64,000 bases of DNA from Alphaproteobacteria bacterium (GCA_028281325.1 JANQKC010000021.1:62001-126000), one strand, 5' to 3'; positions 1 through 64,000 are shown, counted from the first letter of the stretch. Notes: generated by a model from the letters alone, not told the origin. Numbers and translations are program-made.

Positions 1-2
1 AC

Positions 3-1874
3 GGGTCGCGGTCTGGCACCACGTCCAGCCTGCACGGCCGCAACGCCGCGAAACGCTTTCTGCACATGTTCGGCGGCTGCACGACTCTCTGGTCGAACAT
101 GTCCTGCGAGGCCGAGGTCTTCGCCATCCGCCACACCTTCGGGCATGACGTGAACTACAAGGCAGCCGGGCGCGAGCCGACGGACTACGTCAACTCCAAG
201 CTCATCCTCATGTGGGGATGGTCGCCCGGCGACGGCACCTTCGGCACCGGCACCATGCCCTATCTGAAATGGGCGAAGGAGAACGGCACCCGGATCGTCT
301 GCGTCGACCCACGCCGCACCCGGACCAGCAAGCAACTGACCGACGAGCATATCTTCATCCGGCCGTCCACCGACGCAGCGGCGCTGATCGCCATGACCCA
401 GGCGATCGTGGCCGAAGGCCTGCACGACGCCAATTTCTGCCGACGCTACGTCCAAGGTTTCGACGAAGACACCCTGCCGCCGGAAGCGCCCGCCGGCAGT
501 TCCTATCTTTCCTATCTGACGGGCGATGCCGACGGCGTGGCCAAGACGCCGGAATGGGCCAGCCCGATCACCGGCATCCCGGCCAAGACGATCCGGCAGC
601 TCGCCATCGACTTCGCGACCAGCAAGCCCGCCGCGATCCACGGCGGCTACGCGCCGGGCCGAACCGCCTACGGCGAGCAGTTCCACCGCGCCGCCTATGC
701 GCTCGCGGCCGTCACCGGCAGCATCGGCACGCCGGGCGGCAACGCCGGGCCCAGCAACGGGGCGACGGGCCGCGCCGGGATCAAGATGCTGCCCGCCGGC
801 AAGAACCCGATCGAGTCGAAGGTCGCAACGCCCTTCCTCGGCGATCTGCTGCTGAAGGGCAAGGCGGGCGGGTTCCCGGCCGACATCAAGTTGATCTATT
901 CGACGGGCGGCGACCTGTTCAACCAATGCTCCAACGCGAGCAAGCTCGCCAAGGCCTTGGACAACGTGGAATTCATCGTCGGCCAGGATCATTTCCTGAC
1001 CCCAACGACACGCCATGCCGATATCGTCCTGCCGGCGACGACCTTCTGGGAACGCAACGACGTGCACACCCCGTGGGCCGGCGCGGGGCATTACGGCATC
1101 TACATGCAGCAGGCGATCGAGCCGATGTACGAATGCCGCAACGACATGGATATCTATGCGGACCTCGCGCAGCGGGTCGGCATCAACGGCTACAACCTGC
1201 AAACGGAAGAAGAATGGCTGCGCGAACTGACGGCGGACGTGGTCGACGATTTCGACGCCTTCCGGGAGAACGGCGTGGCGCGGATGCCGAAACCGGACGA
1301 TGCTGTGGCCTTCGCCAAACAAATCCGCGATCCGGAGAACCACAAGTTCACCACGCCGTCCGGCAAGATCGAAATCTACTCCAGTTTCCTCGGCGAGAAC
1401 CCGGACCCGTACGGTCTGGGCGAGATTTCGCCGATCCCGACCTGGGTGCCGCATGCGGACCTGCCGGACGATGCGGCCTATCCGCTGCGTCTCTGCAGCC
1501 CCAAGTCGCGGGCGCGCACGCATTCGATCCATGGCAACCAGCCGAAACTCGCCAAGGTCGACCCGGACGACGTGTGGATTCATCCGGCGGACGCCGAGGC
1601 GCGCAGCATCGCGCAAGGCGACCGGGTCAAGGTGTTCAACGGCTATGGGGCCACGACACTGGCGGCGCGGGTCACCGAGGACGTGGCGCTTGGGGTCGTG
1701 TCGATCAACGAAGGCGCCTGGTTCACGCCGGATGCCGACGGGACCGACACCTCGGGCTGCGCCAACGCGGTGACGGCCGACACCGCCGCGCCCAGCGGCG
1801 CGATGACCTACAACACCAATTTCGTGGAGATCGCCGCCGCCGACCGGATGTCAGACCGCCCCTTTGCCGCGTAG
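3..1874 (+). CDS. Molybdopterin-dependent oxidoreductase, catalytic subunit (5' truncated)
   Basis: Large catalytic subunit of the DMSO-reductase superfamily (Mo/W-bis-MGD enzyme). The frame is open to the left edge of the window, so the N-terminus, including any Tat signal and Fe-S motif, is missing. About 624 residues are visible. Family features are a GGCTT..SNMSCEAE stretch near the cut, where DmsA-like enzymes carry the Mo-ligand serine; VDPRRT(R)T with IRPSTDAAALIAM, typical of the MGD-binding core; TGSIGTPGGNAG; and a C-terminal molydopterin dinucleotide-binding domain (RTHSIHGNQP, IHPADAEARSIAQGDRVKVFNG). Substrate cannot be assigned. Its last 24 bp overlap the end of the convergent CoA-transferase gene. 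No partner Fe-S or membrane-anchor subunit follows it, so partners would have to lie to the left. Confidence 0.9.
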   Translation, partial: GSRSGTTSSLHGRNAAKRFLHMFGGCTTLWSNMSCEAEVFAIRHTFGHDVNYKAAGREPTDYVNSKLILMWGWSPGDGTFGTGTMPYLKWAKENGTRIVCVDPRRTRTSKQLTDEHIFIRPSTDAAALIAMTQAIVAEGLHDANFCRRYVQGFDEDTLPPEAPAGSSYLSYLTGDADGVAKTPEWASPITGIPAKTIRQLAIDFATSKPAAIHGGYAPGRTAYGEQFHRAAYALAAVTGSIGTPGGNAGPSNGATGRAGIKMLPAGKNPIESKVATPFLGDLLLKGKAGGFPADIKLIYSTGGDLFNQCSNASKLAKALDNVEFIVGQDHFLTPTTRHADIVLPATTFWERNDVHTPWAGAGHYGIYMQQAIEPMYECRNDMDIYADLAQRVGINGYNLQTEEEWLRELTADVVDDFDAFRENGVARMPKPDDAVAFAKQIRDPENHKFTTPSGKIEIYSSFLGENPDPYGLGEISPIPTWVPHADLPDDAAYPLRLCSPKSRARTHSIHGNQPKLAKVDPDDVWIHPADAEARSIAQGDRVKVFNGYGATTLAARVTEDVALGVVSINEGAWFTPDADGTDTSGCANAVTADTAAPSGAMTYNTNFVEIAAADRMSDRPFAA

Positions 1875-3074
1875 GTCGCGGACCGTCTCGGCGGACAGGC
1901 CGAGCCAGTTCCGCAGCACGGTCTCGGTGTGCTCGCCCAGAAGCGGCGCCGCTTCGAGGGCAACCGCGTTGCCGGACATCTTGACCGGCCAGCCCAGCAG
2001 TTTCATCCGGCCGCGCACGGGATGGTCGACCCATTGGAAGATGCCGCGTCGCTCGAAATCCGGTTCGTCGGCGAGTTCCTTGAGGTCGAACACCGCCCCG
2101 GCCGGAATACCCGCCCGCCCCATCTCTTCCATGGCCTGCACCTTGGTCCGCTCCATCGTCCACGGGACCAACATCGCGTCGATCTCGTCCTTGCGCGCGA
2201 AACGGTCCGCCGCATTCTCGAACCGGGCGTCGCCGATCAGCTCCGGCCGGCCGATCAGGTCGAGCAACCGATGCCAGTGCCGGTTGTTGCCGCGGCTGAC
2301 GAAGATATAGACATAATCGTTGAGGCCACCGGGCGCGCAAGGAAAGACGCCCATGGGCGCGTTGCCGCCGGTGAGGAACCCTTCGGCGGCGCGGCCGGGC
2401 GCCTGCCCCTTCGAGATAACGTCGGAAAACGCGAAACGGGCGTAGTGCATCATCGCATCCTGCATCGCGACGGTGAGGCGTTGTCCCTCACCGGTCGCCA
2501 GCTTTTGGTAAAGCGCGCCCAGGATGCTGATCGCCAACAGCATGCCGGTTCCGGTATCCGCCAGGTTCGGCCCCGGCTTGATCGGTATGCCGTCCGTCTC
2601 CCCCGTGATCGACATGATGCCGCCGGTCGCCTGGCCGATCATGTCGAAGGCGAGGAAATCCTCGTAGGGACTGCCTTCGGCAAAACCCTTGAGTTCCGCA
2701 TATATGACCGAGGGGTTGACCGCGCGGACATCCTCGTAGCCCAGGCCGAAGCGGTCGAGCACGCCCGGCCCGAAATTCTCCACCACGACATCGGCCTTGG
2801 CGGCGAGGTCCTTCGCCACCCGCCGCCCCTCCGGCGACTTGAGATTGCAGGTCACGCTTTGCTTGTTCGCGTTGTAGAGGATGAAGAAGGGCGAATCGGT
2901 TACGCCGTCTTCCGACGCCGCGCGGCGGACCTGATCGCCGCCGTCCGGGTTCTCCACCTTCACGACCTCCGCGCCGAGCCAGGCGAGCGCCTCGGTGCAG
3001 GCCGGCCCCGCTTCGAATTGGGTAAGGTCGAGGACCTTCACGCCCGCCAACGCGGTTTTGGATTTGTCCGTCAC
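1851..3074 (-). CDS. CaiB/BaiF family (class III) CoA-transferase
   Basis: 407 residues, the usual length for formyl-CoA transferase/CaiB-type enzymes, which move CoA between carboxylic acids. The N-terminal half has the family block GVKVLDLTQFEAGPACT, LGAEVVKVENP, NKQSVTCNLKSPEGR and DVVVENFGPGV. The conserved catalytic aspartate sits in LAFDMIGQATGG (about D144). The small C-terminal domain is intact. The substrate acid is unknown. The gene converges on the molybdoenzyme gene with a 24-bp overlap and is divergent from the MFS gene across a 155-bp gap, which would hold both promoters. These three genes could form a small catabolic locus, but that is inference. Confidence 0.93.
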   Translation of the reverse strand: MTDKSKTALAGVKVLDLTQFEAGPACTEALAWLGAEVVKVENPDGGDQVRRAASEDGVTDSPFFILYNANKQSVTCNLKSPEGRRVAKDLAAKADVVVENFGPGVLDRFGLGYEDVRAVNPSVIYAELKGFAEGSPYEDFLAFDMIGQATGGIMSITGETDGIPIKPGPNLADTGTGMLLAISILGALYQKLATGEGQRLTVAMQDAMMHYARFAFSDVISKGQAPGRAAEGFLTGGNAPMGVFPCAPGGLNDYVYIFVSRGNNRHWHRLLDLIGRPELIGDARFENAADRFARKDEIDAMLVPWTMERTKVQAMEEMGRAGIPAGAVFDLKELADEPDFERRGIFQWVDHPVRGRMKLLGWPVKMSGNAVALEAAPLLGEHTETVLRNWLGLSAETVRDLRGKGAV

Positions 3075-3229
3075 GCCGTTATCCCGTCCTGTCTCTGAAA
3101 TGATCCGCTGTCATGAAAACGGATTTGCCGGATATGTGCAGAGTATTGGATCGGGCGGGCGATGGCCAAACGCGATGAACCGGAGTAGCCTTTCCGGATG
3201 CGATATCCGTTACCCGTCCGACACGCCGG

Positions 3230-4444
3230 ATGACCGCGCGGTCGCCGGCCCTGATTACATTTTCGCTGTCCTTCGGCTTGATCCTCGGCCAGTTGGCCCT
3301 CATGGCGGTCCCGGCCCTTTCCGTGGATCTGGCCGTTCTGTGGCAACTCGATGCGACGGCGCTGGGATGGCTTGGGGGCATCTATTTCGCCGGATACGCC
3401 ATCGCCCTGCCTTTCCTGGCCGGCGCCGCGAACCGGATGGACGGACGGATCGTGTATGCAGGCGCTGCGTTGACCAACGCGATCGCATGCCTTTGCGTCC
3501 CGCTCTTCGGCGAGGGGTTCTGGGGATTGCTGGCCTTGCGCTTTGCCGCCGGCATCGGGTTCGCCGGCGTGCATATCATCGGCATGAAGCTGCTGGCCGA
3601 CCGACTGTCGGGAGTCGCGCAAGCCCGGGCGAGCGCCGTCTACACGACCGCTTTCGCCATCGGCAGCGGATGCTCCTTCCTCATCGCCGGCCTGCTTGCC
3701 GGCTCCTTCGGTTGGCAAGTCCCGTTCGTTGCGGCGGGCTTCGGGTCGCTTCTGTCGATATCGATGCTGTGTCTGATCGGCCCGCCGCTGGCGGAAAACG
3801 CCTCGCGATCCACGCGCCTGTTTCCGGATTTCATGGGCGCGCTGCGCGATCCGGAAATCCGGCGTTATATCGTCGCCTATGGCGGCAACATCTGGGAGGT
3901 CTTCGCCGCCCGCGTCTGGTTCGTGCCGGTCCTGACCTTCAGCGCCGCCTATAACAGCCTGGGCAACACCACCTGGGACCCTGCGGTCATCGCCGGGCTA
4001 TCGGTATTCGTTTCCGTGCCGATGAACCTGATCATCGCGGAACTGGGGATCCGGTTCGGCCGCAAGACGGTCATCTTCGCAGTATCGCTTGCGTCGGTCG
4101 TTGTCTGCGGGGTCCTGGGTTGGCAGGCGTCGGGGCCGTATCTGGTCGTCCTGTTCTTGCTCCTGTTCCACAGCATCACCAGCTTCGGCGACGTCGGTGC
4201 GATCGCGGGCGGCATGGTGGCCGTGGCGACGGGGCAAACGCGCGCCGCGGCGCTCACGCTGTTCGGGCTGATCGGATTCGCCTTCGGCTTCCTCGGGTCC
4301 ATCGCGGTGGGTCTGGCCATCGACCTGACCGGCGGCCGCGGCGAACCCGGCGCATGGGCCTGGGCCTTCGCCGTGATGGCGGTCGGCTCGGTGATCTCCG
4401 GCGCGGCAATGGCGTGGAAACCCCGCAGATCAATGCATCGGTAA
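3230..4444 (+). CDS. MFS transporter
   Basis: 404-residue inner-membrane protein with about 12 hydrophobic segments and a cytoplasmic-loop basic motif near residues 265-275 (RFGRKTVIF), typical of the Major Facilitator Superfamily. The early part (LILGQLALMAVPALSVDLAVLWQLDATALGWLGG split over two segments) resembles cyanate/nitrate-type MFS carriers. The cargo cannot be named. The gene faces away from the CoA-transferase gene and ends 22 bp before the convergent small exported protein gene. The ATG at 3230 gives a protein starting directly with a short polar stretch before TM1. Confidence 0.88.
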   Translation: MTARSPALITFSLSFGLILGQLALMAVPALSVDLAVLWQLDATALGWLGGIYFAGYAIALPFLAGAANRMDGRIVYAGAALTNAIACLCVPLFGEGFWGLLALRFAAGIGFAGVHIIGMKLLADRLSGVAQARASAVYTTAFAIGSGCSFLIAGLLAGSFGWQVPFVAAGFGSLLSISMLCLIGPPLAENASRSTRLFPDFMGALRDPEIRRYIVAYGGNIWEVFAARVWFVPVLTFSAAYNSLGNTTWDPAVIAGLSVFVSVPMNLIIAELGIRFGRKTVIFAVSLASVVVCGVLGWQASGPYLVVLFLLLFHSITSFGDVGAIAGGMVAVATGQTRAAALTLFGLIGFAFGFLGSIAVGLAIDLTGGRGEPGAWAWAFAVMAVGSVISGAAMAWKPRRSMHR

Positions 4445-4466
4445 GAGTTCCGATACGCTGGAAGCC

Positions 4467-5102
4467 TTAACGAACCGGGAATGTCACTCTCTCGGTGTCT
4501 TTTCCGATTGCGGAGATGATCGGCCCGATGATCGACCGGGCGATTCGCTCGCGGTCATCGTCCAAAAAGGGCAAGGCCAAATCGGCTTCCCAGATGATCC
4601 GACTCGTGTCGCGCTCCCGGAGATCCACCGTAATGTCCAGGCGATCCTGATCCTGGTTGCTGATCCGCGGGACCACGCGCGGCGGCCGAAGCGGCCGGTC
4701 GCCGAACATCGACGAGGGAATCGTACCCGGGAAGGTCAGGTCGCGTTCGTCGGGAAAGGTCAGTTCCTCGCGATCGACCGGGAAACGCCGCTGCCGTTCC
4801 TCCAACGCGCGGAGGCGCGACTCGCGCCACGTGATGCTGGTGCCGAAGTTGAACACCAATGGCGCATCGTTCGATACGACATAGCCCGCCTTTTCCAGGG
4901 ACGCGAGGAATTGCCGGCGAAACGCCAGATTGGCCTCCGTATCGTTGTAGATCACGACGTCGAAGGTACCGCCCGCCGGCAATGCCTTGTAGACCGAGCT
5001 GGACAACTCGCCGGTCCAGTCGGCGCTTTCCGCCGCCGGCATCCATTGCGATGCGAGCAGCCCGCCGAACAGGGCAAGCGCAAGGGCCACTTTGAACCTC
5101 AT
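4467..5102 (-). CDS. Exported protein of unknown function
   Basis: Not recognised as a named family. The preferred start is the ATG at 5102: GAGAGG lies about 10 nt upstream and the product then opens with a classic signal peptide (MRFKVALALALFGGLLAS, cleavage likely near SADW). A longer in-frame start at 5147 would bury that signal. The mature protein of about 185 residues has a region like an outer-membrane or periplasmic small domain (TFDVVIYNDTEANLAF) followed by an Arg/Glu/Pro-rich linker (residues about 95-140) and a C-terminal alpha/beta stretch. It probably acts in the periplasm. It is convergent with the MFS gene and has no obvious operon partner. Confidence 0.75.
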   Translation of the reverse strand: MRFKVALALALFGGLLASQWMPAAESADWTGELSSSVYKALPAGGTFDVVIYNDTEANLAFRRQFLASLEKAGYVVSNDAPLVFNFGTSITWRESRLRALEERQRRFPVDREELTFPDERDLTFPGTIPSSMFGDRPLRPPRVVPRISNQDQDRLDITVDLRERDTSRIIWEADLALPFLDDDRERIARSIIGPIISAIGKDTERVTFPVR

Positions 5103-5184
5103 GGATAAAAACCTCTCTCGTATCGCCAGTTGCCTTTGTCCTCTCAACGAACCCGTGCGCGCCTCGTGGGGGCGTTCACGCGCT

Positions 5185-6051
5185 TCACGCCGAGGCCCGC
5201 CGCGGGACGAGCAAAAGTGGGCAACCGTGCCCTTCAGTCAAATGTTCGAGCCAGTTGGGCACCGACCCGTCCGAACCGACACCGCATATGATCAACCCAA
5301 AGCGCCCTCCTGACGCCGACTTGAGCAAAGGTAACGGGTCCCCGCCTTTTACGGCCGTAACGCGGCAATGAACATCCGGCGGGACGGCCGCATCGACCCA
5401 ATCTTGAACGGCGGGCAGGTCGTCCGTCGCGGCGCCGGTAACCAAGAAGACCAGATCGCCCTCAAGCTGGCGGGCCGTCGCCACCGCGAGTTCGGCGCAG
5501 TCCTTTGCGTCATCGCTGCCATCGAAGACCACCGCAACGGGGCCGGACAGCGCGCGTTTGACCGACCCGGCGATCAGGACCGGCGCATTGCTCTGGAGGG
5601 CGCGCAGCGCCGTACCGCCGATCCGCGATTTCAGATGTCCGCTGCCGCTGCGACACCCGATACAAAGAAGGTCGACTTGACTCGCGGCGGCGGCCACTTC
5701 CCGGTGAACGTTGCCGCGAACGCTGTGGAACCGCCAGCGTAACTGACGCTGGGCGCCCAGCCGCTCCAGCGCCTGTCGCGCCGATGCCAGCCGCTTGGAA
5801 ATCTCTTTTTCCATTTCGGCGACGTCGAGACGATGGACCTGTGCGCCGGCGCGCCGCACTTCGCTGGTGAAGGGAAGTTCCGCAAGCGTCAAAAGTTCGG
5901 CGTCTTCGACGAAGAGACCGGTCAACTCGCTCTTCATCGCCTGCGCCAATGCGGCGGCGGTTTCCAGGGCGGTCAGGCTCCGTTCCGACGCATCCAACGC
6001 GACAAGGATACGCTCGACCCGCGCCCAGTTACGGCTGTGGTTTGCGATCAT
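5185..6051 (-). CDS. Universal stress protein, two tandem UspA domains
   Basis: 288 residues made of two UspA-like Rossmann domains. The first begins ERILVALDASERSLTALETAAALAQ (residues about 13-37); the second begins PVAVVFDGSDDAKDCAELAVATARQ (about 171-195). Each half ends in a hydrophobic strand (SNAPVLIAG; HGCPLLLVPRR). The first half carries GCRSGSG.HLKSRIGGTALRAL, partly like the ATP-binding G-2X-G-9X-G(S/T) signature; the second is degenerate. The 5' end overlaps the 3' end of the upstream Lon-like protease gene by 23 bp on the same strand, so the two are probably co-transcribed and translationally coupled. Confidence 0.9.
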   Translation of the reverse strand: MIANHSRNWARVERILVALDASERSLTALETAAALAQAMKSELTGLFVEDAELLTLAELPFTSEVRRAGAQVHRLDVAEMEKEISKRLASARQALERLGAQRQLRWRFHSVRGNVHREVAAAASQVDLLCIGCRSGSGHLKSRIGGTALRALQSNAPVLIAGSVKRALSGPVAVVFDGSDDAKDCAELAVATARQLEGDLVFLVTGAATDDLPAVQDWVDAAVPPDVHCRVTAVKGGDPLPLLKSASGGRFGLIICGVGSDGSVPNWLEHLTEGHGCPLLLVPRRASA

Positions 6052-8431
6052 CTTTCTCAGCGTCCGCTTGTGGTCCGAATTTCCGGCGAATGGCCGCCAA
6101 CTCTTTGAGTCGCGCCTCGGTCTTCTCGAATACCGTTGCCGCGGGCGCCCCGGTCAGAAGCTCGATCCCCTGCTCGATCGAGCCAACCCCGTAGACGTTG
6201 AACCTTTCGGCCGCGACGGCGTCGACGACGTCCTGGCGCAGCATAAGATGTTTCACGTTCGATTGCGGGATCAGGACACCCTGTCGGCCCGTGAGACCGC
6301 GCGCATTACACACATCGAAAAACCCCTCGACCTTCTCGTTGACGCCGCCGATCGCCTGAACGACCCCGTTCTGGTTCACCGATCCCGTCACGGCCAGCGA
6401 CTGCCGCAACGGCACGCCGGAGATCGCCGAGAGCAGCGCATAGAGTTCGGCCGAAGACGCACTGTCACCATCGACGCCGGCATAGGATTGTTCGAAGACG
6501 AGACTCGCCGACAGTGAAAGCGGAATCTCGCTGCCGAACATCGCGTTCAGATATCCGGACAGGATCAACACCCCCTTCGAATGCAATGGGCCACCGAGCT
6601 CCACCTCGCGCTCGATATCGAGGACCTTGCCGGACCCAAGCCCGATCCGCGCGGTGATGCGCGTCGGCCTGCCGAAACGGAAATTGCCGAGATCAAGGAC
6701 GCTCAGCCCGTTGACCTGGCCCGCTTTCTCGCCGTCCGTATCGATCAGCATGATGTCGCGCGTGATCGATTCGAAGGCGCGATGCCGAAGCCGGTCGGCG
6801 CGATGCTCCTGCGCCTCGATGGCCTGCCGTACGTCCACCGCCTCGATGATGGAACGATCGTTTCGGGTCGCCCAGTAATCCGCTTCCCGAATCAGGTCCG
6901 CCATCCGTCCCGTCAACAGCGTGAGCCGTTCGGCGTCTTCCGCGATCCGGGCGCTGGTGTTCAGCAACAGGCCGACCCCGGCATGGGTCATCGGCTTGAG
7001 ATCCTGCTGACGGATGATGCCGCCGATCATCGCAACATATTGCTGCGCAGAGCCCAGCGTAAGCTCGGTGTCTTCGCTGAAATCGACGGCGACCTTGAAG
7101 AGGTTCGTAAAATCCGGATCGAGCTGGCTGAGAAGATAGTAGTGCTGACGCTCGCCGACGAGGACGACCCGGACCTCTAACGGAATCGGCTCGGGTTCGA
7201 GCGACATCGTCGAGACGAAGCCCATGGATTCGGCCGGCGCTTCGATTCGGATTTCCCGCGACCGCAAGGCACGTTTCAGCGTGTCCCAGGCGAAGGGCTG
7301 CGTGAGTACGCGGATGGCGTCGATAATGAGATACCCGCCGTTCGCTTGATGCAGGGCACCGGGCTTGATGAGCATGAAATCCGTCATCAGAGCGCCGAAT
7401 ACGGCGACATGTTCGGAGCGCCCGATCAGCCGCGGCACGGTCGGGCTGTCCTCGGTGATCACCGGCGCGCCCGGCCCGTTGCTGTGATCGACGATAACAT
7501 TGACCGCATAGCGCCGGAAGTTGTCGGCATTCGGCGCGGTGGCGCCTTGGCCCATGGGATTCATCGCGCCGGCCGCTTCGTCCGGAACGATGAACAATTG
7601 GACGTTTTCCAGCAGGTCGGCTTGAACCGCGTCGAGATAGTCGGCGCATTCAGGAAGCGCACCGAACGCGATGCGGACGTCTTCCATCGCATGTCCGATC
7701 GAATACATGGCGACCTCGCGGTTCAAGCCCCGGATGGCGTCGCGGCGCGTTTTTTCCCACTGCGGCAGGTTCTGCATAATCGCCCGGAGTTCTTCCTGCA
7801 GGGCTTCCGTGGCCTTCTGAATCTCCTGTCGTTCCTCGTCGCTCAACTGTTGAAAGGCTTCGGGACGCATGACTTCGCCGTCGCGGACCGGCGCGAACGC
7901 AAAGCCGTGCGGCGTTTGCATCATGACGATGTCTTTTTCCGCCGCCTTGGCCCGAAGCGCCTCGAACTGGTTTTCATGCTTCTGATCGAATTCGGATTGA
8001 ATGGCGTTGCGGCGCGTGCGGTATTCCTCGCTCTCGAACACGGCGGGGATCGAACTCCGCAACTCCTCGATCAACCCCTCCATGGCGGCCTTCAGCTTGG
8101 CGCCTTGTCCGGTCGGCAATTCGATGGCGTTCGGCTTGTGCGTATCCTGGAAGTTGTGCACATACACCCAGTCCTGCGGCGTCGGCTCATCGGCCGCCTT
8201 TTCCCGCAGCAGGCGTTGCGTGACGGAATGGCGACCCGAACCGGGCGGGCCCATGACGAACATGTTGTAGGCGAAATGGTCCATGCCCGCGCCGAACTCG
8301 ATCGCCGCAAGCGCACGTTCCTGTCCGACGACCTCCTTGGACTCCGGTATCTCCTCCGTCGTCTCGAACGCCGGCAGGAAAGCCGAAAGGTCGGGGCGCA
8401 GGGCGTCGGTGCGTAGGGGTTCAACCGTCAT
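6029..8431 (-). CDS. Lon-related AAA+ protease (COG1067/AAA_32 type)
   Basis: 800-residue ATP-dependent protease of the soluble Lon-like branch. The N-terminal ATPase part has a Walker-A-like GPPGSGRHS (residues 61-69) with Arg where Lys is usual. A long helical insertion (residues about 95-250) follows, then AAA elements (ANGGYLIIDAIRVL). The C-terminal Lon protease domain has the catalytic pair: Ser in GDSASS (S657) and Lys in GGVNEK (K700), with the same 43-residue spacing as in Lon. It probably degrades cytoplasmic proteins, perhaps under stress given the coupled universal stress protein gene. The Arg in the P-loop may be normal for this branch or may alter ATP use. Confidence 0.92.
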   Translation of the reverse strand: MTVEPLRTDALRPDLSAFLPAFETTEEIPESKEVVGQERALAAIEFGAGMDHFAYNMFVMGPPGSGRHSVTQRLLREKAADEPTPQDWVYVHNFQDTHKPNAIELPTGQGAKLKAAMEGLIEELRSSIPAVFESEEYRTRRNAIQSEFDQKHENQFEALRAKAAEKDIVMMQTPHGFAFAPVRDGEVMRPEAFQQLSDEERQEIQKATEALQEELRAIMQNLPQWEKTRRDAIRGLNREVAMYSIGHAMEDVRIAFGALPECADYLDAVQADLLENVQLFIVPDEAAGAMNPMGQGATAPNADNFRRYAVNVIVDHSNGPGAPVITEDSPTVPRLIGRSEHVAVFGALMTDFMLIKPGALHQANGGYLIIDAIRVLTQPFAWDTLKRALRSREIRIEAPAESMGFVSTMSLEPEPIPLEVRVVLVGERQHYYLLSQLDPDFTNLFKVAVDFSEDTELTLGSAQQYVAMIGGIIRQQDLKPMTHAGVGLLLNTSARIAEDAERLTLLTGRMADLIREADYWATRNDRSIIEAVDVRQAIEAQEHRADRLRHRAFESITRDIMLIDTDGEKAGQVNGLSVLDLGNFRFGRPTRITARIGLGSGKVLDIEREVELGGPLHSKGVLILSGYLNAMFGSEIPLSLSASLVFEQSYAGVDGDSASSAELYALLSAISGVPLRQSLAVTGSVNQNGVVQAIGGVNEKVEGFFDVCNARGLTGRQGVLIPQSNVKHLMLRQDVVDAVAAERFNVYGVGSIEQGIELLTGAPAATVFEKTEARLKELAAIRRKFGPQADAEKDDRKPQP

Positions 8432-8446
8432 GGCAATCTCATGCTG

Positions 8447-8458
8447 TTTCCCGGGAAA
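8447..8458. promoter_or_regulatory. 12-bp perfect palindrome upstream of Lon-like gene
   Basis: TTTCCCGGGAAA lies 16-27 nt before the Lon-like start codon, where a repressor could block transcription or initiation. No known regulator is assigned to it. The rest of the 182-bp gap (8432-8613) shows no gene. Confidence 0.25.
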
Positions 8459-8613
8459 ACGCCTTCCCGGCGCTTACGGACGGAGAGTTTACCAGCATGA
8501 GCCGTTTTGCGATGACATGAATCAAGACGATCAGGCGCGGCGCACGTCGCCTGGACCCAGGCCTGCCGAGAAGAATTGCCGGACCCAAGGGTCACGGCCC
8601 TTTAGGCGAACGG

Positions 8614-9534
8614 TTACCGGCCTAGCAGTTTTGCCGCCGCCGGGGCCATTTTTCGGTTGCTGTGGCCGACACCGGGGACGGTTTCCAACTCCCATGCGAA
8701 AGGCGCGCCGATGCGACCGGCATAGTCGCGCGCGGTCGCGAAGAAGGTGTGTCCCCTTTCGAACCGATGCGCGCCTTGCGCCATCGCCTCCGTCGCCCGA
8801 CGCAGGAACCGATGGTTCGGGTCGTTATCCGCTTCGCCAAGCAGCACGATCAACCGCGTTCCCAAGGCGTCGCGAATCCGCGCCGTATCGGTCTCGGTCT
8901 CGGCAAGCCCATAGGGCATGGCGACATCGGGATCGACCATGGTGTACCAGCCCGCATTCGCGGCGATTGCGGTGCGGATGCGGGCGTTCGGCATGAACAA
9001 AACCATGCGGTGGACGAACTGCGATCCGGCGGAATGCCCGAAGATGTCGTATTTTTCCGCCGTCAGCCCATGGTCGCGGCGCAATGCCTCAAAGATACTC
9101 TCTATATAGGTGAAGGCCCATTCGTCCTTCGGCTTGCGGCCGCCGGCCGCGTAGAACACGTTCCCCATGTTGTACCGCCAACTGCCTGGAAACGCCTTTT
9201 TGGTAAACTCCGGAACAACGACAAGAAACTTGTTTTCATCCGCAAGGTCGATCCAGTTGTCGCGATAGGTTTCGCCGTTGCGCCGGACACCGTGCATCAC
9301 GAAAACGACCGGCACAGCGTTGTCCGTTCCCTCGGGCCGGTGATACCAGACGGTCACCGGCTTGTCCGGATCGTTGGCTTCATCGACATAGACGAAACTG
9401 CCCGTACCGACGGCAAGGTCCGCCGAAGCGGAAGACGACACGAACCAAACCGTCATCGCCGCCAACACGACCGCAACGCGCCCGGTCAGCCGGGCGAAAC
9501 GAAATCCCTCAGCCCCAGCGTTATCGATTTTCAT
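8614..9534 (-). CDS. Exported alpha/beta hydrolase (PHB depolymerase/esterase-like)
   Basis: 306 residues with an N-terminal hydrophobic segment (residues about 18-38, ending SSSASADL) that looks like a signal peptide, so the enzyme is probably periplasmic. The core has oxyanion-hole FVMHGVRRN (78-86), nucleophile elbow GHSAG with S168, an acidic region LLGEADNDPN, and catalytic His in PGVGHS (H291). It hydrolyses an ester, thioester or amide that cannot be named. It is about 45% similar by eye to the gene just upstream, which lacks a signal peptide, and both close the ABC-importer operon. This suggests one acts on substrate before uptake and one after it (inference). Confidence 0.85.
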   Translation of the reverse strand: MKIDNAGAEGFRFARLTGRVAVVLAAMTVWFVSSSASADLAVGTGSFVYVDEANDPDKPVTVWYHRPEGTDNAVPVVFVMHGVRRNGETYRDNWIDLADENKFLVVVPEFTKKAFPGSWRYNMGNVFYAAGGRKPKDEWAFTYIESIFEALRRDHGLTAEKYDIFGHSAGSQFVHRMVLFMPNARIRTAIAANAGWYTMVDPDVAMPYGLAETETDTARIRDALGTRLIVLLGEADNDPNHRFLRRATEAMAQGAHRFERGHTFFATARDYAGRIGAPFAWELETVPGVGHSNRKMAPAAAKLLGR

Positions 9535-9582
9535 GCTCGCACTCCAATCAAGACGTCCGCGCCAGTGCCGGGCGCGTTGCTG

Positions 9583-10428
9583 CTATTTCGGCGCCATCTC
9601 GGCGATGATCGCGGCGGCGGGGGCGGCCAACTCACCGTTCGAGTGCCCCACGCCTGGCACCGTCTCGATCCGCCAATTGAACGGCACGCCGAGACGCTCC
9701 GCCTCGCGCCGGGCGGTCTCAAAGTAATTCCGGCCGCGGGCGAAACGATGGGGTCCCTGGCGCATCGCCTCCGGCGTTTGACGAAGATTGGGCGTCTGCA
9801 ACGTGTCCGCTTCGCCGAGCAGGATGACCATCGGGCGCGCAAAATACGCCGTCAAAGCGGTCTTCAAGGAGTCGACACCCCCCAAGCCGTAGGGAAAAGG
9901 TTCGTCCTGGACGGGTAAGGTGTAGAAGCCGGGGTTGGCGGCGACAGCCGTATCGACAGCCCCGCTGTCGGCAAAGGTCATGTATCGGTGCACGAACTGA
10001 CCGCCGGCGGAATGGCCGAAAAGGCTGAACGTTTCGCGGCTGGTGCCGGTCAGGTCGCGCACCTGTTCGAAGATGCGGTCGATGACCGGAAGGCTCCAAT
10101 TCTTCTTCGGATTGAGCACCACGGCGCCGTCCTCATCATGGGCGAGGTTGCCGAGGGAATACGGCCAATCGTCGGGAAACTGCTCCATATCGAATTCCGG
10201 CGTGATCACCAGGAAGCCGTGCGTGTCGGCCGACGACACCCAGTTGTCGCGATAGTCGTCGGCGTTCCGGCCCATGCCGTGCATGACGAAGACGATCGGG
10301 CTCGCCGCCGTGAAACCGTTGGGTTGATGGTACCAGATGCGGATCGAAGCGCCGGTGTTTGCCGCGGGATCCTCATAGACGTACTGGCCGCTGCCAGGCT
10401 TGATTTCGGGGGTCGCACTGTTTTTCAT
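9583..10428 (-). CDS. Cytoplasmic alpha/beta hydrolase, paralogue of the neighbouring exported one
   Basis: 281 residues from the ATG at 10428; the open frame extends 27 codons further but a weak TTGGAA ribosome site precedes 10428 and homology to the paralogue begins right after it. Motifs in order are VFVMHGMGRNADDYRDNW (oxyanion loop), GHSAGG with nucleophile S140, LLGEADT, and VPGVGHS for the catalytic His. There is no signal peptide or transmembrane segment, unlike the downstream copy 48 bp away. It lies 90 bp after the ABC ATPase gene on the same strand, so it is probably part of that operon. The substrate is unknown. Confidence 0.85.
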   Translation of the reverse strand: MKNSATPEIKPGSGQYVYEDPAANTGASIRIWYHQPNGFTAASPIVFVMHGMGRNADDYRDNWVSSADTHGFLVITPEFDMEQFPDDWPYSLGNLAHDEDGAVVLNPKKNWSLPVIDRIFEQVRDLTGTSRETFSLFGHSAGGQFVHRYMTFADSGAVDTAVAANPGFYTLPVQDEPFPYGLGGVDSLKTALTAYFARPMVILLGEADTLQTPNLRQTPEAMRQGPHRFARGRNYFETARREAERLGVPFNWRIETVPGVGHSNGELAAPAAAIIAEMAPK

Positions 10429-10518
10429 GATGATTTCCAAGACGCTTCGATGACGATGATTCAAGGACCGAGGCCGTTCCGGCGGCGCGGCGTCCCGGCC
10501 GCTTCCCAATGGGGCCGA

Positions 10519-12594
10519 CTATCCGATACCCGCCGCGACATCCCGCTTCGCCGGCAGGTCCATGGCGGTATCGTCGAACAGGTGACAACGCACGAATCCC
10601 GCCGCCGTATCGGTGCCGACCGGCATCTCCGTCTTGCACCGGTCGGTCGCCTCGGGGCACCGCGGGTGGAACGAGCATCCGGGCGGCACGTCGAGCGGGT
10701 TCGGGAAACTGCCGCCGATATGCGTATCGGGAATGCCGGCGCCCGGCGTCAGGCTCAACACCGATTTCAGCAAGGCTTTGGTGTAGGGATGCTGCGGCGC
10801 GTTGAAGACCGTTTGCGCGTCGCCCATCTCCACGATCTTGCCGAGATACATCACGGCCACACGCGTCGCCATGTGCTGCACCACGGACAGGTCGTGCGTG
10901 ATCAACAGATAGGTCAAGCCGAGTTCTTCGCGCAGGTCGAGCAGCAGGTTGAGGATTTGCGACTGCACCGACACGTCGAGCGCCGATGTCGGCTCGTCGC
11001 AGATGACGACTTCGGGCTTCATGATGATCGCGCGGGCGATGGCGACCCGTTGGCGCTGCCCGCCGGACACCTGGTTCGGATAGCTGTGATACATGCGGCG
11101 CGGCAGACCGACGAGACCCATGATCTCCTCGACCATCGCCTGCCGCTCTTTCGGGTCGCCGACCTCGTGAATTTCGAGTGGACGCCCTATCGTCTGACCG
11201 ATCGTCTTGCGCGGGTTCAGCGACGAGTAGGGATCCTGGAAAATCGGCTGGATGCGCCGGGCGATGTCGCGCGGACCGGTGTCCGCCATCGGTTCGCCAT
11301 CGAGACGGACAACGCCGTCATCGATCGGCTGCAGGCCAAGCAGGATTCGCGCGAGCGTGGTCTTGCCGCAGCCGGATTCGCCGACCAGGGCCAGCACCTC
11401 GCCCTTGAAGAGGTCGAGCGATACGCCATCGACCGCGCGCAGCTTGTTTTGCTGGCGAAAGATACCGCGCCGCACGTTGAAGACGCAGCGCACGTCGTCC
11501 ATGGCGAGCAAGGGAGCCGCGCCGGAAGCGGTGGCGGGCGATACGCCTTCGTCATTCGCCGCAAACGGCCCGCCGTCCTTCACGGGTAGGGCGGCCGGCG
11601 GCGGTGCCTCCTCGACCCCGTGTTCGAGAACGCAACGGAACTGCCGGCCATTTTGCGACCTCATCGGCGCTTCGGTCGAATGGCAACGGTCCTGCGCGTA
11701 ATCGCAACGGCCCGCAAAGGCGCAGCCCTGGGTTTCGCCGATCAGCGACGGCACGATGCCGGGAATCGCGCCCAACCGGGTGCCCGGCTCGACACGGCTC
11801 GGATCCGGGATACATTCCAGCAGTCCGTGGGTGTAAGGGTGTTTCGGCGATCCGAAGACCTGCTCGGTCGTCCCGCTTTCGACGACTTCGCCCGCATACA
11901 TGACGGCGATCTTATCGGTCGTCCGCGCCACCACGCCGAGATCGTGCGTGATCAGGATCATCGTCATGCCGAGCTCGCGCTGCAGTTCGGACAACAGCAG
12001 CAGGATCTGCGCCTGGATCGTGACATCCAAGGCGGTGGTCGGTTCGTCGGCGATGATCAGTTCGGGCTCGTTCATCAGCGCCATGGCGATCATGATGCGT
12101 TGGCGCTGTCCGCCCGAAAACTGATGAGGGTATTGGGACAAGCGGCTCTTCGCCGCCGTGATGCCGACCCGTTCCAGCAAGTACTCGGCGCGGTCCAACG
12201 CTTCGGCCATCGATACGTCGCGATGCAGCAGCATGACCTGGGTGAGTTGGCGGCCGATCGTGTAGACCGGGTTGAGCGCGGTCATCGGCTCCTGAAAAAT
12301 CATCGATATCCGATTGCCGCGAATCTGCGAGGCAAGCTGCTTGTCCGACAACGACAACAGGTCGAGGCCGTCCAGTTCCAGACGGTCCGCGGTCCGGATC
12401 GCGCGTTTCGGCAGCAAGCCCATGATGGCGAGCGACGTCAGCGATTTTCCGCAACCGGACTCGCCAACGATGCCGAGCGTTTCACCCTTCTCCAGCGCAA
12501 AACCGACGCCGCGGACCGGATGAATGGAATCGACCGCCAGCGGAATTTCGACCCGGAGATTGTCGACGATGAGAAATTTTCCGTCGCCCGGCAT
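10519..12594 (-). CDS. ABC importer ATPase with two fused nucleotide-binding domains (DppD-DppF/GsiA type)
   Basis: 691 residues from ATG 12594, which lies 2 nt past the stop of the upstream permease gene; a longer frame to 12702 would overlap that permease. It contains two complete ABC ATPase domains: Walker A GESGCGKS near residue 42 and GESGCGKT near residue 415, signatures FSGGQRQRI and VSGGQRQRV, and Walker [11 protein letters not shown] and [10 protein letters not shown]. Each has the peptide-importer C-terminal extension with a cysteine cluster ([30 protein letters not shown]). It energises uptake through the two permeases encoded just upstream. Confidence 0.95.
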
Positions 12595-12596
12595 CG

Positions 12597-13499
12597 CTAA
12601 TTCCTGTTTTCGGGGGCGGTGACGTCGCGCACGCCGTCGCCCATCAGGTTGATGCCGATGACCAGAATGAACAACGCCACGCCCGGCAGGATCACCAACC
12701 ACGGCCGGAAGAACATCGCGCTCCTGCCTTCATTGATCATCAAGCCCCAAGCCGGCGTGGGTGGCTGCACGCCGACGCCGAGGAAGGAGAGCGCCGCCTC
12801 GGCCAGAATGGCGAACCCGACCTCGAGCGTGAACACGACAATGATCTGGTTCAGCAGGTTCGGCATGATTTCGTAAAACAGCACCTGCCGCCGGTTGCTG
12901 CCGAGCGCCCGCGCCGCGGTGATATAGTCGAATTGCCGCATTTGCATCGTCGCCGAACGCACCACCGTGAAATACAGCGTCCAGCCGAGCGCGCCGATCA
13001 GCGCGATCAGGATCGGCAAGGACGGGCGGATGAAGACGACGAGGGCCAAGATCAGCAACAGGCCCGGCAATGCGAGCTGGCAGGTGAAGAGATACATCAG
13101 GGCCTGATCGATCCGGCCGCCGAAATAACCGGCGCAGATGCCGAGCGTGACGCCGATGACGCAGCCGATCGAGGCCGCGCCCAATCCGATCAACAGTGAA
13201 ATGCGACCGCCGTAGAGAAGCCGGCTGAGGTAGTCGCGGCCGAGCGTGTCCGTCCCGAACAGGTGATCCCAAGTACCGCCTTCGACCCAGACCGGCGGCA
13301 GCAACCGGCGCGCAAGAACCTGTTCGGAAGGGTCGTATGGCGCAATCAAAGGCGCCAGGATCGCCAGCAACGAAACGAAGCAAACGATGCCGAACCCCGT
13401 CAGCAGGCCGCGATGATTGCGGATGCGCAGACGCAGCGCCTCCCCCGGGCTGAGGGCGACCGGCTCCTGTTCGGCGCTTGAGGCGGTGGCTTCGGCCAT
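12597..13499 (-). CDS. ABC importer permease (DppC-like)
   Basis: 300-residue inner-membrane permease of the dipeptide/oligopeptide/nickel family. The N-terminal OppC_N region (LRIRNHRGLLTGFGIVC) is followed by LLPPVWVEGGTWDHLFGTDTLGRDYLSRLLYG split over the first periplasmic loop, a hallmark of DppC/OppC. The EAA loop is seen as AARALGSNRRQVLFYEIMPN, which contacts the ATPase. It is encoded between the DppB-like permease (6-bp gap) and the fused ATPase (2-bp gap), so the three are one operon. Confidence 0.95.
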   Translation of the reverse strand: MAEATASSAEQEPVALSPGEALRLRIRNHRGLLTGFGIVCFVSLLAILAPLIAPYDPSEQVLARRLLPPVWVEGGTWDHLFGTDTLGRDYLSRLLYGGRISLLIGLGAASIGCVIGVTLGICAGYFGGRIDQALMYLFTCQLALPGLLLILALVVFIRPSLPILIALIGALGWTLYFTVVRSATMQMRQFDYITAARALGSNRRQVLFYEIMPNLLNQIIVVFTLEVGFAILAEAALSFLGVGVQPPTPAWGLMINEGRSAMFFRPWLVILPGVALFILVIGINLMGDGVRDVTAPENRN

Positions 13500-13505
13500 G
13501 ATCGG

Positions 13506-14423
13506 TTATCCTAGGCGAATCCGTGGATCGAGCCACGCGTTGAGAACGTCCGACAAAAACGTCAGCACGACGAACATCAGGGCGAAAATGAAGATCAACA
13601 TCTGCACGGTCGGGATGTCGGCGCCATAGATCGATTCCAGCGTCAGCCGGCCGAGGCCGTTGATCGCGAAAATCGTCTCCGTGATGAAGGATCCGTTCAA
13701 CTTCGCGCCAAGCTGTACGGCCAGGACGCTGACGACGGGCAGCAGCGCGTTGCGCAGCGCATGCCGCACCAGCAGACGATAGGTCCGGAAGCCGTTGGCG
13801 CGCGCGGTGCGGATATAGTCGGACGCCATCACGTCCAGCACACCGGTGCGCGTCAGCCGCATCACCGACGGCACGGAACTGGTGCCCAGCACGATGGCGG
13901 GCATCACGAAATGCTGCCAGGTCTCGTCGCCCGAGACCGGGAAAATCGGCACCATCACCGCGAACAGGATGATGAACATCAGGCCGAGCCAGAAGTTCGG
14001 AATCGCCTGCGCCGAAATCGCGACCGACAAGGCGAAACGGTCGACGATGCTGTTGGGCCGCATCGCGGCGATGACCCCCAGCGGGATCGCGACGATAATC
14101 GTTACGAAGACGCCCATCAGCGCGAGCTGTAACGAAACCGGCGCATGGGAAATGATGAGGTCTTCGACGGGCTGCCGCCAATAGATGCTCTTGCCGAAGT
14201 CGCCTTGCAGCACGCCGCCAAGCCAGTCCAGGTATTGAACGAAGACCGGACGATCGAAACCGTATTGTTCGCGAATTTGCGCGACAACGTCCGGTTCCGC
14301 GTCTTCGCCCGCGATCACGAGAGCGGGATCGGTCGACAAGAACAGCAGGAAATAGGTCGCGAAGGACACCGTGAACGCGACCATCAAGGCCAGGAAAGCG
14401 CGTTTTGCCGTGTACCGGAGCAT
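13506..14423 (-). CDS. ABC importer permease (DppB-like)
   Basis: 305-residue inner-membrane permease, first gene of the leftward importer operon. It starts MLRYTAKRAFLALMVAFTVS, the standard DppB/OppB opening, followed by a periplasmic loop (GEDAEPDVVAQIREQYGFDRP) and the DFGKSIYWRQPV block. The EAA loop reads ARANGFRTYRLLVRHALRN. The family spans dipeptides, glutathione, opines and nickel, so the cargo is not fixed by sequence. A short AAGG ribosome site precedes ATG 14423. Confidence 0.95.
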   Translation of the reverse strand: MLRYTAKRAFLALMVAFTVSFATYFLLFLSTDPALVIAGEDAEPDVVAQIREQYGFDRPVFVQYLDWLGGVLQGDFGKSIYWRQPVEDLIISHAPVSLQLALMGVFVTIIVAIPLGVIAAMRPNSIVDRFALSVAISAQAIPNFWLGLMFIILFAVMVPIFPVSGDETWQHFVMPAIVLGTSSVPSVMRLTRTGVLDVMASDYIRTARANGFRTYRLLVRHALRNALLPVVSVLAVQLGAKLNGSFITETIFAINGLGRLTLESIYGADIPTVQMLIFIFALMFVVLTFLSDVLNAWLDPRIRLG

Positions 14424-14926
14424 CGACCTTACCGCCGCCCCGCGCCGAATTCGGCGAAGATCTCGGCGTTTAGGACGCTTGAGCTACCCACTCGGCAACC
14501 ATGGCCGGCCGGTTCGGTCATCCGTTGCTTTACCTCCCTGTCCTGGCCGCCCATTTTTGTCTTCGCGGTCCGTACGTTAAGCATCCACGGTATTTTTCCA
14601 ATGCCGCCGGTGTCCAATACAAAGATCGAAACGAACTATGCAGAAAAAGTATGGCGAACCCGAAGGATCACCATAGGGCCCAGCGCTTTGAGCAATAAGT
14701 ATCCGGCATAAAGCCATGCCGACTTGGTATTGGACCGCCTTAAGCCGGGACGAATAGCCTAATCGTTAAGGAAATATGGCAAGGGGTGGGATGTCCCGGC
14801 GAACGGGATGATCCGCCGGTGGTGCTAGGCCTACGCTGTGGCGCTGGTGGTATGCCGGCAAAATGGCATGGGTCATGCGCCAACTGAATTGACAATGGTC
14901 GCGAAACTCTCAGGGAGGCTAAAAAG
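14424..14926. promoter_or_regulatory. 503-bp divergent intergenic region of the importer locus
   Basis: This gap separates the leftward permease operon from the rightward binding-protein gene and must hold both promoters. A ribosome site AGGGAGG lies at 14912-14918, 8 nt before ATG 14927. No convincing protein-coding frame was seen. A short inverted repeat GGCAT...ATGCC lies near 14708-14723. The LysR regulator encoded two genes along is a natural candidate to act here, but no clear operator was identified. Confidence 0.5.
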
Positions 14927-16474
14927 ATGCGAGGCGCCAAAATACTCCGGGCTGCTGTCGGCGTTCTGGTCGCAACGGCGGCGGTGGCGGTGTCACAGGT
15001 CGCGGTAGCGGGGAAGAAGAACGACACGCTGACGGTCGCCGTGCAGCGGGAAGTCCGTAACGTGGATGGGCTTTATACCAACAGTCGGCACACTTTGATC
15101 TTGATGCAACTGACCGACGACGGATTGGTCTATGTCGATCCGGAAACGTTCGAGTACAAGCCGGCTGTCGCCAAGTCATTCAAATACATCGATGACACGA
15201 CGCTGGAATTCGAACTTCGCGAGAACGTGAAATTCCATGATGGCAGCCCGTTGACGGCGGACGACGTGGTCTACACCTATGAATGGGTGCTGCAGAAAGA
15301 GAGCGGATCGCGCCAGACGAAGAAAGTGCAGCGCTGGCTCGACAGCATCGAAAAGCTCGGCCCCTACAAGGTCCGCATGAACCTCAAGCGCCCCTATCCG
15401 CTGGCGCTGCGGGACGCGGCGGTGAGCATCCAGCTTCGCAAGAAAGGCTCCTATCACGCCGAGGGCAAGGCCAACAAGGACGCGCAAAGCCTGCAGCTTA
15501 ACGGCGTCGGCCCGTACAAGATCGTCGAATTCGATCCGGGCAAGAAAGTCGTCCTGGAACGGTTCGAGGATTATTACGCCGACAGCCCGAAGGGAAAGCC
15601 GGCGATCAAGAATATCGTCTTCCGGACCATTCCCGATTGGGGAACCCAGCAGGCCGAAGCGATGAGCGGCGGCATCGACTGGATGTACAACGTCCCGACC
15701 GAGGTGGCCGAAACCATGGCCAACGCCCCCCGGACGAAACTGGTTCCGGGACCGTCCATGCGGGTCGGGTTCATCTCGATGGACTCCGCCGGCAAGACCA
15801 AAAAAGACAGCCCGTTCAAGAAACTTGAGGTGCGTCAGGCGATGATTCACGCGATCAATCGCGAGAGCATCGTCAAGCATCTCGTTAAAGGCTCGTCGAA
15901 GGTCATCCATTCGGTCTGTCACCCAGCTCAGTTCGGGTGCACCCAGGACGTCAAGAAGTACAGTTATGACCCGGCGAAATCCAAGGAGCTGTTGAAAAAA
16001 GCCGGCTATCCGGATGGCGTCGAGTTCGATTTCTGGGCCTATCGGGAACGGTCGGTGTCGGAAGCCATCGCGGCGGACCTGCGAAAGGCCGGTTTCAAGC
16101 CGAAGTTCCGCTACGTGAAGAGCAGCGTGCTCGGGCGCGCACGGCGCAGCAACGAGGTTCAGTCCTACTTTGGGACCTGGGGGTCGGGCAGCACGGCCGA
16201 CGCCGCGGCGATTGTCAGCGTTCACTGGACACTCGACAACGACCGGAACCTCACCGAGGATCCGGAAGTCGCGAAATACGTCGTGGCGGCCGAGGCGTCC
16301 ACCGATCCGGAAGTTCGCAAGGCAGCGTATGACAAGGCATTGGGCCTGATCGCGGAGCGGGCGCTCAAGGTGCCGCTGTACGCCTTTTCCTTGAACTACA
16401 TCGTCTCGAAGGAACTCGATTTCGAAGCGCCCGGCGACGGGCTGCCGCGTCTTTTCCTCGCCAAGTGGAAATAG
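14927..16474 (+). CDS. Periplasmic solute-binding protein of the ABC importer (SBP family 5)
   Basis: 515 residues with a signal peptide (MRGAKILRAAVGVLVATAAV..., cleavage near AVAGKK). The mature part has family-5 hallmarks: LTDDGLVYVDPETFEYKPAVAKS, LEFELRENVKFHDGSPLTADDVVYTYEW split across the binding-cleft strand, and a large two-lobed C-terminal half. It delivers substrate to the divergent DppB/DppC/DppDF system; members bind peptides, opines, glycosides or metals. A strong ribosome site precedes it and a strong intrinsic terminator follows, so it is probably monocistronic and made at higher levels than the membrane components. Confidence 0.93.
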   Translation: MRGAKILRAAVGVLVATAAVAVSQVAVAGKKNDTLTVAVQREVRNVDGLYTNSRHTLILMQLTDDGLVYVDPETFEYKPAVAKSFKYIDDTTLEFELRENVKFHDGSPLTADDVVYTYEWVLQKESGSRQTKKVQRWLDSIEKLGPYKVRMNLKRPYPLALRDAAVSIQLRKKGSYHAEGKANKDAQSLQLNGVGPYKIVEFDPGKKVVLERFEDYYADSPKGKPAIKNIVFRTIPDWGTQQAEAMSGGIDWMYNVPTEVAETMANAPRTKLVPGPSMRVGFISMDSAGKTKKDSPFKKLEVRQAMIHAINRESIVKHLVKGSSKVIHSVCHPAQFGCTQDVKKYSYDPAKSKELLKKAGYPDGVEFDFWAYRERSVSEAIAADLRKAGFKPKFRYVKSSVLGRARRSNEVQSYFGTWGSGSTADAAAIVSVHWTLDNDRNLTEDPEVAKYVVAAEASTDPEVRKAAYDKALGLIAERALKVPLYAFSLNYIVSKELDFEAPGDGLPRLFLAKWK

Positions 16475-16527
16475 CACGGCGCGTCGAGACGCGGGTCGTT
16501 CGGCCTGCCGGTCCATGACGCGATACG

Positions 16528-16560
16528 GAGCCGGGGAGCGGTCGTCTCCCCGGCTCTTTT
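16528..16560 (+). terminator. Rho-independent terminator of the solute-binding protein gene
   Basis: Perfect 11-bp GC-rich stem GAGCCGGGGAG / CTCCCCGGCTC with a 7-nt loop, followed directly by TTTT. It lies 54 nt after the stop codon. Confidence 0.92.
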
Positions 16561-16716
16561 CATGCGGCCTATCCACCTCGGGTGCGACAGAGTTGCGATC
16601 CACGGCGCGGCGCGCCGCGCGTATCGGTTGCGTTGCCGCCACAGGTGCGTACCATCCATCGGGGCAGCGTTCGTGCGCGCCGCGTGCGCACCCGCCGGCA
16701 GCACCGAGGGATCGGT

Positions 16717-17610
16717 ATGGAGCTTAAGTGGCTGGAAGACTTTGTCTGCCTAGTAAAGGCGGGCAGCTTTTCGCGGGCGGCGGGCGAGCGGAACGTCACC
16801 CAACCGGCGTTCAGCCGGCGCATCCGCGCCTTGGAAGACTGGCTCGGCGTGACATTGATTGACCGGTCGTCCTATCCGGTGACGCTGACGCCCTTCGGCG
16901 AACAGTTCCTGCCGTCGGCGCAGGAAATCCTGCGCACGTCCTACGGCGCGCGCGACGATTTCCGCCTGTTGACCAAGGGGCAACCGAACACGATCACGAT
17001 CGTGACGCTGCATACGCTGTCGCTGCATGTCCTGCCGGAATTGATTACCCGGCTGCTGCGCGCGCAGGAGAACGCCAAAGCCGACATCATTTCAAGCCTG
17101 CAGGGAGTGGATCAGCATTTCGACGCCGTCACCAACGGCGTCGCCGATCTGCTTGTCACCTATGGCGACGACGCCATCGAGTCCCAATTTCTCGCCGTCA
17201 GCGTGCTGGAGGAAAAAGTGATCGGGGAGGACAAATTACTGCCGGTCGTATCCGCGCGATTTGCGGAACAGTACCGCCTCGCGAATATCAGAGAAGCCGA
17301 TCGGCAAATACCCTTTTTGGCCTATTCGAGTTTTTCTTTTACCGACAAGCTGGTGACGCCTGCGGTCAATCCGATCAGCGACCGTCTCCGGGTGGTCATA
17401 GAGAGCGGACTGAGCGAGAGCCTTAAGGCCTTTGTAATGCAGGATTTCGGGCTCGCTTGGCTGCCGGGCGCGACAATCGATAAGGAACTGAGAGCCGGTG
17501 AAATCGTCTGCGTCGGCGATGAGGACCTGTTCGTCGATCTGAAGATCAACGCCTACCGCAATAAGGACCAACCGAGCGACCTGTCGGACGCGATGTGGGA
17601 CATTCTCTAA
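16717..17610 (+). CDS. LysR-family transcriptional regulator
   Basis: 297 residues from ATG 16717, chosen because a CGAGGG ribosome site precedes it and the helix-turn-helix starts at once; the frame extends 45 codons upstream without family similarity. The N-terminal winged HTH reads LEDFVCLVKAGSFSRAAGER followed by NVTQPAFSRRIRALEDWLGV, and a PBP2-type effector domain covers residues about 90-295. It lies downstream of the solute-binding protein gene beyond the terminator and converges on the asparaginase gene. It may control the importer or asparaginase, but nothing in the sequence shows which. Confidence 0.92.
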   Translation: MELKWLEDFVCLVKAGSFSRAAGERNVTQPAFSRRIRALEDWLGVTLIDRSSYPVTLTPFGEQFLPSAQEILRTSYGARDDFRLLTKGQPNTITIVTLHTLSLHVLPELITRLLRAQENAKADIISSLQGVDQHFDAVTNGVADLLVTYGDDAIESQFLAVSVLEEKVIGEDKLLPVVSARFAEQYRLANIREADRQIPFLAYSSFSFTDKLVTPAVNPISDRLRVVIESGLSESLKAFVMQDFGLAWLPGATIDKELRAGEIVCVGDEDLFVDLKINAYRNKDQPSDLSDAMWDIL

Positions 17611-17660
17611 GCCCGGCGACCCGCGGCGTCACCGGACCGGGCGTCATCAACCGAGATCCG

Positions 17661-18704
17661 TCAGTCGTCGCCGACCTGCGCCTGCAATCTGTTCGATTGC
17701 GGTTCGCAGCCGCATATTTCCCCGACCGACCGACCGACGCTGTCGTGGACCGTCTGACGAAACAACGGCTGCAATGCCCGCACGGCGTCCGGCGTCAGAA
17801 GGTCGAGTTGCTGCAATAAATTGAGCAAGGCGAGAACGCGAGCGCGCGCGTTGCCGTCGGCGATCTTCAGCGCCACGCCGAGTCCTTGATCCGGCATGAA
17901 CGCGCATAGGAATCCTTCGGCGCCGGTCTTCATCAGGACAGCGCCGTCGGTGGCGTCAGCGATCAAGGCCGTCGGCTCGCCGGTGCCGGACATGTATTCG
18001 GGATAGCGGCGCACCGCGTCCTGAATCGTGCGGATCGCGGCTTTTCGCGTCGGCGAGGACACCGCGGCCGACGCGTACCGCGCCATCGCGATGGCCATAT
18101 CCGCGATCGACATCGCCGGCGTCGGCAAGGTGCACCCGTCGATGCCCATCGGCAGGGTCGTCGCGTCGCGGCCGAGAAGTTCCGAAAGAACTTCCAAATA
18201 CAGGGTCTGGGTCGGATGGGACCGCTCGTTATACCCTTCGACCGGCCATCCCATATGCCGCGACACGGTCAGGAAGCCGCAATGCTTTCCCGAACAATTG
18301 TGGTAACGCCGGGCCTTGCCCTTGCCGGCGCGAATGATGGCGTACGCCAGGTCCGGGTTCCGCGGCAGGTCCGGCCCGCAGGCAAGCGCCTCCTCGGTAA
18401 GGTCGAGTTGCCCCAGCCAATCCATGACGAGATCGACGTGAATATCCTCGGCGCGGTGCGACGCGCTGGCCAACGCGATATGCTGAGGCGTCAGTCCGAA
18501 TTTTTCCGCCGCTCCGGTTTCGACAAGGGCGATCGCCTGAATCGGTTTCAAGGATGAACGGGGGAAGGTGACAACCGAAGGATCACCCCAGCCATACACA
18601 ATCTGACCCGTCGCATCGGCGACGGCCGCCACGCCGAAATGGACGCTTTCCAAGACGGGTCCGCGCCATACTTCGGCGAGTTTCGCAAATTCCATTGTGC
18701 TCAT
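17661..18704 (-). CDS. Type-II (Rhizobium etli-like, PF06089) L-asparaginase
   Basis: 347 residues of the Asparaginase_II family, unrelated to the E. coli enzymes, hydrolysing asparagine to aspartate and ammonia. It keeps the Ser-Lys motif RSSLKP (S50/S51, K53), the ASASHRAED segment (S82), and the putative zinc set C137, K140 (in NCSGKHCG) and C191 (in GIDGC). These match the pattern C135/K138/C189 known for the R. etli inducible enzyme with a shift of two. It is probably cytoplasmic. The gene faces away from the phn operon; the 239-bp gap carries the Pho-box candidate. Confidence 0.9.
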   Translation of the reverse strand: MSTMEFAKLAEVWRGPVLESVHFGVAAVADATGQIVYGWGDPSVVTFPRSSLKPIQAIALVETGAAEKFGLTPQHIALASASHRAEDIHVDLVMDWLGQLDLTEEALACGPDLPRNPDLAYAIIRAGKGKARRYHNCSGKHCGFLTVSRHMGWPVEGYNERSHPTQTLYLEVLSELLGRDATTLPMGIDGCTLPTPAMSIADMAIAMARYASAAVSSPTRKAAIRTIQDAVRRYPEYMSGTGEPTALIADATDGAVLMKTGAEGFLCAFMPDQGLGVALKIADGNARARVLALLNLLQQLDLLTPDAVRALQPLFRQTVHDSVGRSVGEICGCEPQSNRLQAQVGDD

Positions 18705-18835
18705 CCCTTTATTGTCATTATGGCCCTAGACTAATTGAGGCACGCCGTCCACGGCCAAGGCAGTTTTCGAATAACCTTATTCGTGAACGGCATTTTCGAC
18801 CGCACCGCCAACGTAACGGCCGGGCTTTCCCGCAC

Positions 18836-18864
18836 CTTTAACGAGACCGTCACGAAACCGACAT
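18836..18864 (+). promoter_or_regulatory. Pho-box-like triple 11-bp repeat upstream of phnG
   Basis: Three direct heptamers in 11-bp register: CTTTAAC-N4-CCGTCAC-N4-CCGACAT. The two right-hand units (18847-18864) match the PhoB consensus CTGTCAT-N4-CTGTCAT at 6/7 and about 5/7. The site lies about 80 nt before the phnG ATG, in the position expected for a PhoB-activated promoter. Confidence 0.6.
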
Positions 18865-18943
18865 CGCTGAGGCGATAGGGTACCGCTCCAAGATGGCCGC
18901 GCACGGCGATCGCCATCTCACGACCAGCTTGACGGCCCCTGAC

Positions 18944-19408
18944 ATGAGTCGCCCTACCAAACCCGGTGAAGACATCCCCGCGCGGCAACGATGGATGGCC
19001 GTGCTTGCAAAAGCGAGCCCGGACCGCATCGAACCGCTCTGGAATGAGATTCCCGATCCGCCCGGATGGCAGTTCGTCCGACCGCCGGAATCCGGCATGG
19101 TGATGGTGCGCGCCCGCGCCGGCGGAACGGGGCAACGGTTCAACATGGGGGAGATGACCGTAACGCGTTGCGCCGTCCGCCTCGACGACGGCACCGTCGG
19201 CCATGCCTATATCGCCGGGCGCGACCGCCGCCACGCGGAACTTGCCGCGGTCCTGGATGCGCTGCTCCAGGACGAGACACGGCGCGAGACGATCGAAAAC
19301 GCGATCATCGCCCCACTCGCCGCCGCCCAGCAGGCGGAGCGTGCGGCCGTGGCGCGCAAGGCGGCGGCAACCAAGGTCGACTTCTTCACCATGGTTCGCG
19401 GTGAGTGA
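18944..19408 (+). CDS. phnG: C-P lyase core complex subunit PhnG
   Basis: 154 residues from ATG 18944. This start matches family length and the typical opening ARQRWMAVLAKA; an alternative at 18893 is only 28 nt past the Pho-box candidate and adds no conserved sequence. PhnG is part of the membrane-independent PhnGHIJ core that attaches alkylphosphonate to ribose via ATP and cleaves the C-P bond. Conserved stretches include NMGEMTVTRCAVRL and GHAYIAGRDRRHAELAAVLDAL. It is the first gene of the rightward operon. Confidence 0.93.
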   Translation: MSRPTKPGEDIPARQRWMAVLAKASPDRIEPLWNEIPDPPGWQFVRPPESGMVMVRARAGGTGQRFNMGEMTVTRCAVRLDDGTVGHAYIAGRDRRHAELAAVLDALLQDETRRETIENAIIAPLAAAQQAERAAVARKAAATKVDFFTMVRGE

Positions 19409-19420
19409 GGGAACGGCAGA

Positions 19421-20023
19421 ATGAACGCGCAGTCACCCGATCACAACACCGCCGGCCTGGACCACCAACGAACCTTCCGCCTCGTCCTGGAAGGCATGTC
19501 GCGGCCGGGGCGGCTGGTAACGCTCGACGCCGGGGAACGACCGGTGGCGGCGCTCAACGCGGCGTCCGCCGCGGTTGCGCGGACACTGTTGGACGACACC
19601 ACGCCGCTTTGGATCGACCCGGCCTTGGCGGACGACAGCGTCATCGATTTTCTGCGTTTTCACTGCGGATGCCCGGTCACGGCCGACCCTGGCGCCGCGG
19701 CCTTCGCGCTTGCCGGGGACGGCCTGCCCGCGCTGGAGCGTTTCTCGATCGGCGACGACGAGTTTCCCGAAGCGTCGACGACGATCATCCTGCAGGTCGA
19801 ACGGCTGGCGCCCGGCGCCGACGTGGTTCTCGCGGGCCCCGGAATCGACGGCACAAGCGGTATCGCCGATCCAGGCCTGGCGGCGGATTTCTGGCCGCAG
19901 TGGGCGGCGCTCACCCCGCTTTATCCCTGCGGAATCGACATCATCCTGACGGCCGGCGACACGCTCTGTTGCCTGCCGCGCACGGTTCGCCGCGTCCTCG
20001 GACGGCCGGGCGAGGCGCAGTAG
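19421..20023 (+). CDS. phnH: C-P lyase core complex subunit PhnH
   Basis: 200 residues. The opening HQRTFRLVLEGMSRPGRLV is the standard PhnH N-terminus, and the middle (TLLDDTTPLWIDPAL) and C-terminus (ALTPLYPCGIDIILTAGD) follow the family. PhnH has a PLP-transferase-like fold without PLP and is a core-complex subunit needed for phosphonate breakdown. It starts 12 nt after phnG and ends 14 nt before phnI. Confidence 0.94.
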   Translation: MNAQSPDHNTAGLDHQRTFRLVLEGMSRPGRLVTLDAGERPVAALNAASAAVARTLLDDTTPLWIDPALADDSVIDFLRFHCGCPVTADPGAAAFALAGDGLPALERFSIGDDEFPEASTTIILQVERLAPGADVVLAGPGIDGTSGIADPGLAADFWPQWAALTPLYPCGIDIILTAGDTLCCLPRTVRRVLGRPGEAQ

Positions 20024-20037
20024 AAGGAAAAGCAAGA

Positions 20038-21129
20038 ATGTATGTGGCGGTTAAGGGCGGCGAAAAAGCGATCGACAACGCGCATCGCCTGCTGGCGGAG
20101 GAACGCCGCGGCGATCCGGAGTCTCCGGAAGTTTCGCTGAAGCAGATCGATCAGCAGCTTTCGCATTCGGTCGACCGCGTAATGACCGAAGGCGCGCTGT
20201 ACGATCGGGAGTTGGCGGCGCTGGCGATCAAACAGGCGCGCGGCGATCTGGTCGAGGCGATCTTCCTGCTCCGCGCCTATCGCACGACGCTGTCGCGGTT
20301 CGGCGCCAGCGAGCCGATCGACACCGCGAAGCTCCTCATCCGGCGGCGCATCTCCGCCACCTACAAGGACCTTCCGGGCGGTCAGGTGCTGGGACCGACC
20401 TTCGACTACACGCACCGGCTGCTCGACTTCTCCCTGGTCGACGGCACGGAACCGGAAGCCGCGGCCGAAAGCGACGGCGATCCCGACACGCCGATGCCGC
20501 GCGTCGTCGACCTGCTGAATCAGGAAGGGTTGATCGAGTCGGAAGACGCCGATGACGACACGCCCGTCGGCGACGTCACGCGCGAGGCGATGACGTTGCC
20601 GGCGGATCGCGATGTCCGGCTGCAAATGCTGGCGCGCGGGGACGAGGGGTTCGTGTTGTCGTTGGGATACTCGACCCAGCGCGGTTATGGCCGCAACCAC
20701 CCCTTCGCCGGCGAGATCCGGCTCGGCGAGGTCGAGGTGGACTTCACGCCGCCGGAACTCGGTTTCCCCGTCACGCTGGGCGAGATCACGGTGACCGAGT
20801 GTCAGATGGTCAATCAATTCGCCGGATCGGCGACCGAGCCGCCGCAGTTCACCCGCGGCTACGGCATTTCCTTCGGCCATTGCGAGCGTAAGACCATGGC
20901 GATGGCGAATGTCGACCGCGCCCTGCGCGCCCGCGATCTCGGCGAGGACGTCTCGGCGCCGGCCCAGGACGAGGAATTCGTGCTGTACCACGTGGACAAT
21001 GTCGAAGCGTCCGGCTTCGTCCAGCATCTCAAACTGCCGCACTATGTCGATTTTCAGTCGGAACTGGACACGGTGCGCCGGCTGCGGGCGGATGCGCAAG
21101 CGCGGCAAGCGGGGGTGGCGGCGGAATGA
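20038..21129 (+). CDS. phnI: C-P lyase core subunit PhnI (ribosyl-phosphonate nucleosidase/transferase)
   Basis: 363 residues from ATG 20038, an almost invariant opening (MYVAVKGGEKAIDNAHRLL). In the known pathway PhnI, with PhnGHL, displaces adenine of ATP with the phosphonate to give 5-triphosphoribosyl-1-phosphonate. Conserved blocks include RRISATYKDLPGGQVLGPTFDY, in two parts, and HVDNVEASGFVQHLKLPHYVDF near the C-terminus, also split by a variable residue. Its stop overlaps the phnJ start as ATGA, indicating translational coupling. A longer in-frame extension through phnH has no homology and was not used. Confidence 0.95.
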   Translation: MYVAVKGGEKAIDNAHRLLAEERRGDPESPEVSLKQIDQQLSHSVDRVMTEGALYDRELAALAIKQARGDLVEAIFLLRAYRTTLSRFGASEPIDTAKLLIRRRISATYKDLPGGQVLGPTFDYTHRLLDFSLVDGTEPEAAAESDGDPDTPMPRVVDLLNQEGLIESEDADDDTPVGDVTREAMTLPADRDVRLQMLARGDEGFVLSLGYSTQRGYGRNHPFAGEIRLGEVEVDFTPPELGFPVTLGEITVTECQMVNQFAGSATEPPQFTRGYGISFGHCERKTMAMANVDRALRARDLGEDVSAPAQDEEFVLYHVDNVEASGFVQHLKLPHYVDFQSELDTVRRLRADAQARQAGVAAE

Positions 21130-22013
21130 CCGAACCCGCGCAACAGCCCCTGACCGGCTACAACTTCGCGTATCTCGACGAGCAGACGAAGCGCATGATC
21201 CGCCGCTCGATCCTGAAGGCGGTCGCCATCCCGGGGCATCAGATTCCCTTCGGCAGCCGCGAAATGCCCCTGCCCTACGGCTGGGGCACCGGCGGAATCC
21301 AGGTTACCGCCAGCATCATCGGCAAGGACGATACCCTGAAGGTCATCGACCAGGGCGCGGACGACACGACGAACGCTGTCAGCATCCGCAAATTCTTCGC
21401 CGCGACCGCCGGCGTCGCGACGACCGAGCGGACGACCGAAGCGACCATCGTACAGACCCGGCACCGCATTCCCGAGACGCCGTTGACCGAGAACCAGATC
21501 ATCGTCTACCAGGTGCCGATTCCCGAACCGCTGCGCTGGCTCGAACCGCGCGAGGTGGAAACGCGCAAGATGCACGCGCTCGCGGAATACGGACCGATGC
21601 ATGTCCAACTCTACGAGCAGATCGCGAAATACGGCCGCATCGCCGCCAGCTACGATTATCCGGTCGTCGTGAACGGCCGGTATCTCATGCGGCCGAGCCC
21701 GATCCCCAAATTCGACAATCCGAAGATGGACAACAATCCGGCCCTGCAGTTGTTCGGCGCGGGGCGCGAGAAGCGCATCTACGCCGTGCCGCCCTACACC
21801 TCGGTCAAAAGCCTCGATTTCGAGGATTATCCGTTCAGTGTCGAAAGCTGGGAGCATTGCTGCGCGCTGTGCGGTTCGACCGACAGCTATCTCGACGAGA
21901 TCATCACCGACGACCGCGGCGGCAAAATGTTCGTGTGTTCCGATACGGATTACTGCACCCAACGGCAAGAAAACGGCCATTTCGGACCGCTCGGCAGCGA
22001 GGCGGCGGAATGA
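21126..22013 (+). CDS. phnJ: Carbon-phosphorus lyase PhnJ (radical SAM-type)
   Basis: 295-residue catalytic subunit that breaks the C-P bond of 5-phosphoribosyl-1-phosphonate with a [4Fe-4S]/SAM radical mechanism. The cysteines at 246, 249, 271 and 277 correspond, with a constant shift of five, to E. coli C241, C244, C266 and C272. The glycyl-radical position is G37 in AIPGHQIPF. The last cysteine (C277) is the proposed thiyl site. Starts and stops overlap phnI and phnK by 4 bp each. All residues needed for activity are present. Confidence 0.97.
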   Translation: MTEPAQQPLTGYNFAYLDEQTKRMIRRSILKAVAIPGHQIPFGSREMPLPYGWGTGGIQVTASIIGKDDTLKVIDQGADDTTNAVSIRKFFAATAGVATTERTTEATIVQTRHRIPETPLTENQIIVYQVPIPEPLRWLEPREVETRKMHALAEYGPMHVQLYEQIAKYGRIAASYDYPVVVNGRYLMRPSPIPKFDNPKMDNNPALQLFGAGREKRIYAVPPYTSVKSLDFEDYPFSVESWEHCCALCGSTDSYLDEIITDDRGGKMFVCSDTDYCTQRQENGHFGPLGSEAAE

Positions 22014-22807
22014 CCGATCGCATCAGTCATAACGCCGATACGCCGCTGCTCCGCGTCGACTCCCTGTCGAAAAGCTATGGGCCGGTCGTGGGCTGTCGCG
22101 ATGTGGCGTTCGACCTGTGGCCCGGAGAGGTGCTGGGCATCGTCGGCGAGTCCGGATCGGGCAAGACGACGCTGCTGAAATGCGTGTCCGCGCAGCTCGA
22201 GCCGGACGGCGGCGCGGTGCAATACGACACGCGCGACGACGGCCCGCGCGATGTGTACGGCCTGTCCGAAGCGCGGCGCCGGCTGCTGATGCGGACCGAC
22301 TGGGGCATCGTCCATCAAAATCCGCGCGACGGCCTGCGGTTCGGCATCTCCGCCGGCGCGAATGTAGGCGAACGGTTGATCGCGGTCGGCGAACGGCATT
22401 ACGGGGATCTCCGCGCCGAGGTAACGGACTGGCTCGAACGCGTCGAGATGGATATCGGCCGCATGGACGACCTGCCGTCGACCTTTTCGGGCGGCATGCA
22501 ACAGCGTGTGCAGATCGCCCGCAACCTGATCACCCGGCCGCGGCTGGTCTTCATGGACGAACCGACCAGCGGACTCGACGTGTCGGTCCAGGCGCGGCTG
22601 CTCGATCTCATCCGCATGCTGGTGGGCACGCTGCGCATCGCCTGCATCATCGTCACCCACGACTTGGGGGTGGTCCGGCTGCTCACGCATCGGACGATCG
22701 TGATGCAGAAAGGAGAAGTGGTGGAACACGGCCTGACCGACCAAGTGCTGGACGATCCGCAACACCCATACACCCAACTGCTCGTCTCATCGATACTGCC
22801 GGTATAG
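22010..22807 (+). CDS. phnK: C-P lyase ABC-type ATPase PhnK
   Basis: 265 residues from ATG 22010, overlapping phnJ by 4 bp (ATGA). ABC ATPase fold with Walker A GESGSGKTT (46-54), signature FSGGMQQRVQ, Walker B RLVFMDEPTSGLD and switch His in VTHDLG. PhnK is not a membrane transporter ATPase; in the known complex it binds PhnJ on the C-P lyase core. The opening LLRVDSLSKSYGPVVGCRDV is typical of the family. Confidence 0.95.
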   Translation: MTDRISHNADTPLLRVDSLSKSYGPVVGCRDVAFDLWPGEVLGIVGESGSGKTTLLKCVSAQLEPDGGAVQYDTRDDGPRDVYGLSEARRRLLMRTDWGIVHQNPRDGLRFGISAGANVGERLIAVGERHYGDLRAEVTDWLERVEMDIGRMDDLPSTFSGGMQQRVQIARNLITRPRLVFMDEPTSGLDVSVQARLLDLIRMLVGTLRIACIIVTHDLGVVRLLTHRTIVMQKGEVVEHGLTDQVLDDPQHPYTQLLVSSILPV

Positions 22808-22811
22808 CCAC

Positions 22812-23519
22812 ATGACTGACACGGATACGCTTCTGAACGCGCGCAACCTCAGCAAGACCTTCACCTTGCACACCCAAGGCGGCGTGCGGCTGCCGGTCTT
22901 CGACGGGTTGGACCTATCGCTTCAACGAGGACAATGCCTTGTGTTGGTCGGCCCGTCCGGCGCCGGGAAATCGTCGTTGCTGCGCTGCCTCTACGGCAAC
23001 TATCTGGTGCAGCACGGCGAGGTCATGGTCCGGCACGACGGGCGCATGATCGACCTGACCCAGGCGACGACGCGCGACCTTTTGGATGTCCGGTTACGCA
23101 CCCTCGGCTTCGTCAGCCAGTTCCTGCGCGTCATTCCGCGCGTCAGCACGCTCGACGTGGTTGCCGAACCGCTGTTGGCGCAAGGATGCGGCGAGGACGA
23201 CGCCCGCGACAAGGCATCGACGATGCTGGCGCGCCTCAACATTCCCGACCGTTTGTGGTCGATCGCGCCGGCGACCTTTTCCGGCGGCGAACAGCAGCGC
23301 GTGAATATCGCCCGCTGCTTCGTGGCGGACTATCCGATCTTGCTGCTGGACGAACCGACCGCGTCGCTCGACGTGGACAACCGAAAGATCGTCCTCGACC
23401 TGATCACCGAGGCGCGGCGGCGCGGCACCGGCATCATCGGCATTTTCCACGACCCACAGGATCGCGCGGCCGTGGCGACCGACACGCTCGAACTGGCGGC
23501 AATGGATCAAGCAGCATGA
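22812..23519 (+). CDS. phnL: C-P lyase ABC-type ATPase PhnL
   Basis: 235 residues. Walker A GPSGAGKSS, signature FSGGEQQRVN, Walker B ILLLDEPTASLD and a His in GIFHDPQDRAAV in place of the usual switch motif. PhnL works with PhnG/H/I in forming the ribosyl phosphonate and docks on PhnK. It starts 4 nt after phnK and overlaps phnM by 4 bp. Confidence 0.95.
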   Translation: MTDTDTLLNARNLSKTFTLHTQGGVRLPVFDGLDLSLQRGQCLVLVGPSGAGKSSLLRCLYGNYLVQHGEVMVRHDGRMIDLTQATTRDLLDVRLRTLGFVSQFLRVIPRVSTLDVVAEPLLAQGCGEDDARDKASTMLARLNIPDRLWSIAPATFSGGEQQRVNIARCFVADYPILLLDEPTASLDVDNRKIVLDLITEARRRGTGIIGIFHDPQDRAAVATDTLELAAMDQAA

Positions 23520-24655
23520 GCGCCGACGAACAGGTCTTCACGAACGCGCGCCTCGTGCTGCGCAATCAAGTCGTCCGCGGCACGTTGGTCGTGCGCGATG
23601 GCCTGATCGCCGATTTCGATTCTACGCCGAGCGCCGTCGGCGAAGGGTTGGATGGCGACCTGCTGATGCCGGGTCTGGTCGAACTGCATACCGATCACCT
23701 GGAAAAGCATGCGACGCCACGGCCCGGCGTGTCCTGGAATCCGATGTCCGCGGTCATGGCGCATGACGCCCAGCTCTGCGGCGCCGGCATCACGACCGTT
23801 CTCGACGCCGTCCGCATCGGCGACCGCGAGCATGAAGGCGACCGCTGCGACGAGGTGACGGGAATCGTCCGCGAAATCGCGGAGTGCGGCGCACGCGGCG
23901 TCTTGCGGGCGGAGCATCTCCTGCATATCCGCTGCGAGATCAGCGCGCCCGGCGTCGTGGAAATGTTCGACGTGATCGCGGGCAATCCGCTGATCCGCCT
24001 CGTATCGCTGATGGACCATACGCCGGGACAGCGGCAGTTCACCAGCCTGGAGCAATGGCGCAAGTACTACGGCGGGAAGAACAACAAGTCGCGGCAGGAA
24101 CTGGATGACTTGATGCGGCATATGCAGGCGAATGCCGAAGTTCATTCCGACCCGCAGCGCCGCGAGGTGGCGTCGCGCTGCCGCGAGATGGGGTACGCGC
24201 TCGCCAGCCATGACGATGCGACCGAAGACCATGTATCGGAAGCGGTCGAACTCGGCCTGACGATTTCGGAGTTTCCGACCACCCATGAGGCGGCGGCGGC
24301 GGCGAAACGTCATGGCATGACGGTGATCGCCGGGTCGCCGAATGTCGTTCGCGGCGGCTCGCATTCGGGCAACGTGGCGGCCGCCGATCTGGCCCGCGCC
24401 GGCCATCTCGACGCGTTGTCGTCCGACTATGTTCCGATCAGCCTGCTGCACAGCGCCTTCATGCTGCCCGAACGGGCGGACATCGATCTCGTCGACGCCG
24501 TCCGAAAGATCACCGCGACACCGGCGGAGATGGTGGGGCTGGAAGACCGCGGGGAAATTGCGGTCGGGAAACGCGCCGATCTGATTCAGGTCAACGATTC
24601 ATTTGCCTCGCCGGTGGTCCGGCGGGTCTGGCGGGAAGGAAGCCGGGTGGCATGA
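23516..24655 (+). CDS. phnM: 5-triphosphoribosyl-1-phosphonate diphosphohydrolase PhnM
   Basis: 379-residue amidohydrolase-fold enzyme that removes diphosphate from the ribosyl-triphosphate intermediate. Metal-binding features: LVELHTDHLEKH (H-T-D-H), a lysine-rich GGKNNKSRQELDD segment, EVHSDPQRREV, ASHDDATEDHV and a C-terminal AVGKRADLI typical of the amidohydrolase small domain. It begins at the ATGA overlap with phnL and ends at an ATGA overlap with the HD-domain gene. Confidence 0.95.
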   Translation: MSADEQVFTNARLVLRNQVVRGTLVVRDGLIADFDSTPSAVGEGLDGDLLMPGLVELHTDHLEKHATPRPGVSWNPMSAVMAHDAQLCGAGITTVLDAVRIGDREHEGDRCDEVTGIVREIAECGARGVLRAEHLLHIRCEISAPGVVEMFDVIAGNPLIRLVSLMDHTPGQRQFTSLEQWRKYYGGKNNKSRQELDDLMRHMQANAEVHSDPQRREVASRCREMGYALASHDDATEDHVSEAVELGLTISEFPTTHEAAAAAKRHGMTVIAGSPNVVRGGSHSGNVAAADLARAGHLDALSSDYVPISLLHSAFMLPERADIDLVDAVRKITATPAEMVGLEDRGEIAVGKRADLIQVNDSFASPVVRRVWREGSRVA

Positions 24656-25221
24656 CCGACGCAGCAGCGGATAGGGATCCCATCGAAACGATCCTGGCGA
24701 TCTATCGCGACAAGGGGTGCCGCCACTATGGCCGCGAACGCGTGACGCAGACGGCGCATGCCCTGCAATGCGCGATGCTTGCCGAGAAGGAAGGCGCGCC
24801 CTCCGCCCTCATCGTGGCCGCCCTGCTGCACGATATCGGTCACCTCACCAATCCGGACGACAAAGCCGCGACGAACCGCGGCGAGGACGCGTATCACGAA
24901 TCCACCGGGCGGGACTATCTATCCCAATGGTTCGGCCCCGAGGTTACGGAACCGATCCTCTGGCATGTTGCGGCGAAACGCTATTTGACGGCGACCGAAC
25001 CCGATTACTTCGCATCCTTGTCGCAAGGTTCGGTCCGAAGCTTGGAACTGCAAGGCGGACCGTTTACAGCCGAACGGGCCGACGCCTTCGCCGACCGTCC
25101 CCACGCCGCCGGCGCGATCCGGGTGCGGCGTTGGGACGATAAGGCGAAAACGCCCGGCTTGGAAACGCCGCCGCTGGAGCATTTCTGGCCCCATCTCGAA
25201 GCCTGTCTGACCGTTCGATGA
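24652..25221 (+). CDS. HD-domain protein of phosphonate operons
   Basis: 189-residue HD phosphohydrolase with the metal motif in VAALLHDIGHLTN (H60-D61) and additional ligands expected in HESTGRDYL and LWHVAAKRYL. It belongs to the HD group found within C-P lyase and related phosphonate operons; members related to PhnZ are mixed-valent diiron oxygenases, but this one cannot be assigned that reaction from sequence. Four-bp overlaps with phnM and the DUF1045 gene place it firmly in the same transcript. Confidence 0.85.
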   Translation: MTDAAADRDPIETILAIYRDKGCRHYGRERVTQTAHALQCAMLAEKEGAPSALIVAALLHDIGHLTNPDDKAATNRGEDAYHESTGRDYLSQWFGPEVTEPILWHVAAKRYLTATEPDYFASLSQGSVRSLELQGGPFTAERADAFADRPHAAGAIRVRRWDDKAKTPGLETPPLEHFWPHLEACLTVR

Positions 25222-26003
25222 CTGTCCGGTGCGCCGTATATTTCGCGCCCCACCCGAAAGACCCATTGGGACAGGTTGGTAATGCCTGGTTGGGCCGCAA
25301 TCCGGCAACCGGCGAAGCCTGCGCACAACCGACCCTGGATACGATCGCATCCGACCGGCTGCGCAAGATCACCGCGTCGCCCCGCCGCTATGGCCTGCAC
25401 GCGACGCTCAAGGCGCCTTTCGAACTGGCGGCCGGCCGGACGATCGCGCAATTGGACGATGCCATCGTCGCGCTTGCCGCGGCGCGCGACCCGATCGCCG
25501 GGCTTCGGCTAACGGTATCGGAGTTGAGCGGTTTCCTTGCGCTCACCTTGAGCGAAACCTCCCGCGCCGTCGAGAACCTGGCGTCGGATTGCGTGCGCGG
25601 TTTCGACCCGTTCCGGGCGCCGCTGCGGGACGAGGACTTGCGCCGCCGTCGCCAAGCCGAGCTCAGCAATTTCGAAGACGCCCTGCTTCTTCGCTGGGGG
25701 TATCCGTATGTGATGGAGGCGTTCCGCTTCCACATCACGCTGACCGGGCGACTGCCGACCGAAGGTCGCGCTCCCATCAAGAAAGCCCTGCAGCGGATTT
25801 TTCAGCCGATCCTCGGCGCAGCGTTCGCGATCGACGGTATCGCGTTGTTCCTTCAGGAAGGCCGCGACCGCCCGTTCCATATGGTGCGGCGTTACACGCT
25901 CGGCAGTGGAGCCGTCACGAGTTTCCCGATGAACGAGTCGATCGACCGGCCGACGGGCCCGACGTTGGAGAACGTGATCACGTCCTCACCGCAGACCCGA
26001 TAA
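25218..26003 (+). CDS. DUF1045 phosphonate-operon protein (2H phosphoesterase-like)
   Basis: 261 residues. The family is a standard member of C-P lyase operons and shows 2H-phosphoesterase-like features: RYGLHATLKAPFEL (first H-x-T) and RFHITLTGRL (second H-x-T). A role on cyclic ribose phosphate is plausible, since PhnP does that in E. coli and phnP is absent here, but this is inference. The conserved domain ends near RRYTLGSG (about residue 232). The remaining 30 or so residues form a tail encoded over the 3' end of phnN on the other strand (112-bp overlap). Confidence 0.85.
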   Translation: MTVRCAVYFAPHPKDPLGQVGNAWLGRNPATGEACAQPTLDTIASDRLRKITASPRRYGLHATLKAPFELAAGRTIAQLDDAIVALAAARDPIAGLRLTVSELSGFLALTLSETSRAVENLASDCVRGFDPFRAPLRDEDLRRRRQAELSNFEDALLLRWGYPYVMEAFRFHITLTGRLPTEGRAPIKKALQRIFQPILGAAFAIDGIALFLQEGRDRPFHMVRRYTLGSGAVTSFPMNESIDRPTGPTLENVITSSPQTR

Positions 26004-26503
26004 GCGGCGGCGCGGTCGAGCCGCGCCGCAATCTCGCTTTCGGATTCACGGCCGCGCGCCGCCAGCCGCGCTGCCAACACGTCCCGCGGGGCGGAAACCG
26101 AAATCACCCGTATCGGCCCGAACCGCCGGCGCGCCGTATCGATTACGCCGCGGCTGACATTCGCGACCACGGTCGCGCCGTCGGCCAGGTGGTCGGCTAT
26201 ATCGGCCGGCACGCCATAGCCGAACCCATGCGCGTCCCACGACAACGCGTAGCCGCCGGCCCGCTGTATCGCGAGGAAGTCCATGCGCGACACCGGGCGG
26301 TGCCGTTCGCCCGAGACGGACGCGGGTCGGGTTATATCGCGGCGTGCGAAGCGGACCCGCGGGTCGGCCGCAAGCCGCGCGCGGGCGCCATCCAGCAACG
26401 TGTCCTTGCCGACGCCGGACGGCCCGACCACCAGCACCAACGTTCCCTGGCTGCCCGCTCCATCGGTTGCGGTGAGAGGCTCGCGTTCAACGTCCTGCGT
26501 CAT
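25892..26503 (-). CDS. phnN: Ribose 1,5-bisphosphate phosphokinase PhnN
   Basis: 203 residues from ATG 26503, which shares one base with the phnE stop (TGATG). It makes PRPP from ribose 1,5-bisphosphate, the last C-P lyase step. P-loop GPSGVGKDT (27-35) follows a short polar leader; then RFARRDITRPAS, a guanylate-kinase-like ALSWDAHGFGYGVP and DVITFSNVGPVGRSIDSF at the C-terminus, where the family has VxxDNSG. The last 37 codons overlap the convergent DUF1045 gene. Being last in the transporter operon, it ties uptake to the end of the pathway. Confidence 0.93.
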   Translation of the reverse strand: MTQDVEREPLTATDGAGSQGTLVLVVGPSGVGKDTLLDGARARLAADPRVRFARRDITRPASVSGERHRPVSRMDFLAIQRAGGYALSWDAHGFGYGVPADIADHLADGATVVANVSRGVIDTARRRFGPIRVISVSAPRDVLAARLAARGRESESEIAARLDRAAAYRVCGEDVITFSNVGPVGRSIDSFIGKLVTAPLPSV

Positions 26504-27369
26504 CAGGGGCGATACTCTTCCGCTTGAATGATGCGCATCCGGATCAATTTCGACAGATGATCGATGATCGACACGGTGATCAGGATCATGATGATGATCA
26601 GGCAGGCTTCGTCCCAATTGTTCACGCGGATGCGATCCGCGAGCTGCAGGCCGATCCCGCCCGCGCCGACGATCCCCAGGATCGTCGCGGATCGCGTGTT
26701 GGACTCGAAGTAGTACAGCGATTGGCTGAGGATGACCGGGATGATCTGCGGCAGAATGCCGAACCGTACGACTTCTACCTCGCTGGCGCCGGAGGCCCGC
26801 ACGCCCTCGACCTGCTTGCGGTCGATATTCTCGATCGCTTCGGCGAACAGCTTAGACAAGGTGCCCATGTCGCCGACGATGATGGCCAAGATGCCGGCAA
26901 ACGGGCCAAGGCCGACGACATTCACGAAAATCAGCGCCCAGATCAGCGTGTCGACGCCGCGAACGGAATCGAACATGCGCCGCAGGGTGAAATGGAAGAA
27001 CCAATTCGGCAGCACATTTTTAGCGCCCAGAAACCCGAAGGGAAGCGCGATCAACGCCGCGAACAAAGTGCCGAAGAAGGCCATGCCCAGCGTTTCTAGG
27101 ATCGCGTATAAGAATTCCCAGAACCAGCCGTTGGCGGCCGGCGGGAACATGAATTCCAACAGCCAGCCGAGTTTGCTGACGCCTTCGATGAGGCGCGGCA
27201 GGTCGAAGAATCCGGCGTGCCAGAAGCTGTAGACGACCGCGCCGGCGAACAACCCCCAGACCAAATAGGTTCGGAATTTTTCCGCCGGGGTCGCCCCGAA
27301 CGCACGGGGCCATTTCTGTTGGGCCGCGGAGACGGCGCTGCGGTCGGGAAGTCTGGTGACTTGGGTCAT
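26503..27369 (-). CDS. phnE: Phosphonate ABC importer permease PhnE (copy 2)
   Basis: 288 residues from ATG 27369 (4-bp overlap with the other phnE). Inner-membrane permease with about six TM segments and the EAA-like loop VEGVRASGASEVEVVRFGIL. The C-terminal half NTRSATILGIVGAGGIGLQL is a PhnE/SsuC-like hallmark. Together with the upstream copy it forms a heterodimeric channel energised by PhnC and fed by PhnD. An extended open frame to 27996 lies inside the other permease gene in a different frame and is spurious. Confidence 0.94.
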   Translation of the reverse strand: MTQVTRLPDRSAVSAAQQKWPRAFGATPAEKFRTYLVWGLFAGAVVYSFWHAGFFDLPRLIEGVSKLGWLLEFMFPPAANGWFWEFLYAILETLGMAFFGTLFAALIALPFGFLGAKNVLPNWFFHFTLRRMFDSVRGVDTLIWALIFVNVVGLGPFAGILAIIVGDMGTLSKLFAEAIENIDRKQVEGVRASGASEVEVVRFGILPQIIPVILSQSLYYFESNTRSATILGIVGAGGIGLQLADRIRVNNWDEACLIIIMILITVSIIDHLSKLIRMRIIQAEEYRP

Positions 27370-28262
27370 GCTGTTTGCTGCTCCGGGATAAAGCGGTGAC
27401 GGAGCTTCTCGCAGCTCATATCGATCAGCGACACCGTGACGATGATCATCAGCACCAGCGCGCTGACGTCGGTGTAAACGAACTGCCGGATCACGAACAT
27501 CAGCTCCTGACCCACGCCGCCCGCGCCGACGAATCCGATCACCGCGGCGGAGCGGACATTGATCTCGAAGCGCAGAAGCGCGTAGCTGAGATAGTTCGGC
27601 AGGACCTGCGGGATCACGGCCAGCCGGATGATCTGGAACCAGTTGCCGCCGCTGGCGCGGACGCCCTCGACCGTTCCCATATCGACGTTTTCGTTCACTT
27701 CGGCGAACAGTTTGCCGAGCGCGCCGGCCGAGTGAACGGCGATGGCCAGGACACCCGGCAACGGCCCGAGGCCGAAGGCGAAGACAAAGATCATCGCATA
27801 CACGAGTTCCGGAACGGCGCGCGCAATTTCGGTAAGCCGGCGGGCGATGAAGTAAACCCAACCGCTGGACACCAAATTGCGCGACCCGGCGAAGCAGAAG
27901 ACAAGCGCGCCGACGGTGCCGATGAAGGTGCCGAGAAAGGCGATGACCACCGTGTCGAACAGCAGCATCAGCCATTTCGGGAAGGCCCAATACCATTCGC
28001 GAACGTCCGCGACGACGCTGTCGGCACGGATTGGCGGGATCGTGTCGGATATGTAGTTGAAGAAACCGGGCACGCCTTCGACCAAGGTCGCGATGTTCAC
28101 TTCGCCGACGATCACCGAAAAGACGAACATGGCGGCGAATAGAAAGGCGAAGAGGATTTCCTTCGACCTGCGGGCGCGGATCAGCGCCAGGCGGTTACGC
28201 TCGAAATCGGCGACCGCGTCGCCGCTGCTGATGGGGGGTGCGCTCACAACGATCCCTGACAT
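27366..28262 (-). CDS. phnE: Phosphonate ABC importer permease PhnE (copy 1)
   Basis: 298 residues, inner membrane. It has a cytoplasmic N-terminal stretch (FERNRLALIRARRSKEI) before TM1, the EAA-like loop VEGVRASGGNWFQIIRLAVI and the repeated family end NVRSAAVIGFVGAGGVGQEL. It is similar to the next gene but clearly diverged, so this is an old duplication. It follows phnD by 74 bp and overlaps the second permease by 4 bp. Confidence 0.94.
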   Translation of the reverse strand: MSGIVVSAPPISSGDAVADFERNRLALIRARRSKEILFAFLFAAMFVFSVIVGEVNIATLVEGVPGFFNYISDTIPPIRADSVVADVREWYWAFPKWLMLLFDTVVIAFLGTFIGTVGALVFCFAGSRNLVSSGWVYFIARRLTEIARAVPELVYAMIFVFAFGLGPLPGVLAIAVHSAGALGKLFAEVNENVDMGTVEGVRASGGNWFQIIRLAVIPQVLPNYLSYALLRFEINVRSAAVIGFVGAGGVGQELMFVIRQFVYTDVSALVLMIIVTVSLIDMSCEKLRHRFIPEQQTA

Positions 28263-28336
28263 GCGGATGGCAAAAAGAGGACGGGCGGAAGGCCGAAAGA
28301 ATCTCTCACGGCAGCTTCCGCCCGCGGGGGTCGGTG

Positions 28337-29257
28337 TTAGCTGGCCCTACGCTTGCGAAGGTTCTCTTTGATCATTCGCACGATCGGCTCGTATTCCTTG
28401 TGGGTCACGGCGCGATAGGCGCTGGCCTTGCCGTCGGTCAGGGCTTTCCAGGCGGCCGGATCGTCGGCCTTCATGCTCAAGAGAGCCTGCTTGACGTCGG
28501 CCCGCATGTCGGCCGGCATCTTCGTCGACATGGCCCAGGGGCTGGACGGCAGGCGCGGCGACTTCCAAACGATCCGCCACTGGCCCGGCTCGATCATCTT
28601 CTTGCCTTCCATCCGCGTCATGTTCGAGCGCTCTTCGGAGCGATACCACGTCGCCGCAGCGTCGAAGGTGCCGTTCATCAGCGCGACAATGCTGTTTTCA
28701 TGGCTGCCGGAGAAAGCCGTGCTGCCGAAATGCTTGTCCGGGTCGAAGCCGGCTTCGGTCAGGAAGTAGCGCGGCGCCGCATGGCCCGATGTCGAATTCG
28801 GGTCGGCAAAGGCGATCTTTTTGCCCTTGAGGTCCTCGATCGTCTTGAAGGGGCTGTCCTTGCGGACGACCATTACGGCGAAATAGCCGAAGTTACCGTT
28901 GTTGTCGAGCTCGCCGACAAGCGGCTGGATCTCGCCCTTGGTGACGATCCAGGCCTTGGCGTATGACGCAGGTCCGAACCGCGCGACCTCGATCTTACCG
29001 GCCTTCACGCCTTCGATGATGCCGGCATAGTCCGTCGCCGCGCGCCACTTGATCTTTACGTTCAGGGCATTTTCCAGATACGCGCGAACCGGCTTGTAGC
29101 GCTGAAGGCGGTCCGATTCGTTTTCCGACGTGATCACGCCGAGCGTCAGTTCCGGGAATTTCGTCCGCCAGTCGGCGGCCTGGACGCCCGCCGTCAGGCT
29201 GAGGGATGCGAAGGATGCTAGCACCGCCAAGGATGCGGCGCGTCGTGTAAAGGTCAT
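28337..29257 (-). CDS. phnD: Periplasmic phosphonate-binding protein PhnD
   Basis: 306 residues with a signal peptide (MTFTRRAASLAVLASFASLS..., cleavage near VQAADW). The mature protein follows the phosphonate/phosphite-binding family: LTLGVITSENESDRLQRYKP, AATDYAGIIEGVKAGKIEVA, FGPASYAKAW and KGKKIAFADPNSTSGHAAPR in order. The Ser-Thr-Ser-Gly-His run is the phosphonate-binding loop. It delivers phosphonates to PhnE/PhnC and lies between phnC (58-bp gap) and phnE. Confidence 0.94.
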   Translation of the reverse strand: MTFTRRAASLAVLASFASLSLTAGVQAADWRTKFPELTLGVITSENESDRLQRYKPVRAYLENALNVKIKWRAATDYAGIIEGVKAGKIEVARFGPASYAKAWIVTKGEIQPLVGELDNNGNFGYFAVMVVRKDSPFKTIEDLKGKKIAFADPNSTSGHAAPRYFLTEAGFDPDKHFGSTAFSGSHENSIVALMNGTFDAAATWYRSEERSNMTRMEGKKMIEPGQWRIVWKSPRLPSSPWAMSTKMPADMRADVKQALLSMKADDPAAWKALTDGKASAYRAVTHKEYEPIVRMIKENLRKRRAS

Positions 29258-29315
29258 CGTATTCTCCTAGTGTTTGTAAAGGTATTGGTGGTTACGGGGC
29301 GATGCGGCCGTGCCG

Positions 29316-30140
29316 TCACGCGCCCGCGACGGCGACCGCCGCGGCCGGCTTCGGTATGGGCGCGGAAACGGGGATGTCCGGCAATTCGGCGATGCCGGCG
29401 TCTTCGCTTTCCTGACCGTAGATTTCCCGGGCGAGCGACGCGGTGAGATCCTTGGCTTGGCCGTCGAAGACGACGCGCCCGGCCGCCATCCCGATGATGC
29501 GGTCGCAATACTCTTGTGCGGTATCGAGGTGATGCAGGTTCACCATGACGGTGATGCCGTCTTCCCGGTTGATCGTCTGCAGCGCTTCCATGACCCGCGT
29601 TGCGTTGCGCGGATCGAGCGAGGCAATCGGCTCGTCCGCCAACAGAATCTGCGGCTCCTGCATCAACGCCCGCGCGATGGCGACACGCTGTTGCTGGCCG
29701 CCGGACAAGGTTTCGGCGCGTTGCAGCGCCTGCACGTCCATGTCCAAGCGATGCAAGGCCTGAATCGCCAACGCGCGTTCCGCCACCGTGAATTTCTTGA
29801 CGAGCGTCGATAAGGTCGGCCGGTGACCGACACGGCCGATCAGAACGTTGGTGATGACGTCCAGCCGATTCACGAGATTGAATTGCTGGAAGATCATCGC
29901 GCATCGGGAGCGCCATTGCCGAAGGTCCCGCCCGGTGAGGGCCGTGACGTCGACCCCATCGCAGGAAAGCGCCCCGCCGGTCGGGTCGGCGAGGCGATTG
30001 ATCAGCCGTAAGAGAGTTGATTTTCCGGCGCCGGAGCGGCCGATGATACCGACCATCTGGCCGGTCGGAATTTCCAATGACACGTCATCGACCGCTTTCA
30101 CCGTCGAATAATGTTTCGATAGTCCGTCGATCTTCAGCAT
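29316..30140 (-). CDS. phnC: Phosphonate ABC importer ATPase PhnC
   Basis: 274 residues from ATG 30140, chosen because [20 protein letters not shown] is the canonical start; 15 upstream in-frame codons are not conserved. Walker [10 protein letters not shown], signature [10 protein letters not shown] and Walker [13 protein letters not shown] are intact. The C-terminal tail of about 40 residues is Pro/Ala-rich ([16 protein letters not shown]) and unusual. It is the first gene of the leftward phnCDEEN operon and is preceded by a Pho-box-like repeat. Confidence 0.94.
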
Positions 30141-30231
30141 GCAGCCGGATCCTCTGTAAAGGGAGTTCGGAATATCGACTCCCATTACCTCGGACTATCG
30201 CAGCGCCGTTTGACGGTTGCGTTTAACAAGT

Positions 30232-30260
30232 GTGAAGCTTGCGTAACGCAAATATGACCG
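30232..30260 (-). promoter_or_regulatory. Pho-box-like 11-bp repeats upstream of phnC
   Basis: Read on the minus strand: CGGTCAT-N4-GCGTTAC-N4-GCTTCAC, three heptamers in exact 11-bp register about 90 nt upstream of the phnC ATG. The first matches the PhoB half-site CTGTCAT at 6/7; the others are weaker (about 4/7). The 236-bp gap 30141-30376 otherwise shows no gene. Confidence 0.45.
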
Positions 30261-30376
30261 AACGGTCGCCTTTGGCTCGGCCGTCGTCCCGCCCGGATGA
30301 CGTTTTCGCCAGACCGACGCCCAGGACCAAGAGGGCCGCCGTGCTTCTTTAACGGGTCGCCGCACCGATCCGTCGA

Positions 30377-30910
30377 TCACGGCTCCGGAAGCGTGCCCGC
30401 ATCATGAGCCGATTGTACCGGCGACGAGTCGCGTGGCGGTCGCTTTACGAAAACGCCGGTAATTTCACCGATACGGATTCCGAATTTGCTGACGGTCACG
30501 GAATTGAGCATGAGGCCTTCGTCCTGCAAAAACATGCAGTCGTCGAACTGCAGCGTCAGGCTGCGGTTCGCGAATGCCAGCGTGAATTTATAGCGTAGGC
30601 GCAGCGCATTTCCGTCGACCGTACCCAACGCCGTTCCGACCACGTCATCGGCACGGCCTTCGTAATCGGTCGGACCGGTCTTTTCGATACGCCACGTCCG
30701 TTGCTCGCTGGCGCCGTCGTCATATGCGATACTTTCCTTGAGCGTCAGCGTCTTGCCGTTCCAGTCGCCGTGCGCCGCGATGGTGAATTGCCGCCGGACC
30801 GTTCCGAAACGGTCGCGAAAGATCCCCCAAAAGCGTGTGGTCCCGGCAAAGTACTCTTCCAACCGCAGCGTTTGTTGAGCGTAAGGTTCATCGTTGGGTG
30901 GCACCATCAT
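30377..30910 (-). CDS. DUF3833 family protein lacking a lipoprotein signal
   Basis: 177 residues from ATG 30910, which overlaps the stop of the upstream small membrane protein gene (ATGA); a second ATG follows at once. Family blocks: LEEYFAGTTRFWGIFRDRFG, RRQFTIAAHGDWNGKTLTL, YEGRADDVVGTALG, FDDCMFLQDEGLMLNSVTVS and KFGIRIGEITGVF. DUF3833 proteins are commonly outer-membrane lipoproteins, but here there is no signal peptide or lipobox, so a cytoplasmic or membrane-face location is implied. Function unknown. It is the last gene of the bchG-bchP-tspO transcript. Confidence 0.82.
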   Translation of the reverse strand: MMVPPNDEPYAQQTLRLEEYFAGTTRFWGIFRDRFGTVRRQFTIAAHGDWNGKTLTLKESIAYDDGASEQRTWRIEKTGPTDYEGRADDVVGTALGTVDGNALRLRYKFTLAFANRSLTLQFDDCMFLQDEGLMLNSVTVSKFGIRIGEITGVFVKRPPRDSSPVQSAHDAGTLPEP

Positions 30911-31182
30911 GCGCTCTTCACGCGTCCGCGTGCCCACAGGCTCGCAAGATGGGCCGCCAAGGCCCCGGACAGACAGAGCGCCACCCACATCCAGGAAAGA
31001 TCACGCAACGCGCAGCGAAGCGCCAACAAAAGGAAGAGGCCGGCGGCGATACCGCTCAAGACGTCGACACAAAACACCCTGGTGCCGGTGATGGTCTGCC
31101 AGGCCAGCAAGCCAACCATCTCAAGCACCAGCAAGGCGATGACCCAGTCGACGATCCGGCCTGACACGAACAAATCTTCCAT
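30907..31182 (-). CDS. Small three-helix membrane protein of unknown function
   Basis: 91 residues, starting MEDLFVSGRIVDWVIALLVL. Three hydrophobic segments (about 10-30, 38-57 and 64-84) are joined by short charged loops; the C-terminus (RGRVKSA) is basic and probably cytoplasmic. Not matched to a named family. It lies 34 bp downstream of tspO and overlaps the DUF3833 gene by 4 bp, so all three are likely made together with bchP. Confidence 0.75.
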   Translation of the reverse strand: MEDLFVSGRIVDWVIALLVLEMVGLLAWQTITGTRVFCVDVLSGIAAGLFLLLALRCALRDLSWMWVALCLSGALAAHLASLWARGRVKSA

Positions 31183-31216
31183 GGTTGCAGTTTCCCGGTA
31201 GCGCGACCGTGCGCGG

Positions 31217-31714
31217 TCAAACGTTGCCGAACGGCGCGTTGAGTTTCACGACCGACAGATTGAGCGCGGCTGCGAAGGTCACCCAAGCCAAATACGGCGT
31301 CAAAAGCCAACATGCGGCCCTGGAGAATCGAAACAGCAGGACGGCAAGCATCAGGATCGAGAGCCAAAGCAGGCAAACTTCGAGCAATGCCCAATCAGGG
31401 CGCTTGGCGCTAAAAAACAGCCAGCTCCAAAATACGTTGAGCGCCGCATTCAAACAGAAGAGCCCGACCACCCACCTGCGGACGATCTTATGCGGCGCGG
31501 CCCGCCATGCGGTCGCGGCCGACAGCGCGGTGAGACCGAAGATCAGCGTCCAGGCAGGCCCGAACAGCCAATCGGGCGGTTTCCAGTCGGGTTGGCGCAG
31601 GTCCAAATACCACGGTCCGATATCGGTCATCATCCCGCCCAACATCGCGACCGCCAGTGCAGCGGTCCCGGCAACGACGACCGGCGTCCAACGCGGATGG
31701 TACCGTCGGATCAC
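31217..31714 (-). CDS. tspO: TspO/MBR-type tryptophan-rich sensory protein
   Basis: 165 residues if translation begins at the GTG at 31714, which overlaps the bchP stop (GTGA). This gives the usual family length and start (IRRYHPRW); the frame extends about 34 codons into bchP without homology. Five TM helices with TspO signatures GPWYLDLRQPDWKPPDWLFG, PAWTLIFG, NVFWSWLFFSAKRPDWALLE and WVTFAAALNLSVVKLN. TspO binds porphyrins and in Rhodobacter modulates photosynthesis gene expression and tetrapyrrole traffic. Here it is coupled to the late bacteriochlorophyll gene bchP. Confidence 0.88.
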   Translation of the reverse strand: MIRRYHPRWTPVVVAGTAALAVAMLGGMMTDIGPWYLDLRQPDWKPPDWLFGPAWTLIFGLTALSAATAWRAAPHKIVRRWVVGLFCLNAALNVFWSWLFFSAKRPDWALLEVCLLWLSILMLAVLLFRFSRAACWLLTPYLAWVTFAAALNLSVVKLNAPFGNV

Positions 31715-32910
31715 GGAGAAACGAGGCCGCACATATGCGCAAGGTCCTTGAAGAAAATCCGCACATGCGCCAGCGGTTTTGCCCGCACCAGTTCTTTGTT
31801 CATATAGGCCTGCCACGTCAGATGCTGGACGTCGGGGTCGCGGCAGATGCTGACAAACCGTTCACGCCGGCTATCGGTCTTGTACCAATACCCTTGCATG
31901 ATTCCGAGAATCCAGAACACGCGGCCATGCGCCTTCATGAATCGCTTGCGGGCGCGGCGGAGGGCGCGCGCGTCTCCCGTCGCCAGGAACTCGCCGGCCG
32001 CCTCCGCGCCCATTTGGCCACAACACATCGCGTAGTAGATTCCTTCGCCCGACGCGGGCGCCACAACACCGGCGGCGTCGCCGACCAGCAGGACGTTCCG
32101 CCCGTCGTCCCAACGCCGCAGCGGCTTCAGCGGTATCGGCGCACCTTCGCGCCGGACGGTATGCTTCGCATCCAACCCGGTGTCGCCGCGCAACGTCGCG
32201 ACCGCGCCGCGCAGCGAGAAGCCCTTGTTCGCACTGCCGACGCCGACGCTGGTATGCTTCCCATGCGGGAACACCCAGGCATAGAAATCCGGCGATAGCT
32301 TGCCCTGGTACAAGACATCGCATCGGGTTCCATCGAAGTCGCCGACGCCATCTTCCGGCGATTCGATGATTTCGTGATAGGCAAAGACGAAAGGCATTTC
32401 CTCCGCGCCGGGAATCGCCTGCCGGGCGACGGCGGACCGCGCGCCATCGGCGCCGATCACCACGCGGGCGCGCGCTTGCTTAAGGGTGCCGCCGCCCTTT
32501 TCCCCCTTTGGTTCGAAATGAATGATCGTCGTTCCATCGGATTGATGCTCGAAATGCCTGAACCGGCCGTCATACCGCGTGACGCCACATGTCGCGGCGC
32601 GGGTGCGCAGCCATTCGTCGAACACGTCGCGATCGACCATGCCCACGTAACCACCGTCGATCGGCATATCGACCTTGCGGTCGGTCGGCGACACCATGCG
32701 CGCCGAGGTGACGCGGGCCACCAACAGCGACTGCGGAATGGCGAAATCGCGGATGAGCCGCGGCGGGATCGCACCGCCGCAGGGCTTAATGCGGCCCGCC
32801 CGATCCAGGAGCATGACCGAGTAACCGCTGCGCGCCAATTCCGTTGCGGCCGTAGCGCCCGCCGGGCCGCCGCCGATCACAACGGCATCGTAGCTTTCAA
32901 TCGCAGTCAT
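31711..32910 (-). CDS. bchP: Geranylgeranyl reductase BchP
   Basis: 399 residues. Flavoprotein that reduces the geranylgeranyl tail of bacteriochlorophyll to phytyl at the membrane. N-terminal FAD-binding motif VVIGGGPAGATAATELARSG, then KPCGGAIPPRLI, the second FAD motif VVIGADGARSAVARQAIPGA and the C-terminal GDAAGVVAPASGEGIYYAM. Length and order are standard. It lies 19 bp after the PucC-family gene in the bchG operon and ends in a GTGA overlap with tspO. Confidence 0.96.
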   Translation of the reverse strand: MTAIESYDAVVIGGGPAGATAATELARSGYSVMLLDRAGRIKPCGGAIPPRLIRDFAIPQSLLVARVTSARMVSPTDRKVDMPIDGGYVGMVDRDVFDEWLRTRAATCGVTRYDGRFRHFEHQSDGTTIIHFEPKGEKGGGTLKQARARVVIGADGARSAVARQAIPGAEEMPFVFAYHEIIESPEDGVGDFDGTRCDVLYQGKLSPDFYAWVFPHGKHTSVGVGSANKGFSLRGAVATLRGDTGLDAKHTVRREGAPIPLKPLRRWDDGRNVLLVGDAAGVVAPASGEGIYYAMCCGQMGAEAAGEFLATGDARALRRARKRFMKAHGRVFWILGIMQGYWYKTDSRRERFVSICRDPDVQHLTWQAYMNKELVRAKPLAHVRIFFKDLAHMCGLVSP

Positions 32911-32929
32911 GGTCCTGATCCTCTCCCGT

Positions 32930-34288
32930 TCAGTTTCGGCTTAGGTTCACGGCATAGGGGTCACTGGAAATGGCCGAACGACGCGACGCCGCGGTTGGGC
33001 TTCGCGTGCTGATGTTCGCGGCAAGCTTTGCCGCCACCACGAAAAGCATCGCTTCCGACGAAAAGACGATGGCATAGGCCGTAACCGGCGAGCCGAGCAG
33101 ATACCGCGTCAGGTCGATCGCCGCCGCTCCGAGAAAACCGCCGAGACCGAACGCGATCGCCTGCGCGGCGCCCCACAGTCCCATACGAACGCCTTCGCGG
33201 TTGCCGCGCCCGGCGTTGACCAAGGCCATCATCGAGCCGATGGCCGCCACCGCAAAGGCGCCGTTCGCGACCCCTAAGATGAAGACGGATGTGCGGAGCG
33301 GCCAGGCCGGTCCGACGAAACCCGACGCCGCCAACCCGAAAAGCGCCAGTCCGGACGCGATGCATCCGCCGATCATCCAACTGGTCATCGTTCCGAAGCG
33401 GTTGCGGCCCAGTGGACTGCAGGCGAGGGCGACGGCGATCATGCCGACCAGCACGCCCCCATGTTGCACGCCCGCGAGCGTCGTCGATTCGCCCGGAGAG
33501 TATCCGAAGACGAGGCCGGCGAACGGTTCCAGGATGAGATCCTGTCCGCTGTAGGCCAGCATCGAGACGAAAACGAAGATCGAAAACCGGCGGGCGGTCG
33601 GCTCGCTCCAGACCTGACGCATGGCATCCCGGAAACTCGGATGCGGCGGCGCATCCAGGGACCGTGCCCGCGTGGGGGCCAGAACGCGGTCGCCTTCGAC
33701 ATTCCACACGGCGAAGATAGTAACCAGGACGGCGACGCCCGAGACGACCGCCGTGACGGCAATCAACCGCGCCGGCGTGAACGGATCGAGCCAATGCCCG
33801 GCGAGGCCCGCGGTAAGCGCAAACCCTGCGATCATCATGACCCAGACGACCGTTGCGGCCGGCGCCTTGCGGGCGTCGTCGACCCGTTTCGCCAACAGGA
33901 CGAGCAAGGACGTCCCCGATGCGCCGACGCCGGCGCCGATCGCCGCGAAGGCAACGACGGCGAGGGCAATGCCGCCGATCGGATTGCTGCCCATCCAGGC
34001 AGTGCCCGCCGCGGCGGCCACACCGCCCAGGGCAAGAACGCCCATGCCGCCGATTATCCAAGGGGTCCGCCGCCCGCCGACATCCGACCCATGCCCCATG
34101 CGCGGCCGAAGGATCTGCACCGCATAATGGAGTGCGACCAGCACTCCCGGCAGCATCGCGGGCAACATATGCTCGACGACCATGACCCGGTTCATCGTCG
34201 ACGTGGTCAACACGACGATCGCCCCGAGCGACGTCTGCACGAGGCCCAACCGGAAAATGCCGAACCAGCTGAGAGGTTGCTGCGTCAT
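32930..34288 (-). CDS. PucC-family (BCH2/ORF428-type) MFS protein
   Basis: 452 residues from ATG 34288 (4-bp overlap with bchG). Twelve-TM protein of the PucC family, the branch always found between bchG and bchP in proteobacterial photosynthesis clusters. Diagnostic stretches are LSWFGIFRLGLVQTSLGAIV, TSTMNRVMVVE, RRTPWIIGGMGVLALGG, DLILEPFAGLVFGYSPGEST and GLWGAAQAIAFGLGGFLGA. It is thought to handle bacteriochlorophyll delivery or antenna assembly, but its exact substrate is not known. It is paralogous to lhaA at 46918. Confidence 0.93.
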   Translation of the reverse strand: MTQQPLSWFGIFRLGLVQTSLGAIVVLTTSTMNRVMVVEHMLPAMLPGVLVALHYAVQILRPRMGHGSDVGGRRTPWIIGGMGVLALGGVAAAAGTAWMGSNPIGGIALAVVAFAAIGAGVGASGTSLLVLLAKRVDDARKAPAATVVWVMMIAGFALTAGLAGHWLDPFTPARLIAVTAVVSGVAVLVTIFAVWNVEGDRVLAPTRARSLDAPPHPSFRDAMRQVWSEPTARRFSIFVFVSMLAYSGQDLILEPFAGLVFGYSPGESTTLAGVQHGGVLVGMIAVALACSPLGRNRFGTMTSWMIGGCIASGLALFGLAASGFVGPAWPLRTSVFILGVANGAFAVAAIGSMMALVNAGRGNREGVRMGLWGAAQAIAFGLGGFLGAAAIDLTRYLLGSPVTAYAIVFSSEAMLFVVAAKLAANISTRSPTAASRRSAISSDPYAVNLSRN

Positions 34289-35208
34289 TCGGCGGCTCCC
34301 ACAAGGGGCGCCACGGCAAAGGCGCTGACGAGCATGCCGAACACGTAGAGCGTGGTGCCGGTGCCGTTGTACCACGGCGCCAAGCCGCGCGGGTCCGTCA
34401 AGAACCGCGCCATGAGCACGAACTGGACGATCAAAAAGAGTCCAACGATACCGGCATGGATGGGGCGGCCCCAGTCCAGCAGCAAGGCGATGACGACAAT
34501 CTGCGGCGCCGCCATGACGGCGCAGGCGACGCGCGCCGCCCAGGTCGGGCCGAGTTGCACGGGCAGCGACCGAATGCCCATGCGCCGGTCGCCGACAATC
34601 GCCTTGAAATCGTTCAGCGTCATGATGCCGTGCGCGCCGAAACTGTACAGCGCCGCAAGCAGGATGATGCGCCAGTCCGGGATGGCCGCGGCCATGATCG
34701 CCGCGCCGGTGAACCAGGCCAGACCTTCGTAGCAAATCGCGACCGCGCCGTTGCCCCACCAGCCGTTGCGTTTCAAACGGAAGGGCGGCGCGCTGTACGC
34801 CCAGGCCAGGACAAGGCCGACAACGGTGGCGGCGGCGACCGCGGGGCCAAGAAGCGCGGCGACGACGAGGGACAAAGCGCTCCAGATCATCGCGATATAC
34901 AGCCCCCAACGTCCGGGAATCCGGCCGGACGGTATGGGGCGGTCCGGCTCGTTGATCGCGTCGACATGCCGGTCGTACCAATCGTTGATCGCCTGGCTCA
35001 TCCCGCACACCAATGGTCCGGCAAGGACCACACCCGCCACGATGACATGCCAACGGTCCAGGCTCGCCGCGCCCGACGAGACAACACCACAGCCGAACGC
35101 CCACATCGGGGCGAACCAGGTTATCGGCTTGAGAAGTTCAACGACCGCCAGCGGCTTCGGCCGGGCCGACAATGCCGAGGGGAGTCTATTCGACGCCGTA
35201 TTTGACAT
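34285..35208 (-). CDS. bchG: Bacteriochlorophyll synthase BchG
   Basis: 307 residues from ATG 35208. UbiA-family membrane prenyltransferase that esterifies bacteriochlorophyllide a with geranylgeranyl diphosphate. Active-site motifs are INDWYDRHVDAINEPDRPIP and LNDFKAIVGDRRMGIRSLP. The start gives the normal 27 residues before the conserved LLKPITWFAPMWAFGCG. A TTG 12 codons upstream coincides with the predicted -35 box and is not used here. No Shine-Dalgarno is visible, and the predicted transcription start falls on the ATG itself. First gene of the leftward operon. Confidence 0.95.
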   Translation of the reverse strand: MSNTASNRLPSALSARPKPLAVVELLKPITWFAPMWAFGCGVVSSGAASLDRWHVIVAGVVLAGPLVCGMSQAINDWYDRHVDAINEPDRPIPSGRIPGRWGLYIAMIWSALSLVVAALLGPAVAAATVVGLVLAWAYSAPPFRLKRNGWWGNGAVAICYEGLAWFTGAAIMAAAIPDWRIILLAALYSFGAHGIMTLNDFKAIVGDRRMGIRSLPVQLGPTWAARVACAVMAAPQIVVIALLLDWGRPIHAGIVGLFLIVQFVLMARFLTDPRGLAPWYNGTGTTLYVFGMLVSAFAVAPLVGAAE

Positions 35209-35212
35209 AAGA

Positions 35213-35282
35213 AGAATGCTAGGTGTGACATAATTTAATGTCAAGCAACCTTTACATTCTTAAGTGTAAAGTTATATTTCCA
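35213..35282. promoter_or_regulatory. Array of PpsR/CrtJ binding sites upstream of bchG
   Basis: Central site TGT-N12-ACA at 35239-35256 (perfect consensus). Eight bp further from bchG is TGT-N12-CCA at 35265-35282 (one mismatch). Eight bp on the bchG side is a half-site ending in ACA at 35228-35230 that covers the -10 region. The 8-bp gaps match the spacing known for cooperative CrtJ binding. Overlapping hairpin arms TGACAT/ATGTCA and CTTTACA/TGTAAAG result from this arrangement. The rest of the 177-bp gap holds nothing else recognised. Confidence 0.75.
35216..35244 (-). promoter_or_regulatory. Predicted sigma-70 promoter of bchG
   Basis: On the minus strand TTGACA (35244-35239), exact 17-nt spacer, TAGCAT (35221-35216), then only TCTTCTT before ATG 35208. 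The -35 hexamer is the end of a perfect PpsR palindrome. Transcription would begin at or within a base or two of the initiation codon. Confidence 0.65.
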
Positions 35283-35385
35283 TTCCGTCGGCCATGATGC
35301 GACGGCCGTGATGGAGAGACCACTCACGCGGACCCGGCTTCAGGCCAATGAGCCGTTCAAATTGGGATATGTCGACGGCGGTCGG

Positions 35386-36801
35386 TCACTTATCGTCGAT
35401 CGTGCTGAGTTCGCCCAGCCCGTGTCGATGCAATTTCGAGTACAGGCTCTGCCGGCTGAGACCCAACACCTCGGCGGCCGAGGCGCGGTTGTCGCCGGTC
35501 AGCTCCAGCGCCGCTTCGATGCACAAGCGCTCGATCATATCGGTGGTTTCTTGCACCACCTGTTTTAGCGGGACACGGCCGACCAGTTCCGTCAGCTGAT
35601 CGACGGATTTCGGCAACGCCGACGACTTCGTCGTCGGCGCGGGAAGCCGACGGCCGACATTGCGAAACGTGAAACCGAGGCAGGGATGCTCGCCGGCTAA
35701 GACCGCGACGCCGGAAATTTCCACGTCGGCGGTCGCACCGTATTCCCCTTGCATCGTGGTCGCAAAAAGCTTCACGGTCCCGTGTTCGCGAAGTTTCGAG
35801 ATCAGAACATTGATGTCGACGCCCGACCGCCCCAACCAACGATCCAACGGATGGCCGATAACCTGCCGCTCGGCGACGAGTTGCGCCAAATCCAAGAACG
35901 CCTGGTTCGCCGTCAGGACACGGCCATCCATATCGGTGACGACGAAGCCGTCCGGAACCCGTTCGATCACGTCGAGAAGGTGCGATTGTTCGCGGGTCAA
36001 AGCGTCGGCGCGGCGGCCGTCTTGCGATGCAAGGCGAACAAGGAAATACGAGTCGCTGTCTTGGCGAAACAACGCCGCGGATAAGACGCACTCTATACCG
36101 CCGGTTCGGGACCGAACGACGATACTGTCACCCTCGCCGGTAGCCTCAACCGTGGACAGATAAGCCTCCAGTGGCTTGCGGCTCGCCGAGTCGAACACTC
36201 TGGCGAAAGCGCTGCCGACAACCTTATTGGGAATCTGAGACAGGAGCGCGCCGGCCGCCGGGTTGATTTCCACCACCTTGAGAGTCGCGGTATCGACGAT
36301 GAGGACCGCCTCGGAAGCGAGTTGAAAAAGCAGGCGATAGCGCGTTTCCGCGCTGCGTAACCGCTCGTATTCGCGCTCCATCGATTGTTGCGCGTCCACC
36401 AAGCGCTGCTGCAGCATGGCAACCGCCCGCAATTCCCGACCCACGGCAACGATCCGGCTCTTACGGCCAACGGAAACGGCGTTGTACAACACCGGCAGAT
36501 CGTTCCCGGATGGCGACGGATGGTTCAACTGCCGCCAGCGCGGCGCGTCCTTGGAGATCGCGCTTTCCAACAGCGCTTCCACCTTGGGACGGCTTTCGAT
36601 CGTGACGACTTCATCCCACCGGCGGCCAATCCATTTTTCGGATTCTTCGTCGGCAAGGTCTTCGTTGCCGACGGCGACGTCCTTAATCACGCCGCTCGCG
36701 TTCATGATGAGAACGATGTCCGCCGCGGTCGCAACCAAGGTCGCCGTTGCCTCAGCATCAAGACCACCTAGTGATTTTTCCGGTGCTGTAAAGTACTGCA
36801 A
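35386..36801 (-). CDS. ppsR: PpsR/CrtJ photosynthesis repressor, cysteine-containing copy
   Basis: 471 residues. Order: N-terminal PAS-like domain (about 14-120), Q-linker helix (VAMLQQRLVDAQQSMEREYE), PAS1 (about 150-255), PAS2 (about 275-382) and a Fis-type HTH (about 424-462, ASAAEVLGLSRQSLYSKLHR). It represses bch, puc and crt genes by binding TGT-N12-ACA. Cysteines are C238, C374 and C427; C427 at the HTH corresponds to the redox cysteine of Rhodobacter PpsR/CrtJ. The start is TTG 36801 with GAGG just upstream; no in-frame ATG/GTG precedes it. It lies 53 bp after aerR on the same strand, so the pair is an operon. Confidence 0.95.
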   Translation of the reverse strand: MQYFTAPEKSLGGLDAEATATLVATAADIVLIMNASGVIKDVAVGNEDLADEESEKWIGRRWDEVVTIESRPKVEALLESAISKDAPRWRQLNHPSPSGNDLPVLYNAVSVGRKSRIVAVGRELRAVAMLQQRLVDAQQSMEREYERLRSAETRYRLLFQLASEAVLIVDTATLKVVEINPAAGALLSQIPNKVVGSAFARVFDSASRKPLEAYLSTVEATGEGDSIVVRSRTGGIECVLSAALFRQDSDSYFLVRLASQDGRRADALTREQSHLLDVIERVPDGFVVTDMDGRVLTANQAFLDLAQLVAERQVIGHPLDRWLGRSGVDINVLISKLREHGTVKLFATTMQGEYGATADVEISGVAVLAGEHPCLGFTFRNVGRRLPAPTTKSSALPKSVDQLTELVGRVPLKQVVQETTDMIERLCIEAALELTGDNRASAAEVLGLSRQSLYSKLHRHGLGELSTIDDK

Positions 36802-36854
36802 CTGCGCCTCATGACCCGCGGACGAGGTCCTAGATTTACAAATGAACGCCGGCT

Positions 36855-37757
36855 TTATAGGCGGCGTGCCGGGTTCTCGGCAAGCAAGTTTTCTGCCTCT
36901 GAAACCGTCTGCTCCGCATCCTGAGCCGTCGCATCTGCTCCAATAAGCTCACAATACTCCGGATGCTCAATAAAGACCGGACCGCCAACCATCACCGCAA
37001 CATCTTCGTTGCGTGAAGATTTCCGAATCCGTTTGATCGCTTTTTCCAATCGGGCGAGCCCCAGCTCGTTTCCGAGCGAAAGACCCACGATCGCAAACCA
37101 CTCCTTATTGACCGTGCTCGCAATATCTTCGTTCGACCTGGGCGATGTCGTTGCGACATCCCAGCTGGCGCGGCGAAGGAATTCGGCCACGATGAAAATG
37201 CCGAACGTGTGTTGCTCGCCCGGCGCCGGAACGAGCAATGCCCGCCGGCCCGGACCCTTATTGTCCTCGCCATAAACAAAATCACGGCTCAACCACCGCA
37301 AGACCTGCTGCAATCGGCCCAAACCCATGGTGACTTCCGCGAAACTACAGCGGTCTTCGACCCACAGGTCGCCCAAATGCCGTGCGGTTGGGGCAAGCAA
37401 ATCCAAAAATAGTTCTTCGACTGAAATGTTCCGTGCGCGGAGCGCCTTAATGTATGCGTTGATAACGTGGTCGTCCTCCTTCACCACGACCTTTGCGAAT
37501 TCCTCGATGTCCGATTGTCCGATCGCCGGCGATTCGTTCGCCTCGGATACTGTCGCATCCGATTCGGCTTTATGGACCATCATCAGGCGGGGAATTATCT
37601 CGCCTTCGATCGTGCTGACGAGATGCTTCTTCAGGCTTTGCGGGTCGCTTACCTCCGCAAAGGTAAGCCGATCGCTATCGTCAAATTGGCTCCAACATTC
37701 TTCGGCCTGCTCGTCGCTTTGCGACTGAGCTATGTGCCTCTCAAGCAATCCAGCCAT
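36855..37757 (-). CDS. aerR: AerR/PpaA-type cobalamin-binding antirepressor
   Basis: 300 residues from ATG 37757, preceded by a strong AAGGGGGA ribosome site; an ATG 12 codons upstream is less likely. N-terminal region (1-85) is variable and acidic. Then comes the helical B12-cap domain (RCSFAEVTMGLGRLQQVLR), and a B12-binding Rossmann domain with PAPGEQHTFG, whose H183 corresponds to the cobalamin-ligating His of Rhodobacter AerR, plus SLGNELGLARLEKAIKRIR and MVGGPVF. AerR/PpaA binds adenosyl- or hydroxocobalamin and modulates PpsR/CrtJ DNA binding in a light-dependent way. Directly upstream of ppsR in an apparent operon. Confidence 0.93.
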   Translation of the reverse strand: MAGLLERHIAQSQSDEQAEECWSQFDDSDRLTFAEVSDPQSLKKHLVSTIEGEIIPRLMMVHKAESDATVSEANESPAIGQSDIEEFAKVVVKEDDHVINAYIKALRARNISVEELFLDLLAPTARHLGDLWVEDRCSFAEVTMGLGRLQQVLRWLSRDFVYGEDNKGPGRRALLVPAPGEQHTFGIFIVAEFLRRASWDVATTSPRSNEDIASTVNKEWFAIVGLSLGNELGLARLEKAIKRIRKSSRNEDVAVMVGGPVFIEHPEYCELIGADATAQDAEQTVSEAENLLAENPARRL

Positions 37758-37842
37758 TGGATTCCCCCTTCTTGGTTCCCTCCAAAACGACAAGCTGTCT
37801 TTACACTTGTCTTATTCTTTGACGTGACCTTAGCAGAGAATC

Positions 37843-37860
37843 TGTCAACTAAAAGAGTCA
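37843..37860 (-). promoter_or_regulatory. Near-consensus PpsR site upstream of aerR
   Basis: TGT-N12-TCA on the plus strand (one mismatch). Read toward aerR it ends in TTGACA, as do the PpsR sites of bchG and bchF, but no good -10 is found at 16-18 nt. It lies 86 nt from the aerR ATG and could allow autoregulation. Confidence 0.35.
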
Positions 37861-37950
37861 TTTTGGAACCAAGACCTGCGGAGAAGCAAAATTTTGCGCC
37901 AATCCGCCCATGAAACTTCCACACGCAATACTCTCGTATCCCTTTCGAAA

Positions 37951-37994
37951 TGTCAAATAATTTGGACTTGTATATATGTCATGTATGATTGACA
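37951..37994 (+). promoter_or_regulatory. Tandem PpsR/CrtJ sites upstream of bchF
   Basis: Site 1 is TGT-N12-ACT at 37951-37968 (one mismatch; TGTCAAATAATTTGGACT). Site 2 is TGTCATGTATGATTGACA at 37977-37994, a perfect TGT-N12-ACA. They are exactly 8 bp apart, as in cooperative CrtJ operators, and site 2 ends in the bchF -35 hexamer. Confidence 0.8.
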
Positions 37995-38017
37995 GTTCAG
38001 GATAACACCTCTAAATT
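37989..38017 (+). promoter_or_regulatory. Predicted sigma-70 promoter of the bchF operon
   Basis: TTGACA (37989-37994), 17-nt spacer, TAAATT (38012-38017). The start of transcription would be near 38024, about 28 nt before the small ORF at 38052. The same layout of PpsR site, -35 and 17-nt spacer occurs at bchG. Confidence 0.65.
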
Positions 38018-38051
38018 TGTTGAAACAGCAGGCATCTGCGAAGGGACGACA

Positions 38052-38167
38052 ATGGCTTATCGGCGCACGTCCGTTGATTTTGGAGAGAGTTTTCCCGGGA
38101 TTCTCATCGCGACACCCGCCAACCGTCAGCCAGGCGCCACGCAGCAAGCCGAACAGGGAGGTGTCAA

Positions 38168-38171
<4 letters not shown>
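38052..38171 (+). CDS. Putative 39-residue leader peptide coupled to bchF
   Basis: ATG 38052 is preceded by AAGGGA at 38041-38046, a good ribosome site, and the frame ends at a TGA that overlaps the bchF ATG (ATGA). It is the first ORF after the predicted bchF promoter. The peptide begins MAYRRTSVDFGESFPGI and ends QQAEQGGVK; it has no TM segment and resembles no family I know. It may be a real small protein, or a leader whose translation opens the bchF ribosome site, which lies inside its last codons. Conservation was not testable here. Confidence 0.45.
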
Positions 38172-40065
<1,894 letters not shown>

Positions 40066-40067
40066 GC

Positions 40068-41589
40068 ATGCAATTGACGCTCTGGACATACGAAGGTCCC
40101 CCGCATATCGGCGCGATGCGCATCGCCACCTCGATGGACGACGTGCATTTGGTCCTTCACGCGCCGCAGGGCGATACCTACGCGGACCTGCTGTTCACGA
40201 TGATCGAACGCCGCAAGAAGCGGCCGCCGGTGACCTACACCACTTTCCAGTCCCGCGACCTCGGCGGCGACACGGCGCAACTGGTCAAAGACACGATCCA
40301 GGAAGCCTACGACCGATTCCAGCCGAAGACCCTGCTCGTCGGCGAGTCCTGCACCGCGGAACTCATTCAGGATCAACCGGGTTCCCTCGCCAAAGGCATG
40401 GGCATCACGGTTCCGGTCGTTCCGCTGGAGTTGCCGGCCTACTCGCGCAAGGAGAATTGGGGCGCCAGCGAGACTCTTTACCACCTGACTCGCAAGCTGC
40501 TGTCGCCCATGGCGACAGCCACAGGTTCCGCCCAATCGCCCACCCCCGAGGGTCGACGTCCAAGGGCGAACCTGTTGGGCCCATCCGCCTTGGGCTTCCG
40601 CTGCCGCGACGATGTGATAGAGATCACGCGGTTGTTGCAGAGCGTCGGCGTCGACATCAACGTTGTCGCACCAGAAGGCGCCACGCCGGACGACTTCGTC
40701 CGTATTCCGGACGCGGACTTCAATGTCTGCCTTTACCCCGAGGTCGCCGCGACCACCTGCAAGTGGCTCGAACGGACGTTCAAGCAGCCGTTCACCAAGA
40801 CGGTTCCGATCGGCGTCGGCGCGACCCGCGATTTCCTGCAGGAAATTTCTTCGATTGCCGGGGTCGACGTGGCCCATGCGCTCGCCCCATCCGAGTCGCA
40901 GCTTCCCTGGTATTCCCGGTCCATCGATTCCACGTATCTCACCGGGAAGCGCGTCTTTATCTTCGGCGACGCGACGCATGCGGTCGCGGCGGCGCGGATC
41001 GCCCAGGACGAGCTCGGGTTCACGATCGCCGGTCTTGGTACCTATAGCCGCGAATTCGCACGCGACATTCGGGCCGCGGCGGAACGATACGGCGTCACGC
41101 CGCTGATCACCGACGAATATCTGGAAGTCGAAGCGGCGATCGCCGAGGTCCAGCCGGAACTCGTGCTCGGCACGCAGATGGAGCGGCACATCGCCAAGCG
41201 GCTCGGCATTGCGTGCGCCGTCATCTCGACCCCGATCCACGTGGAAGACTGCCCGGCCCGATACGCGCCGCAGATGGGCTACGAGGGCGCCAACGTCATT
41301 TTCGACACCTGGGTCCACCCCCTGATGATGGGACTGGAGGAGCATCTGCTGGCGATGTTCCGCGACGATTTTGAGTTCAACGACACCGCCGTCGCCTCGC
41401 ACTTGGGACCGGCCGAGCGACCGGCCGAAACGCCCGCGGCGGCAGACGCGGACGCCCCGCTGCGATGGGCGGAAGACGCGGAAAGAGAACTCAGCAAAAT
41501 CCCCTTCTTCGTTCGCGGGAAAGCCCGCCGCAACACCGAGAGCTTCGCCGCAGAACGCGGAATCCACACCGTAACAATAGACACGCTTT

Positions 41590-41618
<29 letters not shown>
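40068..41618 (+). CDS. bchB: Light-independent protochlorophyllide reductase subunit B
   Basis: 516 residues. NifK-like partner of BchN. D36 (HAPQGD) is the unusual aspartate ligand of the NB-cluster in this enzyme family and is present. The opening [20 protein letters not shown] and [20 protein letters not shown] are canonical. The C-terminal part has the helical extension ending [10 protein letters not shown], which covers the substrate site. A Pro/Gly/Ser-rich loop ([19 protein letters not shown]) near residue 150 is where lengths vary. The last 29 bp overlap bchH. Confidence 0.97.
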
Positions 41619-46216
<4,598 letters not shown>

Positions 46217-46217
<1 letters not shown>

Positions 46218-46921
46218 TGCCAAGCGCAACCTACCAAGAGCGGCGCGGTCAACTCGAAACCTATTTCGATAGGACAGCGTCCGAGGCGTGGACCCGGCTC
46301 ACGTCGGACGCGCCGGTCAGCCGGATTCGCGCCACCGTTCGGGCCGGTCGCGATGCGATGCGGCAAACGCTGTTGGACCAACTGCCGGACTCGTTGGAAG
46401 GCCGGCGCGTGCTCGACGCCGGATGCGGCACGGGCGCCTTCGCAATCGAGGCGGCGCGGCGCGGCGCCGTGGTCACGGCAATCGACATCTCGCCGTCGCT
46501 GATCGACATCGCCCGCAAGCGCATGCCGGCGACACTGGGTCCCGGCAGCATCGATTTTCACGTCGGCGATATGCTGGACCCGACGCTCGGCGAATTCGAC
46601 CACGTCATCGCCATGGATTCGTTGATCCATTATCAGGCCGACGACATCGTCCGGATCGTCACCGCCTTCGCGGAACGAACGGCGCGCTCGATCCACCTTA
46701 CCTTCGCGCCGAAAACGCCGGCCCTGGCCGTGATGCACGCCGTCGGCCGTCTCATTCCGCATCGGGAACACCGCGCGCCCGCGATCCAACCGGTCAGCGA
46801 ACGGGACCTCCGCGCCCTGATCCGCGACGAACGGGCGCTTGCCGCCTGGCGGCCGATGGAGTCGCGCCGCATTTCCAGCGGGTTCTACACCTCGCAGGCT
46901 TTGGAGCTGAACGCCGCATGA
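46217..46921 (+). CDS. bchM: Mg-protoporphyrin IX O-methyltransferase BchM
   Basis: 234 residues from ATG 46217. SAM-dependent enzyme methylating the C13 propionate of Mg-protoporphyrin IX. SAM motif I is VLDAGCGTGAFAIEAARRGA, followed by VTAIDISPSLIDIARKRMP and DHVIAMDSLIHYQADDI. The N-terminal QERRGQLETYFDRTASEAWT is the family opening. It precedes the cyclase step (acsF downstream). ATGA overlap with lhaA. Confidence 0.96.
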
Positions 46922-48351
46922 GACGGATGAACGACAGGCTGGCGAACGAATGGCGCCGCGTCGGGATGCGGTTCCTGCCGTTCGCCGATGCCGCGACCAC
47001 CGAGCTGCCGCTCGGGCGCTTGCTGCGTCTGTCGTTGTTCCAAGTTTCCGTCGGCATGGCGTTAGTCCTGCTGAACGGCACGCTCAACCGGGTGATGATC
47101 GTTGAACTCAACGTGCCAACCACGCTGGTGGCGCTGATGGTCTCGCTGCCGCTGCTCGTCGCGCCCTTCCGCGCCTTCATCGGGTTCCGGTCCGACACGC
47201 ACAAGTCTTTCCTCGGCTGGAAGCGGGTCCCCTATATCTGGATGGGAACCCTGCTGCAGTTCGGCGGGTTGGCGATCATGCCTTTCGCGCTCTTGATCCT
47301 GTCCGGCGACACGCACGGCCCGGCCATCACCGGCTACCTGGGCGCCGCGCTCGCCTTCATTCTGGTCGGCGCCGGCATGCACATCACGCAAACGGCCGGG
47401 CTGGCGCTGGCCACCGATTTGGCGCCGCAAGACGCGCGTCCTCGGGTTGTCGCCCTTCTCTATGTGATGCTACTGGTCGGCATGCTCGGCAGTTCGCTGA
47501 TCTTCGGCGCGCTTCTGACGGATTTCTCGCAGATCAAGTTGATCCAGGTCGTGCAAGGCGCGGCCGTCGTTACTTTCCTGCTCAACCTCGCCGCGCTCTG
47601 GAAGCAGGAAGCGCGCAACCCCGCCGAAACGGCGCATGACAAGACCTACCCGAGCTTCGGCGAGTGCTGGCGCGCATTTACCGACACCGGGCGGTCGAAA
47701 CGGCTCTTGGTCGCGGTCGGCCTCGGCACCGCCGCGTTCAGCATGCAGGACATCCTGCTCGAACCCTATGGCGGCCAGATCTTCAACATGTCCGTTTCGA
47801 TGACGACGCTTCTCACCGCGATCCTCGCGCTGGGCACGCTGGCCGCCTTCGCGCTGACGGCGCGGATGTTGCGCCGGGGGACGGACCCGTTTCGTCTTGC
47901 CGCTTCCGGCGCGACCGTCGGGCTCGCGGCCTTCTCGGCCTTGATCCTCGCCGCGCCGCTGGACTCGGTCATGCTTCTGCAGCTCGGGACGGCCTTGATT
48001 GGATTCGGCGGCGGCATGTTCGCGGTCGGCATGCTCACCGCCGCAATGGATTTGGCCGACAAAACACAAGTCGGCCTGACTCTCGGCGCCTGGGGAGCGG
48101 TGCAGGCATCCGCCGCCGGCATCGGGATCGCCTTGGGCGGCGCCATTCGCGACATCGTCGGGTCGCTCGCGGCGAGCGGAAGGCTCGGAACGACGTTATC
48201 CGACCCCGCCGTCGGATACGCCGCCGTTTATCACATCGAAATTGCGCTGCTGTTCATCACCTTGGTGGCGGTCGGTCCGCTCGTCCGGCGCGCCGCCCGC
48301 AAAGAGTACGCGGCGCCATCCAAGTTCGGCTTGGCCCAGTTTCCGGGCTAG
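46918..48351 (+). CDS. lhaA: LhaA, PucC-family light-harvesting 1 assembly factor
   Basis: 477 residues from ATG 46918; a second ATG three codons on is possible. Twelve-TM PucC-family protein needed in Rhodobacter for LH1 assembly. Landmarks: LLRLSLFQVSVGMALVLLNG, TLNRVMIVELNVPTTLVALM, FIGFRSDTHKSFLGWKRVPY, MQDILLEPYGGQIFNMSVS and GLTLGAWGAVQASAAGIGIA. Position between bchM and puhA is the conserved alphaproteobacterial order. Confidence 0.95.
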   Translation: MRRMNDRLANEWRRVGMRFLPFADAATTELPLGRLLRLSLFQVSVGMALVLLNGTLNRVMIVELNVPTTLVALMVSLPLLVAPFRAFIGFRSDTHKSFLGWKRVPYIWMGTLLQFGGLAIMPFALLILSGDTHGPAITGYLGAALAFILVGAGMHITQTAGLALATDLAPQDARPRVVALLYVMLLVGMLGSSLIFGALLTDFSQIKLIQVVQGAAVVTFLLNLAALWKQEARNPAETAHDKTYPSFGECWRAFTDTGRSKRLLVAVGLGTAAFSMQDILLEPYGGQIFNMSVSMTTLLTAILALGTLAAFALTARMLRRGTDPFRLAASGATVGLAAFSALILAAPLDSVMLLQLGTALIGFGGGMFAVGMLTAAMDLADKTQVGLTLGAWGAVQASAAGIGIALGGAIRDIVGSLAASGRLGTTLSDPAVGYAAVYHIEIALLFITLVAVGPLVRRAARKEYAAPSKFGLAQFPG

Positions 48352-48375
48352 CCGGCAGACTATGGAGTAAGAACT

Positions 48376-49152
48376 ATGGAAGCCGGGGCAATCACAAGCT
48401 ACTTCGACGTCGCGCAGGTCACGCTGTACGCATTTTGGATCTTTTTCGCCGGCCTGATCATCTATCTCCGCCGGGAGGATAAGCGCGAGGGATATCCGCT
48501 CGAATCCGATCGGTCGGCGAATGTGCCGGTCATCGGCTTTCCAACCGTGCCGGAGCCGAAATCCTTCAAGTTGCCGCATGGCGGTACCGTGTACGCGCCG
48601 AACGGTGAGAAGGATTCCCGGCCGATCCATGCGATCCCCATGGCCCCCTGGCCCGGCGCGCCGTTGGAACCGACGGGCAACCCCATGGTCGACGCGGTCG
48701 GGCCGGCCGCCTACGCGGAGCGGGCGAATGTCGCCGATTTGGCCCATGACGGCGAACCGAAAATCGTTCCCTTGCGCGTCGCCACCGACTTCTCGCTCGA
48801 TCCGCGCGATCCGAACCCGATCGGCATGCTGGTCTACGGGGACGACGGAAAAGCGGGTGGCCGAGTCCGGGACGCGTGGGTCGACCGGTCGGAATACATC
48901 TTGCGGTATTACGAAGTCGAGGTTCCGACCGAGACCGGGTCGGTGATGGTGCTGCTGCCGACCCCGATGTCGAATGTCGACCGTGGGCTCGACCGGGTTA
49001 AGGTCAAATCGATCCTGTCGCACCAGTTCGCCGATGTTCCGAAACTCGCGAATCCGGATCAAGTCACGCTTCTCGAGGAAGACAAGATCACCGCGTATTA
49101 CGGCGGCGGGCAACTCTATGCCACGCCGGAGCGGGCGGAGCCGCTGATATGA
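48376..49152 (+). CDS. puhA: Photosynthetic reaction centre H subunit PuhA
   Basis: 258 residues. One N-terminal TM helix (about 12-32, VAQVTLYAFWIFFAGLIIYL) followed by REDKREGYPLESD and a cytoplasmic PRC-barrel domain with PRDPNPIGMLVYGDDGKAGG and the C-terminal ITAYYGGGQLYATPERAEPL. It caps the L/M core and shapes proton delivery to QB. A GGAGTAAGAACT ribosome region precedes it; its stop overlaps puhB by 4 bp. Confidence 0.97.
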   Translation: MEAGAITSYFDVAQVTLYAFWIFFAGLIIYLRREDKREGYPLESDRSANVPVIGFPTVPEPKSFKLPHGGTVYAPNGEKDSRPIHAIPMAPWPGAPLEPTGNPMVDAVGPAAYAERANVADLAHDGEPKIVPLRVATDFSLDPRDPNPIGMLVYGDDGKAGGRVRDAWVDRSEYILRYYEVEVPTETGSVMVLLPTPMSNVDRGLDRVKVKSILSHQFADVPKLANPDQVTLLEEDKITAYYGGGQLYATPERAEPLI

Positions 49153-49817
49153 GGGAGCACGACTCGGAACCGGTCCACGGGCTGCCCGAAAACCTGCCGA
49201 CCGGCGAGCGCATCCTCTGGCAGGGCGGGCCGCATTGGATGGCGGTCGCGCGACGCGCCTTGCATGTCCGGAAAATCGCCGTCTATTTCGGGCTGCTGGT
49301 CGCCTGGCGGATCATCGCCGGCATTTCGGACGGTGACGCCATCGGCGCGATCGCCTTTTCCATGGCGGGGTTGCTGCTGCTGGCGGGCGCCGCGATCGGC
49401 ATCCTGCTGGGGATCGGCTACCTGATCGCGCGGACGACGGTCTATACGATCACCAACCAACGCCTGGTGATGCGGTTCGGCATCGCCATGCCCATGACGT
49501 TCAATCTTCCCTTTAACGCGATGAGCAGCGCCGACGCCAAGCTCTACGCCGACGGAACGGGCGACATTTCGGTTTCCCTCAACACGGAAGACCGGATTTC
49601 CTACCTCGTCCTGTGGCCGCACGCGCGCCCGTGGCAGGTTTCGAACCCGCAGCCGATGCTCCGCGTCGTACCGGACGCATCTACCGTGGCCGAAACGCTT
49701 GCCACCGCCCTGACCGCGAACAAAGGCGCCCAGGCCGTGCCGGCGCGTGAGACCCGGACCTGCTCCCATGACCCCGCGCCGCGCGTCGCGGCATCCGTCG
49801 CAACCGTCGCGTCGTAG
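49149..49817 (+). CDS. puhB: Reaction-centre assembly protein PuhB
   Basis: 222 residues. Membrane protein with a PH-like (bPH2) domain: GLPENLPTGERILWQGGPHW at the start, TM pairs at about 37-60 and 68-95, then RTTVYTITNQRLVMRFGIAM and the C-terminal repeat of PH strands. It promotes reaction-centre assembly in Rhodobacter. The C-terminus is Ala/Thr-rich and poorly conserved. It starts at the ATGA overlap with puhA. Confidence 0.94.
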   Translation: MREHDSEPVHGLPENLPTGERILWQGGPHWMAVARRALHVRKIAVYFGLLVAWRIIAGISDGDAIGAIAFSMAGLLLLAGAAIGILLGIGYLIARTTVYTITNQRLVMRFGIAMPMTFNLPFNAMSSADAKLYADGTGDISVSLNTEDRISYLVLWPHARPWQVSNPQPMLRVVPDASTVAETLATALTANKGAQAVPARETRTCSHDPAPRVAASVATVAS

Positions 49818-49829
49818 GAGGACGCTCAG

Positions 49830-50339
49830 ATGAGCAATCCATTCGAAGACCGCCCCTTTCCCCGAGGCGCCCTTATCAGCGCCGCCGCGCTTGTCGGATT
49901 CGCCTTGGTCGCAACGACCGTCGCCCGCTACGGCGACGTCGGAACGGTCAAAGTGGAGGCCAGCACACCCGTCGTGAGCCGCGATCTGCACTTTCAGGAT
50001 CGGGCCGACGGGGCGGTTGTCGTTGTATCCGTGCCGGACGGCGAAACGATACAGGTGCTCGCGCCCGGCTCGAACAACTTTATCCGCGGCGTGCTGCGCG
50101 GCCTGGTTCGCGAGCGGCAGCTCCATGAGGTCGGTCAACAGCCGCACTTCAGATTGACGCGCTGGGCCGACGGCCGCATTTCGCTGCATGACACGGCGAC
50201 CGGTCGCGACATCGAACTCGACGCATTCGGACCGACCAACGCCGGCGCCTTCGCGAGTCTGCTTCCGAATTTATCGGCGAAGACCGAGACGCAGACCGTT
50301 CAACAATCCGCCGAAGTAACGACGAGGAGTGCACGATGA
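49830..50339 (+). CDS. puhC: Photosynthetic complex assembly protein PuhC
   Basis: 169 residues. One N-terminal TM helix (about 11-30, [20 protein letters not shown]) and a periplasmic domain with [39 protein letters not shown] and [20 protein letters not shown]. PuhC aids LH1-RC assembly. It lies 12 bp after puhB and overlaps acsF by 4 bp. Confidence 0.92.
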
Positions 50340-51400
50340 ACGCAATCACAGTCGACGATTCAAGCATCGATTCAACCGAAGTCGCCAAGCAGGACACGAT
50401 CCTGAGCCCGCATTTCTACACGACCGACTTCGACGCGATGGACCGCGTGGACGTCGATCCCGTCCGGGCGGAATGGGACAAGATGATGGACGAGTTCCGG
50501 AGCGACTCGAATGTCGACCATTTCCAGCGCGGCGACGAATTCGATGCCGAGATACAGGAACTGCCGCCGGCGCTTCGCGAGGAATTCATCAACTTCCTCA
50601 TCAGTTCGGTGACGTCCGAATACTCGGGCTGCGTGCTGTATGCGGACATCATGAAGAAAGTTTCGAACCCGGATATCAAGGAACTCATGGCGCTCATGAG
50701 CCGGGACGAATCCCGCCACGCCAACTTCATCAACCGGTCCCTCAAGGATTTCGGTCTCGGCGTCGACCTGCACCAACTGCGGTCCGAAAAGAAATACAAG
50801 TACTTCGCGCCGAAATTCATCTTCTATGCGACCTATCTGTCCGAGAAGATCGGCTATGCGCGCTACATCACGATCTTCCGCCAGCTTGAGCGGCACCCGG
50901 AGAAGCGGTTCCACCCGATCTTCCGGTGGTTCGAAAGATGGTGCAACGACGAGTTCCGCCACGGCGAGGCCTTCGCCCTGATCATGCGGGCGGACCCCAA
51001 GCTGCTGAAAGGGCGCAACAAGCTGTGGATCCGCTTCTTCCAGCTTGCCGTTTTCGCGACGATGTTCGTGCGCGACCATAAGCGGCCGGAATTGCACGCG
51101 GCCTTCGGCTTCGATGCGACGGATTACGATTTCCAGGTGTTTCGGATCACGACCGAGATTTCGCGTCAGGTTTTCCCTGTCACCCTGGACATCGACAATC
51201 CCCGATTCCGCAACGGCCTGCAGCGGCTGCACCGCCTGTCCCTCATGAGCGACGACGCGAAAGCCCAAGGCGGCGTCGTCGGCCGGTTGAAATGGCTGGG
51301 CTGCGGCGCGGCGAGCGCCCTGACCTTTGCAGGCTTGTACATGCTGCCGGCGAAACATGAAGCGCTGCCGAAGGAAATCCGCGTGGCGCCCGCTTGGTAG
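50336..51400 (+). CDS. acsF: Mg-protoporphyrin IX monomethyl ester aerobic cyclase AcsF
   Basis: 354 residues. O2-dependent diiron enzyme forming the isocyclic ring E. Diiron ligands lie in [16 protein letters not shown] (E95), DESRH (124-128) and NDEFRH (204-209). The presence of acsF means bacteriochlorophyll can be made with oxygen; the anaerobic bchE is not in this window. It overlaps puhC by 4 bp and is followed 29 bp later by puhE. Confidence 0.97.
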
Positions 51401-51429
51401 CCGCGCGATAACGGAGGAGCCCGCGCCTG

Positions 51430-52293
51430 ATGGTGCAGTATCTTTATCCCGTCCTGTTCGCTCTCTTTATCTGGTGGTTCAGCACCGGACTGATCCTCTA
51501 TCTGGACGGGCTCCCGAAGCGCACGATCCGTTGGAGCATGCTCGGCGCCACGTCGCTGTTGGCGCTGGCGGTCGTCGGTCTCGTGGCTATCCGATCGGAC
51601 ATGACCGTGATGGGCGCTTATATCGGCTTTGCGTCCGGCATCGTCATCTGGGGATGGCACGAGATCACCTTCCTCATGGGATTGGTGACCGGCCCGAACA
51701 AAGGACCCTGCCCGGCGGATTGCCGCGGATGGCGCCGCTTCATCACCGCGACGCGGACGCTGATCTATCACGAGATCGCACTCTTCGTGACCGCCATAGC
51801 GCTGATCGCCATCACATGGGACGCGGCCAACCAGGTCGGGACATGGACATTCGTCATCCTGTGGGTCATGCGGTTAAGCACGAAGCTGAACGTCTTCTTG
51901 GGCGTGCCCAACATCACGGAGAGCTTCCTTCCCGAACAACTGCATCATTTGAAGAGTTACTTTTCGCGCCGCCCCATGAACCTGCTGTTCCCGGTCTCGG
52001 TGACCGCATCGACGGGGACCGCGATAGCCTTGGCAGCGGCGGCCTCGAACGCGGCCGCCGGTCCTGCCGAAGCGGCCGGCTTCACTTTTCTTGCGACGCT
52101 CATGACCCTGGCGGTTCTGGAACACTGGTTCCTGGTCCTGCCGATCCCGGTGGAAAACCTCTGGCGCTGGGGCATGCGGTCGCACGCCGTTGCCGAGCCC
52201 GACAAAATTCCGCGGCCGCACGCGCGCCATCCTAAAGAAACAAACGCCGACATGGGGGCAACCCTACTCAACCCGACGAAATCGCAGGTCTGA
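51430..52293 (+). CDS. puhE: PuhE, DUF3623 photosynthetic complex assembly membrane protein
   Basis: 287 residues with about seven TM helices. Opening LYPVLFALFIWWFSTGLILY, then MGLVTGPNKGPCPADCRGWR, STKLNVFLGVPNITESFLPE and ENLWRWGMRSHA are characteristic of PuhE. Loss in Rhodobacter changes reaction-centre and bacteriochlorophyll levels; the mechanism is unknown. It sits between acsF and hemA as in many alphaproteobacteria. An AGGAG ribosome site precedes the ATG. Confidence 0.93.
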   Translation: MVQYLYPVLFALFIWWFSTGLILYLDGLPKRTIRWSMLGATSLLALAVVGLVAIRSDMTVMGAYIGFASGIVIWGWHEITFLMGLVTGPNKGPCPADCRGWRRFITATRTLIYHEIALFVTAIALIAITWDAANQVGTWTFVILWVMRLSTKLNVFLGVPNITESFLPEQLHHLKSYFSRRPMNLLFPVSVTASTGTAIALAAAASNAAAGPAEAAGFTFLATLMTLAVLEHWFLVLPIPVENLWRWGMRSHAVAEPDKIPRPHARHPKETNADMGATLLNPTKSQV

Positions 52294-52370
52294 CCGTGGA
52301 GCACCGATTCCCGACGTCAAAAAAGAACACCAAAGCCTGAATTGGCACCGTGAACCGATAGGAGGAAAAA

Positions 52371-53606
52371 ATGGATTATGAATTTTTCTTTCGCGAAAGC
52401 CTCGACAGCTTGCACGATGAAGGACGATACCGCGTCTTCGCCGATATCGAACGCCACGCCGGCAGCTTCCCGCATGCGACACATTATAAGAAGGATGGCC
52501 GGTCCGAGGTGACCGTCTGGTGTTCCAACGACTATCTCGGCATGGGGCAGCACCCGGCGGTTCTCAACGCCATGCACGAGGCGATCGATCGCTGCGGCGC
52601 GGGCGCCGGCGGCACGCGCAACATCTCCGGGACAACCCATTATCACGTTCTCCTGGAGAAAGAACTGGCCGACCTGCACGGAACCGAAGACAGCCTGCTG
52701 TTCACGTCGGGATACGTCTCGAACTGGGCGTCGTTGGGAACACTCGCATCGCGACTGCCCGGCTGCGTCGTGTTGTCCGATGCGTATAACCATGCATCGA
52801 TGATCGAAGGCATTCGGCACAGCAAAGCCGAAAAGCAGATCTTCGCCCATAACGATCCGGAAGACCTGAACCGTAAACTGTCGGAACTGGAACACGACCG
52901 GCCGAAGCTCGTGGCGTTCGAATCCTGTTATTCGATGGACGGGGATATCGCGCCAATTTCCGAACTCTGCGATGTCGCGGACGCGCACGGCGCGATGACC
53001 TATCTCGACGAGGTTCACGCCGTCGGGCTGTACGGACCGCGCGGCGGCGGACTCGCCGAAGAGCAGGGCGTGAGCCATCGGCTGACGGTCATCGAAGGCA
53101 CGCTCGCGAAAGCGTTCGGCGTGGTCGGCGGCTATATCGCGGCATCGACCGCATTGTGCGACTTCGTCAGGAGCTATGCCTCGGGATTCATCTTCACGAC
53201 CGCGTTGCCCCCGGCCGTCGCGGCAGGCGCCACAGCAAGCATCCAACATCTCAAATCGAGCAGCGCCGAGCGCGAGCTGCAGCGCCGCCAGGTCGCGAAA
53301 GTGCGGGCGCAACTGGATAACGCCGGCATTCCGCATTACGAAAATCCGAGCCACATCGTGCCGGTCATGGTCGGCGACCCGGTCGTCTGCAAGAACATCA
53401 CCGACTGCCTGCTCGACCGATTCGGTATCTATGTCCAACCGATCAACTATCCCACGGTTCCCCGGGGCACGGAACGGCTGCGCATCACGCCGTCGCCGAT
53501 CCATACCGACGCCGACATCAATCATCTCGTCGGGTCGCTATCGACCGTTTGGACCGAATTTGGGCTCCAACGCACCACGCAGCGCCGCAAATCGAACGCC
53601 GCGTAA
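52371..53606 (+). CDS. hemA: 5-aminolevulinate synthase
   Basis: 411 residues. PLP enzyme joining glycine and succinyl-CoA, first step of tetrapyrrole synthesis in alphaproteobacteria. Landmarks are [65 protein letters not shown] and the PLP lysine K247 in [11 protein letters not shown] strong AGGAGG site lies 6 nt before ATG 52371. It is the last gene of the long bchF-puh operon, 77 bp after puhE, so precursor supply is tied to photosynthesis gene expression. Confidence 0.97.
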
Positions 53607-53620
53607 GATACGGGCAAACG

Positions 53621-53636
53621 GTCCCGTCCGCGGGAC
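53621..53636. terminator. Stem-loop after hemA
   Basis: GTCCCG-TCCG-CGGGAC, a perfect 6-bp GC-rich stem with a tetraloop 15 nt after the hemA stop. No T-run follows on either strand, so it may be a weak or Rho-assisted terminator or an mRNA 3'-end stabiliser. Confidence 0.35.
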
Positions 53637-53726
53637 AACCGATACTTATAGAGAGGACTCGCGCCACGAAGACGATCGGACTAAGCCATTTGCGAGATAA
53701 CCACCGTTCGGCGATGTATGCGAGAA

Positions 53727-53740
53727 TTGATAGAGATCAA
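53727..53740 (+). promoter_or_regulatory. Perfect FNR/FixK/AadR-type box upstream of ppsR2
   Basis: TTGAT-AGAG-ATCAA, an exact match to the FNR-family consensus TTGAT-N4-ATCAA, 198 nt before the ppsR2 ATG and 120 nt after hemA. The 332-bp gap 53607-53938 also holds the hemA stem-loop and a 12-bp tandem duplication (cggcgacggaaa twice, 53841-53864). Confidence 0.7.
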
Positions 53741-53903
53741 GGTCATATCCCGCCGGTTGATTGAGGTTGCCATCGGCGCTGAAAGACGCATGATACCGAG
53801 CGTATCGATGTCTCAACCCAACCCGGTGGTCGCGGCGCATCGGCGACGGAAACGGCGACGGAAACGACGACCCAGACGAGAAACCTTAACCTAGGTAAAA
53901 CAG

Positions 53904-53942
53904 GTGTATGAACTCGATATCCGAGCGGTGGTGTCAGAATGA
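53904..53942 (+). pseudogene. 12-codon GTG ORF resembling the missing N-terminus of PpsR2
   Basis: GTG 53904 opens a 12-codon frame ending LDIRAVVSE and stopping at TGA 53940, which overlaps the ppsR2 ATG (ATGA). Joined without gap to the ppsR2 product after its Met, LDIRAVVSE-NLAQPDITLHL... aligns residue for residue over 29 positions with LDAEATATLVATAADIVLIM... of the other PpsR in the window. This implies the original N-terminal helix is now in another frame, by mutation, sequencing error or true split translation. Confidence 0.5.
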
Positions 53943-55258
53943 ATTTGGCCCAGCCTGACATTACGCTTCACCTTGATTTGGACGGCATAATTCGAGACGT
54001 AAACCTGTCTGGGTCGATCCCGGAAAACGGCGTGACGGCGTGGATCGGCTCTCCCTGGACGCAGACGGTCGGCGACGTCAGCGCCGACAAGATCAAACTC
54101 ATGATCGAGCATGCCCGCAAGAATGGCATGTCGGCTTTTCGCCAGCTGAATCAGCAATTTCCCAGCGGCCAGGAAATTCCGATCGAATACACGACGATCC
54201 GCGTCAGCGATTCCACCGGACTGGTGGCGATCGGCAAAAGCCTGCAAACCGTCGCGGAACTGCAATCGCGCCTGATCTCCGCGCAACAGGCGATGGAGCG
54301 GGACTACTGGAAGTTCCGCGAGATCGAAACACGCTACCGATTGCTGTTCGACGCATCCAACGAAGCGGTCTTGATCGTTCGCGCGGCGAATATGCATATC
54401 GTGGAAGCGAATCCGGTGGCGATCCGAACGTTGGGCCTGATGGCCGGCGGCCGTGATTTCAGGGCCGAGCTTCGGCAGGACGAGCGCGAAGAATTCGAGA
54501 AGATGCTGGAAACCGTCCGCGAGCACGGTAAATCGCCGCGGACAATCTTCCATCTTGGACAGAACCAAGAAGCGTGGCTGGTCAGCGCGTCCTTGATGAC
54601 CGCCGACCCCGGGCCGGTATTCCTGCTGCAACTGACGCCGTTCGGCAAATTGGAAGAAATCGTCGATAACAAACCGACGGTCGCGGCAGGGGATATATTG
54701 GACCGGGCCCCGGACGCCATCGTCGCCACCACAGATAAAGATACGATCCAATACGCCAATCCGGCCTTCTTGAACCTGGTGCAGGTCAACGACCACCGAT
54801 CGGTGATCGGCAAAACCTTGAGCCGATGGATCGGACGGGCCGGCGCGGATATGACGGCATTGATGTCGCGTGTCGCGGACAATGGATATGTCCGGCTTTT
54901 CCCGACGACGCTCGAATCCGAACTTGGCACGCAAACCGATGTCGAGATTTCAGCGGCGCGTAACGGCGAGGCCGATCCGCCGTCGACCAGTTTCGTTATC
55001 CGCGACGTGAGCGCGCGCTTGGCACAACCCAGTATCGACCGATCCGCCGCCTTGCCGGACACGACGAGTGCACATCTTGGGGTGGAGTCGCTGCAAACGG
55101 TCGTTCGGAAGGCCGTTGACTCGATAGAACAGCGCTATATCGAAGCGGCGTTGGTTTCGACCCGGGGGAACCGCAGCGCCGCCGCCGATTTACTGGGTTT
55201 GAGCCGACAGGCTCTATATGCCAAACTCAACCGCTACGGGTTAGATGGAAGAACGTAA
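53939..55258 (+). CDS. ppsR2: PpsR paralogue without cysteines (PpsR2)
   Basis: 439 residues. Same layout as the other PpsR: truncated N-terminal PAS-like domain, Q-linker (LQTVAELQSRLISAQQAMER), PAS1, PAS2 and Fis-type HTH (SAAADLLGLSRQALYAKLNR). It contains no cysteine at all; Tyr replaces the HTH redox cysteine (EQRYIEAAL against ERLCIEAAL). It begins about 20 residues later in the fold than its paralogue, and the missing part seems encoded in another frame just upstream. The gene is 37 bp before the bacteriophytochrome gene on the same strand, matching the BphP-PpsR2 pairing known in Rhodopseudomonas and Bradyrhizobium. Confidence 0.94.
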   Translation: MNLAQPDITLHLDLDGIIRDVNLSGSIPENGVTAWIGSPWTQTVGDVSADKIKLMIEHARKNGMSAFRQLNQQFPSGQEIPIEYTTIRVSDSTGLVAIGKSLQTVAELQSRLISAQQAMERDYWKFREIETRYRLLFDASNEAVLIVRAANMHIVEANPVAIRTLGLMAGGRDFRAELRQDEREEFEKMLETVREHGKSPRTIFHLGQNQEAWLVSASLMTADPGPVFLLQLTPFGKLEEIVDNKPTVAAGDILDRAPDAIVATTDKDTIQYANPAFLNLVQVNDHRSVIGKTLSRWIGRAGADMTALMSRVADNGYVRLFPTTLESELGTQTDVEISAARNGEADPPSTSFVIRDVSARLAQPSIDRSAALPDTTSAHLGVESLQTVVRKAVDSIEQRYIEAALVSTRGNRSAAADLLGLSRQALYAKLNRYGLDGRT

Positions 55259-55295
55259 TCGGGAATAAGTTGCCGACAGGAGGGAAGGGTTAGGG

Positions 55296-57473
55296 TTGAC
55301 GCCACCATCGTCACCGGCGCCGGCATTCGGGCAAGCTGACCTCTCAAACTGCGAGCGCGAGCAGATCCAGCTGGCGGGATCGATCCAGCCTCATGGCGCA
55401 CTCCTGGTGCTCCGTGAACCCGATCTGACGGTCATACAGGCGAGCCGGAACGCGGCATCCTTCCTGAAAATTGGCGACGACCTCTTAGGGAAGAACCTAC
55501 ACGATCTCGGGGGCGATTTGGCCGACCGCATCCGGCCGCATCTCGACGATAACCTGGATACGATTCCCATGGCCGTTCGCTGCAAGCTCGGCGAGCAAGG
55601 GTCGGTGTTCGATTCGCTGATCCACCGTCCGCCGGAAGGCGGTTTGATCATCGAACTCGAACCGGCCGGGCCACAGATCGCGCTATCCGAAAATATAGGA
55701 GCCGCACTGAAGACGTTGCTGCCCTGCACGTCGGTTCGCGCCCTCGCCGACGCCGTGACCGTCGTCTTCAAGGATCTTATCGGCTACGACAGGGTCATGG
55801 TGTATCGCTTCGACAGCGAAGGCCACGGCGAAGTCTTCGCCGAGGAGAGAAACGAAGACCTCGAGCCGTTTCTCGGCAACTGGTACCCCGCCTCCGATAT
55901 CCCCCGGATCGCGCGAGACTTATATATCCGGAACCGGGTTCGGGTGCTGGTGGATGTGGATTACGAGCCGACCCCGCTTGAGCCCCTGTTTTCGCCGGCG
56001 ACCGGTAAAGACCTGGATATGTCGCTCTGCGGCCTACGCAGCATGTCGCCCATTCATATTCAGTACCTAAAGAATATGGGCGTCTCCGCAACGCTTGTCG
56101 CATCGATCGTCGTCGGCGGCAAGCTGTGGGGGATGGTTTCCTGCCATCATTACGAACCACGCTTCGTTCACTACGAAACCCGGGCGATGTGCGAGCTGCT
56201 TGCGGAAATCATCGCGACCCGGTTCGCGGCGCTTGAGAGTTTTGTCCAGAGCCAGGCGGAATTGTCCGTTCGGCGACTGGAACAACATATGATCGAGACC
56301 ATCGCGCGTGACGGCGATTGGACGGCGGCACTCTTCGAACAGTCGCCGCGCACGCTGCTGCAACCCCTGAATGCGGGCGGCGCGGCCCTGACCTTCGAGG
56401 GCAATATCTTCACGACGGGCGATGTCCCCGGCACCCACCACCTCCGCGATATCGTCGAATGGCTGGACCAAAAAAACCCGTCGACGGTTTTCTCGACCGC
56501 CTCGCTGGCATCGGAAGCGCCCGACCTTGCGGCGGCGGCCGATGTCGCCAGCGGACTTGTCGCAACCCCCGTATCCAAATCACCGGGGGAATTTCTCCTT
56601 TGGTTTCGACCGGAGCGAATCCGGACGGTTACATGGGGCGGCGACCCCAACAAGCCTGTCATCATCGGGGACAACCCACTGGACCTGTCGCCGCGCCGCT
56701 CCTTCGCCCAATGGCATCAACTGGTCGAAGGCACCAGCGACCCCTGGACCGCGGCGGACCTGAAAGCCGCCCGGCTTATCGGCGCGACCGTACGGGATGT
56801 CGTCCTTCAATTCAGGTCCATGCGGCTGCTGATTACCCAAGATCAGCTCAACATCGTCAGCAAACAGATCGGCGGATCGGAACATCCGGTGGTCATCGCC
56901 GATACAACAGGCCGCATCCTCCTGTTGAACCAGGCCTTCAAAGATCTGGTACCGGCCGATGAAGACGATTTTGAGAGCCTGGAAGACCTGGCCGATTGTT
57001 TCCGGCAGTGCGGCGCCGTGCGCCGCAACATAAAGGATTTGATCGAGAGAAACCGGTCTTGGCGCGGCGAAATCCGGCTGACGAGCGCCGAGAACGTCGA
57101 GAAAGCCCTTCTGGTGCGCGCGGACCCGGTGTTCTCCGCACCGGGCCATGCCCTGGGATATGTCATGCTGTTCACGGATCTCGCGGAACGCCAGGCCGTA
57201 GAGAGCGCCCGACAGCGATTCCAAGAAAGCGTCCTGGAACAGCGCCGCGCGATGACGATGCGGCTCGACTCGAAAGCGGACTTGGTTTTCCGCAACCTAT
57301 TGTCATCCGTCATCGAGAACGCGCAGCTTGCCGCGCTTGAGATCACGGACGGAATCGACATGGACGAAGTCCCCACGATGCTCGGCAATGTGCGCTCGTC
57401 GGTCGGACGGACGGCCGAACTGCTCGAACACTTGATCTGGCATTCGACACGGGAAGCCGGCGACGACGACTGA
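55296..57473 (+). CDS. bphP: Bacteriophytochrome with PAS-GAF-PHY and a non-kinase output region
   Basis: 725 residues from TTG 55296, with GGGAAGGG just upstream. Biliverdin-binding C19 lies in DLSNCEREQIQLAGSIQPHG. The GAF domain has YDRVMVYRFD, PASDIP (198-203) and SPIHIQYLKN (H254); the PHY tongue has PRRSF (466-470). These are all canonical red/far-red phytochrome features. After PHY there is a PAS domain (about 520-630) and a two-helix coiled segment (RQRFQESVLEQRRAMTMRLD onward), but no histidine-kinase ATPase domain. This is the architecture of RpBphP1/BrBphP, which bind and antagonise PpsR2 rather than phosphorylating a response regulator. Confidence 0.95.
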   Translation: MTPPSSPAPAFGQADLSNCEREQIQLAGSIQPHGALLVLREPDLTVIQASRNAASFLKIGDDLLGKNLHDLGGDLADRIRPHLDDNLDTIPMAVRCKLGEQGSVFDSLIHRPPEGGLIIELEPAGPQIALSENIGAALKTLLPCTSVRALADAVTVVFKDLIGYDRVMVYRFDSEGHGEVFAEERNEDLEPFLGNWYPASDIPRIARDLYIRNRVRVLVDVDYEPTPLEPLFSPATGKDLDMSLCGLRSMSPIHIQYLKNMGVSATLVASIVVGGKLWGMVSCHHYEPRFVHYETRAMCELLAEIIATRFAALESFVQSQAELSVRRLEQHMIETIARDGDWTAALFEQSPRTLLQPLNAGGAALTFEGNIFTTGDVPGTHHLRDIVEWLDQKNPSTVFSTASLASEAPDLAAAADVASGLVATPVSKSPGEFLLWFRPERIRTVTWGGDPNKPVIIGDNPLDLSPRRSFAQWHQLVEGTSDPWTAADLKAARLIGATVRDVVLQFRSMRLLITQDQLNIVSKQIGGSEHPVVIADTTGRILLLNQAFKDLVPADEDDFESLEDLADCFRQCGAVRRNIKDLIERNRSWRGEIRLTSAENVEKALLVRADPVFSAPGHALGYVMLFTDLAERQAVESARQRFQESVLEQRRAMTMRLDSKADLVFRNLLSSVIENAQLAALEITDGIDMDEVPTMLGNVRSSVGRTAELLEHLIWHSTREAGDDD

Positions 57474-57519
57474 ACGGCCGGTGCGGAGATCATCGGCCTT
57501 GGGGCAGATCCAGCCTCGA

Positions 57520-58215
57520 TCAGGCGTGATGCGATTCCGTTTCGCCGGCGACGACTTGGTCGACCGCGGCCGATACCGCGATGTTGAGATCGAAGGCCAT
57601 CACCGCCTCTTGCAGGACATCCTGATGCCCCGATATCTCGTCGGCGCTGCGATCGATGGCGGCCCGATAGCCCGACCGCATGGCCGCAAGATCGGATACC
57701 GCGGGAAATTCATAAAACGAAAGACCGCCGGGGCCCACGTCCAACGATCGCGTCAACTGCCGCCGGATCACCTGCCCGCCGTTCAGGTCGCCGAGGTAGC
57801 GGGTATAGGCATGCGCTATCAGCGCTTCCCCTCTCCCGTCGGCCGCCTGCACGACGCGTCGGCGATAGATTCTGCCCGACGGCAAAAGCGGCAGGTCGTC
57901 ATGCCAACCCGAGCCGCAGAGATACAGAAGGTCCGACGCGATCGCCTCGGATCGGTAGACCGCGCTGTTTGCGATCAACCGCACGCCGGGCGCGCGGCGA
58001 TGATAAACGAGGCTTTTTTCCAACTGTTCGTATGCCGGCAGTAGATTGCGGAGGTAAAGAGCGTAGGCGCGCCGGGATACATGACCGCTCAGGATCTTCC
58101 GGATGATGCCCGTCCGCTCCGCCCGTGCGTGAAGCGTGCGAGTCGTCTCGCGAAGCTGGTCGGCAAATCCAGCCGACGGTCCGGTCCGCTTTCCGTTTCG
58201 GCGCACCTGTTTCAT
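57520..58215 (-). CDS. hmuO: Heme oxygenase (biliverdin supply for BphP)
   Basis: 231 residues of the bacterial heme oxygenase family. Proximal heme ligand H29 in TRTLHARAER; distal helix YTRYLGDLNGGQVIRR with the flexible GG. It converts heme to biliverdin IXa, the chromophore of the neighbouring bacteriophytochrome, and in such loci is often named bphO. It converges on bphP (46-bp gap) and lies downstream of pufC beyond a terminator, so it is probably expressed separately or by read-through. The first 14 residues are basic and not conserved; a later start is possible only by non-ATG codons. Confidence 0.92.
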   Translation of the reverse strand: MKQVRRNGKRTGPSAGFADQLRETTRTLHARAERTGIIRKILSGHVSRRAYALYLRNLLPAYEQLEKSLVYHRRAPGVRLIANSAVYRSEAIASDLLYLCGSGWHDDLPLLPSGRIYRRRVVQAADGRGEALIAHAYTRYLGDLNGGQVIRRQLTRSLDVGPGGLSFYEFPAVSDLAAMRSGYRAAIDRSADEISGHQDVLQEAVMAFDLNIAVSAAVDQVVAGETESHHA

Positions 58216-58278
58216 TCACACCCGCGTCAAAAAAACCCACGCTCCGAACACTGTATGGAGCGCCGTGGCCCCGATCAA

Positions 58279-58307
58279 CAACCCGGCGGGACTAATCCGC
58301 CGGGTTG
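58279..58307 (-). terminator. Terminator-like hairpin after pufC
   Basis: Perfect 11-bp stem CAACCCGGCGG / CCGCCGGGTTG with a 7-nt loop, 30 nt past the pufC stop on the minus strand. It is followed by TTGATC rather than a full T-run. It probably ends or stabilises the puf transcript. Confidence 0.7.
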
Positions 58308-58336
58308 CGATACCGAGTCGACAAGAACGCAACGCC

Positions 58337-59356
58337 CTACTTCACCGCGTTGAGTTCGGGATAGTCCTTCAACATCTGGGCGCCGAACAGTGGCTTGTGG
58401 ACGCCCTGATGACAGGTCGCGCAATTGACCTTTGACGGATCGCCCAGCGGCCCGAGGCGGTCTTCCGGAAACACCGGCTTCAGCGGTTCGAGATACGTGT
58501 TGTTCAACTCCCGCGCCAGCCGAATCCCATGCCATGCCGTCGTCCGCTGCGGCCGGCTTTCATCCCACGCCGAGAAGTTCCGGCTGTTGTGACAGAACGT
58601 GCAATTCACGCCGAGCGATCCGGACATATGCATCATCAAACCGTAGGTCTCTTCCGTGTCCTTGATATCCACCGGATTGTCGCCGCGCGGCAAGGCGGCG
58701 TTCGAGGCGACGCGGATCGCATTGTCCTGCTGCAACAGTGTATAGAAGGGGTCATAGGGCAGCGACGTCACGCCGACCGCATCCGCCGCGATATTCTGTC
58801 CGGCGCTCGACGCGGTCATTCCTCTCGCTTGTTTGGGACCGGGATCTCTGTGCCAAACTTCCTCCGGAACCGGATGGCCGCGATGACAGGTGTAGCAGGT
58901 GACGCCTGTTTCTCCGACATGGTTATCCCATTTCGAATTGATCGTCTTGGTCATCTGCAGCATACGCCGCGCGACGACCTTGGTGTAGATGTTGTCGTCG
59001 GCCAGGTTATCCGTATGGCAATAGGTGCAGCCCTGTTCCGGCGAAACCCACTCGGTTATCGCCGTCATGAGCCGCAAGAACTCCGTCTCGCGCAAGTCGC
59101 CCAACACCTGCACGTTCTCATACACTTCCGAGGCGAGGTCGCCCTCGGCTTCAAAGCGTTCCAAAGGCTCCGGCATCTGGTTCCGGGCTTTCAGTCTGGC
59201 GACGGTCCGCGGGTTCGTCACATGCTCCATCGCCACGCCGCGAAACCCTTGCTGTTCGGCGTCTACCGGCGGGTAGTCCTCGCAACCGGCGACCAGGAGC
59301 GAAAGACCGACGATCGACCCCAGGACGGGCAGTAAAGTTTTTCTGTTGCCGTTCAT
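58337..59356 (-). CDS. pufC: Tetraheme cytochrome subunit of the reaction centre, PufC
   Basis: 339 residues from ATG 59356 (ATGA overlap with pufM). Lipoprotein signal with lipobox LVAGC (C25), then four c-heme motifs: CTYCH (110-114), CYTCH (154-158), CTFCH (252-256) and CATCH (312-316). It is anchored on the periplasmic face and re-reduces the special pair. No heme motif is missing. The long frame extending upstream through pufM is a shadow. Confidence 0.97.
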
Positions 59357-60330
59357 CGCGTTGCCTCCGGAAGCGCGGCCGGATCGGTGGCCGGCGGGAA
59401 CACCTGGGGGTATTCGGGCACGAGCCCGTGTTTGACGCCCCAAAGGAACCAGTTGTCGACGGCCGTGCCGGTCAGCAGGATGCCGATCCCGCCGGTAAGC
59501 GGACACAGAACCGCGAACCACCACGCCCACCGATGGATCGATTCCATCGACGCGTTGAAGCCCATGGTCCACCGCCAGAAGAGCGCGGCGCGTTCCGACG
59601 CCGTGCCGCGGTCGGTGATCTGTTCGATCTCGCGTTCGCCGCCGAACCGGCTCACCGCCAAAATCGTCGCGCCATGCATGGCGAACAGCAGCGTCGCGCC
59701 GTAAAGGAAGACGATCGAAAGCATGTGGAACGGATTGTAGAAGAGGTTCCCGTAGCGGATCGAAAACGCGGCGGTCCAATCGAGATGCGGGAAGATGCCG
59801 AAGGGAACGGCCTCGGCCCAGCTTCCCATCATCACCGGACGGATCAATCCCAAAACGAGATAGAGCCAGATCGCCGCGGCAAAGGCCCAGGCGACATGCG
59901 TCCCCATCCCGAGCGCGCGCGCCCGGATATACATGCGGCCCCACCACAGCAGGATAGACGCCGTGAGGAAGAAGCCCGCAACCAACCACCAACCGCCGTC
60001 GGCCAGCGGCGGGAAACTCAGACCGTATTTCGCCGGCGGCGGCTCCAGCGCGAGCCAGGGCAGTTGCCGAACGAATTCGACCGGATCCCAATTGACGGAC
60101 GCCCACATGTTCAGCCCGATGATCTCGATGGCGATAAACCCACAAACGAGGGACAAGATCCCGGTGAACCCGAGATAGACCGGGCCGATCTGCGCATTCC
60201 CGATACGCCCGATCAAATGGATGAAGCGTGGCTTGCCGTCCCGCGACCAATCGGCGCGTGGCAGCCGGACGCCCATTTCCGCCGGGCCGCGGACCTGCAC
60301 CTGGGTGAAGATATTCTGATATTCAGGCAT
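59353..60330 (-). CDS. pufM: Reaction centre M subunit PufM
   Basis: 325 residues, five TM helices. Pigment and iron ligands are in the family segments [22 protein letters not shown] (special-pair His and iron His), [20 protein letters not shown] (iron Glu, QB-side loop) and [10 protein letters not shown] (iron His). The length equals the family. Good AGGAG ribosome site; starts 12 nt after pufL and overlaps pufC. Confidence 0.97.
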
Positions 60331-60342
60331 CGTCGGTTCTCC

Positions 60343-61167
60343 TCATCCCCACACCGGCAGGTTCAACCACCAATCCCACCATTCCGGCCAACCGCGCGTC
60401 CAGAACGGACCGCTGATCAAGATGCAGACGGCGCTCCAGAACCCCGCCGAAAGCGCCAGGAACAGCCCCAGCCTGTGAATACCGAGCGTGCCGATGGAAT
60501 AGCCGATCGTGTCGCGGAAAAACGTATCTTCGTGTTCAGGCGCCTTGACCGCCTCGCCCTTGTCCGGGTTCACCGCCGACAGCACGAGCGAACCATGCAG
60601 CGCAAGCGCCAGCACAGTCGTGAAGAAGAAGGTGATGGCGATCATATGCGCCGGATTGTAATGAAAATGCAGATACTGGTAGCCGACGTTCGAAACCCAG
60701 TCGAGATGGCTAAAAATGCCGTACGGAAAGCCGTGGCCCCAGGCGCCCATCATGACCGGGCGAATAACGACCAGGGTGAAGTACGCGAATATCGCAACGC
60801 TGAAGGCGAAGGGAATATGCAGCCCCATCCCCAATTTTCGTGCGATCTCCGCTTGGCGCAGCGCCCATGAGACGAAAGCCCCCAGCGCGCAAACCGTGAT
60901 CGCCTGCCACAAGCCGCCTTCCTTAAGCGGCGCGAGCGCAAGACCGTAAGACAGGTCGGGCGGCGCGATGTTGATCTGCCATATATTCCATGTCGGACCG
61001 ATGGCGGCGCCGTAGATGATGAGAGCCGTCCCGAGGAGCGTGAAGAATATCGTCGTTACGCCGAAAAACCCGACGTAGAACTGTCCGACCCAGAAGTCGA
61101 AAAGATCGCCTCCCAGCAGCGTTCCACCGCGAACACGATACTTCCTCTCAAAGCTCAGCATTGACAT
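60343..61167 (-). CDS. pufL: Reaction centre L subunit PufL
   Basis: 274 residues from ATG 61167, preceded by GGAG at 9 nt; a second ATG two codons in gives the more usual [18 protein letters not shown]. Five TM helices with [20 protein letters not shown] (special-pair His), [20 protein letters not shown] (iron His) and [20 protein letters not shown] (iron His, QB site). Standard length and order. Confidence 0.97.
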
Positions 61168-61297
61168 GTTTCTATACTCCGAACCACCGAGCGACAGTCG
61201 TCAGTCGGCGCGCTGGGCAGCGGACGGGCCGGCTTGCACCGAAACCGATCCGCCACCGTTACAAACGCTACTGTGCAGTTTCCTCAGTCATCACACC
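61168..61297 (-). other. pufA-pufL intercistronic region with imperfect hairpin
   Basis: 130 bp without a gene. A GC-rich imperfect stem, GCGGA-5 nt-CGG ... CCG-A-TCCGC (61219-61253 on the plus strand), lies where Rhodobacter has mRNA-stabilising hairpins that make pufBA transcripts outlast pufLM. The fold is judged by eye only. Confidence 0.3.
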
Positions 61298-61480
61298 CTA
61301 TGACAGGAGTTGTGATGTCTGAATCGTCGCACTCGCGCTTGCTGCGCTTGGACCTTCGATCCAGTTAAAGCGGTCGGTACTGAGCAAGATGAAGTGAATC
61401 AACAATGCCAGCACCGCCAACCCCACGAACAACGCAACCAGCGATCGACGTGGATCAAACAGAAGCCATATTCGCCACAT
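61298..61480 (-). CDS. pufA: Light-harvesting 1 alpha subunit PufA
   Basis: 60 residues. [20 protein letters not shown] is the classic LH1-alpha start; one TM helix (about 13-34) with bacteriochlorophyll-ligating H29 ([10 protein letters not shown]) and the aromatic W40 that hydrogen-bonds the pigment in LH1. The C-terminal tail is Ser/Ala-rich. It follows pufB by 10 nt. Confidence 0.96.
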
Positions 61481-61490
61481 GTGCTCTCTC

Positions 61491-61724
61491 CTATGTCAAA
61501 TATGGAAGAACGTGCGTCATCGCGACGTTCACACTGTCCGGAAGCGCGGTGTAACCTTCTTCGCCTGGAAACCAGGGACGCCACATCCAAACCAGAACAT
61601 GTGCAATAATTGCGACGACGACGAACATGATGAAGCTGCTCATGAAGATGCGGTGAAACTCACGCGCTTCTTGGTCTGTCAATCCTGACAACGAGCCGCG
61701 TTGGTCGTCTTGGTCTAAAGCCAT
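61491..61724 (-). CDS. pufB: Light-harvesting 1 beta subunit PufB with extended C-terminus
   Basis: 77 residues from ATG 61724, with GGAGGG just upstream. Conserved [20 protein letters not shown], one TM helix and [16 protein letters not shown]24 and H42 have the canonical 18-residue spacing; H42 binds bacteriochlorophyll. About 23 residues follow WRPWFPG ([20 protein letters not shown]...), whereas most LH1-beta proteins stop near there. Blastochloris has a comparable extension. The 141-bp gap to bchZ has a short hairpin (CCGCGC/GCGCGG, 61763-61781) and no pufQ-like frame. Confidence 0.95.
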
Positions 61725-61865
61725 TTCAATTACCCTCCGTGTGTTGGGTCTTCTGGCCGTTACCGCGCACTTCCCGCGCGGCAGGGTCTGCTGCGCCGGG
61801 AGTCGGCACACCAGTCTTTCCGTCCGGCAAAGCCGAACGAAATCTTTGAACCGAGGGACGCGCCA

Positions 61866-63323
61866 TCATGCGGCCCTCCCTTCGGCAAGCGCGCGTTGGG
61901 ACCGCGCGACATGATCGACGGTGACGCTGGCATCGCCGGCGTCACGGGCAATCGCCTCGGCCGCGTCGCGCAAGCGACGGGCGGCGGAAATGCGCGTCAG
62001 GATCGGGTAGGCTTCCACCCGTTCATCCAGCGCGACACGGGCGTCTTCGTCCCAGGGCAGTTCCCGGTGCAGCCGCGACGGCGTCGCATCGACCTGGTCG
62101 AGATCGACGCCCAACGGCAAAATATTGAAAAGCGCGTCGAACAAGGCGTTGCAGACTTCCTGCACGACATAGGTCGCGCCGGCATAGCCCATAAAGGGCG
62201 TGCCCGTATGACGGCGAATGACGGCGCCGGGGAAGGAGGCCGGGATATACATCGCCCGTCCCCGTATCTCCGACAGGTACATGCGTTCGTTGTAGCTGCC
62301 GAACAGGACCAACGGCGTCTTCTCCCGGATCAGGTCGCGCACCGATTCATTGTCCGGCTTGATCCCAGGCTTCCGGGCAATCGCGAAATTGCAGGGAAGC
62401 CCGAGATCTTCTTCCAGGAAATTCCGCATGCCGCGGGTATAGGTCTCGTTGGCGACGATGCCGAAACTCGCGGTGCCAAAGAAGTCCTGCGTCACCGACC
62501 GCCAAAGGTCCCACAACGGCTTGATCGTGGTGTGCTTCTCGCGTTCGATGAACGGCTCCGGATCGAGATCGAGCAACTCGCCCAGCTTGCGTAAGAATTT
62601 CGTCGTGCTGTGCAGGCCGATCGGCGCCTGCAGATAGGGCGTTTCGAGCGATTCGCACAGAAGCCGGCCGAACTCGCGGTAGAGGCACACATTCACGTCC
62701 GCATCGACCAGCCGCGGCGCGTCCGACAGATGGCTTCCCAACGGGAACACGAGATTGATCTCGGCGCCGATGCCTTCGATCAAGCGCCGGATTTCGGCAA
62801 GATCGGACGGCATGTTGAACGTGCCGTAGATCGGCCCGATGATGTTGACCCGAGGCTTCGCGCCCGGTTCGCGTTTCGTCGGCTTCGGCCGCTTGCCGCG
62901 CTTCAGGCCGAATTCGGTCCACAACCAATTCATCGCCCGGTCCGCACTCTGCCATTGATCCTCGTCGATCGTGCGCGGCAGGAACCGTTTGATGCCGGTT
63001 CCTTCCGGCGTCACGCCGCCGCCGATCATTTCCGCGATCGATCCGGTCACCACGACCGACGGCTGTTTGGGGTCCAGCGTGGCGTGCGCGCGTTTCATTG
63101 CGCCTTCGGTGCCGTGCTGACCCAGTTCTTCCTCGGCCAGGCCCGTCACCACGATGGGCAGTTCGTGCGGCGGCAACGCATCGGTGTAATGGAGCACCGA
63201 TGTCACCGGCAGATTCTCGCAGCCGACCGGCCCGTCGATAATCACCTGCAAGCCCTTGATGGCGGTGAAGGCATAGACGGAACCCCAATAGCCGCCGGCC
63301 CGGTCATGGTCGAGGACAAGCAT
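61866..63323 (-). CDS. bchZ: Chlorophyllide a reductase subunit Z
   Basis: 485 residues from ATG 63323 (overlapping the bchY stop). NifK-like subunit of the enzyme reducing the C7-C8 bond of chlorophyllide. Start [20 protein letters not shown], cluster cysteine region [20 protein letters not shown], then [40 protein letters not shown] and [20 protein letters not shown]. It works with BchY and the reductase BchX (outside the window). It ends 141 bp before pufB. Confidence 0.97.
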
Positions 63324-64000
63324 CAGGCGACCTCCTTCGCGGCGTTTTCTTTCTTGGCGGCGGGCGGCGTGGTTTCCCAGACGCCGGCGCTCGGCCCCTC
63401 GCCGACCCCGGCGAAGAAGGATTTCATGCTGTCGAAGCGCCGCCGGTTCGCCATCGCGGCGTTGATCACCTGGGCGAGCGATCCCGCGCCCGCCGGTCCC
63501 ATCAAGGGCCGCGCCGATATCAAGTTCGTGAAATACAGTCCCGGAATCGCCAGTTCCTTGGCCTTTTGCACCACCGGCGTTGTGCCGATCGCGACATCGG
63601 GCTCGAAGGCTTCCATGGCGGCGAGGTCCTGCTCCAGCGACGCCCGGAATTGCACCGTCGCGCCATGCGCCTCGAGCCATTCCTGATCCGGCTTGGACCA
63701 TTCGGTGCGCGGACAGGCCGTGCCGACATAGAGAACGTCGGCGCCGCTCTCGATCAGCAATCGCGCGACCAGCAGCTCGGACCCTTCGTACCCGGACATC
63801 GTGACGCGCCCTTTGATCGGCTGGTCCGACAGCGCCGCCATGATCGCCGGGATGAACCCGTTCTTGGCGGCATCCACCTTGGTTTTCGCGATCCCGCACG
63901 CATCCCCGATGGCGTCGAGCCACGCGGCGGTGCCGTCGCACCCCACGGGACCGGAGCCGACGATCGACCGGCCGGCCGCCTTGAATTCGCGAAGCGCCGC
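63323..64000 (-). CDS. bchY: Chlorophyllide a reductase subunit Y (5' truncated by window edge)
   Basis: C-terminal 225 residues or so of the NifD-like subunit. The frame is open to base 64000, so the gene continues to the right; an apparent GTG start at 63946 is internal ([16 protein letters not shown] runs straight through it). Recognisable parts are [40 protein letters not shown] and [20 protein letters not shown]. The last codons overlap bchZ. Its operon probably starts with bchC-bchX beyond the window, as in other purple bacteria. Confidence 0.95.

Follow-up and report, generated by a model that had tools for sequence, protein, structure and literature searches.

The conserved arms of a PpsR operator read TGTCAA-N6-TTGACA and the arm equals the -35 consensus, so that part of the tendency of TGT-N12-ACA sites to finish with TTGACA follows from the consensus itself. 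In relatives, PpsR/CrtJ binds pairs of such palindromes, covers the -35 and -10 and represses transcription, and mutation derepresses (PMC5362033, PMC10890935, PMC4452267). At Rhodobacter capsulatus bchC, according to PMC5362033 and the earlier footprints that it cites, palindromes at -47 to -30 and -21 to -4 are separated by an 8-bp gap and are bound by CrtJ in vivo and in vitro; the upper palindrome ends at -30 and its right arm therefore coincides with the -35 hexamer. At Dinoroseobacter shibae bchF, PpsR sites lie over the -35 and -10 and mutation of a half-site derepresses (PMC10890935). The PpsR pairs of Rubrivivax gelatinosus are spaced by N8 at crtI and by N9 at pucB (PMC4452267).

The window, that is, the whole stretch of 64,000 nucleotides that we analysed, contains genes of the photosynthesis cluster of an alphaproteobacterium (Table 1). 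NCBIfam models identified bchG, PpsR, BchF, BchP and BchH and, further along, puhA, puhB, acsF, a second PpsR, a bacteriophytochrome-like protein, PufC and PufL. Among 11 genomes of the family that were compared, bchF was present only in the genome that carries the window; the cluster is patchy in the family, reflecting either loss elsewhere or acquisition here.

Table 1. Genes and predicted regulatory features, with positions counted from the first letter of the window.
Feature	Position	Strand	Basis or remark
bchG, bacteriochlorophyll synthase	34285-35208	-	NCBIfam bchG/ChlG models
Degenerate third palindrome of bchG, TGTCACACCTAGCATTCT	35213-35230	-	8 bp downstream of primary palindrome, over -10
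Predicted -10 of bchG, TAGCAT	35216-35221	-	17 nt from TTGACA; 4/6 match to TATAAT
Primary PpsR palindrome of bchG, TGTAAAGGTTGCTTGACA	35239-35256	-	Perfect TGT-N12-ACA; last six bases TTGACA, predicted -35
Upstream partner of bchG, TGGAAATATAACTTTACA	35265-35282	-	One mismatch; 8-bp gap to TGTAAAGGTTGCTTGACA
PpsR/CrtJ repressor, first copy	35386-36801	-	TIGR02040, 512 bits (cut-off 275)
AerR/PpaA-like B12-binding co-regulator	36855-37793	-	Weak corrinoid-domain matches; divergent from bchF
Upstream partner of bchF, TGTCAAATAATTTGGACT	37951-37968	+	One mismatch; 8-bp gap to TGTCATGTATGATTGACA
Primary PpsR palindrome of bchF, TGTCATGTATGATTGACA	37977-37994	+	Perfect; last six bases TTGACA, predicted -35
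Predicted -10 of bchF, TAAATT	38012-38017	+	17 nt from TTGACA; 4/6 match to TATAAT
Third perfect TGT-N12-ACA at bchF	38162-38179	+	Overlaps bchF start codon
bchF, 2-vinyl bacteriochlorophyllide hydratase	38168-38779	+	TIGR02020
Second PpsR	53939-55258	+	TIGR02040, 433 bits
Bacteriophytochrome-like gene	55296-57473		Directly after second PpsR; BphP model, E 8e-106, below its cut-off

The predicted promoters of bchG and bchF have the same geometry. As the sequence-only reading had described, each contains a perfect TGT-N12-ACA ending in TTGACA, a 17-nt spacer and a -10 hexamer, with a one-mismatch PpsR site exactly 8 bp upstream, and all of these elements were found where it had placed them. The architecture is not 73 bp long, as it had stated; both modules measure 18+8+18+17+6 = 67 bp. 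Read on the minus strand, bchG has TGGAAATATAACTTTACA, 8 bp, TGTAAAGGTTGCTTGACA, 17 nt, TAGCAT and TCTTCTT, followed by the ATG, which starts 7 nt past the -10. The bchF ATG is preceded by AGGGAGG, and the predicted leader is ~145 nt. When each intergenic region was shuffled 20,000 times with dinucleotides preserved, perfect sites ending in TTGACA rarely arose (p = 0.00045 for bchG and 0.0019 for bchF) and the full arrangement never did, for either gene. The observation is real and beyond chance. A bidirectional promoter shared by the two genes is ruled out because ppsR and aerR intervene, the order being bchG(-), ppsR(-), aerR-like(-), bchF(+). We also weighed the perfect palindrome at the bchF start codon as a possible downstream operator but discarded it, chance being more likely; its position is probably a coincidence. 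On the aerR side of the gap between bchF and aerR there is also a one-mismatch PpsR-like site (37843-37860) that ends in TTGACA when read towards aerR.

The pairs at bchG and bchF are, in all probability, further cases of known PpsR/CrtJ-repressed photosynthesis promoters. They share with R. capsulatus bchC two TGT-N12-ACA palindromes separated by N8, the right arm of the upper bchC palindrome lying on the -35 (PMC5362033). The second bchC palindrome lies downstream, over the -10, whereas the better partner in the window lies upstream of the -35 palindrome, and bchG in the window keeps a degenerate palindrome downstream. The use of an operator arm as the -35 is already known in kind, since the upper bchC palindrome ends at -30. 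D. shibae bchF is similar in that PpsR sites cover its -35 and -10 regions and the gene lies beside a divergent ppaA/aerR gene, but four sites are predicted there and their spacing is unlike the N8 upstream pair of the window (PMC10890935). The R. gelatinosus crtI and pucB pairs are also tandem palindromes (N8 and N9) in which one-base deviations (TGa, cGT) are tolerated, but these are other genes, and redox-dependent binding is known there from the N9 spacing only (PMC4452267).

The first PpsR copy is the likely ligand of the bchG and bchF operators. Two copies are encoded in the window, both above the TIGR02040 cut-off and 38% identical to each other, and the gene between ppsR and bchF would, from this position, be aerR. 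It could be argued that the second PpsR is the main reader of the operators, with light over redox as the signal: its gene adjoins the bacteriophytochrome-like gene, it has no cysteine adjoining the HTH, and the recognition helices of the two copies are nearly identical (LGLSRQSLYSKLHRHGL and LGLSRQALYAKLNRYGL). However, sequence cannot separate the two copies and the sites can be assigned to neither, and we consider this unlikely. It is in any case a variant of the explanation that we prefer and no alternative to the promoter design.

Sites of the form TGT-N9-TTGACA are unusual in this genome in placement, not in number. There were 11 perfect TGT-N12-ACA sites in the window, compared to 5.0 expected and a maximum of 10 in 100 shuffles. 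The pattern TGT-N9-TTGACA occurred at 10 places in 5.1 Mb, and eight of these were at photosynthesis promoters: bchG, bchF (two), bchC (two), crtI and puc (two). The total was not raised genome-wide (12 strand hits versus 20 for the reversed-pattern control). Pairs with N8 spacing and at most one mismatch were found eight times, versus three for the reversed-pattern control, and five of the eight were at bchC, puc, bchG, bchF and the gap between crtE and crtD. The pair in the divergent crtE/crtD gap has one mismatch and is at L008:7067-7110 (C20:131067-131110).

A scan of the genome for the same architecture, which the sequence-only reading had proposed, gave a mixed outcome. The puc promoter, which we recognised by eye because two small light-harvesting-type ORFs follow the operator, fits the 67-bp layout with both palindromes perfect ([TGT-N12-ACA]-N8-[TGT-N9-TTGACA]-N17-TACCCT). 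In contrast, bchC and crtI differ. The bchC promoter has the same pair as bchG and bchF, displaced by one site: its -35 is the arm of the upstream palindrome, and its -10, TACAAT at 16 nt, is inside the downstream palindrome. At crtI there is a single perfect palindrome directly at the start codon.

The upstream partner at N8 is not a conserved part of either promoter. We took loci around ppsR from other proteobacteria, found bchF and bchG in them by tblastn, anchored each sequence at its best operator and read downstream (39 bchG and 51 bchF loci besides the window); to find partners, 18-mers were scored at every offset from the anchor operator. Although a one-mismatch N8 partner is present at both genes in the window, this offset (-26) was unenriched in the relatives, with z of 0.5 for bchF and -0.2 for bchG. 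An enriched partner of bchG was downstream at N8 (+26, z 4.1), chiefly its left arm; the TGTCA half-site within TGTCACACCTAGCATTCT is the counterpart in the window of this partner kept by relatives. Peaks at 13 bp in the bchG profile are expected because palindrome arms partly match themselves there, in addition to the half-site. At bchF, the enriched partner was at -16 (z 5.3), where the two palindromes overlap by two bases and their centres are 16 bp apart. Some relatives of the same order have an upstream partner at N6 at bchG and the overlapping form at bchF, and bchC pairs in 30 phototroph genomes were spaced by N8 in 25 and by N7 in five.

These results bear on the claim that selection acted, at bchG and bchF alike, on a single 67-bp operator-promoter module as one unit, with an essential upstream N8 dimer. 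The geometry of bchG and bchF is identical in this genome and puc fits it too, as such a module would predict, but the N8 upstream partner is unenriched among relatives of either gene, relatives of the same order have other partners, and bchC and crtI of the same genome differ. We therefore think such a module improbable. What survives of the earlier claim is the right arm serving as the -35, with the -10 at a fixed distance in relatives; the shared upstream partner does not. With good confidence, we favor the reading in which the position of the partner varies by gene and lineage, and the sameness of bchG and bchF reflects a general N8 spacing rule.

The overlapping form recurs at bchF in other phototrophs. 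TGT-N12-ACGT-N12-ACA or a near form was present in 45 of 52 bchF loci, when the core A and GT were required and the C was left free. In 1.36 Mb of loci, base composition predicts ~1.3 occurrences of the exact form; there were 50, of which 48 are at bchF, near-duplicate loci counted. A slightly stricter form was found in 22 of 29 other phototroph genomes, a few of the matches looking like chance; the five family members that lack bchF and the genome that carries the window had none. Off-register controls in the 35 genomes gave two hits (33 bp) and none (36 bp). The 34-bp double palindrome is thus present at bchF in most other phototrophs (loci L012-L080; for example, L073:11741-11774), and further copies were seen close to genes that resemble dxs, bchI and puhA, which were identified by eye. 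Read towards aerR, the overlapping palindrome's left arm was followed by a weaker -10 signal at 17 nt (z 6.7), and this arm may be the -35 for the divergent aerR. The bchF of the window is unusual: the centres of its pair are separated by 26 bp instead of 16, and the extra 10 bp amount to about one helical turn.

The right arm of the operator is very probably the -35 box at bchG and bchF, because relatives keep a -10 hexamer at a constant distance from it. Most bchG loci have an operator at the position of the primary site. In the 39 bchG relatives, the -10 was at a spacer of 17 (z = 11.6 versus shuffled flanks), with 0.9, 1.35 and 1.2 bits at the T, A and last T columns; much of the spacer had no more than 0.2 bits, except its first bases and the TGTCA half-site 8 nt past the operator. 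In the 51 bchF relatives, the -10 was at a spacer of 17 or 18 (z = 12.1 versus shuffles, and 12-13 across analyses). The loci are homologous, and an anchor had to carry TTGAC or TTTAC in its right arm; the -10 and ATG signals alone are thus free of this condition, and the z-scores measure conservation and not independent events. Judged from the sequence and the -10 distance in relatives, the operators at both genes are predicted to overlap the -35 and/or the -10. Together, these results suggest that the arrangement is ancestral at both promoters. That the TTGACA ends are instead a by-product of the PpsR consensus, with the true promoters elsewhere and the -10 matches fortuitous, is very unlikely, for while the consensus arm does equal the -35 consensus, -10 hexamers matching at 4/6 are common and bchC of this genome takes its -35 from the upstream palindrome's arm, divergent loci have the -10 exactly 17 nt from the operator at bchG and 17-18 nt from it at bchF, a signal far over shuffles, and this signal was missing at most neighbouring offsets in the bchG and bchF loci and, for the bchG operator, at a spacer of 17 read the opposite way.

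The bchG mRNA is probably leaderless, with transcription starting at the A of the ATG. In the window, this is predicted from the 7-nt distance between the -10 and the ATG. An in-frame ATG was present 28-31 nt past the operator in 33 of 40 bchG loci, in most cases 6-7 nt beyond the -10. In 12 of these 40 loci, the -10 begins with an in-frame TAG or TAA, excluding a start further upstream in those loci. There was no excess of Shine-Dalgarno sequences at bchG starts, unlike at ppsR and bchF starts, whose scores were more generous in being the best over several candidate starts. Read-through from ppsR, which is upstream on the same strand, could be a further source of bchG mRNA.

Based on the sites, their spacings and their conservation, we believe with considerable assurance that bchG and bchF have sigma-70-type promoters of ancestral design in which the right arm of a PpsR/CrtJ palindrome, TTGACA, serves as the -35 hexamer, and that repression occurs by exclusion of polymerase. 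A PpsR dimer on the palindrome ending in TTGACA would compete with RNA polymerase and exclude it; because operator and -35 coincide, repression is probably direct competition for the promoter. A second dimer on the upstream palindrome, 26 bp away centre to centre, would add cooperativity. Both upstream partners in the window carry one mismatch, which counts against this explanation. Inactivation or remodelling of PpsR, whether through redox, through AerR or through the second, phytochrome-linked PpsR, would free the TTGACA arm and let bchG and bchF be transcribed, and the bchG message, starting at the A of its ATG, would be translated as a leaderless mRNA.

More tentatively, the observations might be joined under a helical-phase rule with two interchangeable operator forms, the outer arms serving as -35 boxes, bchF of the window being one turn longer and bchG being compact and leaderless; as a whole, we would lean slightly against it. 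If true, centres would be 16 bp apart (~1.5 turns) in the overlapping form and 26 bp apart (~2.5 turns) in the tandem N8 form, the outer arms at bchF could supply the -35 of the divergent aerR as well as that of bchF, and bchG would have its operator, both promoter hexamers and a start codon at +1 in one unit kept across alpha-, beta- and gammaproteobacteria. The 34-bp overlapping operator at bchF and the apparent leaderless bchG look newer than the design in which an arm is the -35. Searches of the literature gave no report of overlapping PpsR palindromes or of a leaderless bchG, which is weak evidence given that older subscription papers were mostly outside their reach.

The findings indicate that the PpsR operator and the -35 are one piece of DNA at two bacteriochlorophyll genes over long evolutionary distances. 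What appears ancestral (the arm as the -35, with a -10 at 17-18 nt) can now be separated from what is variable (the place and phase of the partner). The overlapping form of the operator would escape a search that uses TGT-N12-ACA alone, and predictions follow about the cooperativity of PpsR and the leaderless translation of bchG.
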